In this document: one piece after another, positions 1-64,000 of the stretch | How the letters are laid out: the number at the start of each line of letters is the position of its first letter | Numbering within the stretch: the stretch's first letter is position 1 | Assembly: GCA_003550305.1 (NCBI GenBank) | Contig: QKYT01000138.1 | Span: forward strand, 29,016-93,015 | Direction of reading: 5' to 3' | DNA from: Glomus cerebriforme | Taxonomy: Eukaryota > Glomeromycota > Glomeromycetes > Glomerales > Glomeraceae | Length of the DNA: 64,000 bases | Made by a program: the position numbers and the translations under genes | Notes under the pieces: model-generated | The model's input: only the letters and a program-made list of their open reading frames with translations | Database searches by the model: none | Told to the model about the DNA's origin: nothing

Positions 1-850
1 CAATATATTACGTTAACATTAGCTTTTTCTCAAATGTCATCATTACTTTTCTTTCATTTTAGTATTTAATAACTAATTTTTTTTTTTTTTTTCATCGAGT
101 GACAAAAGATATGTCAGATAAAAGTCGAACGCCCAAATTAACTAACTCTTTATATACAAAGTCCCCAACCGAAAAACCATTATTAATTGTAGATCAAGGG
201 AAAATGTAGTTACGGAAACTCTGATTTTTTATGATATAAATGGCGATGACAAATTTGATTTAAAAAAATTAAAAATAAAACGTTTGATTGTTTAAATTGT
301 TTGCAATTATTCATTATGTATATCGAATTTAGATATCGAATTTACTAGAATTGCATTAAATTGCATTACTGCATTTAATTCCCACGTGGAGCGTTGCACA
401 AACGCGAATGAAGATCATGATGATTTAACTGTGCCAATCCAAATATTTCTTAAATCTCGAGGGTTTTTTTTAGCGTTTTTTTTTTATTAGATGACCATAA
501 TGACATAACATTTTCGTAATCGTCTAATAATAATAATAATTGTATAATTAACTTCGTGCCTTTTAGAATAACAAAGTTTAATAAGTTACATAAAGAGCGC
601 GTAACATTATTTGATACCATTTCAAGAAAGTAAAAATCTTTTAAAGAAAAATTATGTCATTTTAAACTTTCAATATATGAAATTAAACGAATTAAACGAC
701 GTGATATATATGATTTTACGTATTAAATTTGTATATTTTACGTCATTAGCCATTAGTCATAAATTTACAAGAATATAGAATATAAATATTTCAAAGAAGG
801 AAAAAAAAACGAAACTCTTTCTTCTCCTCATTCCCTATTTCATTAAAAGA
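1..850. other. AT-rich region without a recognised gene
   Basis: No supported gene. A 32-codon frame opens at 111 (MSDKSRTPKL...) and stops at 209, with no sign of an intron joining it to anything. The rest is AT-rich spacer upstream of the first F-box gene. Confidence 0.5.
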
Positions 851-1673
851 ATGGTTTATAATTCCCACCTTTTCCCTCAAATAGTTCGAAGAATGAAAAG
901 ATTGAATAGATTAAAGAATTTTAGAATGAAAAGATTAAAAATATTAAAGAATTTTAAAGCCTTTAAAAAACAAAAAACGTCAAAAATTACTCTTAATGAT
1001 ATGCCCAATGAAGTTTTGATCAAAATCTTTCAAGAAACTTTTAAAAATCATGATACTATTTTTTGTCTATGGAAATCTGAGTATGATTTATTTCCTTTTT
1101 TTTCCGTGGGAAAATGTTTTTTGAAAATCATTTAATCTTTTTTTTTTATATCTTTTTAGTTTCACAAAACTTTTAAAATTAAGAGAGGTTAATCATAAAT
1201 GGGATAAATTGATCTTGATTGCGATTGTGTATGTTATAAAATACGAGTTCAAATCCGGAGATTTATGTTTACATGTAAGTCATCATTATATATATATATA
1301 ATAATTTCTTTTTTTTTTAACAACCTTTTTTTTAACTTTTTCTTACTTTTTTTTTTTTAAAAAAAAAAAAAATTTTTATTAGTTAAAGAATTATACCAAA
1401 AATCATGAATATCCTTTAATATTATATGGTTACGATATACGCAATAAATTTTTAACATTTACGACCAAACAATCAATTTCTACTGAATGTAATGATATTA
1501 TTAATATTATTATAATTCATAAATGTTATGAAAAAGATATTATTAAAACAGGTAAATCAAATTTAGCTAGAAAATTATTTGATGATTATAAATATGACGG
1601 AAAAATAATATTTGGAACTTGCACAATTTCAATTGTAGAATTTTTGATAAAGATGAAATTATTGTTTAAATAA
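851..1673 (+). CDS. F-box protein, small, three exons
   Basis: Probable F-box adaptor, the substrate-binding part of an SCF ubiquitin ligase. Proposed exons are 851-1080, 1160-1274 and 1383-1673, with junctions CTGA|GTATGA, TTTTAG|TTTC, ACAT|GTAAGT and TTAG|TTAAAG, giving 211 residues and stop TAA at 1671. A basic N-terminal stretch of about 45 residues (RMKRLNRLKNFRMKRLKILK) precedes the F-box core LNDMPNEVLIKIFQETFK at about 54-71. Exon 2 continues the F-box helices (KLLKLREVNHKWDKLI). The C-terminal 97 residues match no domain I recognise. Intron 1 is phase 2 and lies within the F-box, as in the other three F-box genes of this window. The start is the first ATG of the frame; a start nearer the F-box is possible because the basic leader is unusual. 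Confidence 0.7.
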
Positions 1674-2544
1674 AAATTATTATTATTATTTTTATTATTT
1701 TTTTATCACATGTACAAAGTACAATACTAGTGTAGTGAGTGTACTACTTATATTGTCGTATGCCTGATGTTGGTCTTTAAAACCTCGATAAAGCGTTAAA
1801 ACTTATGGTCTCGACCGGTCTATAAAACCCACGGTACGTATTATGTAATGAACCCGGTATATGATAACTCGGGTTATTACCCGGGTCAGAATTTGTATCC
1901 ATTTTAAAAATAATCCGGATCATCAATAATTCTTTTATTCGTTGAAAAATTCTTATTTGTTCAATGCAATTTTCATTTTAATTACCTTAATAAATTTTAC
2001 CACGCTCATTATCTAACCTAAAATGATCCCAATGACCTTGATTTCAATAATAATGAATGACTAATTAGGAACCTTCAAAAAAAAAAACAACCAAAATAGT
2101 CATTGAACCCAAAAAAGGGATATACGTGACTTTAGAAAAAAAAACATTAAATATTAATAATTAAACTAGAACATTCAGGGGTTTCAAAGTTTGGAAAATC
2201 TGACCACAGTCTAGAGAATAATCGGGACGGATAAGCCCGCGGTCCAATGTGATGTGATTTTATCCTAATTTCACGTGATTCATTCGTCGCCATCGGTCGT
2301 CACACCTTGAACCTGACCTCATTACTTTACTATTTGTGATACGAAAAGAACTAATAATGAATTTGAATGGAAAGCTTCAATCTGACACGTTAATAAAATC
2401 GTATGATTTCCAATTTTAAATTCTGTACGTTAGAAATTAATTTTTTAAATCGAATTTTCTAATAAATATTAAATAATTATATATGAACTTTTTTTTTTTT
2501 ATCCTATTTTTTTTTTTCCCCAATAAAATTTTTAATTTATCAAT
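1674..2544. other. Intergenic spacer between two F-box genes
   Basis: No coding signal. It contains a TCACGTGATT motif at 2271-2280, about 265 bp upstream of the next F-box start codon, and slightly GC-richer sequence around 2200-2340. Confidence 0.5.
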
Positions 2545-3449
2545 ATGGCTGAAAAATTACCTACTGAAATATTACTTGATATTTTCACTAGATTCCTTTT
2601 TAATTCAAAGTAAGTATATTTTTTTTATTTATTTGTTTTTTATTTGTTTTTTTTTCCATTATTTAATCCTTTTATATCATAATTTTTTTTAACGATGTAT
2701 TAAATAAATATTATATAGATCGAATAATTTTAAACAACTAATGATACTTCGTCGTACATGTAAAAAATGGAATGAAATTATTCTTAAATGTGTTTTCGAT
2801 GAATTATCTAAGCAAAATCACAAGACTTGGGAAATTATGGTAAGTTTAAATAACATTTATTTATTTATTTATTCATTTATTTTTTTATTTAGGAGAAATG
2901 AGAATCAAATTTTATTTATTTATTTATTATTCCTTTCGATAGATTGGAATGTCCAATCCACGCAAGTGCGCGACGGCGGAATTACATTCATTCGATCAAA
3001 TAAATCAAATATTCAATTTCAATTTTCCACGACAACTAATATTAATCAAACCGGAACAAGATATTAAAGTCAATTTTAAATATCTTGATCATTATCCATT
3101 TTTATATACTTGCACATTATTTAAACCAGCTATACTGCAAGAATTTATAAATGATGCGAATAATAATCAAAAAGAATTTTCTTTTGTATTAAAAGATAAT
3201 AACAATAACAATAATAATAATGATAATAATAATAATGACGATAATAATGATGATGGTTTAAAAGATCAAGTACGATTGGAATTATTGAAAATAAAAGCAA
3301 AAGTATTCTGGGAAAAAGTTTATCATATATTTGATGACAATACTTTTGCCGAGATTAAAAAATCTTCCAATTACGTTTCACCGAGTTATGTTAATTATGG
3401 AGATCCGTACTTTGATCTTTGTCAAGATGCCTATCAGGATTTTAAATAA
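2545..3449 (+). CDS. F-box protein with poly-Asn/Asp tract
   Basis: Probable SCF substrate adaptor. Exons 2545-2609, 2719-2839 and 2943-3449 join in frame to 230 residues. The first exon reads MAEKLPTEILLDIFTRFLF, an F-box helix 1, and exon 2 continues with LMILRRTCKKWNEIILK, the usual xxxVCKxWxxIxx part. The third exon holds a low-complexity run of Asn and Asp (genomic about 3198-3254) between two conserved-looking stretches. Exon 1 is exactly 65 nt with a phase-2 donor, identical in length and phase to exon 1 of the minus-strand F-box gene at 3690-4520. The C-terminal substrate-binding part has no recognisable LRR, WD or kelch repeats. Confidence 0.75.
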
Positions 3450-3689
3450 TTTCCCTCCTTCCCCAATCCTTTTTAATTTATTTATTTATTTATTATTAAT
3501 TGATGTAAGTTACAGTATGTAAGTCATACTATAATAACATAATATATATTACATTTTATCTATTATGCGATTACTGATTAAAAAATATATATATATATAT
3601 TTTTATAGGAAATTGTATATACTGTATATAATATATATACATGTTTGAAAAACGAAGATTGTATATTGTTTATTTATTTATTTATTCAT

Positions 3690-4520
3690 TTATTGAAAAA
3701 TGGGTAAATTAAATAAATAATCAAAGAAATCATCGATTTGATCAATATAAGCTAATAATTTATCACCTTTAGCAACAATTTTTTGAGAAAATGTTGTATC
3801 ATTATCAATAATATCTTCTTCAAAATTTAACCAAGAATTTTCTATTAAATATTCTTTTAATTTTTTAACTAATCGAAAATTTAAAGTTTTATAAATCAAA
3901 TGAAATATTATACAAAATTTATATTTATACATCTTTTCTTCTTTCTTTTCTTCTTTTTTTTCTTCATCTTGTTCTTCATCTTTTTCTTCGTCTTTTTTTA
4001 TTACGGTAATAAAATTATATTCAAATGATTCTGTTTTATAATTATATGATATGAAATTTCTCGCAATTTGTTGAGATATTTCGTTTTCGATACTTTCGGG
4101 AGTAAGTGAATTGATTTCTTCTTCTATATTATGTGAATATCTTATGATTTGATAAATACACTAACCAACAAAAAAAAAAAAAATATATGAACAATTTTTT
4201 TTTTAGAAATAAATTTGTTAAAAAAGAAAGAGAGTATTTTTTTTTATTTACCTTGATTTTAGTTATCATATCCGTTAATTTATAAACCATAATAACGATA
4301 ATAAGTTCACACCAAACTTTACAAACTTTACGATACTTGTAAAGTTCCACAAAACTACAGGTAAATATTAAAAAATTTTTTTTTTTTTAAAGAAATCGAT
4401 CGAAAAAAAAAAACAAAAAAACCATTTACAAACAATTTTATTTTTATTTATTTACCCAAAATTAAGAATAAAGTGTTTAAAAATTTCGAGCCACAATTCT
4501 CTTGGAAGTTCTTTCACCAT
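3690..4520 (-). CDS. F-box protein with acidic-lysine low-complexity tract
   Basis: Probable SCF substrate adaptor. Coding exons on the minus strand are 4456-4520, 4252-4354 and 3690-4160, 212 residues. The start MVKELPRELWLEIFKHFIL is an F-box helix 1; exon 2 reads YKYRKVCKVWCELIIVIM. Exon 3 carries a repetitive Lys/Glu/Asp segment (genomic about 3933-4005) and ends with a hydrophobic, aromatic C terminus (DDFFDYLFNLPIFQ). It is convergent with the F-box gene at 2545-3449 and about 240 bp from it. The shared 65-nt phase-2 first exon suggests local duplication with later inversion, followed by strong divergence of exon 3. Confidence 0.75.
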
Positions 4521-4581
4521 GATTAAAGTAAAAAAAAGGAAATCAATTTTTTGTTTAAAAAAAAAGAAAAGAAAAGAAAAC

Positions 4582-4680
4582 TCCTTTAAATTAAATTATT
4601 GTTTCATTATAGCAGCTGAAAAAGTAAACGAAAGAAAAATCCTTTAAATTAAATTATTGTTTCATTATAATAGCTGAAAA
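4582..4680. repeat. Short tandem duplication, 58-bp period
   Basis: About 41 bp beginning TCCTTTAAATTAAATTATTG at 4582 is repeated at 4640 with few changes (TATAGCAGCTGAAAA versus TATAATAGCTGAAAA). Confidence 0.8.
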
Positions 4681-5162
4681 CGGGCTGAAAGAAACAGGAT
4701 CTTATTCGGATCGGCGTAAATCATGCATAATCATATGCCAAAAGAATAAAAAGAATAGACCCAAAAATACTCCCTTTCCTGAAAGATTTTCGTACACAGA
4801 ATGTGAAACTTCTATCTAGTTAAGATATTTTTTTCTTTACATATTTTATGAATTTTCTGAAAGTCATCAATGTCATATAATGTCATGGAGAATAATAGAC
4901 ATGGATTTCATTCAATCCAATCGAAAGGTGATTAATTTTACAAGAAATTGTCCAATACACGATAGAGCTACTTAATGGAAGTGTTAAACTAATATAATCT
5001 TTTCACTAGAAATAATAAAAGCGACAACTACAACTACAAAGAATTCTGAAAAAAAAGGGTAACTTATTAACACAATTTTTAATTTAGTTCTGATATCTTA
5101 TTATGAAAAGGATCAAAAAGTGAAATGACGAAGAAACTTGAAACTTACCAGGGTTTTGATGC

Positions 5163-6101
5163 CGGATACGGATATGGGATATCCGTCAGGTTTTTTGTGT
5201 TTAATTGCACGCCATTTCAGACAAAAGTCTGTCAATGCACAGATAATTATTACAGATATTTTTTCTATTTTTAGTAATTTTTTTAGGGATATTTTACAGT
5301 TAATATCTGCGATTTTTACCAGATATTTCTTCCCAAATTTTTCCAAAACTTCCCATTTTTTTTTTTATTTAAAACACCAAAACAGAAGTTTATACAGATA
5401 TTTATCTGACTAGTAACAGATGTTTATCAGGTTGACTACAGATATTTGAGATATTTGAGAATTTGAGAGATTTATTAAGAGTATATTTGGTATGATATTT
5501 TTTAAGTATAGAACTTGTACTGCTAAATAGAAGCGAGGAGATTTTTTTTAGAAACATTATTAGTTTATTATTCCTTTTTTTTTATAGATATTGAACTTTA
5601 TTTGTACAAAACAAATTAAGGAAAGAGATTTTGGATATAAAACTTATAGCTTTACAAAATTCTTGCAATTAGATTAAATAGAATTATATATCATTAAAAA
5701 GAATAATTTATTTGATTTAATATATAATTAAAAAATCAATGTAATGGAATTTATTGATAATTAAAATATCTTGAAGTAATAATACTGTAATTTTTATAAA
5801 CAAATCAATTCCATTAATTTCTTGTTCTAATAAATTAAAAATATTTTTGGCGCAAAAAAATATTTGTTTATTAGTTATCACATAAATGCAGTATCACATA
5901 ATATCTGTTGTTAATCACATAATTATCTGATAAACATCAGATAAATATCTAAAAATCGCAGATATTAACTGTAAAATATCCCTAAAAAATTACTAAAAAT
6001 AGAAATAAAATATCTGTAATAATTATCTGCGCATTGACAGACTTTTGTGGCGTGCCATAGCACATACCCGCCATCCGCGGATACGTGGAGAATATCCGCG
6101 G
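5163..6101. mobile_element. Foldback element with about 110-bp inverted arms
   Basis: Left arm 5207-5328 and right arm 5943-6056 are inverted copies of each other. Both contain GACAAAAGTCTGTCAATG-like, TTACAGATATTTT and TTTTACAGTTAATATCTGCG blocks at matching spacing, seen directly by reading the right arm in reverse complement. More diverged outer ends carry GGATA/TATCC blocks (5163-5190 and 6074-6101). There is no internal coding frame. TATCTG/CAGATA recurs more than ten times near both ends, like the subterminal transposase-binding repeats of some DNA transposons. A non-autonomous DNA transposon is the likely nature; the superfamily is not determined. Confidence 0.75.
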
Positions 6102-7021
6102 AACACTACATACAGTATAATGCAATAGTGTGGCGGGCGATAGTGCGGGCGAGCATGCTGGAAACTTTCTATGACAGTGGACTTTTAAACAAAATCAAAT
6201 CAATACCGAGGAGAATTATGTAGAAGTCGTGAAGACTGACTTGTAAATAAGAGAAGTATCTACATCCTTTATTTCAATACAACGTTTACGGCAGACAAGA
6301 AGTAATAGTAGAAATACTGTAATAAAACTACCAAACTCGATATTAAAATTAAAAAAGATATAATGATTTAAACAACTAAACAATAGTTCAGTTTTTGAAT
6401 CGCAGTAAAGAGGAAGTTACAAATTTTATCACGATGATTTGATCGATCAAAACTCGATCACGTTTAATTTGATCAATCATTTAGGACCGTTCCCAAGCAC
6501 CTCCTCAATGTGATTGGCTAATGATTGAAATGGTGCACAAGCTTTAGAAATAAAGATGACGATCAGTACTTGATCAATCTCTTCGTCTTTCTATCAATTT
6601 CTAACATGCCTAATTAAAAAAGACTGGCTCCAGTTCTAGATTATCTCATCAACTTAAAAATGAGAAAACATCTGTCCAAAACCATTCAGTTTTAGGTCTT
6701 AGTTGACGTTATATTATTGTATTCGGTGGAGAGAAAGAAGTAAGTAATGGTTGCATTCATTATAGCATAATTAAAGAAAGATTAGGTGATAAATATTGAA
6801 TGTTCTTTTCATTTTGAACATTCTGACACCTTTTATTTGTTGTAATATAAGCAAGGAGTAATATAGTAATTTACTGGCGATGTTCTTGCTGAAGATCCAT
6901 AATGTAAAAATGGAAAGAAGGAAATACGCTTGAGCAAGTTTTTGGGTACTCAATAAATAGTATATTTTAACCAATCAGCGCAGCTATATGAAAAAAGGAG
7001 CTCCGGGTTTTTTATGACTTA

Positions 7022-7358
7022 GAGCGTTCTCAAGCATCTCTTTCAATGTGATTGGATAGTGATGATATTATGCTCAAGTATCACAGTCCATGATGAAATC
7101 AATAGTTGCGCATGCTCTTTTGATTTTTTTTATCATTACATGATTTTATTTGAGAAAATCATTTTTATTGAATAAAAAATCAGATTGAATGAAATGATGC
7201 TTGAGTATTCTATCAATTGAAGATTATTGTAGAAAATAACTCTGGCTATTCATCGAAATAGGAACTCTCTGAAACTTTCTGAAAATCTCTGTAATTTTTT
7301 TCGGCCAATAATATAATATCACTTATTAGACCATCAATTGAGGTGCTTGAGAACGCCC
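7022..7358. mobile_element. MITE-like element, 337 bp, TA target site
   Basis: The ends GAGCGTTCTCAAGCATCTC and, reversed, GGGCGTTCTCAAGCACCTC form imperfect terminal inverted repeats flanked by TA at 7020-7021 and 7359-7360. A TA duplication fits a Tc1/mariner or Stowaway-type MITE. A further related end (GGACCGTTCCCAAGCACCTC) begins at 6484 after TA, so a second, partly lost copy lies next to it. Confidence 0.65.
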
Positions 7359-9009
7359 TAAGTTGTTAATTACTGTATGATAGCCTTTGCTTTCAGCAAT
7401 ATTAATTATCTCTTAGTCTTGACTATTATGATAATCAAAAATTCAAAACACGATTTGACGAGAATCTCCAATTCAAATCTGTGCAGACTGTGCTGCGGAT
7501 TTTAACACGTCAATCACGAGTGTTAGGGTTTAATGGCTACAGTCTAGTATAAATATGTATAAAATATATTACCTGTGAATCGGCTCAATCCATCCACACT
7601 GTTATTATCTGATGAAACTATTTGGCATCCAGCAAGATAATATTCAGCGAGAAATAAAATAAAATTATATAACTTTAGCTCAAATTATTTCATGGTTAAA
7701 ACATTAAAGAAACTCATGAAGTCCATATTTCTCGCAATAACACTCGACGAGACTTTTTTTTCGTGAAGGTGAAGGTTAAATATTATGAAGCAAAATATTT
7801 TGTAATTTCAATAATTTAATAATTAATTTTTTTATTCAACGACAGCGTTCGGCAGATGGCCTGTGATTCAAATGACAAGATTTGTGAATCACATGACAAG
7901 ATATCAGCAAATCAAAATCAAATGACCGAAATGACTGACCAAATGACAAAAGTGATTGGGCAAATCCTTCCCTTATTTGGATCGATATACCCATTAACTA
8001 TATTTTTAAACTGTAAAGTTAGTAAATCTTTATTATCCGTTTTAGAGCTTTAATAAAACATTCTTGTTTATCTCTAATTGTGAGTTTATTATGTGATGTT
8101 TCGTTTCATTATTATGTAACCGTGTATATATTCGGGTTATTAAAATATTAGTGAAAAAATTGTTTTTTGAAACCATATTAAACGAATAGTAGAAGATTGG
8201 CATATTCGCTTCTTTTTTTTTTGTGTTCATTTTTTCATTATCGCTAGAGTAATTTATATTTCTATCGTATTCCTATTTTATCTGGCTTTTTTCTAAGTAT
8301 TTTACTAGAAACTATAAAGCAATTGTTATTAGCACATTGTTTAAACGATTTCTCCTCAAAAACTTTTAAAATTCATCCTATATCAGTAATTTTTTTTTCT
8401 TGTTTGATGATTAGCCATTATCGAATTTCAAAATTACAAAAAGTTTGGATTACTTCTCGAATTGTTTCCTTTCTTAATATAGATCATATATCCGAGTAAA
8501 AAGTTGTGTAATCCTATTAATTAATCAATTATTCTCAAGCAAAAGTTTTGTGAATTCAGAAAGAAAATCTCTACAAACAGACGGAATAAGAATTAGATTT
8601 GGAAGGCAAGCGAAATAATTAGATTCTTGGATTTGATTTTTATCAAGCAATTTTGTCCAAAAGTAAGTCAGCAAGATCATTAATGAGAAAGCCTCTCTTT
8701 CGGTTAAATTCCTTTGCTCTACATGATGGCTTCGTCTATTTATAGTTTAATATATCAAAGAAAAAAAAAGATCCGTATCCATATCCATATACGTTCACGC
8801 TATTCATAAAGTTGTTTTAAAAGAATTTAACTTAGCAGTTGATATTTACACATGATTGTGCCTAAATATTGCCTTGCTAGCATTAGATTCGCCAACAGTG
8901 AACGATATATGTAATATGAATCTTTAAAATTTAATACCATTTTAAATAATTTCTTTTTTAATTCAATTTTTTTTTTTTTTATAATTTACAATTAAATATT
9001 GGAAAATAA

Positions 9010-10169
9010 TTTTAAATCATCTGCAAATATGGAAAAATAATACCATGTTACGGGATAACAAAAGATCCTGATGGAAATTACATGCTTGTAATGAATAAAT
9101 ATAATAAAAATTTAAGAGAATATTTGCAACAAAATCATAATAAACTTACATGGGAAAATAAAATTAAAATTATCAATGATATTACTATTTCACTTCGTAA
9201 TATTCATGAAGAAAATGCAATTCACAGAGATTTGCATTCTGGAAATATATTATATAATCAATCTAAACAAAGGTTCTGTATCAGTGATCTTGGATTTTGT
9301 GGGCCAGCTGATAAACCATTAAATAGTATATACGGGAATCTTCCTTATATTGCACCTGAAGTTATCAGAAAAGGATATACATTTGCAACTGATATTTATA
9401 GTATTGGCATGCTTATGTGGGAAATTTCATCTGGACAACCACCTTTTATTAATTATGAAAATGATCATGATCTTGATAGTTTTGATCAAATGAATTATGA
9501 TTATAATCTTGCAATGAAAATAATAAATGGACCAAAAATAGTATCAGGAACTCCTTTAGAATATAGAAAATTAATGAAACAATGTTGGAATGCTGATCCG
9601 ACAAAAAGGCCTAATATCATCAATCTTGTCGATAAGATATAAGAATAAAAGTATGATCAAAAAATTAATTAAAAAGATCAAAAAAATTACAACATCTGAA
9701 CAAACAAATGACATAAGCAGCATTAAAAGTAACTATACAAGTACTAGTAGGTTATTTACAAGTAAAGTTTATCAATTTACAAATCTTCCTGAACCAAGGA
9801 ACGCGACAGAAGGTATTTATAATTTTTACAAATAAACATTTTAGAACGATATCTTTTGTTTTTTTTTCGATTTCTCATTATATTTTCATTAATACTGTTT
9901 TTTTAAATATTTCATTTTTGTTTAAACAGAAGAACAAGAAGGTATACGCACGTGTTATTTTTTTTTAGCTTTAATAAATTTTTACAAAGTATTTAACTAA
10001 CTTATTTTAAAGTATTTCATAGTAACCCATATAGCTTTAACATTCCGTTTAATAGTAAGTTTTTACTAAAATAATTTTAACAATTTATTTTTTTATTAAT
10101 CTTTTATTTTTATTTTTAGTCGATGATTTAAACGGCCAAAATGATGATAATACGTCAAAAGTCATGTAA
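9010..10169 (+). pseudogene. TKL-like kinase copy, 5'-truncated and frameshifted
   Basis: A decayed member of the window's kinase family. The second-exon kinase core is readable from about 9025 (KYGKIIPCYGITKDPDGNYM) through HRDLHSGNIL, SDLGFCGP, IAPEVI and PTKRPN. There is no Cys-rich first exon or ATP-binding lobe upstream. The core frame stops at about 9640, but the homologous tail (SKVYQFTNLPEPRNATEG) continues in the +2 frame to 9812, so one frameshift lies at about 9600-9640. A 12-nt microexon (AAGAACAAGAAG) at 9930-9941 and a diverged tail exon ending in TAA at 10167 follow. Without a nucleotide-binding lobe it cannot encode a working kinase. Confidence 0.8.
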
Positions 10170-10330
10170 AGGTAAATTTTTACCATCAATTTTAAATTTA
10201 ATTTTCGAAATCATGTGTTAACTCTTTTATAATTATCAGATGATACTAAGATTTTATCCAAAGTATTTGAAAATATAGTAACAATTATACCAAGTATATA
10301 AATTAAAATATAATAACTTTTTATATATAG

Positions 10331-11314
10331 ATATTCAAAATAAATGCGAAAAGAAACGTTACATCAAATGGGGAATAATATTGATGATATTGATGGTATT
10401 GAGAACATAAATTTTATACAATAATTAATAGTTATTCGGCACGAAGTGCCGAATAACTGTTATATTGGGTAAATCAAATTTGATTCCCAATATTATAAGC
10501 TACCTTATAGGTAGCGTCAGTTATTCGGTTCGAAGTGCCGAATGAGTGATTTATCCGGTGTCACGTGATTTCGCGTAATAAACTTTTTACTTTCATAGTT
10601 AACGCGTTTTTAAGCTTTTTTCTATAAACTTTTTTTTTAAAAATAAACCAATTTATTTCTTTCAATGGAGGATACAAATTTTAATAATGTAAGATAAATA
10701 TTTAAACATATTAAAACTACAAATTATTGCAAAATTAATAATAACTAATAAATTCTTTAGTCTTTTAAACCAACAGCTGAACTATGGTTATTTCAGGCAA
10801 TTCATCAACTGGAGTGCGAAATTATCTTAAAATAACAAAGGAGAAAAAAGAAAGACAATTATTATAAATAAAAATTATTATACAAATTGTTCTGTCTATA
10901 ATTAATTAGTTTATTTTAAACATTTTTATTGTATTTTTAATAAACAAATAATGCCTGATACACGATTTTAATGCCTGATACACGTTTTATTATAGTCATT
11001 ATTAATTATAAAAAAACTGGAAAAAATCACGGGATACCGGATAATAAGATTTATAACTAAAAAAAAATTTTTTTATTAATAAGGATGAAGTATATAACAA
11101 TCCAAATCTTCATTCAGAGGAATAAGATGAATTGGAAATTCCTGATGGTAATTATAATTTATATATTTTTAAAATTACCATTATAGCTAATTTTTTTTAT
11201 ATAATTACTTGTTTAAATACAGATGAATTTTAATTTATTTAATATTACATTTTATTGTTTTTTTTATTTTATTTTAGAATTATTTAAACACTAAGAATAG
11301 AATAATATACTTAG
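10331..11314 (+). pseudogene. Relic tail exons of the truncated kinase copy
   Basis: Further family tail exons persist downstream of the truncated copy. 10331-10400 (ATTCAAAATAAATGCGAAAA...) matches the minus-strand relic at 25838-25908. 11083-11146 matches tail exon 7 of the intact genes but has TAA where they have CAA (SEE*DELEIPD). A 3'UTR-like block with the CTAAG...CTTAG stem lies at 11291-11314. The hairpin array at 10431-10543 is inserted between them. Confidence 0.65.
10431..10543. repeat. Array of four adjacent hairpins
   Basis: Four inverted repeats follow one another. Hairpin 1 at 10431-10457 has an 11-bp perfect stem (GTTATTCGGCA, loop CGAAG). Hairpin 2 at 10462-10493 has stem ATATTGGG around an inner AATCAAATTTGATT. 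Hairpin 3 at 10499-10515 has stem GCTACC. Hairpin 4 at 10523-10543 has stem ATTCGG and is an imperfect direct repeat of hairpin 1 with one arm changed. Confidence 0.8.
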
Positions 11315-11709
11315 TTTGTAATTTGAATAATTCATTTAATAACTTTAATGTTTCGAATGAATTCATTAATAATAAATATTTACGACTTTATTATAATTTT
11401 AAGTAAAAATTGCTAAAAATATCGATCTTCGACCATCCAATAATGAATAGTTGTAAAATATCAGTCTGTTTTTAGGTTATAATTACATTTAATTTTCGAT
11501 GTTATCTATTTAAAGTTAAAATACTTCGGATCCGAGGCAATAAATTGAGTTTTTCTAAATATCTTTATTGCATTTCTGTCTTTATTTATTCTTTGACATG
11601 AAATTATGAACTTCTTCGCAAAAGGATTTTAAAAAGTTTTACTTTATATTAAATTGCAACTTTCTATATTATAATCCTCTTATTTTTTAATGTCACGATT
11701 TACGTTATT
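11315..11709. other. Spacer before the kelch gene
   Basis: AT-rich spacer with no coding signal. It lies 3' of the minus-strand kelch gene and beyond the 3'UTR-like relic of the kinase pseudogene. Confidence 0.5.
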
Positions 11710-13758
11710 TCACTTATTCGAACTTTCATTATTTTGTGTACCCATTTCCTTTCCTTGATTTTGCGTAACTTCTTGCCTAACTGCCTGAATTATTTCATTT
11801 TTAAAATCTCGCAAAACATTATTGATATCCTGAAGTGATAGTGGTTTCTCATTACTAGTGCTTGGAATTGCTTCCTGTCCATGATTATAGACAATGTTAT
11901 CTATTAGTGTTTCTATAATTTGTTCTTGGTTAGTTTCTCGTCCATGATTATATACTTTATCATCTGTTAGAGTCTCTCTTATAATTACTTCTTGATTAGT
12001 TTCTCGTCCATGATTATATGTCTTGTCATCTGTTAAAACTTCTCTCGTAATAAGTTCTTGGTTAGTCATCTTTTCAATTCTATTTCCGGGAATCATCAAA
12101 ATTTCATGGTTATTTCCTCCTTCATTTCCAGGAGTTGGAATTACCCTTTTGTTCTTATACCATTTATAAAACAGTAAACTTCCAATTATTAATAGACTAC
12201 AACCAAATATAGGTACTAGAATTATTATCATTCTGTTTGATGAAGTATTTGGTGTTAGTGATGATGTTGATGTTGGAGATGGTGGAGATGGTGGAGATGA
12301 AACCAGTAGAGGAGAAGGATCAAACTCAGTTGTCCATATATATTCATCATTATTACTGATATCAAGTAATATTATAGCACTTTCTTTTTCTGGATCATAT
12401 GTTCCTATTTTCATACCATAAATACGATTTATATAAAATAAAATACATATTAATTAAATGTAAATGATAAAGCATATTATGTTCAGTTCATAATTACCAA
12501 AAGATATAACCATATATTTTCCAATTACGTCTGCTGGATGCCAACCTCGAATTCTCGGAATTGTTCCAGAAACTTTAGGGATATACCATGAATAATTAAT
12601 TAAATTTAATACACGAACTGTTAATGGGTCATCATTTCCCCCATAGTCATAAATTATTATTCGTTGGCCATCTAATCCTTTAAATTAAGAAAAAATAAAC
12701 AAAAATATATTTATATTAAATATTAATGATAAATAATATTTTTTTAATTACCAAGAACTGCTACGGGACTTCTATCAGAAGGTATTTCTCCCACAGTGGT
12801 CTATAATTTAAAAAACACCCAGTTATTAACTATATATATACGTATTATTATATATATTTTTAAATGAAATATGTTAGTTTTATACAATACTTTTATATTC
12901 CAATTATCTTTGATCGTATCATACAAATAAACCTATATAAGCAATATTATTAATACATTAAATAATCTTTCGTCATCGTGACAGATATCAAATAATAACA
13001 ATACATTACTTCTTTGAGCGATAACCAATTACCATCGTAACCACCTACATAATAAAAAATATTTAAATATAAGAAAGATATTTTAATTAAAAATAAAAAT
13101 AAGTATAATTTTTCTTACCAATGTATATAATGGTTTTATCTGGTAAGAATACAGTACCAGCACAACATCTTGGAGAAAATGGTGGAGTACTTCTTTTACT
13201 CCATTTTAGATTTATTGTATCAAAAACTGTCATGTCATTTACGAAACCAGTTTTAGGCGAATACCAAACATAATCATACATATTTCCCTTATCATCCATA
13301 ACGCCACCCGCTATTCTATTAACACCAGCATCCACAATTAAATTTGTGTTCGTATTCCATAAATTAGTTTGTGTATCGAACGTGGAAATATGAGCCATCA
13401 AAGGAATTTCATTACTAGTTAAAAATAATGTCTTATTATTAGATCCACCCATGGCGAATAATGAATTATCTTCGATAAATAAATCAATTGTAGGTGGTAT
13501 AACTATATTTTGCCATAATAAATATGATGTGTTAAATGACTTAGAACAGTCAAGATAAAAAAGTTCTCTTAACCGTTGACCCGTTTTAGATAAACCACCA
13601 AATACATAATACTTATTATCGATAAATGCAGTAGCATGTCTTTGCCGCCATATTGGATTAAATGGTGGTACCATCTGACAATTTACTTTACTTAATAATT
13701 GAAGCGACAGAAACAAAAATAACGCAGCATATTTTAAAGAATTCATTAGCTTCGCCAT
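11710..13758 (-). CDS. Kelch-repeat type I membrane protein
   Basis: A secreted-topology kelch beta-propeller anchored in a membrane. Exons on the minus strand are 13119-13758, 13010-13044, 12891-12932, 12752-12800, 12498-12677 and 11710-12404; all join in frame to 546 residues. Residues 1-27 are a signal peptide (hydrophobic AALFLFLSLQLL). Kelch-type blades follow (RHATAFIDNKYYVFGG, SLFAMGGS, SPRCCAGTVFLPDKTIIYIG, IYDYGG). A Ser/Thr/Pro-rich stalk precedes a transmembrane helix at about 374-398 (IIILVPIFGCSLLIIGSLLF) with a Tyr/Lys stop-transfer. The cytoplasmic tail contains three tandem 22-residue repeats (TNQE...TDDK.YNHGRE) and a Gln-rich coil. The ligand is unknown. A (TTA)n tract and a CACGTGAT motif (14006-14013) lie upstream of the start. 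Confidence 0.85.
11872..12066 (-). repeat. Three tandem 66-bp coding repeats in the kelch gene
   Basis: Encodes three consecutive 22-residue units (the last one residue shorter) in the cytoplasmic tail of the kelch membrane protein. The conserved core is NQE..I.E.LTDD...YNHG.E. The units differ at a few positions, so they are not a recent assembly artefact. Confidence 0.8.
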
Positions 13759-13764
13759 TTTGAA

Positions 13765-13765
13765 A

Positions 13766-13804
<39 letters not shown>

Positions 13805-13806
13805 TT
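13765..13806. repeat. (ATT)n microsatellite
   Basis: About 13 uninterrupted ATT units, starting within 10 bp of the kelch gene's start codon. They would lie in its 5' leader or core promoter. Confidence 0.9.
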
Positions 13807-15139
13807 AAAAAAAAAAGATATTCAAAAAAAAATAATAATTCGATTCACAAAAAAGCAATTCACTAAAAAAAGCAATTTAAATAAAAGACAGATTTGTTTG
13901 AAATTACGTATGACAACGGTTGCGCCAGACATCGGCAAATGATTGATTTGAATTTTCATTTATACGTTATAATGTTATTACGATTTTGGAAAGTTGATAA
14001 ATGTGCACGTGATTAGAAATTTATAAGCAGAAAGTTTTACGCCAAAATTGAAAAATAAATTCAAAAAATCAAAAAAAAAAAAAGAAAGAAAGAATTGAAA
14101 ATTTTTATTAATCAACAGTTGTATAAAACATCAGTCTGTTTCTGGTTTATACAGTAACTACAATTAAAAAGTGAAAAATGAATAAAAAATGATTATTGAT
14201 GTAATTGAATATAAAATTCTTGATTTCATCCAATCCAGACATTCTTAGATGCCTCCTGTGAATATTCGCACACCGGAGACCAGAAGAAAAAGAAACTACT
14301 ATAAAAATTCATGCATTAATAATTTGTAAATTGGGTGCGTACATCTAACCGCCTTTTTAGGTAGCTAGCATTTAATTTCTTTATATGTAATTATTAGTCT
14401 GGCGTGGGTAGATACATAATAAATAAAATAAATAAAAATAAATTGGTGAATATTATTATTTTTCTAAAAAAAAAAAAAATTGTTAAAAATTAATTTTTGA
14501 TCAAAACATCCTTGTTAATTTCTTAAAAGTAAAAAATATAAGAAATAAGATGAAACTTTAAAAATAATTCTCGTTATCCAAATCAATTTCTAATTTGTTA
14601 ATGTTTTTCTTGGTATTATCTTTCTATTAGGGCTGCTAACTAATTATTATCCTGTTTATCTGATTCTTAATTAACACTATCTAAATCGCACCATATAGTT
14701 GACAGCCACCAAAAATGGTAGCCGGATTTAATCTGCCGGTTAGTTAGGTTAGTATTATGGCTAGGATTAGGGTAAGGGGTTGGGTTAGGAATTTGTCACA
14801 CGGCATCACACGAAATCACACCCATCTGTTCTTCAACTTTATAATTATTCTGGGACTAAAATTTTTTTTGGGGGGGGGAATGCTAATTGTCACCCTATGA
14901 GATCCGGCAAATTAAATCCGTTTTGGTGGGTGATTCAGATTTGCGTTGTGATGCAAGGCGCAGCAATTCAGACTTATTATTTCCTACTTTTTAAATTTTA
15001 CGGTTCTTTTATCTGAACTTCATTACTAACTAATGCCTGAAATGCTAAATTAACCTTTAAACATTATGGCAAAGTAATAAAATAATAATACATCTTAGAT
15101 TATCATGCAATGCTGCAATATTAATTGATTATTACAAGC
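13807..15139. other. Intergenic region with one small inverted-repeat element
   Basis: No coding signal. At 14706-14929 the ends CCACCAAAA...CGGATTTAAT and, reversed, CCACCAAAACGGATTTAATT form terminal inverted repeats of a possible MITE of about 220 bp. Its interior has degenerate TTAGGG-like text (GGATTAGGGTAAGGGGTTGG, about 14762-14790). Confidence 0.5.
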
Positions 15140-16062
15140 TTATACATTTTGTTGAGCAGATATCTTTAAGTGTAATTCTGAACATAACAAACCCGCATCC
15201 ACCCAATAAATCGCTATATTTGGCAAAATAGTAAATAATCCCAGTAATACACTAAATAAAATCCCCAAAGCTACTGGAAATAAAATAAAAATATTCGAGT
15301 AAAGTATTCTTTTAGAACAAACCTATCCCAACTATTTTTAATATAATAGCTAGAAGTGGGATTCCATAAACAACCACATTTAAAATAAGGATAAATTTTT
15401 TGATGGATTCATCATCATTATGTTTCTCACTTAAAACATCGATTGGGATATTAACAAGTGAAACGAGTGCAACTTTAACAATATCAAGATTAAGTTCCTA
15501 ATAAAAAGGAAGGAGATAACGAAAATTACGACGAAAAAAACTAGTTCGATTTAGTAAGACGTCACTTAAATAGGTATAGTTTAAGTATACATACATTTTT
15601 TTCACGCTGCTCACGAATCGTTTCCAAATACAATACTTTCAACCTTTCATCAGTCAACCCGTCATATCTGGTCTTCTGCCATGAAGGCAAAGTTTTATAT
15701 GTTATTTTATCTTTCTCATTGGTAGAAAAGGCAGTTGAAGAGGCTGATTCTTGAGTATGAACTCGGTCAGCTTCAATAGTTTTATTCAATAACGATAAGT
15801 CAGACCAATTATTACGACTCAAAGGCTTACCTTGATTTTCGCCTTTGAGTTTATTTATAATCTTTGTGAATACTTTAGCAGGCCCAAGAGGCATAATCTT
15901 CAGATCATCTTGTGTTAAGTCGAGGAAGGTTTCACCAGTAACTTCTTGTTTTTCGAGGGTTTTTACGTGTCTTTTGTCGATATTTAAATTTAGTTTTTCT
16001 AAATACTCGGTAAGGGTTTTCGTATCCCACTTTTTTATTTCATCGATAGCAGGAAAAGACAT
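15140..16062 (-). CDS. SAM-domain protein with two C-terminal membrane segments
   Basis: Exons on the minus strand are 15595-16062, 15323-15497 and 15140-15273; they join to 258 residues. Residues about 8-72 form a sterile alpha motif (IKKWDTKTLTEYLEKLNLNI ... FLDLTQDDLKIMPLGPAKVF), a helical protein-interaction module that often oligomerises. A polar linker follows (75-150), then a charged helix (DERLKVLYLETIREQREKN). From about 191 two strongly hydrophobic stretches (FILILNVVVYGIPLLAIILK and ALGILFSVLLGLFTILPNIA) look like a membrane hairpin near the C terminus. The gene therefore looks like a membrane-anchored SAM adaptor. Splice sites are canonical (AAT|GTATGT, ATAG|GTTTGT). Function is not known. 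Confidence 0.8.
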
Positions 16063-16189
16063 GGTTATTTATTTATTCTTGAAAAAATAGTATCGTAGTA
16101 GAGAGAAAAAATAGATGAAAGGCTCTCACGTGTCATTGTGAAACATCTTGATTATACTGTACGCGAGTCATAATATCAGATATTCAGAT

Positions 16190-16716
16190 AGGACCCCGAA
16201 ATATATATGTAGGGTAGGGTGCACTATTGCGTCGCCATCATAGAGAAATTTTATGAGGGTAGGTTAGGATTTGCGTACAAAATGAGGAATTTTTAATCAA
16301 AGTTAGGTTATNAGAATGCGTATTTTTAACAGATTTTCTTTTAAGTAGAAGGGTTAATTTGCGTATTTTTAGTATAATTTGCAGTTCATATATATTATAT
16401 ATGTAGTTCCAAATATGAACATTTCGATAAGTTTTCCATTACTTAGAAATTATATATTTGTTATAGATGATGAAACAATATAATAAAATTACAATCAAAT
16501 TTTTTTTTATTTTTTTATTAATATTTTTTTTANNNAAAAATTAACAATAAGTAAATNATATGATTAAAGGTCAGGAGACCAGTTTGCTTATTTTTTCCAA
16601 TTATTCAGTGTAAAGTGTTAATTTTGCNTACTGATCTTATAAAATACCCTTGCGTACAGCTATTAGTTAAAATCTTAAAAAGTCACCTTACCCCTACATA
16701 TATATTTCGGGGTCCT
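16190..16716. mobile_element. hAT-like MITE, 527 bp, with 8-bp target duplication
   Basis: The ends AGGACCCCGAAATATATATG and its reverse complement form terminal inverted repeats perfect for about 25 bp and similar for about 10 more. The element is flanked by ATTCAGAT at both 16182-16189 and 16717-16724, an 8-bp direct duplication as produced by hAT transposases. There is no internal reading frame. It contains six ambiguous bases (16312, 16533-16535, 16557, 16628), as expected for a repeat that is hard to assemble. Confidence 0.85.
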
Positions 16717-16724
16717 ATTCAGAT

Positions 16725-17929
16725 TAATCATCTGTTAATCAACTGTTAATCAGAGGCATACATCTGCAATAGTTTTCGTATCACTCATAAAAAAACTTTG
16801 TTTATTCTTTCGTTCATTTTCAGCAACTTCTTTCGCAGTTTTGGACGTAGAGATATATGCAAAATATTGTAAACACGTTTTAAAATAGTTTAGAATATAT
16901 AGATTTATAATTTATTTTTTAAATTTTTTAAATTTTTTTATTATTATTATACAAAATAAAAATCTAATTTAGTATCAACTTTGAGTTATTGAAAATTTAC
17001 ATAATACTAAGTTTATACAAAACCTGATCCCATACTATAATAATCTTTAGGGAACCGATATATATATGAACTGGCTCGTATCTTCGATCCAGCTTTTTTC
17101 TGATTTTATCAGAATTGTTCGGGACTGAGTTAGTATACTGTATATCAACCACTGATCAGAGCGAACCAAAACAATCAGCGCGCCCATTCCTAGTCATAAG
17201 TTATAACGATAACTGATTTTAATCATTTGTTGTTTATTATGTTTATTTCATCTGATATTATATTATTTTAATTTAATTATAATATTAACCTTTTCAATTC
17301 AAATCCTAATATGGATTATTATGGTAATACAAAATGTAAATTCAGCCAATTTTCTTTTTCTTACCAGAATTAATTACAATTTCGAAGTTATCTTTTTCAG
17401 TTCAAATCCAAATATGGGTTATGGTAAGGGAAGGGCCAGAAATTACGTAATTTCTTAAGGGGGGAGGGGGGGATGATGTTACATAATTTCCATTTTAGTA
17501 ATTAATCAAATACTTAATTCCAGCCAAAATTATATTATAATTTTACATTTCCTAAAATAAATGATGACAGAGGCCCTAATACAAAATGTAAATCCAATAA
17601 AATTTAAAATTTCGATGGAAAACGTAATAAATTAAAGTAATAAATTAAAAAAGTTTTATAGTTTGATTGTACCAACTATTTAATTAATTTTTCCCAAATT
17701 TCAATTTCAATTAGATTTAAATCACCTCTTTTAAAATGACTTCCAATAAGAAGGTAATTTAAAATACTATGCGAGATTGCAGAAAAAATAAAAATCATTG
17801 TTGTGCAGTAAGTATGAAACCGGATACAGAAATAATCAATGAAGAATTGAACACATTTGGAATACAAATTATATTGGAGAAGAAAGTTTATAGTAAATAA
17901 TATAAAAGAAAGAATATATAAAAAGCAGA
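16725..17929. other. AT-rich spacer
   Basis: No supported gene. A short frame on the minus strand at 17676-17867 has no recognisable domain. A G-rich run (GGGGGGAGGGGGGGATG, near 17459-17475) is the only compositional oddity. Confidence 0.4.
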
Positions 17930-18330
17930 ATGAATGAGTTCAAGATGGAATAAATTATTAAGCAAATGATACATGTACAAGAAATTGATTGGAAGAAAAT
18001 GTTGAGCTTAATGTCAAATAGGCATAAAATGAATTGATAACATCACAAGAAGATAAGAATGAAAGATCAAAATTAGTCAGAAGAACTACTGGCATACGAT
18101 AATATGCAGGAAATTACAAGAGGTATATAAAAGTAATAAATGCCCAAGATGCAAAAGGACAACAGAAGACCGGAATCACATATGGATATGTCAATCAATA
18201 CAATATGTTTTTTATTTGAACAAATTTAAAAAAGAAAATATATCAATAAGCGAAAAAGTATATATTATGAATATATTATTAATTGATTCGATAGTATTCA
18301 GTATAGTAATTAATTATTAAAATAGGGAAA
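17930..18330 (+). pseudogene. Decayed retroelement fragment with zinc-knuckle motif
   Basis: A broken frame reads LQEVYKSNKCPRCKRTTEDR followed by NHIWIC (about 18113-18195), a CX2CX8HX3C motif. It runs on to SISEKVYIMNILLIDSIVFS before a stop. CPxC...HIWxC motifs of this kind occur near the C terminus of non-LTR retroelement polyproteins in fungi. No reverse-transcriptase motif is readable upstream. A relic of a transposon ORF is the best guess. Confidence 0.4.
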
Positions 18331-19605
18331 AGATTAGGAAAATAATATGTAAGGAAACAAATACTAGAATAGAAAAAAAAAACAAAAAAATATATATAAT
18401 ACAAAAGCAAAAGACAGAAAATATAGCTAATAGATAGATAGGAATAATGTATGATAGAACAAACTTTAAATTTATACTATATACAAATAATTATCGTCCA
18501 ACTACTGTAATAGATGTGTAAGAATACAAAATAAATAAATAAACGTATGTATAAAGTTTTACAAATAAGAGTCTGTTTTTTTACACTATGATAAGTATTT
18601 CCGACCAAATACCGGGGCATGAATTATTCCTATAAAAACTGTTCAATTTGTTGAATTGTTGACTTTACGCATTAAAAATATAGAGATGCAATATGTATAT
18701 TTGAAGGAATTGAACAAAATTATGATTACGAAACCAAAAAGGAATTTGATAAGGCAGAAGAAAACAGAATATCAAATCTTTCATCTATTGGAATTAATCA
18801 ATCAACTATTCATCCATAAGCAACTATATCAAACAAAAATTCAATCTGTTACGATAAGCTTAAATTTCAATTTTATTCTTTTATATTAAAGAAGTATTAT
18901 GCATTGATATAATGTAGCCATGTTGTATACTGTAGCTAATTGTCACTAGGTTAACAATTTGAATTTTTCTCAATGGTTTTTTTATAATCAAAAACTCACA
19001 ACCCACTCTTCCAATAATAGAACTCATTAAAAAACTGTATTGTGGCTTTATGTTTTTTTAACACAAGCTTCTTAAAGAATATAAACTTGGTTTATAACTT
19101 CACTTCTTTTGCTTCTTTTGTTTTCTTTTATCTTTGAGTATTTTTGCAGAACAGCATGATGCTATGCGTGGGTGGGGCATAGCATGCTTATCCTGTATGT
19201 ACCAGCTTTCCCTTACCCTGCCTTATGACGTCTTATCCCGAAACCCCCTATTCTCATACAAACTGCAGTCCCATGGTAGAGCTGGTTAGTTGTGGTATGT
19301 TATGGTACTATGCGAAAGGAGGAGCATAATGCACTTCAAGTAAGTCCAATATTATAATTTATATTTGGATATACTGTAACACGTTTAAAACATAATGATT
19401 TAAATTACACGCCATCCCTAGATACATTTGGAAAGGACAGAGATATTACAGAGATCGCTGTTCCCTCATAAATTTATATTTACAATTTCAAAAAGAATTT
19501 CTTTTATTGATATCAAAAAAAAATACAAATATTATTTATAGATTCTAAGAAAATAGATATAAAAAACAAAATAAAAATATATAAAAAAGATATAATAAAT
19601 TTATT
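18331..19605. other. Spacer downstream of monooxygenase copy A
   Basis: No supported gene; a 77-codon frame at 18656-18889 has no recognisable domain. Around 19158-19185 lies a perfect 9-bp inverted repeat (ATGCTATGC...GCATAGCAT) in locally GC-richer sequence. Confidence 0.4.
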
Positions 19606-21146
19606 TTAATTCCTAGAAAAAAAATCATAATCAAAAGTGTTCATGATAATATTAATAATTTTCATAAAAATATTTCTAAAAATAAAACCAAAATATCCAA
19701 CCGGAGAAGATTGTCTTAAAGTGACAGATCTAGATTTTAACACATCAGCGGATGTTCGTTTTAACATTTCATTTTCATATTGTTTAATACAAGAAATATA
19801 ATTTTCTGGAGAATAATTAAGTAATGCTTGAGAAAGTTTGTCAGCATCTTCAATAGCATTATTTGCTCCCAATCCTAATACAGGACTCATAGCATGAGCG
19901 GCATCTCCTAATAATGTGACTCTACTACTTGTCCATGCATTAACAGATACAGATAACGGATCAATATCTTGTATCATTCTTCGTTGTACAGGATTGTAAG
20001 TTTTGAATGGATGTTTTTCTGGATCAGGAATTGTTTTAGGAACCAAATCCCATAATTCTAACATAATATTAGACAATTCACATTCTGGTCTTAATTTTCG
20101 AATCATTTGTTTAACATGTTCAATAACTGATGCAGGATCATTATCATCAACTTTAACATTTTCAATATCATCTAATTTAGTAGGATAACTAAAAGCTATT
20201 GATGCTCTATAACGAGTTTCATTTTTATCCTTATAATTTCGTTCTTGTTCTTGTTCAATTGGAATTAAACGAAAAATAACAAAAGTGATATCTCCATTTA
20301 ATCCAAGAGATTTCTGAAATAAACCGTTTCCATTAATCCCAACTAATCTGCTCATAAGATTTTTAGGTACGGCTACATCTGCATTAATTTGAGTAATTCC
20401 ATAATCAAAAATTTGTAATTCGGATATTTTTTGTTTTCGAACTAAAAGAAATAAAATTAATTTTTATTAAGTAAAAATAAGAAGAAAAATAAAATAAACA
20501 TATTTAAGATATTAAATTTACCTGGAGAATGAATTCCATCAGCACCAACTAAAATGTCACAAAATTCTTTCGAACCATCTTCAAAAAAGACCCAAACACC
20601 TTCTTCAGTTTCTTCGTATCCAATACATTTTTTACCNNNNNNNNNNNNNNNNNNNNNNNNNNNNNNNNNNNNNNNNNNNNNNNNNNNNNNNNNNNNNNNN
20701 NNNNNNNNNNNNNNNNNNNNNNNNNNNNNNNNNNNNNNNNNNNNNNNNNNNNNNNNNNNNNNNNNNNNNNNNNNNNNNNNNNNNNNNNNNNNNNNNNNNN
20801 NNNNNNNNNNNNNNNNNNNNNNNNNNNNNNNNNNNNNNNNNNNNNNNNNNNNNNNNNNNNNNNNNNNNNNNNNNNNNNNNNNNNNNNNNNNNNNNNNNNN
20901 NNNNNNNNNNNNNNNNNNNNNNNNNNNNNNNNNNNNNNNNNNNNNNNNNNNNNNNNNNNNNNNNNNNNNNNNNNNNNNNNNNNNNNNNNNNNNNNNNNNN
21001 NNNNNNNNNNNNNNNNNNNNNGATTCTCGTTCAAAGATTTTTACATTAAATTCTTTTTTATCTTTGTTCTTTATCAAAGCATGATAAAAAGTAAGTCCTC
21101 CAAGACCTGCACCAGTAATAATTACTGTTGGAATTTTTTGTTGCAT
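19606..21146 (-). CDS. FAD-dependent monooxygenase, copy A (assembly gap)
   Basis: Class A flavoprotein monooxygenase of the FAD_binding_3 type, which hydroxylates small organic substrates using NAD(P)H. Exon 1 starts at 21146 (MQQKIPTVIITGAGLGGLTF, Rossmann GxGxxG). Exon 2 runs from inside the gap to 20522 and contains the DG motif (DILVGADGIHSP). Exon 3 is 19606-20441 with the GD motif (SRVTLLGDAAHAMSPVLGLG). 385 N at 20637-21021 hide the end of exon 1, intron 1 and most of exon 2. Copy B has about 380 bp between the same flanks, so the gap size fits. The C terminus is amphipathic (NIFMKIINIIMNTFDY). Nothing visible indicates inactivation. Substrate unknown; salicylate-hydroxylase-like enzymes are relatives. 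Confidence 0.8.
20637..21021. other. Assembly gap (385 N)
   Basis: A run of N inside monooxygenase copy A. The flanks align with copy B, which has about 380 bp there. Confidence 0.99.
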
Positions 21147-23345
21147 TTTTTAAAAAGTGGATTTAATTATAATTTTATGAGATAATGTTTCTTGACGAGT
21201 TAAGTTGATAAAAACGACAAAGTTTTAATAATGATTTATTTATATTGAATTGATGCCAAGAAGACGAATAATTTTTTTCTTAGATATTTATTTTCGACGC
21301 AGAAATTTGCCGAGATTTATCCGATATTTTGTAAATTGTCAAGTACGATAGATTTTGTGATACATAATTTTCTCATAAGAATATTCTTCATAAATTATTA
21401 CATGCACGTTAATGGGTAATAAAACAATCAAAAATGTTGATAGTACATTAAATGGTGTAACATTTACATTATCGAAATTTATCCGAATTTAACCGGAATT
21501 TATCCAAAGAGATTTCTTGATAAAATTAGTCATTTATTCATTGGAACGGAGTGAAATTTCAACGGTCTTTAATTTCCGTATTTAATATTTTTATTGTATA
21601 AATCAGAATCACTTTTACTAAAACGAATGTATTTTTTTCTAAATATTTATTCTGATTATATAAGATTCGCAGCAATGATAATAAAATGAGTCATTGTATC
21701 ACAAATTTTTTTCAAAAAAATTAAACAAGTAAATAATAATTACACGTCAAGAAATTCTTATTTTCGATTACTGACAAGAATTGTAACAAAAATTTTCTCA
21801 TAATCCATTATATAAATTATGCGATATATTATTTTACACGATAATTTCATATCATAATTTTGATGTATATTGAATTTTTTTTTACATTATTCATTTTATT
21901 ATTTTGTTGTTAATGATAAAATTATGAATCATCACATTTAATTTCGGGTACCTAAAATAGTAAATTAATTTTTTAATCCATGAACGAGTATAATTAAATG
22001 AGTATATTTTGTCGAAAATTTTATTATAAGGGAAAGTTGAAAGAATTTACTTATTATAAATAAAATAAATAATAAAAATTGAATTTAAAGTGTTGTTTAT
22101 ACACATCGTATTATTTTTATTAAAATTTAGTAAACTGAACTTTTGCAAAATTGAATAAACACGAAAAACAGAATTTTAAACTGCGCGATTGATCATGACA
22201 ACTATTACGGTGCTAACTATTGATTAGAGAGTATCTATTATCCGACAAATAAAAGAACAAAGAAATTTTACGTCATTTTTGACACGGAAAATAAATTCAA
22301 ATAAAGATTTCGATACTGAAGTTCGACCTAATAAATTTTTAGTTATCCGCCCAAGAACAGCAAAAAACTTTATCTTTAAATTACGCGTAATTACTCGTTG
22401 ATCAATCCATCAGCATGAAATGTAGAAATAATTCACCGAATATTATTTATCATTTATTTGTGGGACGTTTACTTAAGCTATTCTTTTGTTTATTGGAGTA
22501 CAATTTAAGCGGGATACCTTTATTTATAGAAATGTTTCATTTCGGAAGGGTCTTTAAAATTTTTTTTTTCTAAAAAGTGTAATTCAAAGAGTAAATTTAT
22601 TTATTATTTAATTTCTCCTAATCTCCTATAACATTGTACATAAAAAAAAAATTTGAAAATAAATGTTTTTCGATCATTTTAAGATAGAAAGTATTGTTTA
22701 GTATTCAGCTAATAAATAAGAGTCATTAAACAACATATTTTATTAATTATTTTGTTCAAATCCAAATTTTTTAATTTTTAAACGAATTATCAATTATAAT
22801 ATTTCGGATGTTACGGATTAATCCCGCAATCTATTCTATTCAGATTACTGCAGCTAAATTTTATTAATTTATTGCAAGTCATTCAGCATTTTACAAACCA
22901 ATTATCGAATTTAAATTATGCTTTTTTTCGGTATTCAAAGAGTATAAAAGTATTATTATTTTATTTACATGAGTATTATAAACATTTAACATTTAACCAT
23001 TAGTAAATACAATTTATACGGATCGTTGAAACCCTGTCAATTAGGAGGAGGATATTGATTAATAATGTATTTAAAAGTTTATTTAAATTCTATAAAGAAT
23101 AATTTTTTTTAAAATAGAGCGGATTATATAATAACATCATGCAACACATACAGTACATAAATTCAGACTATTTTTACGGATTCGAATGAATTTAATCAAC
23201 ACCGTGATACATTTAACAATTAACATGTCATTTGTAAAAAAAAATATATATATATTTATTAAAACAATATAAATTTAACATAAAAAACTAAATATATATA
23301 AATATACACGATAAAAAAGATATAACAAAAACAATAAATTGATAT
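21147..23345. other. Spacer between the tandem monooxygenase genes
   Basis: 2.2 kb of AT-rich DNA without coding signal. It repeats TTTATCCGA-type words (for example 21316-21330 and 21478-21502), as does the sequence upstream of copy B (25034-25050). The duplicated unit therefore probably included 5' flank. Confidence 0.5.
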
Positions 23346-24883
23346 TTAATCCCTCAAGAAAAGATTAGTGTCAAAAAAATTCATAAGAAAATTTACAGTC
23401 TTCATAATAGCATTTCTAAAAATAGAACCAAAATATCCAACTGGTGAAGATTGCCTTAATGCAATAGACCTAGATTTTAGCACATCAGCGGATGTTCTTT
23501 TTAACATTTCATTCTCATATTCTTTAATACAAGAAATATAATTTTCTGGAGAATAATTAAGTAATGCTTGAGAAAGTTTGTCAGCATCTAAAATAGCATC
23601 ATTTGCTCCTAATCCCAATATAGGACTCATAGCATGAGCGGCATCTCCTAATAATGTAACTCTGCTACTTGTCCATACATCAACAGCTAATGGATTAACA
23701 TCTTGTAATTGTCTTCGTTGTACAGGGTTGTAAGTTTTAAATGGATATTCTTTTGGATCAGGAGTCGTTTTAGGGACCAAATCCCATAATTCTAACATAA
23801 TATCAGTCAATTCACATTCTGATCTTAATTTTCGAATCATTCGTTTAACATGTTCAATAACTGATGCTGGATCATTATCATCAACTTTAACTGGATTCTG
23901 TTCATCATTATCTAATTTAGTAGGATAGCCAAAAGCTAATGTTACTCTGTAACGAGGTTCATTTTGTTCTTGTTCTTTTATTGGAATTAAACGAAATATA
24001 ACAAATGTAGTATCTCCATTTAATCCAATAGTTTCCTGAAATGTGCCCTTTCCAGTGAATTTAATTAATCTGTTTAAAATACTTTTAGGTACGGCTACAT
24101 CTGCAAGAACTTGAGTTATCCCATAATAAAAAATTTGTAATTCAGGCATTTTTTGTTTTCGAACTAAATAGAAATAAAATTTATTTTTATTACGCAAGAA
24201 TAAAAAAAAAAATAAATAAATAAAATAAAATAAGTCAACATATTTAATATACTAATCTCTTACCTGGAGAATGAATTCCGTCTGCACCAACTAAAATGTC
24301 ACAAAATTCTTTCGAACCATCTTCAAAAAAGACCCAAACACCTTCTTCAGTTTCTTCGTATCCAATACATTTTTTACCCCATTGAAGTGGTACATTTTCT
24401 AATAGAATATCTCTGAGTCTATCCCGATAGGTAATAATTGCTGAAAACCCAGTAGAAACTTTTGCGACTTCATAAACATCTTTAACTTGTTTAGATGGAG
24501 GTCTTAATAACAAATTTCCTGTATGGTCGGTTAGTGAAAATCCATGATATTCTACATCAGGAATTGGATTTGGCATTGCTTTTGGAAGGTCCAAAGCGAC
24601 TGATGAAGGAATACAATTTATAAGAGATCGAGCTCCTTTATTGTTTATGCCTATATGATATCCTTGCCATCGATCTTTTTTTTTAACACGCTTGTTAGTC
24701 ACATATCATATTTAAAGTCTTTACGAAAAATTGATATATTTTTATACCTTGAGGACCAGATTCTCGTTCAAAGATTTTTACATTAAATTCTTTTTTATCT
24801 TTGTTCTTTATCAAAGCATGATAAAAAGTAAGCCCTCCTAGACCTGCACCACTAATAATTACTGTTGGAATTTTTTGTTGCAT
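23346..24883 (-). CDS. FAD-dependent monooxygenase, copy B (complete)
   Basis: Exons on the minus strand are 24748-24883, 24264-24674 and 23346-24163, giving 454 residues, a usual length for single-domain class A monooxygenases. The N-terminal Rossmann motif is GAGLGG at about 12-17 with the acidic residue of FERE ending strand 2. DRWQGYHIG follows directly across intron 1 (CAAG|GT ... AAAG|ATCG). The DG motif VGADGIHSP is at about 175. The GD motif SRVTLLGDAAHAMSPILGLG contacts FAD ribose and pyrophosphate. The reaction would be NAD(P)H-dependent hydroxylation or epoxidation; substrate unknown. It lies 2.2 kb upstream of copy A in the same orientation. The first two exons are nearly identical between the copies, whereas exon 3 has drifted clearly. 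Confidence 0.9.
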
Positions 24884-25547
24884 TTTTAAAAGTGGTCTTA
24901 ATTAATGAGAGATATATTTTCTCAATAACTTGAAGAAAGACTTTAAAGTTTTAATGGATTTATTTTGATGAAATTGAGATATTGATATTAAAGGAGATAA
25001 ATTTCATTTAGCTTATATATTCGATAAAAAAAATTGCCGATTTATCCGATTTTTTAACGTGTCAAATTTAAATGGTAATGATGTAACATTTCTCATTGCC
25101 GACATTTAACCGACAATTATTTTGTACGGCCTAACTAAAGATATTAATAGTACTGTTTATTTGGAATGTTACACATTCTGATTTACCAAAAAAAACTAAT
25201 AATATGGCGCAGAAAAATTCATACGACGCAGTAATTTTCTTACTTAAAATATCCAGATTAGGTTGCGCTCAAATTTTCAGCCAGAGTTGACGCTAATAAT
25301 TACAGTTTGCAAAATTACATGACCAAATACTGTACATAATTTGATATAGAATTTGTGGGATTAAAAAAGAAATCGGAACAGTCGGAATTAAAGGTTGTTT
25401 GGATCATCCAATATCCTTGTTAAATTAGTTCAGAATTCATAGACATTTTTATTATTTTTCACTTTGAATCGTGACGTATTTTAATTCCATTTGCAATATG
25501 AATATTTGAATTTATTCAAAGGTAAGATAGATTATTTAAATTACAAA
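24884..25547. other. Upstream flank of monooxygenase copy B
   Basis: No coding signal. AT-rich, with TTTATCCGA-type words shared with the flank of copy A. Confidence 0.4.
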
Positions 25548-25908
25548 CTAAGAGACTACTACTCTAATTCTTAGCATTTAGATAGTTCTAAATAAAAAAT
25601 ATATTTTGAATACTATAACATAATTTAAAATTCATCTGTATTTAAAAAAGAAGTAATATTATTATAAAAAATTAGTTAGGATTATAATTACCATCAGGAA
25701 TTTCCAATTCATCTTGTTCTTCTGAATGAAAATTTGGATTGTTATACATTTAATCTTTATCAATAAGAACAAAAAATTAATAATTGATTGTAAAATTATT
25801 ATTGAATAAAATTTATAAATTATATTACAATCAATACCATCAATATCATCGACATTATTATTCTTTATTTGTTGTATAGTTTCTTTTTCGTATTTATTTT
25901 GAGTATCC
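25548..25908 (-). pseudogene. Orphan kinase tail: relic microexons and 3'UTR block
   Basis: On the minus strand this holds pieces of the kinase-family 3' end with no kinase domain upstream. 25838-25908 corresponds to the plus-strand relic exon at 10331-10400, but its acceptor AG is lost. 25692-25756 corresponds to tail exon 7 (NPNFHSEEQDELEIPD) but begins with an in-frame TAA. 25548-25574 carries the CTAAGA...TCTTAG stem of the family 3'UTR. It is best read as the remains of a deleted paralogue. Confidence 0.7.
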
Positions 25909-26318
25909 AGTATATATAGAAGGTCATAATAAATAAGTTTTTTAATTTGTAAATTTATTTATATATAATTGTGTTTCTACTTACTATTACTTGAATTTAT
26001 TTGCCACTACAGTATAATAAAAATTTTTTTATCTGAATATATTAATATTTTTCGTGAATCTAAGCAAGTCGATATAAATTCCATGGCTATACTACATTTA
26101 TGGAAAATCAAGGAATATAAAATATAGTATATTAACATGTTACCAATTGATAAAGAAATTTGTAAACTGGTCAATATTAAAGTTGTTCGGGTAATCACAA
26201 ATTGTATAGAAAGTTAGAAACAATTTATTTATTTATTTGAATCTTTAATTATAAATAGAAATACACTAAAAATTACAAATATCCATTCAAAGTAAAAATG
26301 AATTAGATAAATTATAAA
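25909..26318. other. Spacer downstream of the intact kinase gene
   Basis: AT-rich spacer with no supported gene. It separates the orphan tail relic from the 3'UTR block of the next kinase gene. Confidence 0.4.
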
Positions 26319-26355
26319 CTAAGAAACTTGCAAAATATTGCTACTCTATTCTTAG
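26319..26355 (-). promoter_or_regulatory. 3'UTR stem-loop shared by the kinase family
   Basis: Downstream of the stop codon, in sense orientation CTAAGAA pairs with TTCTTAG around a loop containing GTAGCAATATTTTGC. Related blocks follow the other family members and relics (25548-25574, 41155-41190, 60897-60943, 11291-11314). It is inferred to be in the mature 3'UTR. Confidence 0.5.
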
Positions 26356-26394
26356 TATTTAAATAATACTCCTAGATTAATAATAATATTGTCA

Positions 26395-28663
26395 CTAATT
26401 TAATAAATAGTTAAGATCCATCTTATCTAAGAAAAAATTGTTATAAAAAAATTAGTAATAAAATCTTATAAATCTAAAATATTCTATAATCATACCATAA
26501 AAAATATTTGATTCGTCTTGTTCTTCCAAATGGAGATTTTGATTATAATATAATTCATTCTTATCTATTTTTTTTAAAAAAAATAAAATAAACATAAATT
26601 CCTTATCATTATTTGTAATGTTACACTATTGAAAATATATTGTACAGTACATAAATTTCTACAATAACAATTTATTATAATAATTATGAAATATGAAAAT
26701 TCAAAAATTAGAAATAATTACCATCATTATTATTTAACTTTACTTTTTTAAAGTTAACTGGTTTAAAATCTTTGTCATCTATTTAAAACAAAATATATTT
26801 AATTATTAATAATTAATTGTGATATAAATTATGATAAATTACCATTAAAGTTTTTTCTTTTAGATTTGTTCTCTATTATTTTTTTGTAAAAAAAAAAAAT
26901 TATTAAACTATATAAAAAATTAAGAAATTCACAACATCATATATTAATTCAGTTATTAATTTTTAATCTTACCAATGATCAAATCATTCTGTATATCAAA
27001 GTCAAGTTCTGTACTATAATAAGCTATTAAAACAAAGTTAATATAAAAGTATATTAACATTATCAAATATAATTTTCAACATTCAAATCAATTTTTTTTT
27101 TAGCAAGTATCAATAATTACCTTCTTGTTCTTCTATTAAATAAAAAATTAAATGAGATTATATTATAATAAATTAAAATTTATAATAATTAATGTTTACC
27201 TTTTGTTGCATTTCTTGGTTCAGACATATCTTCAAAATTATAAACTCTGCTACTTAAACATTCAAAAGAGTAATTTGTAGATCTAGAACTTATGATAAAA
27301 TTTGTATTTAATTGAGAATTACTACTATTATTTATCAGTTGTTCGTTATTTTCATTTAAATATGATCTACGAAAATCTCTTATTTTTTTATTAAGAGTAT
27401 CAATATCAGGTCTTTTTGTTGGATCAGCATCCCAACATTGTTCCATTAATTCTTTATATTCTAAAGGAGTTCCTGGTATTGTTCTTGGTCTCATTCCATT
27501 TAATATCTTTATTGCAAGACCATAATTATGTTTACTTTCAAAAGGCGGTTGTCCAGATGAAATTTCCCACATAAGCATACCAATACTATAAATATCAGAT
27601 GCAAAGGTATATTCTTTTCCAGCAATAACTTCAGGTGCAATATAAGGAAGATTCCCGTATATACTATTTAATGGTTTATCAACTGGTCCACAAAATCCAA
27701 GATCACTAACATTAAATGATTGATTAAGTTGAGAAAATAATACATTTCCAGAATGCAAATCTCTGTGAATTGCATTTTCAGTATGAATTCTAGAAATTGC
27801 TAAAATTATGTCATAAGTAATTTGAACACCATCTTTCCATGTAAGTTTATAATGATTTTGTTGTAAAAAATTTCTTAAATTCATATCTAATTTACTAATT
27901 ACAAGCATGTAATTTCCATCAGATGGATTTTGAGTTAAACCAAAACATTGTACTATATGTCCATATTTGTTGCTTATAGTTAAATGAGATTTACCCTATA
28001 AAATTAAAAGATAATATTATTAAATAATATTTTAAATAATCTTATCGGATATTTTTTAATTATATATTCTACCTCTTCAAACCAACTTCTATCAGCGCTT
28101 TCAACATTCTCTAACTTTTTAAGTATTACACTTTGCTTTTCCATTCTTTTTAATTGATTTTCTTTAGAATCCCATTCATAATAACGTCCATCAATCCAAT
28201 CTGCTGTATAAATTTCAGAGAATCCACCTTTAGTTAAATATTTAATATTTTGTAAATTCTTATATGGGATCCATTCTACTATTCTTCTCGGGGAAATTGT
28301 TTCCATTTGACATTTTTGTATTAAATTATCAATGTCTTTATTTCCAGATGTCCAGTTTGAAAAATTTGCTTTTAAATAATTTCGAATACAACATTCACAG
28401 TATAATGTAGCTAAACATTCAATTTGACAATCGTTACAAATTCTTTTTGTTCCTTCATTATTAAGAATTTTAAATTTGTCAAACTCTTCATTTAATCGTT
28501 TTATTGCGGCTGATTTTTCATCTTTTGTAAGGGATTTGTCAGCAAGAACTGTTTGTTGTCTAAATTCATGTTGTTTTTCTAAATCATTTTGAACATTAAC
28601 ATTTATTAATGCATATGCTCTACTGATTGCAGCAGTAACTAATTCTATTCGAATCGTAGCCAT
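26395..28663 (-). CDS. TKL-like protein kinase with Cys-rich N terminus and microexon tail
   Basis: Complete gene, 545 residues. Exons (minus): 28073-28663, 27200-27995, 27121-27132, 26973-27023, 26843-26872, 26722-26778, 26496-26564, 26395-26426. The N terminus has a helical region, then a cysteine cluster at 76-92 (CNDCQIECLATLYCECC), possibly zinc-binding. The conserved WTSGN and EWIPY blocks follow. The kinase domain has a Gly-rich loop (TKGGFSEIYTADW, about 144-156), beta-3 Lys182, HRDLHSGN with catalytic Asp276, DLG in place of DFG (295), APE (317) and the C-lobe Arg of TKRPD. After PEPRNATKG comes a tail of EEQE, YYSTELDFDIQNDLII, ENKSKRKNFN, a Lys-rich piece, an acidic piece and DKMDLNYLLN. 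All tail introns are phase 1. The start is the ATG conserved in all paralogues. Signalling role unknown. Confidence 0.85.
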
Positions 28664-28706
28664 GATGAAATTTTTTATAACTTGAAAAAATAAAAAATAA
28701 AAATAT

Positions 28707-28720
28707 GAAGGAACGGGCTT
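28707..28720 (-). promoter_or_regulatory. Conserved upstream motif of kinase gene
   Basis: Plus-strand GAAGGAACGGGCTT lies 44-57 bp upstream of the start codon. Near-identical words lie upstream of three other minus-strand copies (29887-29900, 33332-33346, 55244-55258). It is a candidate promoter or start-site element. Confidence 0.45.
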
Positions 28721-28731
28721 TTTTATAACGA

Positions 28732-28861
28732 ACAAATACATTGTGTAAAATATATTAATTGTAAATTATCTCGAAAGTTATTTTTTAGATTTTTTATAAT
28801 GCGAAGTTGTACAAATAAATACTTTGTGTAATATATTAATTGTAGATTATCTCGAAAGTAA
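28732..28861. repeat. Tandem duplication upstream of kinase gene
   Basis: A block of about 49 bp containing ATATTAATTGTA and ATTATCTCGAAAGT occurs twice (about 28732-28780 and 28813-28861), separated by about 30 bp. Confidence 0.7.
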
Positions 28862-28928
28862 AATTTTCGAGAAATCTTGTTTTTTTAGATTAATTATTAG
28901 TCATAGTTTGTAAATTTGTAATTTTTTT

Positions 28929-29115
28929 AAGGGACCTCAAATGACTCAAATGACAGGTCATGTGTCATTTGGGTCATTTTGAGTCATTTGAAAAATTACA
29001 TCATTGAAAATAATAATTTTATCCTAATCTATTTAATCTAATTCTGACCATCATTATACAAATGACTTCTTAAATGACAGGTCATTCGAATGTCATTTTT
29101 AAAAGGGTCATTTAA
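28929..29115. repeat. ATGAC/GTCAT-rich internal repeats
   Basis: The words CAAATGAC and GTCATTTG recur in both orientations more than eight times (for example AAATGACAGGTCAT at both 28945-28958 and 29074-29087), forming several overlapping inverted repeats. No coding frame. Confidence 0.7.
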
Positions 29116-29305
29116 AAATACAGTACATAATGTGATGATCGGCATTAGTATTAGTAGCATTAATTCCTATTGGTTACCGCATTGTTCCTAAGGTTCGACC
29201 GATATTGAAACGCCCCTATCCAATAACTATTTATTACACTATAAAAATTAAAAAGATTATTATAATAATTTATAAATAACTTTTTCAAATACTTATAACA
29301 TTTAC
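29116..29305. other. Spacer before the kinase exon-1 pseudogene
   Basis: AT-rich. It contains no kinase second exon, which shows that the pseudogene upstream on the minus strand lacks its catalytic core. Confidence 0.5.
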
Positions 29306-29852
29306 CTCCTCAAACAAACTTCTATTAGCACTTGCAAAATTTTTTAACTTCATGAGTACTACTTTTAACTCTTTTCCTTTGTTAACGACCATCAATCCAA
29401 ACTGCTGTATAAATTCCAGAGCATCTACCTTTAGTTAAATATTTAATATTTTGTTAGTTATCATATAGGATCCATTCTACTATTCTTCTTGGAGAAATTG
29501 TTTCCATTTGTATTAAATTATCAATGTCATTATTTCCAGACGACCAGTTTGAAGAATTTGTTTTTAAATAATTTCGAACACAATGCTCACAATATAATGT
29601 AGCTAAACATCCAACTTGACAATCTTCACAAATTCTTTTTGTTCCTTCATTATTACGAACTTTATAATACTGTAGTCAAAATGTTTATTTAAAGATTTTT
29701 TGCTTCAGATTTTTCGTAATTTGTTTATCAACAAGAACTGTTTGTTAACTAAATTCATGTCGTTTTTCTAAATTGTTTTGAATATTAGCATCTACTAATG
29801 CATATGATCTATTAATTGCAACAGGAACTAATTCTTTTCGAATAATAGTCAT
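29306..29852 (-). pseudogene. Kinase-family exon 1 pseudogene
   Basis: A degenerate copy of the family's first exon, from ATG at 29852 (MTIIRKELVPVAINRSYALV) to the CTCCTCAAAC end at 29306. It is 547 bp against 591 in the intact genes. An early in-frame TAA falls where the others read Arg in HEFRQQ, and there are several small deletions. The donor site position is preserved, but no exon 2 or tail follows. The upstream GAAGGAACGGAGAT motif is retained at 29887-29900. Confidence 0.85.
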
Positions 29853-29900
29853 GATGAAAGTCTTTTATTGAAAAATAAAAAAATATGAAGGAACGGAGAT

Positions 29901-31010
29901 TATAACACAATTAATATGGAAGGTGTACAAACATACAAATGTAACCTAATAATCGCACGAAATTTTAATTTTTCAAAAATCTTGTTTTTAATTTGTCATA
30001 GCCTATATTTTTAAAAAAAAATTTAGTCTTTAGAACCACTTGGCAAGAAATGAGAAACATTTGTAATAACTGCAATGAGATTTGATAGTGTTTAAATAAA
30101 TAAATACTTTTAAAAGCATCATGTAAATAAAAAGTGAAATGAACAAGAATTATGGCCTGTTTTGTTATAAAGAAAAATGAATGATATAAAAAGAAAAATT
30201 ATCCAGAAAATTATATTTTCATCTTACGTAATTTCAAGAAGGAATTACTTTCAAATATTTATTTACCATTATTTCTAATATTTTTAGAGACATAGAATCA
30301 CGCAAATCCTATTTTTTTAAAAAAAAGTTTTATTTAATTTAACTCATTAATTTTTAAATTAAAAAAAAAGAGGGTGATCCAGAGTAATCACATTTCCCAA
30401 CCTGCTGATAAAGTTTAGTAATTCTCTAATATTTTAAGAAATTAAAGTATTTGCTTATCAGGTATTCAAGCAGTGATGTCAGTGATTATCACGTACAGTT
30501 TCTATCTAAATATGATCAAAAACTATGAACAAAAGTCTTAAATAAGAAAAAGTGTAAATTTATAGTTTATAGTGTAGTTAAATCAAACATTTTTAGTGAG
30601 TCTTGAAAATGTTTGACTCTAAATACAATGTACTTATAAAAATAATTTAATCAAAATTATTTTAATAAATATTGACCTAATCATATTGTGTAAATTTACA
30701 GGAAAATATGACAAGTTTAATATTATTACCGTCTAACTATACACGAATAAAAATTCTTATTCTGATAGGATTAGGTTAATTTTGGCTATATATTTCAAAA
30801 AGTACCCCCGAGTATTTTATGCAATGCTAAACGATAATAAAGAAAAATACAGGATTGAATAAATTTTACTCTGGAATTATAGATAAAATTACTGTATTAA
30901 AATTTTATTCAAAGCGAAAAACGAATTATTTAAATTACAAAAAAAAAACTTGCAAAATATTGCTACTCTATTCTTAGTGTTTAAATAATACTAAATTCAT
31001 AATGTTGCCT
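29901..31010. other. Spacer between kinase-family loci
   Basis: AT-rich. The portion next to 31010 contains the family 3'UTR block (GCTACTCTATTCTTAG, from about 30962). Here the partner arm of the stem is a run of A, so the hairpin is weaker than in paralogues. No other coding signal. Confidence 0.5.
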
Positions 31011-33297
31011 CTAATTTAATAAATAGTTAAAATCCATCTTATCTAAAAAAAATTCGTTTACAAAAATTAGTAATAAAATCTAATAAAGTGTAAAATAATT
31101 CTATAATCATACCATTAGAAATTTTTGTTTTATCTTGTTCTCCGTAATGAAAATTTGGATTTTGATATAATTTATCCTCATCTATTTTTAAATAAATTAA
31201 ATAAAATAAGCATAAATTCATTATTATTACACGTAATATAACTTCTTTTTTCCTTGTTAGTACATTGTAAGAATTTTACAATCACAATTTATTATTAATA
31301 ATTAGAATTTGAAAATTTAAAAATTTAGAAATAGTTACCTTCATTGTTATTTAATTTTACTTTTTTGGAATTAACAGTTTTAAAGTTTTCATCATCATCT
31401 ATTTAAAATAATCATAATTATTTCTTAATTGTTGATAATTAATTGTGATAAAAATGATTTGTCTATTACCATTAAAATAAATTCTTTTGGTTTTGTTTTC
31501 TATTAATTTTTTTTTAAAAAAAATAATATATAAATTATTAAGAATTCACAGAATTATATATTAATCTTAAATCTTACCAATAATCAAATCATTCTGTATA
31601 TCAAAGTCAAGTTCTATACTATAATAAGCTATAAAAACAAATAAACATAAATGTATTAAAGTTATCAATTTTCATAACCAAAAAAAATTTAAACCGTGTT
31701 AAAAATTACCTTCTTGTTCTTCTATTAAATAAAGGATAAAATAAATTACTACTTATAATGAAGTTAATTAAGATTTAATAATAAATAACAAATAATATTT
31801 ACCTTTCGTTGCATTTCTTGGTTCAGGCAAGCCTTTAAAATTATAAACTCTGCTNCTAAAATTTCCAAAAAAGGAATTGGTAGATCTAGTACTTATGCTA
31901 AAATTTGTAGATTTAGAACTTATGTTGCTAAAATTTAAATTTAACTGAGAATTATTAAAATTTGTATTATTATTTATCTGTTGTTTATTTTCATTTTGGA
32001 AATATAATCTACGTAAATCTTCAATTTGTTATTAAGAGTATGAATATCAGGTCTTTTTGTTGGATCAGCATCCCAACATTGCTCCATTAATAGTTTATAT
32101 TCTAAAGGAGTTCCTGGTATTATTCTTGGTCTCATTCCATTTACTATCTTTATTGCAAGATCATAATTATGTTTACTAATAAAAGGTGGTTGTCCAGATG
32201 AAATTTCCCACATAAGCATGCCAATACTATAAACATCAGATGCAAATGTAGTTTCTTTTCCAGCAATAACTTCAGGTGCTATGTAAGGAAGATTTCCGTA
32301 TATACTATTTAATGGTTTATCAACTGGTCCACAAAATCCAAGATCACTGATTCTAAATTTTTGACCAATTTGATTAAATAATATATTTCCAGAATGNAAA
32401 TCTCTGTGAANTGCATTTTCTCGATGGATTCTAGAAANNGNANANATNATNTCATNAGTAATTTGAATTCTATCTTTCCATGTAAGTTTATTTTGTTGTA
32501 AATATTCTCTTAAATTTTTATGCAATTTTTTCATTACAAGCATGTAATTTCCATCAGGATCTTTTGTTATCCCATAACATTTTACTATTGTTTCATATTT
32601 GTTGCTTATAGTTAAATGAGATTTACACTAAAAAAAAACAAAAATTTGCAATGATTCAATAATTTTTCAAATATTTTTTCAAAAAAAAAAAAATAAAATA
32701 AAATACCTCCTCAAACCAACTTCTATTGGCACTTTCAACATTTACTAACTTCTTAAGGATCACCATGTGGTCTCCATATCTTTTTAATTTTTTTCCTTCA
32801 TTATCCCATTCTTCATAAGGTCCATCAATCCAAACTGCCGTATAAATTTCAGAGCATCCACCTTTAGTTAAATATTTAACATTTTGTAAGTTATCATATG
32901 GGATCCATTCTACTATCTTATTTGGACTAATAGTTTTCATTTGACATTTTTGTATTAAATTATCAATGTCATTATTTCCAGACGTCCAGTTTGAAAATTT
33001 TGTTTTTAAATAATTACGAACACAATGTTCACAGTATAATGTAGCTAAACATTCATCTTGACAATCTTCACAAATTCTTTTTGTTCCTTCATTAAAAAGA
33101 ATTCTATTTTTATCAAAATCTATATTTAACCATTTTATTGCTTCCAATTTTTCATCTTTTGTAAGGGATTTGTCAGCAAGAATTGTTTGTTGTCTAAATT
33201 CATGTCGTTTTTCAGAATTATTAAGAATCTTATAATCTATCAATGCACGTGCCCTCCTACATGCAGCCGAAACTAATTTCATTCGAATAGTAGTCAT
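31011..33297 (-). CDS. TKL-like protein kinase with 1-nt frameshift before the tail
   Basis: Same architecture as the gene at 26395-28663. Exons (minus): 32707-33297 (591 nt), 31803-32627, 31710-31721, 31578-31628, 31470-31499, 31339-31398, 31113-31181, 31011-31042. Cys cluster CEDCQDECLATLYCEHC, HRDLHSGN region (several N), DLG, APE and TKRPD are present. Exon 2 is 825 nt, whereas the intact copies are 3n+1 (796, 811, 772). After TLNNKL the frame shifts at about 32026-32032 and stops at 31974, while the family tail (NENKQQINN...EPRNATKG) continues in another frame. This is either a real one-base deletion, giving a kinase without a tail, or a base error in a poorly resolved region. All microexons and their splice sites are intact. 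The first residue of exon 2 is Cys rather than Gly. Confidence 0.75.
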
Positions 33298-34231
33298 GAT
33301 GAAATTTTTATTAACTTGAAAAATAAAATATGGAGGAACGGAGCTTTTTATAACACAATTATTACAGAAGTTGTACAAACAAATACGTCGTGTAACTATA
33401 TTAATTGTACGAAATTTTAGGATTATCTTAATTTTTTTTTCAAGAAATCTTGTTTTTTTAGATTAATTATTAATCTTTAGAATCACTCGACAAAAAATGA
33501 GAAATCTAATTTAACAACTGCAATGGGATTTGATAGTATTTAAGTAAATGAATAAACTAAAATAATTTATTAAAGAGTGAAATGAACAAGATTTATTAAC
33601 CCGTTTTGTTACAAAAAAATATATATATTTAACAAACTAATCTTCGATTGTAAATATAAAAGAAAAATGATTCAAAATAGTCAGAGAATTTTATTTTCAT
33701 CTTGCTTGATAACGTTTATTCTGATAAAAAAAAAATCAATTTCAAATAGAATAAAGAAGGAAATTACCTTCAAATAATTTATCCAACGTCATTTTTTAAT
33801 ATTCTTTTATGAGGCGCAACCATTACATCAGTTTATTTAAAAAGTGTTTATTTACAATTAACTTTTTATTTTTGAAATCATCAATTAACTCGTTTATTTA
33901 TTCAAATTAAAGAAAATAATAGAAAATTCCTGATGCGACAACCTTTAATTAAATAACTGTATGATTTTCACACGAAAAGAGTGAATTAAAAATTCTTTAA
34001 TTCTCAGAAATAAAAACAATATATTATTTTTATTATTACTACTATAATAATATTTTTACTATTAAACAAAAAATATAATTTGATAATGTCTATTAACGAT
34101 TATACTAATTTCAAATTTCAAATATCTTCTACTTTAAACCTCTGACAAAATAAAAAAAAATTTGTACTAACAATTAAAAAAAAAAAGAAACCATTACATT
34201 AACTTAAAAATTCACTTTTTTTTACCTTTCT
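33298..34231. other. Spacer between a kinase gene and the ELMO gene
   Basis: AT-rich. The kinase upstream motif (GGAGGAACGGAGC, 33332-33346) is the only element recognised. Confidence 0.5.
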
Positions 34232-37069
34232 TTAGGAAAAAGGATCATCATAATAAAACCCACTACCACCAGTTCCAATGATAGGTAATTTATTTGGTAC
34301 TTCAATATTTTGTGGTATTTCAACTTTTTCACCACTTAAATCTAATAATTTAACTTTAACACCAATTTCTGTTAATATATGTATAAATTCTGCGGTATCT
34401 TTACTACCAATATTTTTATCAAATAACATATTAAGACCATCCGTCCATTCTGAATATTGTATAGAATTTGTTGCTATAAATTCTGTTAATACTGTATCCG
34501 GTCCTGACATTAATGAAAATGTTAAATCTTGTGATAAGAGATTATTTGTTATAATGGTACTATTTGAAATATTTTTTGAATTAAATTTAGGTGGTGATCC
34601 CGGTGATGTTATTTGTGGTGAAGGTCCCGTCATTATATCTGTCACCAAGGATAAGTCAACTAAAATTTAAAAGAAAGAAAATATTTTATTAATTTTTCCT
34701 TTTTTAAAAAAATATACACACACATATATAGTATTAATTTTTTCTTACTTCTTTCAAGAAGATCTTCAACGCCATCTCTAATTAAGGTTTTTTCTAAATA
34801 GTCACTATAATGTAAAAATTTTGTATTTGGACTTAATCTATAAAATCTCCATTTTTTATTCATCATTGTTCTTTTTCCAAGATTTGTTGTGGAATTTAAT
34901 GGAACATTTGTGGTTGACGTAATTTGAAACCAATCCCCTATCAACAAACATTTAATACGTTGATTCTTTACAAATTCATATGATTCTGTATATAATCTAC
35001 CACGCAAATTCCTAAAAAAAATTATATTAAATTAAAAAATTAAATTTACTTTTAATTAAAAACTTAAAATAAAAAAAGATTTACCTCACAGGAGTTTTAC
35101 TTAATAAATCATCGCCTAATTCTAATTCTTTTAATTGTCTATCTCTAATGATTTTATATTCAACCTCCAACATATCCTTCTCGAATTCATATAATTGTTT
35201 GGTTGCCTCATCCCTTAATGCAAATTTCAATTGACTTCTTACTAAAGCTGAAACTTTAGGAAAATCATCAACTGTTGCTTCCATTTCATTCCATAATCTG
35301 AAAAATGCTTTGACCGTTATGTAATGAATCTTTTCAAAAGCTAACAATAAAGGTTGAAATGATGTTGATGTCGTATCTAAAGAATTAAATAAAATATGTT
35401 ATAGTATATATGATATATCTTATTATATAGAATTAAAAAATCTCTATTAAAACTTACATCCAGTACTAACATCCCAATAATCACATAAGAGTTCTGTAAC
35501 TTCAATGGATGTTTTTGCAAATGGACATCGTCGTTCTACTGGTCGATTATATTGTTCTAAGATTGTCTAATGAAATAAAGTTTATTAATATATTTATTTT
35601 AAAATTAATAATGATAAATTATAATTACAATTAATCATTTTACTTACTTTTTGATAACCATCAATATCTTTTTTCATAAATCCGTGCATATTTTCAAGAC
35701 CTAAATATCCGACCCGTTGAATTTCCCATTTCGGTGCTTCAGTTGCAAATCCAATTTTTCGCCATTTACCATCTTCATCAGATAGATTTGCTTTCGTCCA
35801 TAATTCTTCCAACATTGCTTTATGTGATGGAATATGTAATGATACTTGTGTTCTTTTCCATCGATATGCTTGTCGTACGAAAAGAGATTGAAATTCTAAC
35901 AATTGCTTTGATAATTCCTCTCCATGCACTCCATTCATTAATAACTATAATAATTCAATCAGCGTTAGAAGCAAAAAAAAAAAAAAATTTTTTACTTATT
36001 AAGATAATTATATAATACATACCGCTACAGCTTTCCTGACTTTTAGTTTAATCATCATATCCATAAAAGATTCCCAGTGTTGATCGGTAACATGTCTCAT
36101 TAAAGCATTAATTAAACATAAACTATTTGAACATAAGACATAATCAGCCGATGAAAGACGTTGAACTAAAGTAGTTAAGAAATTTTGTTGTTTTAACATT
36201 GCATCATGTAATACATCAAAGCCATATGATTTTATCGCCGAAGTTATGGAACTTTTATCTGCAGTAACTAATTTAATAATTATAGCCGTTGCAGGCCTAC
36301 AAATATTCACTAACGTTTGTTTCACTAAAATATTTATCACCTAAAAAAAAATCAATTTTATATTTAAATATCAAAAATAATTATTGAAGATGAAACGAAA
36401 ACAGGACATTAATATCCTACCTTATTGATAAAATCAAAGCTTAAATCTTCCCATCCATGATCATGTTCCATAAGATTTTGCATTGATGTTAATGCATAAG
36501 CGAGAGTATTCCCACTTGAATTATTTATTATTTCAATAAGGGATTTTAAACCATTTCGTTTTAAAAACTCATCAGCGAATTCTACTTCCTAAAAAAAAAA
36601 GAAATTAATATAAATTAGACAAGATGTCTTATTAGGGTATTAAAAAAAAAAAAATTCAAGAGATCGATACCTTGATATACTTTTGAAGAGAAAAGGTAGC
36701 TAATTTTAGAGCTCTGTCATCTGTAGAACCTAATTTTTCACATATTTCAGCCGCTTCGATCAACGGCGACGAAACCAATTTCAAACGTTCATTCTTTTTT
36801 ATTTTTCGTCGGATATTCTAAATCAAAAAAAAATAAAAAAGATTAAAATTTGATTGAATCAATAATTATAAAAACATATAAGGATAAAATACCTCATCAG
36901 TAATCAATTCCTCAGTATCCAACAACCTAAGAGCAAAAAGGGCAGCAGGTTCTTGTATATTAAATTGTTCAAGACACAAAGTTTTAATAATTTTTTCTAT
37001 AGGTTGAGCAACATCAACATTACACAATACGTGAGTTTTATCATGATGAACTGTAACGGGAGTTGACAT
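34232..37069 (-). CDS. ELMO/CED-12 family protein
   Basis: Homologue of ELMO, the partner of DOCK-type exchange factors that activates Rac-like GTPases and actin remodelling at the plasma membrane. Nine exons on the minus strand: 36893-37069, 36671-36817, 36421-36588, 36023-36340, 35648-35944, 35458-35566, 35085-35376, 34749-35011, 34232-34659. They join in frame to 732 residues, the normal ELMO length. Residues 60-270 are armadillo-like helices (EVEFADEFLKRNGLKSLIEI). The ELMO domain spans about 290-440 (LLEFQSLFVRQAYRWKRTQ, RRCPFAKTSIEVTELLCDYW). A split PH domain covers about 505-700 (LRGRLYTESYEF, WRFYRLSPNTKFLHYSDY) with a Ser/Pro/Asn-rich insert (GPSPQITSPGSPPKF). Introns are mostly phase 0. 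No DOCK gene is in the window. Likely single copy. Confidence 0.92.
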
Positions 37070-38689
37070 TAGATGATGTGCAGTTGGATTATTAAAGGGG
37101 ATCGTTTGTTTCTTCTGATGTTTAGAAAATCTCCTACTATAACTTCCCCAAATTTTCTTTGTTTTTTCCGTGGTGAAAATTTTTAAAAAGGGTAAGAATA
37201 GGGGAAAATGTTATTAAAGGACACCAATCCGACAAGAAATATGTATGAAATATTAATTAATTAATTATTGTTATTATTTTCTTTTTGTTATTATTATTTA
37301 TTGTTTTCTATTTTAATATTTTAAATGATTTTTTTTTTTGGACGTAAATATAAAATCGATATATTAAATTTTCATGAAAATATTTATTATTAATATAATA
37401 TTTTAAACTTTTTTAAACGGACCTAAAAAATTCGGTCGGAAAGAAGTTAAAGAGGATATTAAAAAGAAAAAAAAAAAATTTTTTTTTTAGATTTTATGCA
37501 TTGCATTGAATGAAGTATATATAAGTATTGTAAAGGGTTTTAATTAATAAACAAAGAATTGTACAAAAATCATTTTCTCAGTTACGCAAAATTTATACTT
37601 TAATTATTTCACCGAAAATTAATCTGCAGCCAATAAAAAAAAAATACAAACAAATAAAATTTTTTAATTATTTGTATCCGAAAAAAAAAAATATTTAGGG
37701 GTAGAGTTTTTTTTTATTTTCTTTGAATTTCGAAATATTACTGTAACAGAAGAAAAAAAAAATAAATAGAATTTATAACCCCTAAATTCTGCCATGTGTA
37801 AATCTTAATTATTATACGTCGAATAAATTTGGTAATTAATTATGAATGATCTAAACCTAATTTATGCACGATCCGATTGTCCATGCAAAGTTATACAGTA
37901 ACTAAAAATATTAAATGTTAAACATAAATAGTTAATTAAATAATTTCCATAGTTTTATATATAATAATAAATAAATTATAATCATAATTTGTAAAAACAA
38001 ACAAAATCGAGAACTACAATACGTCTGTTCATTTCCCATTTAATTTTGATTGGCCAAGATCGACTTGCATTTGTTTGCACGTTCGAACTTTTAGTCCTAT
38101 ATTTTTTCCTGTAAGGGTTTTTTAAGTCGTACAGTTGTACTCCGACCGGAAATGTTGTTCTCTGGAATTTTTCTGTCTGTCAAATCCTTTTCATCAAAAT
38201 TTTTTTTTATGATTATGTAATAGCAATTTTTTTTTTTTTTTGTAGAATAATATATGCTTTGCGGCGATGGATGTAGTGGAACAACTGAACAACAAATGTG
38301 CGACGTTTTTGAATGATCTACTTTACTAATTAGTCATCCTTGGCATTTTTATTTCATGGGACTTGATCAATAATAAAGCAAGTATTCGTAAACTATTTAT
38401 AAGTATTTTTAATTAAAGTTAATGATTCAAATTTCTACTGATAGTGTATGGAATTGGCCCAAATTGAAAAAAAAGACCGCAATCCTGCAATAATGACCAT
38501 ACAAATCTTTCATAATATTCAAATTTATTCCCTTTATTTCGTTCAGACAGGAAAAAATTATAAATTGTTGAATCACGTGATTTAGATATACAAACATGTG
38601 ATTGAAATTTTGTGAAACGAGTTCCGGAGTTTAATAACCTCAAGTTCAATTTTAATAAATTTATATTTACCTTTAGATTTTGTCACATT
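37070..38689. other. Intergenic region between ELMO and a kinase gene (divergent)
   Basis: No supported gene. The minus-strand frame at 38419-38649 overlaps the kinase 5' flank and has no recognised domain. TCACGTGA at 38573-38580 lies about 110 bp upstream of the kinase start. The 5' flank lacks the GGAACGGAG motif of the minus-strand paralogues. Confidence 0.5.
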
Positions 38690-40934
38690 ATGACTACTAT
38701 TCGAAAAGAAATAGTTCATGTTGCAATTAATAGGGCATATGGATTAATAGATTATAATATTCAAAATAATTTAGAAAAACGACATGAATTTAGACAACAA
38801 ACAGTTCTTGCTGACAAATCCCTTACAAAAGATGAAAAATCATATGCAATAAAAGAATTAAATAAAGATTTTGACTGTAATAAAATTTTTTATAATAAAG
38901 GAACAAAAAGAATTTGTGAAAATTGTAAAGTTGAATGTTTAGCTACATTATACTGTGAACATTGTATTCGAAATTATTTAAAAACAAAATTTTCAAATTG
39001 GACGTCTGGAAATAATGACATTGATAATTTAATACAAAAATGTCAAATGAAAACTCTTAGACCAGATAGGATAGTAGAATGGATCTCGTACAATAATTTA
39101 CAAAATATCAAATATTTAACTAAAGGCGGATGCTCTGAAATTTATACAGCAGATTGGATTGATGGACGTTATGAAGAATGGGATAATGAAGGAAAAAAAT
39201 TAAAAAGATTTGGAAAGCAACTTGTTGTGTTAAAGAAGTTAGAAAATGTTGAAAGTGCCAATAGAAGTTGGTTTGANGAGGTAAATAATTTAAGAAGTAT
39301 TTGAAAAAGTTATTTAAAAAATCATTTAATAATAATATCTTTAATTTTTATATTTTTATAGGGTAAATCTCATTTTACTATGAGCAACAAATGTGGACTA
39401 ACAGTACCATGTTACGGGATAACAAAAGATCCATCCGATGGAAATTACATGCTTGTAATGAATAAATTGCATAAAAATTTAAGAGAATATTTACAACAAA
39501 ATAAGCTTACATGGAAAGATAGAATTAAAATTACTTTTGAAATAATATTTGCAATTTCTAGAATCCATCGAGAAAATGCAATTCANAGAGATTTGCATTC
39601 TGGAAATATATTATTTAATCAATTTGATCAACAATTTGGTATCAGTGATTTTGGATTTTGTGGACCAGCTGATAAACCATTAAANAGTATATANGGAAAT
39701 CTTCCTTACATAGCACCTGAAGTTATCGCTGGAAAAGGATATACATTTGCATCTGATATTTATAGTATTGGCATGCTTATGTGGGAAATTTCATCAGGAC
39801 AACCGCCTTTTATTAGTAAACATAATTATGATCTTGCAATAAAGATAGTAAATGGAATGAGACCAAGAATAATACCAGGAACTCCTTTAGAGTATAAAGA
39901 ATTAATGGAACAATGTTGGGATGCTGATCCAACAAAAAGACCTGATATTAATACTCTTAATAAAAAATTAAGAGATCTTTGTAGACTATATTATCAAAAT
40001 GAGAACAATGAACAACACATAAATAACATTAATAATATTATGAGTCTTAATAACTCTCAATTAGGTAAAAATTTTAGCATAAGTACTAGATCTACAAATT
40101 CCTTTTTTAAAAGTTTTAGTAGCAGAGTTTATAATTTTAAAGGCTTGCCTGAACCACGAAATGCAACAAAAGGTAAATATTCATTATAGTGTTAATTAAC
40201 TCTATTATAATGTAACTCATTTTATTCTTTATTTAATAGAAGAACAAGAAGGTAATTATTAACACGTTTAAAAAAAATTTTTTGGATATTGAAAATTTTA
40301 TTTGATAATTTACATTTATATTAAATTCGTTTTTATAGCTTATCATAGTTTAGAACTTGACTTTGATTTACAGAATGATTTGATTATTGGTAAGATTAAC
40401 AATTTAAATATTCATGAATGATTCTTTGAATTACTTAATTTATATAATTTAATAATCTATACAATATTTATAGAGAACGAAACTAAAACTCAAATTAAAA
40501 GAATCTATTTTAATGGTAAATAAATTATTTTTATAATAATTAATTATCAATAAATAAAATAATGTTTTCTATTCATTTAAAATAGATGATGAAAAAGAAT
40601 CAACTTTTAACTCTAAAAAAGTAAAGTTGAACAATGATGAAGGTAATTGTTACCATTAAAATTTCTTATTTTATAATTATTAACGGTAATTTATTATTTT
40701 ACAAATACATGTAGAATATATTATTAATGAAAATGATTACAATTATATGCAAAAAAAGTTATACTACAATTTACTTATTTTATTTCTTAATCATTTAAAA
40801 CTCTATAATAATTTATTTTAAAATATAGATGAGAATTTCAATTCAGAAGAACAAGGTAAATTAAAAATTTCTGATGGTATTAAAGATATAATTTTTTTTT
40901 AGATAAAATGGATCTTAACTATTTATTAAATTAA
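38690..40934 (+). CDS. TKL-like protein kinase with Cys-rich N terminus and microexon tail
   Basis: Plus-strand paralogue of the gene at 26395-28663, about 540 residues. Exons: 38690-39280 (591 nt), 39362-40172, 40240-40251, 40339-40389, 40474-40515, 40586-40642, 40829-40855 (or to 40876) and 40903-40934. It has the Cys cluster CENCKVECLATLYCEHC, Gly-rich loop TKGGCSEIYTADW, Lys in VVLKKLENV, catalytic loop xRDLHSGN (His codon contains an N at 39586), a canonical DFG (SDFGFCGP), APE and TKRPD. The tail pieces are EEQE, YHSLELDFDLQNDLII, ENETKTQIKRIYFN, a Lys-rich piece and an acidic piece. Four ambiguous bases (39277, 39586, 39685, 39694) prevent full reading but cause no frameshift. Intact catalytic residues suggest an active kinase. 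Confidence 0.85.
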
Positions 40935-41154
40935 GGGAAATACGATTTGATTTTCCATTATTTTATTCTAGGCTAATTGTCTGTTTAATGTCCAAGTTTT
41001 TTGAAAACATTGAAAAAATTGAGGACTAAATTAAACAAACATGGTAAATTTGATTATTACTATATGTTGATTAGCTTTCAAATTTCTCAAAATAGAAAGG
41101 TATATATTCCTATATGTTTAATTTATTTAAAAATAGAGGGGGATTATTTAAACA

Positions 41155-41190
41155 CTAAGAATAGAGTAGCAATATTTGCAAGTTTCTTAG
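41155..41190 (+). promoter_or_regulatory. 3'UTR stem-loop shared by the kinase family
   Basis: CTAAGAA (41155-41161) pairs with TTCTTAG (41184-41190), with an inner GCAATATTTGC that can also pair. It lies 220 bp beyond the stop codon. Confidence 0.5.
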
Positions 41191-42193
41191 TTTGTAATTT
41201 GAGTAATTCATTTTAACATCTTTAACATTATGAATTAATTTATATTACTGAAATTATAAATACTAAATAATTTATTTATAATTTTAAGTGAAAAACGGCA
41301 GAATTGATTAAATCATATATTTTATTACAATTAAAAATAAAAAATTCTGAATCTAAAGGATAACTTTAATATTGGCTATGTCTATTTTACAAATTTCGCA
41401 GAATAATCACGTATTCATATTTTTATTTATATAAATTGAGTAATAAAATATTGTTTATATTGCTATCATAATAAACATTACGTGTATAATATGCCTTTTT
41501 AATTTAAAAAGTTTTCTCTTCATAAATCTACACATAATAATATTGTCAATATTATGATTTATAGGTCAATATTGATCAGACCAATATTTAAAAATATTAG
41601 AGAATGAGAATTATTTAACCAAGAAAATTTTCTCAGTCTAGATTTTGTTTAGGATTGGAAGATGTGTTTATTGTCAGATCACCTTCCTATTCTTTTTTTT
41701 TTAGTTTGAAAAAATAACGGGTTAAAGTATTTAAAGTTTATATATAATTTACGTGATGGCTGCGCCTCCATAAAGATTATGAAATGGTGGTAAAGATTTG
41801 AAAATAATTTTCTTTTTGTTATAGCCACTTTGAAATTTATTTTTATCGAGAATGAACGCTGTAAGATGAAATCAAATTTCTCTCAGAAATTTTTGATACA
41901 ATCAAATATTAGTTTATATATTGATTTTTTTTTAAATAAAACACGCTAATAATTCTTGTTCATTTTATTCTTTAAATAATACTCTTATAATTATTCTCGT
42001 TCATTTATTTACTTAAACACTATTGCAGTTATTAAATAATGTTTCTCGTTACTTGCCGAGTGATCCTAAAAGCATTGAGGATTCTTTTAAAAAAAGTATG
42101 TATATATTAGTAATTAAAAAAAAAAATCAAAGAAATTACTTTGTAATCTTGAAATATCATACAATTTAAACTACTATTTAAAAAAATTTCATT
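41191..42193. other. Spacer downstream of the plus-strand kinase
   Basis: AT-rich; no coding signal seen. Confidence 0.5.
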
Positions 42194-42890
42194 ATGACTA
42201 CTATTCAGAAGAATTAGTTCATGTTGCAATCAATAGAGTATATGTATTATAAATGTTAATAATTGCATTAAAAGATTTCGACGTATAAACTTCCTTGCAA
42301 TGAAGGAACAAAAAGAATTTGAGAAAATTGTCAAGATAAATTTTTAGTCACATTATACATTAAATAATACAGTATGTGGAAGTATGAATACAACTATTTT
42401 AGAAATTAATGAAATAAGTAGCTTTGAAACATATTATGCAAATAGCAAGTTATTTACAAGTAAAGTTTTTCAATTTAAAAATTTTAAACCAAAGAATGTA
42501 ACAGAAAGTATGTATATTTAAACATGATTTTTATGTTTTACAAGTAGTGTTTTTTAAATAATTTTTGTCCAAACTAAACAGAAGAACAAGATATACAAAC
42601 TTTAGCTTTACCATTTTAGAATTTTAAAAGTATTTCATAGTAAACCATTATAACTTTAACATAATAAGTATATTTTTAATTACATATCAATTTTACTAAT
42701 TTTTCCAGTCCTTTAATTTGCAAAAATGATGATAATACGCTAAAATTAAGTAAAGATAAATATTTATAAATTACTGTTTATTAACGTTTTTTAATAATTA
42801 GATAGTAAAATATTATCCAAAATATCTTAAAATATGTAATGATCAAAATTTCTTTCAGAAGAACGAGATGAATTGGAAATTCCTTATGAG
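42194..42890 (+). pseudogene. Collapsed kinase-family pseudogene
   Basis: The first codons of family exon 1 (ATG ACT ACT ATT at 42194) run into an in-frame TAG at codon 8. A short degraded piece of the Cys-rich region (GGAACAAAAAGAATTTGAG, about 42304) follows. The sequence then jumps to the end of exon 2 (SKLFTSKVFQF...KNVTE, about 42445-42508), deleting the whole kinase domain. The GAAGAACAAG microexon (about 42580), a diverged tail exon (about 42710-42760) and exon 7 (GAAGAACGAGATGAATTGG, about 42859) remain. Its closest relative is the truncated copy at 9-11 kb. Confidence 0.8.
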
Positions 42891-43660
42891 TAATTACAAT
42901 CCAAATATTTATTTTAAAAAAAATTTAGACTTTATAAATTTTTTAGAAATTATCTAATATAATGTTTTTGTAATTAAATCGTTTTAACAAATTATATATA
43001 ATATATAAGAAAGGTTCACCCATTGTTTAACATTTAAGGATTAATTCATAGATAGGATTATTAAAAGTATCAACAGTGTCTAATAAATGATTTTGTTACA
43101 AGATTTAAAATGTAATTTTTATTTTTAACTATCCGATTCCTTTATCGTATCCGATATGAAATCTTGATATATTTTTATTCGAAATAATTGAAAGTAGCAT
43201 ATAAATATCAATGTACAATTTTATATCATTTTTTAATAATTACTTTATTCGAAATTTACACGCAGCTGTCGTGAATGCGAGAATGTGATATATTTATTAT
43301 AATTTTTTTAATTATAAATATCGACTTTATTTAAAGAATTCATAATTAAAATTTTAGTCCCTTTAATCTCTAAGTAATCTATCCTAATACACTTTAGGTT
43401 ATGCGTAAATTGTAAGAAGTTTAAAAAAATTATTTAATTAAAACTATAAAATCTAAATTAATCTTTATTGTCTATTATAGATAATACTTTTAAAATCAAT
43501 TAATATAAAGATCCAAATTATAGTATATAAAAATTTTATCTCATCAAACAACCAACCTTTTTTAATAAATAAAGAAAAAATTATCATATATAATATGTAA
43601 TTATAGTTTAATAAAAAGCGAATATATACTGTATAATAAATAATTAACTAATATATCTTT
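42891..43660. other. Spacer between kinase pseudogene and SND1
   Basis: AT-rich; nothing recognised. Confidence 0.5.
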
Positions 43661-46600
43661 TTATTCATCATCAGCCGTAATATCTCCATATTCGAACATT
43701 CCCATCTAAATCAAACAAATATATATAAATTAATAACTTTAATAATCAATAAACCGATTTTGTCTTTGATATAACTTACCCTGCCTTTCTTAGCTTGTTC
43801 TTGAGCTTCAAGTAACTTCTCTACAACTGCAGGATTGCTTTTATATAGAATAGATTTTTTATCAACTGTTGCGTATCCGGCTTTAACCATTTCGGCGTTA
43901 ATTGAAGCTTCAATGGCTTGAGATACTTTTGGATCATAAAGTGTAAGGTGAAGTAAATTATTTTCTTTATAATCAATATTAGCCACAAGTCGCTTATTTC
44001 CAACTATATCTCTGAAATGTTCATATGCATCTTCTCCATATTCTTCCTATAACATAAGTAAATAAGAGTAAATTAATCTGATAATATAAACTTTGATTAA
44101 TAAAGAAACTTAAATATAAAAATCAATTTAAAATCAATTTACCTCTTTGTTACGAACATTCAAAAATGAAAGTATAGCTTCTTGAGATTGAGATGGCAAT
44201 TGTTTAAAATTATCGGGAAGTGGACGAACTCGAGTTAGTGGAATTACTTCAGACTATATATAAATTTTTTTTTAAAAAAAAATTAAGGCACGTTCTTACT
44301 ACCAGAAAAAAAATAATAAATATTTTATCATCTTACATTTCCATAATCAGTATAAATTACTTCGACATTCTTCGATTCGGGCAAAACTTTCTTTATTTTC
44401 GCACGATACCTATTACACAAAAAGAAAGTAACATTAAAAGGGGAAAGTTAACTAGAATTAAATTATTCTCCATATATATAATTTTTTACACGTACCATCG
44501 ATTATCTTCAGTAAATTGGGCACTAACCATCTCATTATTTCTTGGAGTGAACGATGATGACGAACTCGCATCATTTTTATGATATAGAGAAAATTCAGAC
44601 ATCATTTTCTCTAATTTATGAATATCATCATTAATTACTTGTAAATAAAATCTTCCTCCTGAGATAAATTCTGTTACAACAATATCTACATATTCCTTGC
44701 GTGGTTCCAATTCAGTCGTAGTTGTTACCTCTTGCTCTTTAAATGATTCATTATCTTGCAACGACCATATCTAATACAAAATTAAGAATATAATAGTTAA
44801 GATATTAACGAAGAAATAAACTGTAAAATAATCTATAATATTACTTACATTTTTCTTTTCTGTTTTGGCATTTTCCTCGGCAGCGTATAATTGTTTTGAA
44901 TAAGGACTTTGACTTGCACTATAATCATGAATAGTAGCAAATCCTTCTCGTAGTAACGCAACAGCAAAATTTTCATTTTTAATCCACAATGTTCCAATAA
45001 ATCCTCCGGTTTTGTCAACATTTTCAACTTCAATCTCAACATCTCGTTGAAATGTTTTACGTGTAGCAAATTCCGATGCTTCAATAGCAAATGGATCGGA
45101 TTTATCTGATGGATTACGTCCAGGTCTAGGTGCGCGTATTCCTCCAAGCACAAATGTTATCTTGTAACTTTCTCTTGGAATAAAAATTTTAAATCTTGAC
45201 GCATTGTATACATAGTCTATTACACCAGGAATTCGACCTGCTCTTTGCAATGAATTTAAAAATTGTTTTGCTTTTGATACATTCTATAGGAAAGGAGAAA
45301 TCATAATTATGATCAAAACAAAGAATTAAACCTAAAAACATAATCGCAGAGTACAAATAATAACAAACCTCAGAAGCATCGCTAATTCTGTAAACTGGAG
45401 GATCCTTAGGACTATGTATTCCCTTAGCATTGGTTTGTGCTCTGAAATAATGAATTTGTATCAGTATTGTATTATTTCAATAAGAAAAAAAAGAGGAATA
45501 CACGTAATTACTTTTGTTCCGCAATCATGAGCTGGTCATAAAAACTAGATCGATCCTCATCATCTCTCTTATGACGTATAATATGTGCCAAACCGCGTTC
45601 CAGCAATGCCTCTGCCGCGTTACTAAGTAAAGACGAAAATTATTTATTATATTCATTATAAATCAAAATTATATAAACAAAATAAATATATTTAATTACA
45701 ATTCCCCAATTCTAACTGTAGCACAATCTTTTGCTTCAAATCCATCTGTTGCGGGTTTACTATAGTCGATGGTCACTTTAACCTTTAATATGAAAGAAAT
45801 TAATATACTGTTTAGATAATTCTAGATAAAAGAAGATTACTTACAGCTTTACCAATTAATTTCTTCCGTAAAAATTCTTTAGCTTCAAAGTTATATTCCG
45901 GAAATTTTGAATCTTTTGGTCTATCATAAATAGAGAAAAATTTTAAATGACTTTTTATTATAAAACTGACAAATTATAAAATATTTGCATACTTTGGCTG
46001 GCGAATGCTCGATAATTGCAATTTCCTCTCGATTCCTGTTCGATTATGCTTTACAGAAATAGTATCGCCGGAAATTATACGCGTTACCTAGATAAAGTTT
46101 TAATTAATTAAATGGTTTTTTTTTAATTATCATAACAGATCTATGATTTTACATACAGTGGCTTCAAATTCATGATTATCTCCACTAGCTTTATTCCTTG
46201 CAACGTGATCTTTCCAAAGTCGCAATTGCTTTTCTTTAGCAATGCTAAAGAGATAAAATATTAATAAACTAACATGATAAGAACATTATAATTAAAACAA
46301 TATGACATACTTTTCAGCAGCGCGTAATTTAGTAGGACCATCAGTGACCATAGTGATACTTCGATCAGCGACTTTGGCCAAACCACTTGATAGTAAAGCT
46401 TCCGCTATATTACCAGCAGGATGCAAAATCGAAGCATAGAAAGCCTGATTTCCTGATAAACCTTCCAGTATCACTTTAACATTTTTTTGCAATATTCTAG
46501 TTTCAACGAAATATTTAGCCTCTTCCCCAAATGGTTCAACCAAAGCCTCACCACCATCCGATACATCTTTACGAACAATCGGAGCTTTTATTCCAGAAAT

Positions 46601-47502
46601 GTTTATATTTAGATATTGATGTGACGCAGGAGAAGGAGGAATGAATAAAACACGTAAACTCGATCCATCCCGAACTTGTTCAATAATGCCTATTTAAAAT
46701 TTTGTATTAAGTTTTTTTTTCTTTATATTGCTTCACATAAAATAAACAACCTACCTTCAATAACCAATCCTTTATATTTATCCAAATACTCTCGCGTTTC
46801 TTCTTGCAAAGTATAATTAACACTGCGCGAATACTGCTAATTGTTCATATGATAAGTACAAAATGTAATGATTCATGAAATAATTTTAAACCATTTCTAT
46901 GCAATAAATTTAATAAGTTAAAGTACCTCTTGATTTTGCCAGACACCTTTACCAGCAGATTTAGCCTCAGACTCCAAGGCAATAAGCGTTTCGATTTCCT
47001 CTCCCCTACTTTCTTCTTTGTTCTTTCTTCCATCTTCTCGAACTTTAGCCCATCCTTCCTTAACTACCATTTGAGTAACATTTTCACTACCAAGCAGCAC
47101 AGTTCCATATTCTCTTCCGGTGTTTGGGATAGTATACTCTACACGAAATGCGACTTCTTTACCAACCAAGAAATTACGAAGATATTCACGAGCTTCAAAT
47201 GCGAAAGGCTATAGGAAAACACGTGAACAATATTTTTTTAATCAAATCATTATTTCAAGCTAATTTTGAATTCACGATTATAGTCTGATTAAATATCACT
47301 TTAACATCTAGATCTCTTCAGTAAATCAAAATTTTATACAAATTACCTCATCCTCTTTTTTTTGATTTCCTAGTCTCGGAGCCTGAATAAAAGCCAAGTT
47401 CAATTGTCTTTCAGGCGGAGGCTGGTTACCGGAAGGTCTTCCACGAAGAATCAATGTATCGCCAGAAAGGATACATTTAACAATAGCTTTTGAATACGCC
47501 AT
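43661..47502 (-). CDS. SND1: Tudor-SN / staphylococcal nuclease domain protein (SND1 homologue)
   Basis: Homologue of SND1 (p100, Tudor-SN), an RNA-binding protein of stress granules, splicing and small-RNA pathways. Sixteen exons (minus): 47347-47502, 46927-47208, 46755-46836, 46311-46689, 46157-46244, 45993-46087, 45845-45920, 45700-45782, 45512-45622, 45369-45441, 44849-45283, 44496-44770, 44337-44409, 44143-44253, 43780-44046, 43661-43705. They join in frame to 876 residues, close to the animal protein. Four SN-like domains occupy about 1-150, 172-310, 325-475 and 495-620. The typical text includes AKAIVKCILSGDTLILRGRP-like start MAYSKAIVKCILSGDTLILR, PFAFEAREYLRNFLVGKEV, GFEAKDCATVRIGEFNAAEA and RSSFYDQLMIAEQKA. 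A Tudor domain (about 640-745, VIYTDYGN) and a partial fifth SN fold follow, ending in an acidic tail. Splice sites are canonical. Single-copy housekeeping gene. Confidence 0.93.
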
Positions 47503-47544
47503 AGCTAAATAATTTAATCGATTTAAAAAAAAAAAAAAAAAAAA

Positions 47545-47579
<35 letters not shown>

Positions 47580-47842
47580 GTAAATAGATATAACTTAATA
47601 TTTGTGCTACGATAAACAGCGAATAAGAATAGTGTAAGAACTTCCCAATCTGGGAATTATCATGAGTGACATGATTACTGTGCATTTGTCAGAAGTGAAA
47701 TATCATTTGATACAGTTAAATGATTTCGGAATAAATGCTAATATAATGATAATAATGAATATTTGTCTATAAACTTAATTTATTCGCTTTTAACTTCTGA
47801 TATTTTCACAGACTTTCTTTTTTTTAAAAATTTGTTTTAATA
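47503..47842. promoter_or_regulatory. Bidirectional promoter region between SND1 and USP genes
   Basis: The two start codons are 340 bp apart on opposite strands, so this stretch must hold both promoters. It includes two long A/T homopolymer blocks (47523-47577). Confidence 0.6.
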
Positions 47843-50800
47843 ATGCGTTCAAAAACCTCAGAACGTGAGCTTGTGCGAGTTAACTGTCCACACATCAATA
47901 AAATTGTAAAAAAAGACTCTCCCCTGGCTAAAATTGAATCTTCTTCATTTAAGGTTCATTTAATTTTTTATCATAATTTTCTTTTTCATTATCATTCTAA
48001 AACTTGTTTTATTTTAATAATTATAGAAACAAATAGCCAATTCTTCCCTACATTGCGATAACTGTGAGGCTCGAGTTCCAAGACTATGGATTTGTCTGCA
48101 TGTAAGTTCATTCGATAAAGTTTACCAGAATTGTTTAAACTCGTAACACGTGTAAATTAAATTAGCTAAATAAAATTTTAAATCTTTTTCATTTTTATTT
48201 AGACTCGGTGTCGTGCAGTTGTGTGTGCTAGCTCGAAATCACATATGCGCAATCATTTCGATAAGGTATGTTTAATCTTATCAAAAATTTATTAAATCAT
48301 TGGATTTATTAAAATTAATTTATTTATTACTTCAAAAATAGGAAAATCGAGAAGATGCATGTCATTCAGTTTTCGTTAATCCACATACACTTAAGATATG
48401 GTGTGTTGCTTGTGGATCCGAGTTGAATCCATTTGAAAATAATGGTTTAATTTCGGAAGCACGTAATTATTTAAAAACCGTTATAAGATGTCTGGTAAAT
48501 ATTTTTAACTTTTTTTTTTTTTTATACGTGATCTGAAATGTTTAACATATTAAAACTTAATAAATATATCTCTTATCGTCAGTAGCAAGTGAAACGAAAC
48601 AAATCACAACAATCTATTGACCAATTAACGATTGATGTTCCAGGTATCTCATAATCTTTTCCAATTATATCAATTGATCAAAAATTAAAAAAAAACTTAA
48701 ATGCTCTTATAGGCCTTGTTGGATTGAAGAACCTGGGAAATACTTGTTATGCAAAGTGAGCGGAATAATTTTTTTGCTTTTATCGAATATTCTTATTAAA
48801 CAATTATTTACTTTACATATTTAATTTACACAATTTATTTCACTGATTTATTTTTAAACAAAAGCGCAGCTTTACAATGTTTATCAAATACGTATGTGAT
48901 TTATATATTTATGTGTTGATTTAGTGTGTATATATATTGATTTTATTTTCCTCTTTTTTTAGACCTGCTTTAACTGATTTTTTTAATTATTGTGATGCTT
49001 ATATTCCACATCTTCCACATCTTCCACATACTTCCAAACGACCTCCTTATAAATTGGCAGAATATTTCAATCAATTTGTGAAAGCAATGTGGAATGGGAC
49101 CAGGTTACTAGTTTTTGAAATTAAAATACACTTTATCATTATTCCAATCCGCAATACCATTAATTAAATCTGCTACAATAAATTCTAATGTATATATATT
49201 TAGTGCGATATTTACCCCAATCCAACTGATGAATGAGATAAAAAAACACAATAATGCGTTCCAAGGTTATGGGCAAGAAGTGAGCGAAATAACGAATTAT
49301 TCTTTTATTGTTAATTTCAATAGTTCTAAATAAATATTTAACTATTATAGGATTCTGTGGATTTTCTTCGTGTTGTATTAAACAGACTTCATGAAGAACT
49401 TCCATATCCGCAAAATATGCCTGGTAAAGTATCGAAGAATGGTGATACATTTTACATATATAAGAATCCATCAATATCAACTAGTAATAGTTCAGATAAT
49501 ATGGAAGATGTATATGGAACTATTTCTTCATCTTCATCAACTACAACGAGAACTTCAACAACAGATAGAATTCAGAAGCGTCAATCTACACATAATAGTG
49601 TAATAAGTTATCTTTTTCAAGGACTTTTTGAAAGTCAAATCAAATGTTTGCATTGTAAAAAGGTGATTTGTTAAATATTTGTAGAATATTGATTTCGTCT
49701 ATTATATCTATTAATAGAATTATTTCATTTTAGGATTATTTAAAAGAAGAACATTTTTATGACTTACAAATTCAAATTGATAAAAAATTCAAATTCAAAT
49801 CTTCAGAAAAATTTACAGAGAATTCGACATCATCATCTGGTTCAGTTATGGGTTCTCTGACTGGATGGTTAGGGTGTGCTGCGTTTACAAATATATTTTT
49901 TTTATTAGTTTTTTTTTTTGAAAATCAACTTATGATTGTATCTTATGCCGTATTTTAAATTAGAATGAGTAGCCGAGTTGTTAGACTTCAGGATTGTTTA
50001 TCTTCGTTCTGTGCGACTGAGAATTTGACTGGCGGGGATAAATACAGATGTGATAAATGCGAATCTTTAAATGATTGCCAAAAAAAATTGTCGATAATGC
50101 AATTGCCAGAGGTTATTATTTTGCTTTTGTTTCATTCACTAATTTTCATCCTAATTTTTTGTACTCATAGATTTCATTTTGTATTTTGTTATTTCATAGA
50201 CGTTGTGTATACAACTCAAGAGATTTCGTCATGAAACTTATTTTTCATCGAAAATCGCAACACATGTTCAATTTCCAATGGAAGATTTGGACATGAGACC
50301 GTATTGTAAAGACTTATCTAACGACACATTAAAAATAACTAAATATGATTTATATGGCCTAATTCATCATCGTGGCGGATTAGGAGGTATGAAAGCAATG
50401 GGTTATTTATTATTATTTTAAATCTAAATTGAATTTTTTTTCCTTCTATTTTGTCTTAGGTGGGCATTATATTGCTTATGTAAAAAATCCAATTGATAAG
50501 AATTGGTATGAATATGATGATACAGTACGTTTGTAAATTATTATTATATGTTTTATTAGTCATTAATAAAATTTGTTATTTATTATTAATTTTAATGTTA
50601 TCAAATTAGTATGTTACCAGAAAATCTGCAGCCGATATATCTCGTCTGGAGGCATATGTTTTGTTTTATCAAAAAAAAAGTCCGGAGAAAGACGTCGAAC
50701 GAGCAGAAGTATTATCAAAGATTGACAAAGATGTTAGTATGTGATTCTGAAAATTTTCCAAATATATTTACAACTAACGTATCTGTTGTGTTGTTCTAGT

Positions 50801-51985
50801 CTACTGCTGAACCTAGTTATTTTATATCGCGATTATGGTTTAATAGATGGCATTTTATGACGACGGTAAATTAATTTTGTTTTATATACATTTTTTTTTT
50901 TACCAAATAAATAATTGATTATATCATTTATAATATTAGCCTGGTCCAATAACCAATTATGATTTCATATGCCCGCACGGAAGTTAGTATTTTATAGATT
51001 CTTCAATATTGTTTGATAATTAATTTTTTTTTTGTGTTAATAATTATTAAGATTTTTTCACGCATTTAATTTGAATTTTAGGCGTAAATACAAAGCGGTA
51101 CCCAAGGTTACGTGATATGGTGGTTAAGGTACCGTTTAGTATTTATAATACATTTGTTAATAAGTATGGCACGGATGGCAGTCTTCCATTATTCTCAGCC
51201 GATCATACATCTGGATGTATTAATTGTGAGGTATATTACAGGTTTTTAATTAATGCTATACAAAACTTTCTCCTTAATTCTCTTAATATCTATTAATCAT
51301 ATCTATTAATCAAAAATAATCTTGAACAGCGAGAAGAAAGAAAATTAGAACAAAGACGCCGAAAAGAGGATGATGACATTAGGAAGATTGATACTAATTC
51401 AATAAACCGTGGCGAATATTGGTTTTTAATTAGTGCCACATGGCTTTTAAATTGGCATTATTTTAAATCAGGAGGTGAATATTAATAATATTTGTAACTA
51501 ATAATTACTTATATAACTCAATGGGAGAAATTATTATTTATAAAAATATAGGACCTCCGCCTGGACCAATTGATAATTATCATTTTCTTCATGAGGATGG
51601 AAGTCCAAAGCACGGAATGAAGAGAGGTTAATTCTTACGTTATTTTCATTAACAATATTGTATTATTTACGCTGATGTATTTTTTTATTTTACCCTAGGA
51701 TCCGATTATCGAGGAGTGAATGAAAAAGTCTGGAGCTACTTTGAACATACATATGGAGGGGGTCCAATATGTGTTAGAGGTAAGAAAAATAAGTTTGTAA
51801 AGTTATATTAACGCTACTAACGTTCTAATATTTAAATCTTTTTTTTTTTTTTCTTTCTTTTTTTTTTGTTCGTTATAGGTACGATTGATCTATATGCTCC
51901 AAATCCATTAATTTCAGATCATACAAAACATGGAAAATTTTATCAGAAATCAAATGGATCAAAAAATAACAAAAGAGTTTCATAA
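47843..51985 (+). CDS. Ubiquitin carboxyl-terminal hydrolase, USP20/USP33 type
   Basis: Cysteine deubiquitinase with zinc-finger UBP, catalytic USP and two DUSP domains, the order found in USP20/USP33. Twenty-two exons: 47843-47953, 48027-48101, 48203-48265, 48342-48494, 48586-48643, 48713-48755, 48865-48891, 48963-49103, 49204-49279, 49351-49662, 49734-49873, 49964-50111, 50200-50386, 50460-50524, 50610-50732, 50800-50865, 50940-50982, 51082-51230, 51330-51474, 51552-51626, 51699-51779, 51879-51985. They join in frame to 795 residues. The ZnF-UBP is at about 10-115 (CDNCEARVPRLWICLHTRC, WCVACGSELNPFENNG). Catalytic Cys165 sits in GLKNLGNTCYANAALQCLSN. The YRCDKC finger is in the middle and the His box GGHYIAYV has His514. 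DUSP1 starts at about 575 (YFISRLWFNRWHFM), DUSP2 at about 675 (YWFLISATWLLNWHYF). A Ser/Thr-rich insert lies within the catalytic domain. Confidence 0.92.
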
Positions 51986-52915
51986 GTTACATATAGAAAT
52001 TTTAATATAACTGTAACATATAATAATAATTATAACATAATAAAATAATTTATGAAATTTAATAATACCAATAACAAAATTTTAATAATAGAGAAAATAA
52101 TTACTTGACAAGATTAGAAAATTTTTATTTTATCTATCATAATATCAATTATCTGTATTCAAACTAGCCAAATATATTTTTTTCAACTTCGGTTACTGTA
52201 TATAAGTATTTATTTTAATATAAAGGTATAAATTTTATGGGAAGATACATGTGAATATTAATAAAAAATCTTATTTTAAAGTTATTCTTACAAACTTGAA
52301 ATTTGCGAAAATTATAAAAAAATCCAATCGAATTAATCTTGGAACCTAATTCAAATCAATGTGCTACCACTCTGAGATGTCAAGATTTTAACATGACCGA
52401 ACGTTATTAATTAATAAAGTTAAATAGTAATTCATTAAAATTAAAAAACGAGAAACATCCACTTAATAAAATATCAATATAAATTTACTTTATATATTCA
52501 TAATAGATTAAAATAGGTAATGTCATATCTAGCAATAAAATCTGGATAAACCCGCTTTTAGAAGAAAATACTTGTAAAAAAAAATTATAAAATTGTATAT
52601 GTAGTGCACGCCTAAGAAAATTTATATTTTTATTTGAATCAGAGGTCTTGAACTTTGGTATACCGGCGCAATTTTATGAGGTCATAATCAAAATTTATTG
52701 CGTCACAGCGATCAATATTCATATTTCAATCCGAAGTGTTTTTATCATCGATAATTGATTATTAAATTTATTTTATTGCAATATCAGTATTATATACAGT
52801 ATATATTTTAATAATAGAAAAACGATAACGACAAATAAATTAAATTACAAACTAAAAAACTTTGCGCTACTCTAACTTAAAATAACCAAATATATATATA
52901 TTAATAAAATTTTCT
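51986..52915. other. Spacer between USP and a kinase gene (convergent)
   Basis: No coding signal. Near 52328-52378, minus strand, there is a short tRNA-like text (CTCAGAGTGGTAGCAC) ahead of a T run. A diverged kinase 3'UTR block (GCTACTCTAACTTAA) lies at about 52866-52880. Confidence 0.4.
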
Positions 52916-55158
52916 TTAATTTAATAAAAAATTAAGATCCATTTTATCTAAAAAAAAAAAAAAATATCAATGAAATTAGTATTAATTTAATATCTAACAA
53001 AATTTAATATGTACTGTAGCTTACCATCAGAAATTCTTTGTTCTTCCGAATAAAAATTTGGATCATCTATATTTTTTTATATAGAAATTAATAATAAATT
53101 AAAGGAATAAAACGAGTAAAAATATACATTACCTGTATAATTTTGTTGACATCCAATTTCATTATCAGTATCCTCTATTATTCGTATTTCTAAATTAAAT
53201 AATTCATAAGGTTATTTTTAAATAATACGATTATATAAAAGAAAAAAATTCAAAATTTCGTGACAATTACCTTCATTATCATTAAACTTGACTTTTTTAG
53301 ATTTATCTTTTTTATCTATTTTTAAAGTAATAGAAAAAAAACATTAATTATTTTATTTATTGATAATTAATTGTTATAAACGTGATTTATTACCATTATC
53401 GAGAATTCTTTTTGACTTGTTCTCTAAATGTAGATTGTAATTAGTAATTATTGTATAAATTAATAATAAATCAAAGAATCATTCATGTAAACTTACCATT
53501 CTGTAAATCAAAATCAAATTGTATACAACGATAACCTATAAAATAAAAATGATATATAAATTTGTCGTTCGATATTTAAAAATTTAACAAGGATTAAATA
53601 ATTACCTTCTTGTTCCTCTGTTAAATTAAAAAGAAAAAAAAGAAATGAGTTATTAAATCTTAATAAACCAAACTTTCTTATAATATAACATAATGTTTAC
53701 CTTTTATTGTTGCATTTCTTGGTTCGGGTAAATCTTTAAAATTATAAACTTTGCTTTTAAAACTGTAAAAAAAGGAATCGGTAGATTTAGAACTTAATTG
53801 AGAACTAGTGTTATCTGGTTGTGGTTCATTATTATCTTTATATTGATAATAAGATTTAATTTTTCTTATTCTATTAAGAAGATCTTTCATATTTGGTCTT
53901 TTTGTTGGATTAGCATCCCAACATTGTTTCATTAATTTTTTATATTCCGTAGGAGTTCCGGGTATTATTTTCGGTCTCATTCCATTTACTATTCTCATTG
54001 CAAGTTCATCATTATGTTTAATAGCAAAAGGAGGTTGACCGGAAGTAATTTCCCACATAAGTAAACCAATACTATAAATATCAGATGCAGAAGTATATTC
54101 TTTTTTAGCAATAACTTCAGGTGCCATATAAGGAAGGTTTCCATATATACTATCTAATGGTTTATCAGCAGGTCCACAAAACCCAAAATCACTTATTTTA
54201 AAAATTTTAGAAAATAATATATTTCCAGAATGCAAATGTTTATGTATTGCATTTTCTTGATGAATTCTAGAAGTCGAAAAAATAATTTCATAAGCAATTT
54301 GAGTTCTTTCTTTCCAAGTAAGATCATTATGATTTTGCTGTAAATAACTTCTTAAATCCATATCCATTTTATTCGTTACAAGCATATAATTTCCATCTGA
54401 AGGATCTTGAGTTATACCATAACATTTTACTATTTGTCCATATTTATTACTTATAGTTATATGAGATTTACTCTACAAAAAATTATTAAAAAAGATATTT
54501 ATTATTAAATATTGTTTTTTTTTTAAAAAAATAACGATATCAAAAATATTTTATTAATATTATTTACCTCTTCGAACCAACTTTTATTAGCATTTTCAAC
54601 ATTTTCTAATTTTTTAAGTATTACAATTTGTTTTCCAGATCTTTTTAATTGATTTACTTTAGAATCCCATTCGTCATAACGTCCATCAAACCAATCAGCA
54701 GTATAAATTTCGGTACATCCACCTTTAGTTAAATAATTAATATTTTGTAAATTATCATATGGAATCCATTCTACTATCTTATCAGGTCTAAGAGTTTCCA
54801 TTTGACATTTTTGTATTAAATTATCAATATCATCATTTCCCGACGACCAATTAGAAAATTTTGATTTTAAATAATTACGAACGCAATGTTCACAATATAA
54901 AGTAGCTAAACATTCATCATGACAAACTTCACAAATTCTTTTTGTTCCTTCGTTATAAAGGATTTTATTATAATCATAAGATTTACTTAAAGATTTTATT
55001 GCATAAAATTTTTCATCATTTGTAAGAGATTTATTAGAAAGAATGGATTTTTGTAAAAATCTATGTTGTTTATCTATATTATTATGAATATTTAAATCTG
55101 TTAATGAATATGCTTTATTAATCGCAGCAGAAACTAGTTCTTTTCTAATTGTATTCAT
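52916..55158 (-). CDS. TKL-like pseudokinase candidate (HRD changed to HKH), microexon tail
   Basis: Full-length family member of 539 residues, intact frame. Exons (minus): 54568-55158 (591 nt), 53701-54472, 53606-53617, 53497-53535, 53394-53423, 53271-53315, 53133-53189, 53025-53066, 52916-52947. The Cys cluster (CHDECLATLYCEHC), Gly-rich loop (TKGGCTEIYTADW) and beta-3 Lys (VILKKLENV) are present. The catalytic loop reads HKHLHSGN: the catalytic Asp276 is His and the preceding Arg is Lys. The metal-binding DFG (SDFGFCGP) and APE are normal. It can therefore probably still bind nucleotide but should lack ordinary phosphotransfer. The tail has one microexon more than its paralogues (EIRIIEDTDNEIGCQQNYT, 53133-53189). 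The upstream GAAAGAACGGAGTTT motif sits 86-100 bp before the start. An open frame with every splice site intact argues for selection. Confidence 0.85.
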
Positions 55159-56351
55159 TATGAATTTTTTTTTTTGAAAAAAAAAGTTTTTATAAAAAAA
55201 ATAAAATTAAAATGGTTTTAATAATTTTTTAAAAGTGAGGAAAGAAAGAACGGAGTTTATATTCCGTTATTCGTACTGTACAACAAATTTATATAATTCT
55301 TATGATCGACAATAATTTTACCTATTGGAAATAATTAATGGGCAACAAAAAAAAAACTTTAGATACTTTAGATAAGAAATATTTTTTATTCGATTGAAGA
55401 AAATTATTATTTATTATAATGTGATTAATTATATCACGAAAGAAATGCGATGTCAAAAATTCTTATAAACATTACACAACTTCTCTAATGCCTAATTTAT
55501 GACGAATGAATTGTTAGACTTAATTTATCATAAACAAAGATCAAAAATAACGCTATAAAATTCACCGATCACACATTGTAAATCATCTAATAACGGATAA
55601 GCCATGTTTTTGAAATTTTGAAAATCAAAAAGTAAAAAAATTATGACGAACTGATCCAAAATACAGGTTCAAAACAAATTATTTGTTCATTAAACGAATC
55701 AGATCAAAAATATATAATTTGAAAACAACAATTTAAAGATAACCAATACATTTTGATCTGGTTTTTTTTTTAAACTCACCATTTTAGTATCCGAAATTAT
55801 AGAGTGAGTCTCAGTTTTTCCGGATATCTCATGAAAATTTAAAATTTAAAAATCTATTTAAACTTATTTATCAAAGCGCATATGATTTTTATGCACAATA
55901 TGCGTTCTGCGCATAATGAGGACCTATGAATAAATTTTTTTTTTTAAATAATGTAGGAATTTATAAATAATGCACAATGGACCTTTATTTGGTTTGTTTA
56001 ACCATTCCCTGAATTTTTGAGTTGACGGCAAATTCCAAGTTTAGCAATTTATGAATCAATCTAAAAATGATTTATAATTTTAGTAAGTTCCCCTAAATCA
56101 TAAAAAGCTCTTTTTGTCAAATCATAAAGGAGATATGACGTATATTGTGAAACCAACATTATAATAATCCATATCCATATAAAATTAAATGATATAAAAT
56201 TCATTTTTTAATTTAAAGAAAAAAATCATTGGAAAAATATAATTTATTAAATTGATGATCTTTTAAATATTCAAAAAGTAAATGATACATAACAAGTAAA
56301 TAAAATCAATAAATAATAAATATTTCAATAACATTATTTAAAATCAAAGAA
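55159..56351. other. Intergenic region
   Basis: AT-rich; the kinase upstream motif at 55244-55258 is the only element recognised. Confidence 0.5.
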
Positions 56352-57338
56352 ATGCTTCCAGGTGGTAAATCAACATACTGTGAGGAGAGACCATTCAGAG
56401 GTATTGCGTTGGTACCTTCGATTGATAGCCAATTGACTCCGTGGCCAATAAGCGTAACAGTTCTAATTATCAATATGTTAATGTTATATCCGACATACAA
56501 ATGGAGCAAGTTTAGTCTTATTTCAGCATTATGGGCTGTTATAGGTAGTGTAATATCTCTATTGCGTGTATATGATGCGGACCAAGTTCCAATGGTCGTA
56601 GCATATAATATGCCTTTCAATTTACCTTTGGCAATCGGATCAAATATTATCAGACTTTCTCTTGAAGATGGAACCAAAGGATTTAAAGAAAGATGGAAAA
56701 CTTTCTTTGCAGTGATTCGTGGAAAAAGTCCTCAATATACATCACCAAAAACAGATTATTTGATAAAAACATCTGTTGATCAACCCGAATTATATTTATT
56801 TTATCGAATTGAAGAATTATCAAGACTGTTAGCGTTAATAGTTGGTCTCACAGCGATGATGTGGGGTGTAGTTCGTGTGTGGGAATGGTGGATTCCATTT
56901 AATGCTATAAACGATAGCATGTGTTTAGCCAGATTTCCAGATAATATTCATGTCACAGTTGAAAACCCTTCTTGTGGATATGTTATCAAAGATTGGAGTC
57001 AGGTTAAATATGATGTTTGCGTACAATTTGAACCTGCAGTTGGATGGTTTCTTATCATTGTATATACAGCACTTTGTGCAGCGCTTATTCTTGGAATAAT
57101 TGTAATCCGTGGATATTTTATCTGGGCATTAGGTGGTGTCGGAACTGCCATTTTGATAGTCATATCTGGATTACAGTCTACATACTCAACGAATAGTTAT
57201 TGTGTTGAGTTCGTTGCTAATTTGATGAATTTACAACAAATACCACAAATAATTAGTCACCAAAGTTTGATTAATTTATGGTGGTATCGGTTTGGTCTTG
57301 CACAATGGATAATTCACTTGTTTACCGTCCATGGATGA
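56352..57338 (+). CDS. Multi-pass membrane protein of unknown function, intronless
   Basis: A single uninterrupted frame of 328 residues. Five hydrophobic segments are visible: about 32-51 (PISVTVLIINMLMLYPTY), 54-75 (SLISALWAVIGSVISLLRVY), 158-182 (LLALIVGLTAMMWGVVRVW), 228-252 (WFLIIVYTALCAALILGIIV) and 255-275 (YFIWALGGVGTAILIVISGL). Between segments 3 and 4 is a loop of about 45 residues with three Cys (DSMCLARF, NPSCGYVI, YDVCVQF), probably extracytoplasmic. The stretch between segments 2 and 3 is charged and probably cytosolic. I recognise no family. It has no introns, unlike its neighbours. The start is the first ATG; MLPGGKSTYCEE is polar, so there is no signal peptide. Confidence 0.7.
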   Translation: MLPGGKSTYCEERPFRGIALVPSIDSQLTPWPISVTVLIINMLMLYPTYKWSKFSLISALWAVIGSVISLLRVYDADQVPMVVAYNMPFNLPLAIGSNIIRLSLEDGTKGFKERWKTFFAVIRGKSPQYTSPKTDYLIKTSVDQPELYLFYRIEELSRLLALIVGLTAMMWGVVRVWEWWIPFNAINDSMCLARFPDNIHVTVENPSCGYVIKDWSQVKYDVCVQFEPAVGWFLIIVYTALCAALILGIIVIRGYFIWALGGVGTAILIVISGLQSTYSTNSYCVEFVANLMNLQQIPQIISHQSLINLWWYRFGLAQWIIHLFTVHG

Positions 57339-57543
57339 AACGGTAATAGCCATAATTTTACATTAACTAAGTAATCGGTTCATGCGTTGGCTACGTAATA
57401 ACTTTTATTGAAGTTATATACTATAATTTTTCTAAATTATGATCATTGAAACGAACAAATCATTAAACGAGTCAGTATCAAAACTTTTTTTTTTATTAGT
57501 TGACTATCAAATTTTCCAAAATCAACATAACTATAATTATAGT

Positions 57544-58318
57544 TCATTCCATTAATAAATCACAATTTAATAATTTAGATAACAAATTTCCATGAATAAT
57601 AATTCCTTCAATATAAATTCTCTCATCTTCCAAATTATTATTTTTTAAATCATAATTCTTAATATTTACACATAAACAATTATTTTTTCCAGTATAATAA
57701 TCATCAATTATTTCATCTATAAATACTAAATCACCTGTACATAAATTATATAAAAAAATACTTGAACTAAATAAATCATGTTTTAATATATTTGGTACTT
57801 CCTTATTTTTATTATTGAATTTTAGAAGGAATGTTTGTGTTAGAGGATTATATGATGAGAAATTTATCGTGTATGATGATTGTACTAAAAATGGAATTCC
57901 ATTATATTGTGATATGATCTAAAAATAAAAATAATAATAAATATCTTTTTTTGTTTTAAAATAATTAATAAAGAGAAGAAGAAGAAGAAAAAAAATAATT
58001 AAAAAAAGTATAAAAAGATTGCGTACACGACATTTTAATTTATTTTCATAAAAAGATTTAATTTCATCAATGAAGACAATCGGAATGATTTGATTCCATT
58101 GCTTACATGTTATCCTTAAATTTAAGAATTGTTTTATACTTTATGAAAAATAATTGGATAAAAAAAAAAAAAAATTTTTTTTTTTTTGTTAAACAAATAA
58201 AATGTTTCAAAATAATTAATAATGATAAAAATAAAAATAGAATTAATTACCTGGATTTATGAAATAATTTGGTAAATATGGCAATTAAAAGTTCATTTGG
58301 TAATTTGATTGAAGACAT
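57544..58318 (-). CDS. F-box protein, small, three exons
   Basis: Exons on the minus strand are 58251-58318, 58027-58138 and 57544-57918, 184 residues. The first exon MSSIKLPNELLIAIFTKLFH is an F-box helix 1; exon 2 continues QFLNLRITCKQWNQIIPIVF. The remaining 125 residues (IISQYNGIPFLVQSSYTINF...) resemble no repeat domain; they end with HGNLLSKLLNCDLLME. Intron 1 is phase 2 at the same place in the F-box as in the three F-box genes at 0.8-4.5 kb. It was identified from splice-site joining, because no exon has a long frame starting with Met. Intron 1 contains an A14/T12 palindrome near 58160-58187. Confidence 0.75.
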
Positions 58319-58908
58319 AAACGAAAATTTTTAATTAAATATACAAAAAATTTAATTTAATTTAAATTGCAAGTACAATACGTACTCATGAAACTTAAAA
58401 CGTTTAAATAATATATGGAAATTATTTATGATCGATTTTAACACACTAATTATTACGTAATGATTACTGCTTACTTTATCATTTATGTATTAATTGGTCA
58501 CACATAGGCAAATATTTAAGCCCCTGTAAATCAATTTAAAGTTTCAACAACTAATCCATAATTATATTAAGTATTTTTAGCATTTTATGCAATTATCGAG
58601 TCAGCGGTTACTTAAAACGTGTATAAAATTGTGAACTTGATCTGAGAAAAAAAAAAAATTTTAATTTTATTCGTTTTTTTTATCGAAACTCCTCACCGAA
58701 AATCCTAATAAATCATCGGAGGAGAATTTTTTACAAAAAAAAAAAAAAAAAAAAAAGGAAAACCAATTATAAAACGTTATTTAAAGTAATAAATAAATAA
58801 ATAAATATATATATATTTTATTTCGTAATATTTTATTAAATAACAATTTTAATTTAACAATTTAGGAAATAATGCGTTAGATCAATATCCAATTTACAAA
58901 GATTAATT
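58319..58908. other. Divergent intergenic region between F-box and RING-CH genes
   Basis: AT-rich, with long A runs (58736-58756) and a short (TA)n tract at 58805-58816. No coding signal. Confidence 0.5.
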
Positions 58909-59792
58909 ATGATTCCGTTATCACAAAGTAACAATACATATCCTACATGTCGTATTTGTCTTAGTAGCGATGAACCAAAATCTTTTATTGCTCCTTGTAA
59001 ATGTAAAGGTAAGAAACAATGATTTAATTTATCTTTTAAAACTTAATAACGATATTTTAATTCCTTTTTTATTATTTAAAGGTACAGTGAAATATGTTCA
59101 TAGAACCTGTTTGACACAGTGGAGAAAAAGATTAGTGTCATATGATTTAAATGGAAGACCACAAGAATTAGATATATGTACTCTGTGTAAATTTCGTTAT
59201 ATCGTCAAACAAAAGTCAAAATTTGGAAATGCTGTGACTCGACCAGGTAATGAAATAAATTTGTTTTCTTTTTGTGTAATATTTCTTAAAATTCTATTTT
59301 AAAAAAAATTATCTTTCATGATTAGGAATTCGATTTATTATAACGTGTATAATAATTTTAATTATATTATTCCCAAGTGGATATATAATGAAATTTATAA
59401 TATCGTTAACATCAAAAATATATTCTCGTGATGGTGGAATAAATCTTATTCCGGTTTGTTCCACATTAACCAAAACAGATGATACAATAATATTAAATAA
59501 TTCATTGATTTCAATCATAATGAATAAAGCTTTTTTGATTAGTATGATGTGTAATGATATGATACAACATCTTCATTTAGGTTTATTTTTCCTTGGTTCA
59601 ACTAGTAATATTGTTACCGTTTATTTTATAATGGATGATTTATTAGACTTATTACATCATCATCATCAGCGTCAATTACATGGAACTTTTGGAAATCAAA
59701 GTAAGAAATTTATTTTATGGGGAAGTTGTATAATGATAACTGGAATTTGGTTTCATTATAGTTTATCGTCATTCAAAATATCAAATCAGGTA

Positions 59793-59867
<75 letters not shown>

Positions 59868-60078
59868 TTTTTTTTTAAATTTTTTTTTTTTTTCTTTTTA
59901 TAATTAATTCGAAAATATTTATTGATTTATTTAGGAAGAATTACCATTATGGATATTAAGATGGGTTACAATAAGTATGGCAGTATTTGATTTTGGATTA
60001 AGAAGGATTTTTTGGAAATTAGATAAGGTTAATTTTGATGATGGGGAAATTTTGTCTATACAAAAAATGGATTTTTAA
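58909..60078 (+). CDS. RING-CH (MARCH-type) membrane ubiquitin ligase
   Basis: E3 ligase of the RING-variant class that ubiquitinates membrane cargo. Exons 58909-59008, 59082-59246, 59326-59789 and 59935-60078 join to 290 residues. The C4HC3 RING-CH finger is at about 14-70: CRIC, then CKCKGTVKYVHRTCLTQWR, then CTLCKFRY. Four hydrophobic segments follow, the first being FIITCIIILIILFPSGYIM, with others around AFLISMM, KFILWGSCIMITGIWFHYSL and LPLWILRWVTISMAVFDFGL. A His-rich stretch (LLHHHHQRQLHG) lies between segments. The third intron contains an almost pure T tract of about 100 nt. Small fungal MARCH proteins usually act at ER, Golgi or endosome; the site here is not determined. Confidence 0.85.
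59795..59893. repeat. Intronic poly-T tract
   Basis: About 95 of 99 bases are T on the sense strand, within intron 3 of the RING-CH gene. Confidence 0.95.
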
Positions 60079-60727
60079 CGATTTATTATTATGATTTTAT
60101 TTAAGGGATAAAAAAAAAAACTTTTATGTAATGCTTTTCCATGTAGAATGAAAGAAAATTTATAGAATTTTATTTAACGCGTGAATGAATTAAATTATCA
60201 TTTTACGTTAAATTAAATAAATAAAATAATGAATTTAAATTCTAAAATAAAGTTCCTTATTTTGATTTACAAAAATTTAATAGTGGGCTGTGGGCGTAAA
60301 TTAATAATCATTTGCCACAAAATTTAACCCGATAAGACTAAGAATTTTAATACGGAAATCTTATTTTTTATACACTAATTTAACAATATCATTTCTTAAT
60401 ATACCGAAGCACTATTTAAACGTTAAACATTTCGAAATTTCGTTCACATGCCATCTAAAATAATGTCATTATCGATTTCAGTATGTCAATCACTTGATCA
60501 TTAAAGATCTGTTCGCGTTTAAATTTTTTTTTTTAACTGGATTTTTTTCATCTTAATCACATGATATTGAATAATATTTATTCATCCAAAATTTCTGAAA
60601 CATAAAATTTGATTGCCGTTAGGATATCGGTATATGCAAAGAAATTATATTACGAGTAATGGTAAAGATTTCATATTTTATACTTTTTAAATCATTACTT
60701 CTATTAGTAATTTATCTTAAAATATAG
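60079..60727. other. Spacer downstream of the RING-CH gene
   Basis: AT-rich; nothing recognised. Confidence 0.5.
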
Positions 60728-60943
60728 ACGAGGAATTATATGATTCAAATCTTTATTCGAAAGAATAAGATAAATTAATTTCTGGTGTAAGATACAATGA
60801 CAGAATGGATCTTAACTATTTATTGAATTAAAGTCAATATCATTATTTTATTTGGCGATTTTCTATTTCAGTTTATTATTTAGAATCGTTTAAACACTAA
60901 ATTTTGATTATTAGAGTAGCAATATATTTGCGAGTTTTTTTAG
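60728..60943 (+). pseudogene. Orphan kinase tail relic
   Basis: 60728-60788 corresponds to tail exon 7 of the kinase family (DEELYDSNLYSKE) with TAA in place of the conserved CAA. 60804-60831 corresponds to the last exon (MDLNYLLN then stop). 60897-60943 is the 3'UTR block with CTAAA pairing TTTAG. No kinase domain or first exon lies upstream in the preceding RING-CH gene or spacer. Confidence 0.75.
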
Positions 60944-63900
60944 TTTGTAATTTTAATGATTCATATTCTATTATTGAATGTATAATTATTATGTAAAATG
61001 TTTTCATGCTATAAATTTAAATATCTTTATCGAATTTAACTGAATCATTAAAATAAATTTCATGAAGTTGTGGTGCAATAAATTAAGCGCTGATATACCA
61101 AGATTCGAGACTTCTGACTCAAGAAACTCTCAAAAGTATGAAATTTCTTCAAGCTCTTTAGATATGCCATACACAATGATTTATTAAAAAACCATATTCA
61201 GTTTATTATTTAACATCAATTCATTGTTAGAAGTGACATTATGACATTACCTGTTTTTATCTATTATATATTAAATGGGTTTGCTCATTAACTTTATATT
61301 TGTTTTTGTTAAATGGACGTAAAATTTTTTTTCAATTTTAAATTCTAAAATACACAAAAAATATATTCATTCTAAAAGATTTTGAAATTATTACTATTAG
61401 TTATTGATTTAAAAATTTGTCATTTTAAATTATCGCGTTAGCACAACTATAAAGACAATTTTAAAATCTTATATGAAGAGATGTTTGAATTATATAGGTT
61501 CGACTGGTTTTTTTTATAAATTTAGTACATATTCATTCAAAAAGGATTGTCCCATAATAAGTGTTTCTAGAACAAATTCTTAAAGGAAGTCTGCAAAATT
61601 TAGCTCATCTCAAATCATTAATTAAAATAAGTGTGAATTATACAATAATGTAGAAATAATCATACAAACTTATCAATCAAATAAGAAATATTAAAATTTT
61701 TATTTTTTATTTATTCTTATGTTAGTCATAATATATTTAATCGTTTATTGCATACATTAGCACATTATGTAACAGGGATGATAAATGACAATGTTTACTC
61801 TTCGAGATACATAGCTTCTACTCCTTTATGCATATAAAACACCTTAGCACATCAATAATTTTAATAACTATTATAGTTGTTGCTCTTACATAGCCGTGAG
61901 TTATCGTTGTGGCTGTTTTACTTAGTTGCGGCTGTGAATCGTTCATGATTGTTTCGTTGACCTTGGGTTATTCTTGGATGTGGGCTGTTGTTCTTACGAG
62001 AGAAATAAGAGAACTGTTTTGGAATTTTTACTTAATGACTCACGAATAAATTGTAAAAATTAATCTACTAAACATGAGTCTTAGTCATATTTTCATGCGT
62101 TGCACGATACTTTCATGATATACATTAAACATTAGTATATTTTACAATATTTCATGAAAAACTCTTATTTTTATTTATAAATGAAATAAAATAAGATTGA
62201 TAATAGCGCGAATGACCATTGAGTTTATTTAATAACAAAAATTTATAGATTCAATTTTTATATTTTATTCCGTGTATAGGTTTATATTAGATTTAAATCC
62301 AAATATTAACTAGTTTTTGGAAGGACTCCGTATTACGTAATATATAAATTATATCAGTTGTTTATTCGCGTGAATTAATGTGATTAAAATTTGTCCATAG
62401 AATTTCACTAAGGGAATTTATTGGAATTTTGTCATTACGATAATCATTTGCTTAGCTCTTGAATTCCTTCTATTGTAATAAATTAAACTAAGTAAACTCA
62501 TAAGAAAACAAAGTATAATAATATAATTTGGTGATGCAATATGAATATGAGAATGATTGACTTCCATTAAATTAAATTCATTTATTTCATTTCATTTACT
62601 GTACATATAAGAACTGGCCCTGAATTTCTAACATTCTTTCCACAAGTTATGTCATGTGTATTTATTAGCCCGGAGCGTAGCGTAGGACTATTAAAGACCA
62701 GGATCGGTGTCACAAAAATGTCCGTCTGTCCGCACTCACGTGATGCGGCGTGATTGGTTGTATTTGTTACACGTAAACTCGTGTTCATGTATAATAAATT
62801 TTTACTATTTTATCGTTATTCACTTCACTAATACTTAAAGTATCATGTGTAGGGCCTGCCAAAGGCACGTGATGATCATTAATTGTTTAAATTTATTCTG
62901 ATCAGATTAGAGTTATACTGTATCTTAAAATCATGTTAGGATGGTAAAGGATTAGGATTAGGATTTAGAGGGTTAAGGTATTTGCTTCTCATGTGTGGCA
63001 GCAAGTGTTGATCAAATATTAATCTCTCTGGACTCAACAACAGTTCCTGGAAACGTTCCCTACCTAGTTATACTGTATATATAGATTATGTATGCAATGT
63101 ATACAATGTATGATATTTTATATAATTTAAGTACAAAAAATTTTATACAAAACACAGTATCTGGTATATAGATGTTTCTGAATCTTAAGTAATTCTATAT
63201 AATCAAATTGAAAGGGAGTTGATGTTTTCAGTTAAATATACGAAATTTATAATGAAAATTTTTTCTTTTCAAAAAATACTTTAGATTTTTACTATTCAAA
63301 TCTTTAAATTTTTTTGTTCTTGTTGATTATACATAGAATAATAAAATGACCTTATTATGTTGTAGCCCAAATTTTACCATGTCTCAAAGGAAAACCTTAA
63401 TCCAAAATTCATGATAGTTTGAAACGTTAAACATTTAAAATTTACTAGTTTAGTTTGGGATATAGTTAAATTTTGGAGGGTCCCAAGTTAGATTTGGCGC
63501 TTGGGCTACAACAGATATATTTTTTTTGTAATATAATATTAAAAAAAAGTCATGTTTCTAATATATTATGTCATTTATGTGGCAAATAAATTCCATATTT
63601 AGCTATTCAATTTCTCAATTAGGCGATTTTGATCATGCATGATTTATCACTTAGTTGTGAATTTTGAATATTAGGGAGAAATCACGAGTCATAAAAACTT
63701 TTCATATGAACAAATAGCAATGATCAGAATTTTACGTAATGTAATTTATTATTGTATTATTGATAATTTTGACTCATTTTTTATATTCTTAATATTTTTA
63801 ATTATATAAATACCTCTAAAATTCCATATTATTTTTTTAATTATCATATTAAATATATTAAAATTTCCTTAAAGCTCATTCATTATTTTAAAAATACATT

Positions 63901-64000
63901 ATCAGCAAGATGATTATTATTCTAAGTTTATTTCTCTCTCTATCATTTTTAATAACTACTCCCAACAACCTTTAATAAACTTCTTATTATCTTCCTTATA
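60944..64000. other. Long terminal non-coding region
   Basis: About 3 kb without a supported gene. A short GC-richer stretch at 62668-62760 (CCGGAGCGTAGCGTAGGACT, then TCACGTGATGCGGCG) looks like a dispersed-repeat fragment, and its 68-codon frame (62582-62788, minus) is unlikely to be a gene. CACGTGAT words occur at 62737-62744 and 62867-62874. Degenerate TTAGGA/TTAGAGGG text lies at 62936-62977. Confidence 0.45.

What the first reader, a model, noticed from the sequence alone, without database searches (positions are those of the whole stretch)
26395..27132. Kinase genes end in a chain of frame-neutral microexons
In all four full-length kinase genes the kinase exon is followed by 5-7 microexons. 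Their lengths are 12, 51, 30, 57, 69 nt here; 12, 51, 30, 60, 69 at 31113-31721; 12, 51, 42, 57, 27 or 48 at 40240-40876; and 12, 39, 30, 45, 57, 42 at 53025-53617. All are divisible by three and all junctions are phase 1, so any microexon can be skipped or gained without changing frame. The pieces differ in charge: a Tyr/acidic piece, a Lys/Arg-rich piece (NKSKRKNFN), a second Lys-rich piece and an acidic piece. Skipping could therefore switch localisation or partner binding. This looks like a modular, splice-programmable tail on a fast-expanding kinase family.
Basis: partly seen in the sequence, partly recalled or inferred. Interest (0 to 1): 0.75.

Follow-up and report, generated by a model that had tools for sequence, protein, structure and literature searches.

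The report
Exon-built modular tails on fungal kinases
In a mycorrhizal fungus, a large family of protein kinases carries a floppy tail encoded by a string of small, frame-neutral exons that evolution has added, lost and duplicated, but whether the fungus also mixes them by alternative splicing is not known.

Summary
In window genes A-D all 21 internal tail exons are multiples of three and phase 1. It is family-wide in the same genome (very likely Glomus/Rhizophagus cerebriforme): a phase-free splice model gave chains in 43 of 51 loci, with 178 of 189 homology-supported tail exons symmetric 1-1 (156 of 165 without the window's loci). Without homology, 174 of 192 were multiples of three, against 8 of 37 in control sequence. 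The tail is mostly under purifying selection (dN/dS 0.18-0.41 in five of six pairs). It is a modular exon array: blocks are duplicated (L031), lost by splice-site decay (genes A-C against D) and differ among paralogs.

'Splice-programmable' is unproven. No RNA was available; exon skipping is 3% of splicing events in surveyed fungi (PMC3925392); retaining a tail intron meets a stop in 207 of 222 cases. The 12-nt EEQE exon is no free cassette: it lies in a conserved helix predicted with moderate to good confidence in Rhizophagus and Diversispora models. GC donors at one junction (10 loci) are the best candidate for regulation.

The parts
28073..28663 (-). Gene A exon 1: N-terminal Cys-rich segment and kinase N-lobe
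   Evidence: spliced frame; PF07714 on the spliced protein
27200..27995 (-). Gene A exon 2: kinase C-lobe, linker and start of the anchor (SRVYNFEDMSEPRNATK), ends phase 1
27121..27132 (-). Gene A 12-nt microexon EEQE
   Evidence: pattern occurs 78 times genome-wide, 0 for the reversed control
26973..27023 (-). Gene A 51-nt exon AYYSTELDFDIQNDLII
26843..26872 (-). Gene A 30-nt exon ENKSKRKNFN
26722..26778 (-). Gene A 57-nt exon DDKDFKPVNFKKVKLNNND
26602..26658 (-). Gene A probable decayed copy of the gene D 57-nt module, inside intron 5 (acceptor kept, frame broken)
   Evidence: alignment; boundaries approximate
26496..26564 (-). Gene A 69-nt exon DKNELYYNQNLHLEEQDESNIFY
26395..26426 (-). Gene A terminal exon DKMDLNYLLN*
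32707..33297 (-). Gene B exon 1
   Evidence: boundaries checked
31803..32627 (-). Gene B exon 2, frame broken near 32.02 kb; Ns in the gene
31710..31721 (-). Gene B 12-nt microexon EEQE
31578..31628 (-). Gene B 51-nt exon
31470..31499 (-). Gene B 30-nt exon
31339..31398 (-). Gene B 60-nt exon
31113..31181 (-). Gene B 69-nt exon
31011..31042 (-). Gene B terminal exon DKMDFNYLLN*
38690..39280 (+). Gene C exon 1 (contains N)
39362..40172 (+). Gene C exon 2 (contains N), ends phase 1
40240..40251 (+). Gene C 12-nt microexon EEQE
40339..40389 (+). Gene C 51-nt exon
40474..40515 (+). Gene C 42-nt exon
40586..40642 (+). Gene C 57-nt exon
40715..40771 (+). Gene C fossil of the gene D 57-nt module: acceptor and open frame kept (EYIINENDYNYMQKKLYYN), donor lost
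   Evidence: end approximate
40829..40855 (+). Gene C 27-nt exon (48 nt, to 40876, if the distal donor is used)
40903..40934 (+). Gene C terminal exon DKMDLNYLLN*
54568..55158 (-). Gene D exon 1
53701..54472 (-). Gene D exon 2, ends phase 1; HRD motif reads HKH
53606..53617 (-). Gene D 12-nt microexon EEQE
53497..53535 (-). Gene D 39-nt exon
53394..53423 (-). Gene D 30-nt exon ENKSKRILDN
53271..53315 (-). Gene D 45-nt exon DKKDKSKKVKFNDNE
53133..53189 (-). Gene D 57-nt exon EIRIIEDTDNEIGCQQNYT, decayed in C and probably in A and B
53025..53066 (-). Gene D 42-nt exon
52916..52947 (-). Gene D terminal exon DKMDLNFLLN*
9016..10400 (+). Fifth, decayed copy: kinase C-lobe frame followed by the 12-nt EEQE exon and tail remnants; end approximate
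   Evidence: L044

Best explanation
The tail is an array of symmetric (1-1) small exons attached to a tyrosine-kinase-like kinase family of arbuscular mycorrhizal fungi. Its first part (end of the kinase exon, the 12-nt EEQE exon and the start of the next exon) encodes a conserved anchor: a short strand and a helix predicted to be ordered. The rest is predicted disordered and is supplied by exchangeable exon modules. Because the internal exons start and end in phase 1, blocks can be duplicated, deleted or lost by splice-site decay with no frameshift, so the tails diversify as the family expands. Shown from sequence: structure, phase, family-wide pattern, conservation, examples of duplication and loss. 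Inferred: that the anchor packs on the kinase, and that the disordered modules tune partners or localisation. Most transcripts probably join all modules; the commonest alternative product is probably intron retention, which truncates the tail after a few residues.
For: Exact window structure. Family: 116 matches taken from the 142 listed (26 weaker rows dropped); 64 of the 78 exact 12-nt exon sites lie within 1 kb downstream of one of them. Phase-free splice models: 178 of 189 homology-supported internal exons 1-1 in 43 of 51 loci, 156 of 165 in 38 loci without the window's own; without homology 174 of 192 multiples of three, against 8 of 37 in control sequence; tail-intron lengths mod 3 flat, 75/75/72 of 222. 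Tail dN/dS 0.18, 0.28, 0.33, 0.34, 0.41 and 0.84 in six pairs, kinase part 0.45, 0.51, 0.59 in three. Loss: the D module matches a fossil in intron 5 of C and, more weakly, A and B. Block duplication: L031, repeats of 79% and 84% identity spanning exons and introns; repeated module runs in P0001 and P0031 and Diversispora P0171. Anchor: N462, A463, T464, E466, Q468 nearly invariant and E467 invariant in 40 chosen proteins; block pLDDT 85 and 77 at 451-470 and under 50 throughout 475-553; the same layout with a Diversispora query, blocks 81 and 68.
Against: No transcript was seen: every junction is a prediction, although deposited proteins of several Rhizophagus species read across the same modules. 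11 of 189 supported exons are exceptions, which I read as detours of the model past the tail end, into the kinase exon or in damaged copies; 20 further exons had no homology support, 11 of them 1-1; 8 of 51 loci gave no chain over my score cut. The splice matrices were trained on the window's 25 tail introns. One dN/dS pair (A/D, 0.84) is not low; its alignment is poor. The 40 and 44 proteins in the structure alignments were picked by me, favouring complete tails, which inflates the invariance, and the two alignments share 20 rows, so the two models are not independent. The Diversispora helix block has pLDDT 68 only. No model coordinates were inspected, so docking is not shown.
Confidence: 0.72

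Rival explanations
1. Regulated alternative splicing: modules are included or skipped by life stage, giving one gene several kinase tails. GC-donor introns after the KxFKKLQIKN-type module would be the regulated junction.
For: Skipping any internal exon keeps the frame. GC donors (GCAAGT) follow 10 of 189 supported exons: 7 after a clear KxFKxLQIKN-type module, 2 after looser versions (L034, L036), 1 unclear (L058); non-canonical sites are 0-2% in surveyed fungi (PMC3925392, passage). Deposited gene models lack modules in frame: P0063 and P0113 (EEQE), P0018, P0042, P0084, P0098, P0110.
Against: Skipped exons are 3% of alternative splicing events in surveyed fungi (PMC3925392; AM fungi not verified among them). 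The gene models are predictions, and tiny exons are easily missed. The EEQE exon is near invariant. Exon symmetry is explained by exon duplication and loss alone.
Confidence: 0.25
2. Tail length is switched by intron retention: keeping a tail intron adds Gly and a few residues, then stops, so the kinase keeps or loses the disordered part or the anchor helix.
For: 207 of 222 modelled tail introns contain an in-frame stop, median 6 residues in. Seven of 119 deposited models examined end in this way after the kinase exon (P0009, P0030, P0055, P0109) or after the 12-nt exon (P0023, P0106, P0118). Retention is 61% of events in surveyed fungi (PMC3925392).
Against: Introns this rich in A and T would give early stops anyway. 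Such models may be annotation errors, and such RNAs may be decayed.
Confidence: 0.3
3. Neutral leftover: the symmetry is inherited from one ancestral 1-1 exon that was duplicated, and the tail modules have no function beyond a spacer.
For: Distal modules differ between subfamilies and from Diversispora; the tail is predicted disordered.
Against: Five of six tail comparisons show dN/dS of 0.18-0.41. The EEQE anchor and, in one subfamily, the terminal DKMDLNYLLN are conserved between species.
Confidence: 0.2
4. Artefact: the small exons are not real and the region after the kinase exon is 3' UTR or intergenic DNA.
For: The unspliced kinase frames of A, C and D run only a few codons past the first donor.
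Against: Proteins of other species read through the same modules; mostly purifying selection; 78 sites of the 12-nt exon against 0 for the reversed pattern; phase agreement in a phase-free model.
Confidence: 0.02

Closest known systems
Schistosome micro-exon genes (MEGs)
   Same: Runs of very short exons, mostly multiples of three, on duplicated gene families (PMC10526429, abstract start and passages); disordered isoforms solved for one family (PMC10399815, abstract start in a listing).
   Different: MEG proteins are secreted, their introns reach about 5 kb and isoforms are documented; here the array is only the tail of a kinase, modelled introns are 40-224 nt, and isoforms are not shown.
SP7-like effectors of Rhizophagus
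   Same: Same fungi, hydrophilic modular proteins, expanded paralogs (PMC11333574, section 6 and passages).
   Different: They have a signal peptide, imperfect repeats and a conserved intron before the first repeat as family marks; no kinase, and no chain of 1-1 exons is described in what I read.
Animal neuronal microexons
   Same: Very short, often frame-preserving exons in regulated proteins (abstract starts).
   Different: Cassettes with shown tissue-specific use, controlled by Srrm3/4 (abstract start); here a tandem array in a fungus with short introns and no expression data.
Expanded kinase families of AM fungi
   Same: This family is part of such an expansion (2,533 kinase genes in R. 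irregularis, PMC10234402 passage; high-copy genes next to Mutator-like elements, PMC8647823 passages).
   Different: The passages that I saw do not mention the tail exon array.

Membership tests
Protein kinase, PF07714/PF00069 | Kinase domain above the curated cut-off | tested here: met
   Gene A 131 bits against 23.1; kinase fold by Foldseek for the model of homologue P0003
Protein kinase, PF07714/PF00069 | Catalytic HRD aspartate | tested here: inconclusive
   Present in gene A (IHRDLHSGN) and C (IXRDLHSGN, X from an N base); gene D reads IHKHLHSGN, so D may be a pseudokinase
Micro-exon genes (schistosome MEG) | Chain of short exons, mostly multiples of three | tested here: met
Micro-exon genes (schistosome MEG) | Most of the coding region in short exons, long introns | tested here: not met
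   Two long exons encode the kinase; modelled tail introns 40-224 nt
Micro-exon genes (schistosome MEG) | Signal peptide, secreted | not tested
   No signal-peptide predictor at hand; the N-terminus is part of the folded model
Micro-exon genes (schistosome MEG) | Isoforms by exon skipping | not testable with these tools
   No RNA data
SP7-like effectors | Imperfect hydrophilic repeats with a conserved intron before the first repeat | tested here: not met
   Kinase with 7-8 introns (genes A, C, D), tail modules of one gene mostly unlike each other by eye

The most novel reading that the evidence does not exclude
AM fungi run a combinatorial kinase-tail code: one gene yields several tails by regulated use of 1-1 microexons, with the GC-AG intron behind the KxFKKLQIKN module as a conserved weak donor that switches that basic module in or out, while the EEQE anchor helix stays constant. 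With over a hundred such matches in this genome alone, this would be a fungal counterpart of animal microexon programmes, in an organism that has no easy genetics.
Probability: 0.22. Interest if true: 0.78.

Novelty: new variant of a known kind. Interest (0 to 1): 0.55.

Why it matters
AM fungi carry thousands of expanded kinase genes whose role is an open question. If the tails are exon-built address labels, they give a concrete, testable reason for the expansion and a way to sort the genes by module content rather than by kinase domain. The array is also a readable natural case of exon-by-exon protein evolution in a fungus: a duplication, a hybrid exon and a fossil can be seen directly. And it warns annotators: gene models that miss a 12-nt exon or read into an intron will lose this tail.

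Tried and rejected
Artefact reading: rejected. A frame-breaking 55-nt exon in one subclade looked like a real exception; the sequence shows a GC donor, and with GC donors allowed the phase-free model gives 51-nt, phase-1 exons there. Non-kinase users of the EEQE exon: 14 of 78 sites had no family match within 1 kb; I held 7 of these 14. Five lie in kinase fragments or tails (L052, L055, L058, L062, L063); two (L050, L060) show no kinase nearby, and L060 runs into Ns; 7 were not read. Module-presence patterns and my sorting of database tails are crude and misplace some rows, so I use them only for rough counts and named examples. Control genes in the window: four models were usable (ELMO-like with mixed phases, kelch-like with mixed phases, two FAD genes with phase 1 only: 3 of 3 introns); the Tudor-like gene model failed. 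Paper searches (7 to 20 titles listed each) showed nothing that appeared to describe this tail; the library lacks most subscription papers, so this does not show that it is unpublished.

Full report
WHAT WAS CHECKED. The window is contig 216, bases 29016-93015, of a 112.5-Mb genome in 1,117 contigs. Deposited Glomus cerebriforme (Rhizophagus cerebriforme) proteins lie on contigs of exactly the same lengths as contigs here (63,701 for C804; 100,813 for C565; 167,460 for C322), so the organism is very likely that arbuscular mycorrhizal fungus. Kinase genes A, C and D have two long exons (Cys-rich N-terminus plus kinase domain; PF07714 at 131 bits for A) joined by a phase-0 intron. Then come 5 (A), 5 (B), 5 (C) and 6 (D) small internal exons and a 32-nt last exon. 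All 21 internal exons are multiples of three and phase 1. Lengths and coordinates in the finding check out. Gene B's kinase exon breaks frame (by eye) and the gene contains Ns, so it is not clearly full-length; gene D's HRD motif reads HKH.

IS IT MORE THAN CHANCE? I built splice-site matrices from the window's 25 tail introns and an exon-chain finder that does not favour any phase. Without homology, 174 of 192 chosen internal exons were multiples of three and 170 of 192 were 1-1, in 42 loci; without the window's own loci, 153 and 149 of 168 in 38 loci. In control sequence (reverse strands of the loci and window stretches outside the family's tails, started in phase 1; 89 runs) 8 of 37 were multiples of three and 5 of 37 were 1-1. 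With a phase-blind homology bonus from 85 tails of deposited proteins (the five G. cerebriforme ones that I saw were excluded) and GC donors allowed, 43 of 51 loci gave a chain above my score cut, and 178 of 189 homology-supported internal exons were 1-1; without window loci, 156 of 165 in 38. I read the 11 exceptions as detours past the end of the tail, into the kinase exon (L033) or in damaged copies; 20 exons lacked homology support, 11 of these being 1-1. Tail-intron lengths modulo three are 75/75/72 of 222, a useful internal control. In four control gene models of the window, 8 of 16 introns are phase 1, but 2 of 12 internal exons are 1-1 and 6 of 12 multiples of three. So phase 1 is not rare here; unbroken runs of 1-1 exons are. 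The paralogs are related, so these are not 189 independent events; the independent units are roughly eight or nine module types.

IS THE TAIL PROTEIN? Deposited proteins of R. irregularis, R. clarus, R. diaphanus and G. cerebriforme read across the same kinds of modules. Between window paralogs the tail shows dN/dS 0.28 (A/B), 0.41 (A/C), 0.18 (B/C), 0.33 (B/D), 0.34 (C/D) and 0.84 (A/D, poor alignment), against 0.59 (A/C), 0.51 (A/D) and 0.45 (C/D) for the kinase part.

ANATOMY. Modules recur across the family: EEQE (12 nt); A(F/Y)HSxxYDFxIPD; IDDFNxSSN; KSKRxxSN; SKKIKLNNN; KLSKxFKKLQINS; YxxETMQQQxKK; YQYxQRNY; DEIYNNPNLHSEEQDELEIPD; and a terminal DKMDLNYLLN or DGF (grouped by eye). The exact 12-nt exon with its splice sites occurs 78 times in the genome and 0 times as the reversed pattern; 64 of 78 lie within 1 kb downstream of one of 116 family matches, and 52 of these 116 lack an exact site there. 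The exact DKMDL(N) last-exon pattern is rare: 5 sites, 4 of them in the window. Junction residues are mostly encoded by GNN codons, as phase 1 with an exon ending in G demands (D 71, E 59, A 33, V 12, G 5 of 222), which by itself helps to make the tail acidic.

ANCHOR AND DISORDER. AlphaFold2 on R. irregularis P0003, with an alignment of 40 proteins that I picked, gives a folded N-terminus and kinase, a low-confidence linker 412-446, then blocks of pLDDT 85 and 77 at 451-470 (in SRVYYFKDLPEPRNATKEEQEAYHS, 449-473; strand 450-452, helix 465-472) and values under 50 from 475 to the end. A Diversispora query, P0122 with 44 proteins (20 rows shared with the first alignment), gives the same layout with less confidence: strand 467-469, helix 482-490 over DEEQQ, blocks 81 and 68, most of the remaining tail under 50. 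A motif pattern found the anchor in 64 of 91 Diversispora and 0 of 2 Acaulospora proteins, although Acaulospora P0207 shows NATIEEQ by eye. The 12-nt exon therefore encodes the heart of an old, probably ordered element, not a free cassette. That it packs on the kinase is inferred.

HOW THE ARRAY EVOLVES. Loss: gene D's 57-nt exon corresponds to a stretch of the long intron 5 in A, B and C (157, 157 and 186 nt). In C the acceptor and an open frame (EYIINENDYNYMQKKLYYN) remain but the donor is gone; in A the acceptor remains and the frame is broken; B is weaker, with no acceptor there. Gain: locus L031 contains a tandem duplication inside its tail (2736-2798 with 2952-3014 at 84%; 2806-2940 with 3079-3227 at 79%), and the model places a 72-nt hybrid exon at the joint, in frame. 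Repeated module runs also occur in deposited P0001 and P0031 and in Diversispora P0171; these are protein models without DNA seen. Symmetric exons make all of this frame-safe, which is sufficient to explain the pattern.

ALTERNATIVE SPLICING? Not shown. For it: skipping preserves frame; several deposited models lack one or more modules; and GC donors follow 10 of 189 supported exons, 7 of them a clear KxFKxLQIKN-type module. GC-AG introns are linked elsewhere with regulated splicing (recalled, no call). Against it: over 23 fungi, events were 61% intron retention, 23% alternative acceptors, 13% alternative donors and 3% skipped exons (PMC3925392, passages; I did not verify whether AM fungi are among them); in the intron-rich Creolimax only a minority of the differentially skipped exons keep the frame (PMC4739763, passages). 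Retention of a tail intron stops translation in 207 of 222 cases, after a median of 6 residues, and 7 of 119 deposited models examined end so after the kinase exon or the 12-nt exon. If splicing does program this tail, truncation is the likelier lever.

COMPARISON. It resembles schistosome micro-exon genes in exon architecture but is not a member: it has a kinase body and short introns (membership rows). It is part of the known AM fungal kinase expansion (PMC10234402, PMC8647823, passages). No paper that my ten searches listed appeared to describe the tail; the library is partial.

VERDICT. Observation confirmed and extended to the family; the modular evolution reading is well supported; the splice-programme reading is open, at about one in four.

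Noticed in passing
G000 C726, C36, C980, C765, C1049, C133, C1007 (L002, L004, L007, L008 read): Kinase matches in frames with 2-8 in-frame TGA; read with table 4, L002, L004, L007 and L008 are open frames of 660-967 aa. By eye L004, L007 and L008 have leucine-rich-repeat-like stretches, and L008 a segment like the fungal kinases (LLKWIPYEQFENPEYLSEGGFGKVYKARW). Possibly co-assembled Mycoplasma-related endobacteria with host-like kinases (that such bacteria carry them is recalled).
   Followed up: partly
L017, L024, L025, L030, L031, L034, L036, L057, L058, L067; also L029, L066 by eye: GC-AG introns with GCAAGT donors concentrated at one tail junction of a subclade.
   Followed up: partly
window 54216-54258: Gene D reads IHKHLHSGN in place of IHRDLHSGN: likely pseudokinase.
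   Followed up: partly
window 29290-29860: Decayed N-terminal kinase remnant between genes A and B on the minus strand, by eye.
   Followed up: no
window 8900-10400: Truncated fifth copy with stops but a recognisable EEQE exon and FHS-type module.
   Followed up: partly
window 19606-24900: Two neighbouring FAD monooxygenase-like genes (named by eye); the first has a long stretch of N.
   Followed up: no
P0107, P0171 (Diversispora epigaea): Deposited models with internal duplications of kinase or tail segments; real or annotation error not resolved.
   Followed up: no
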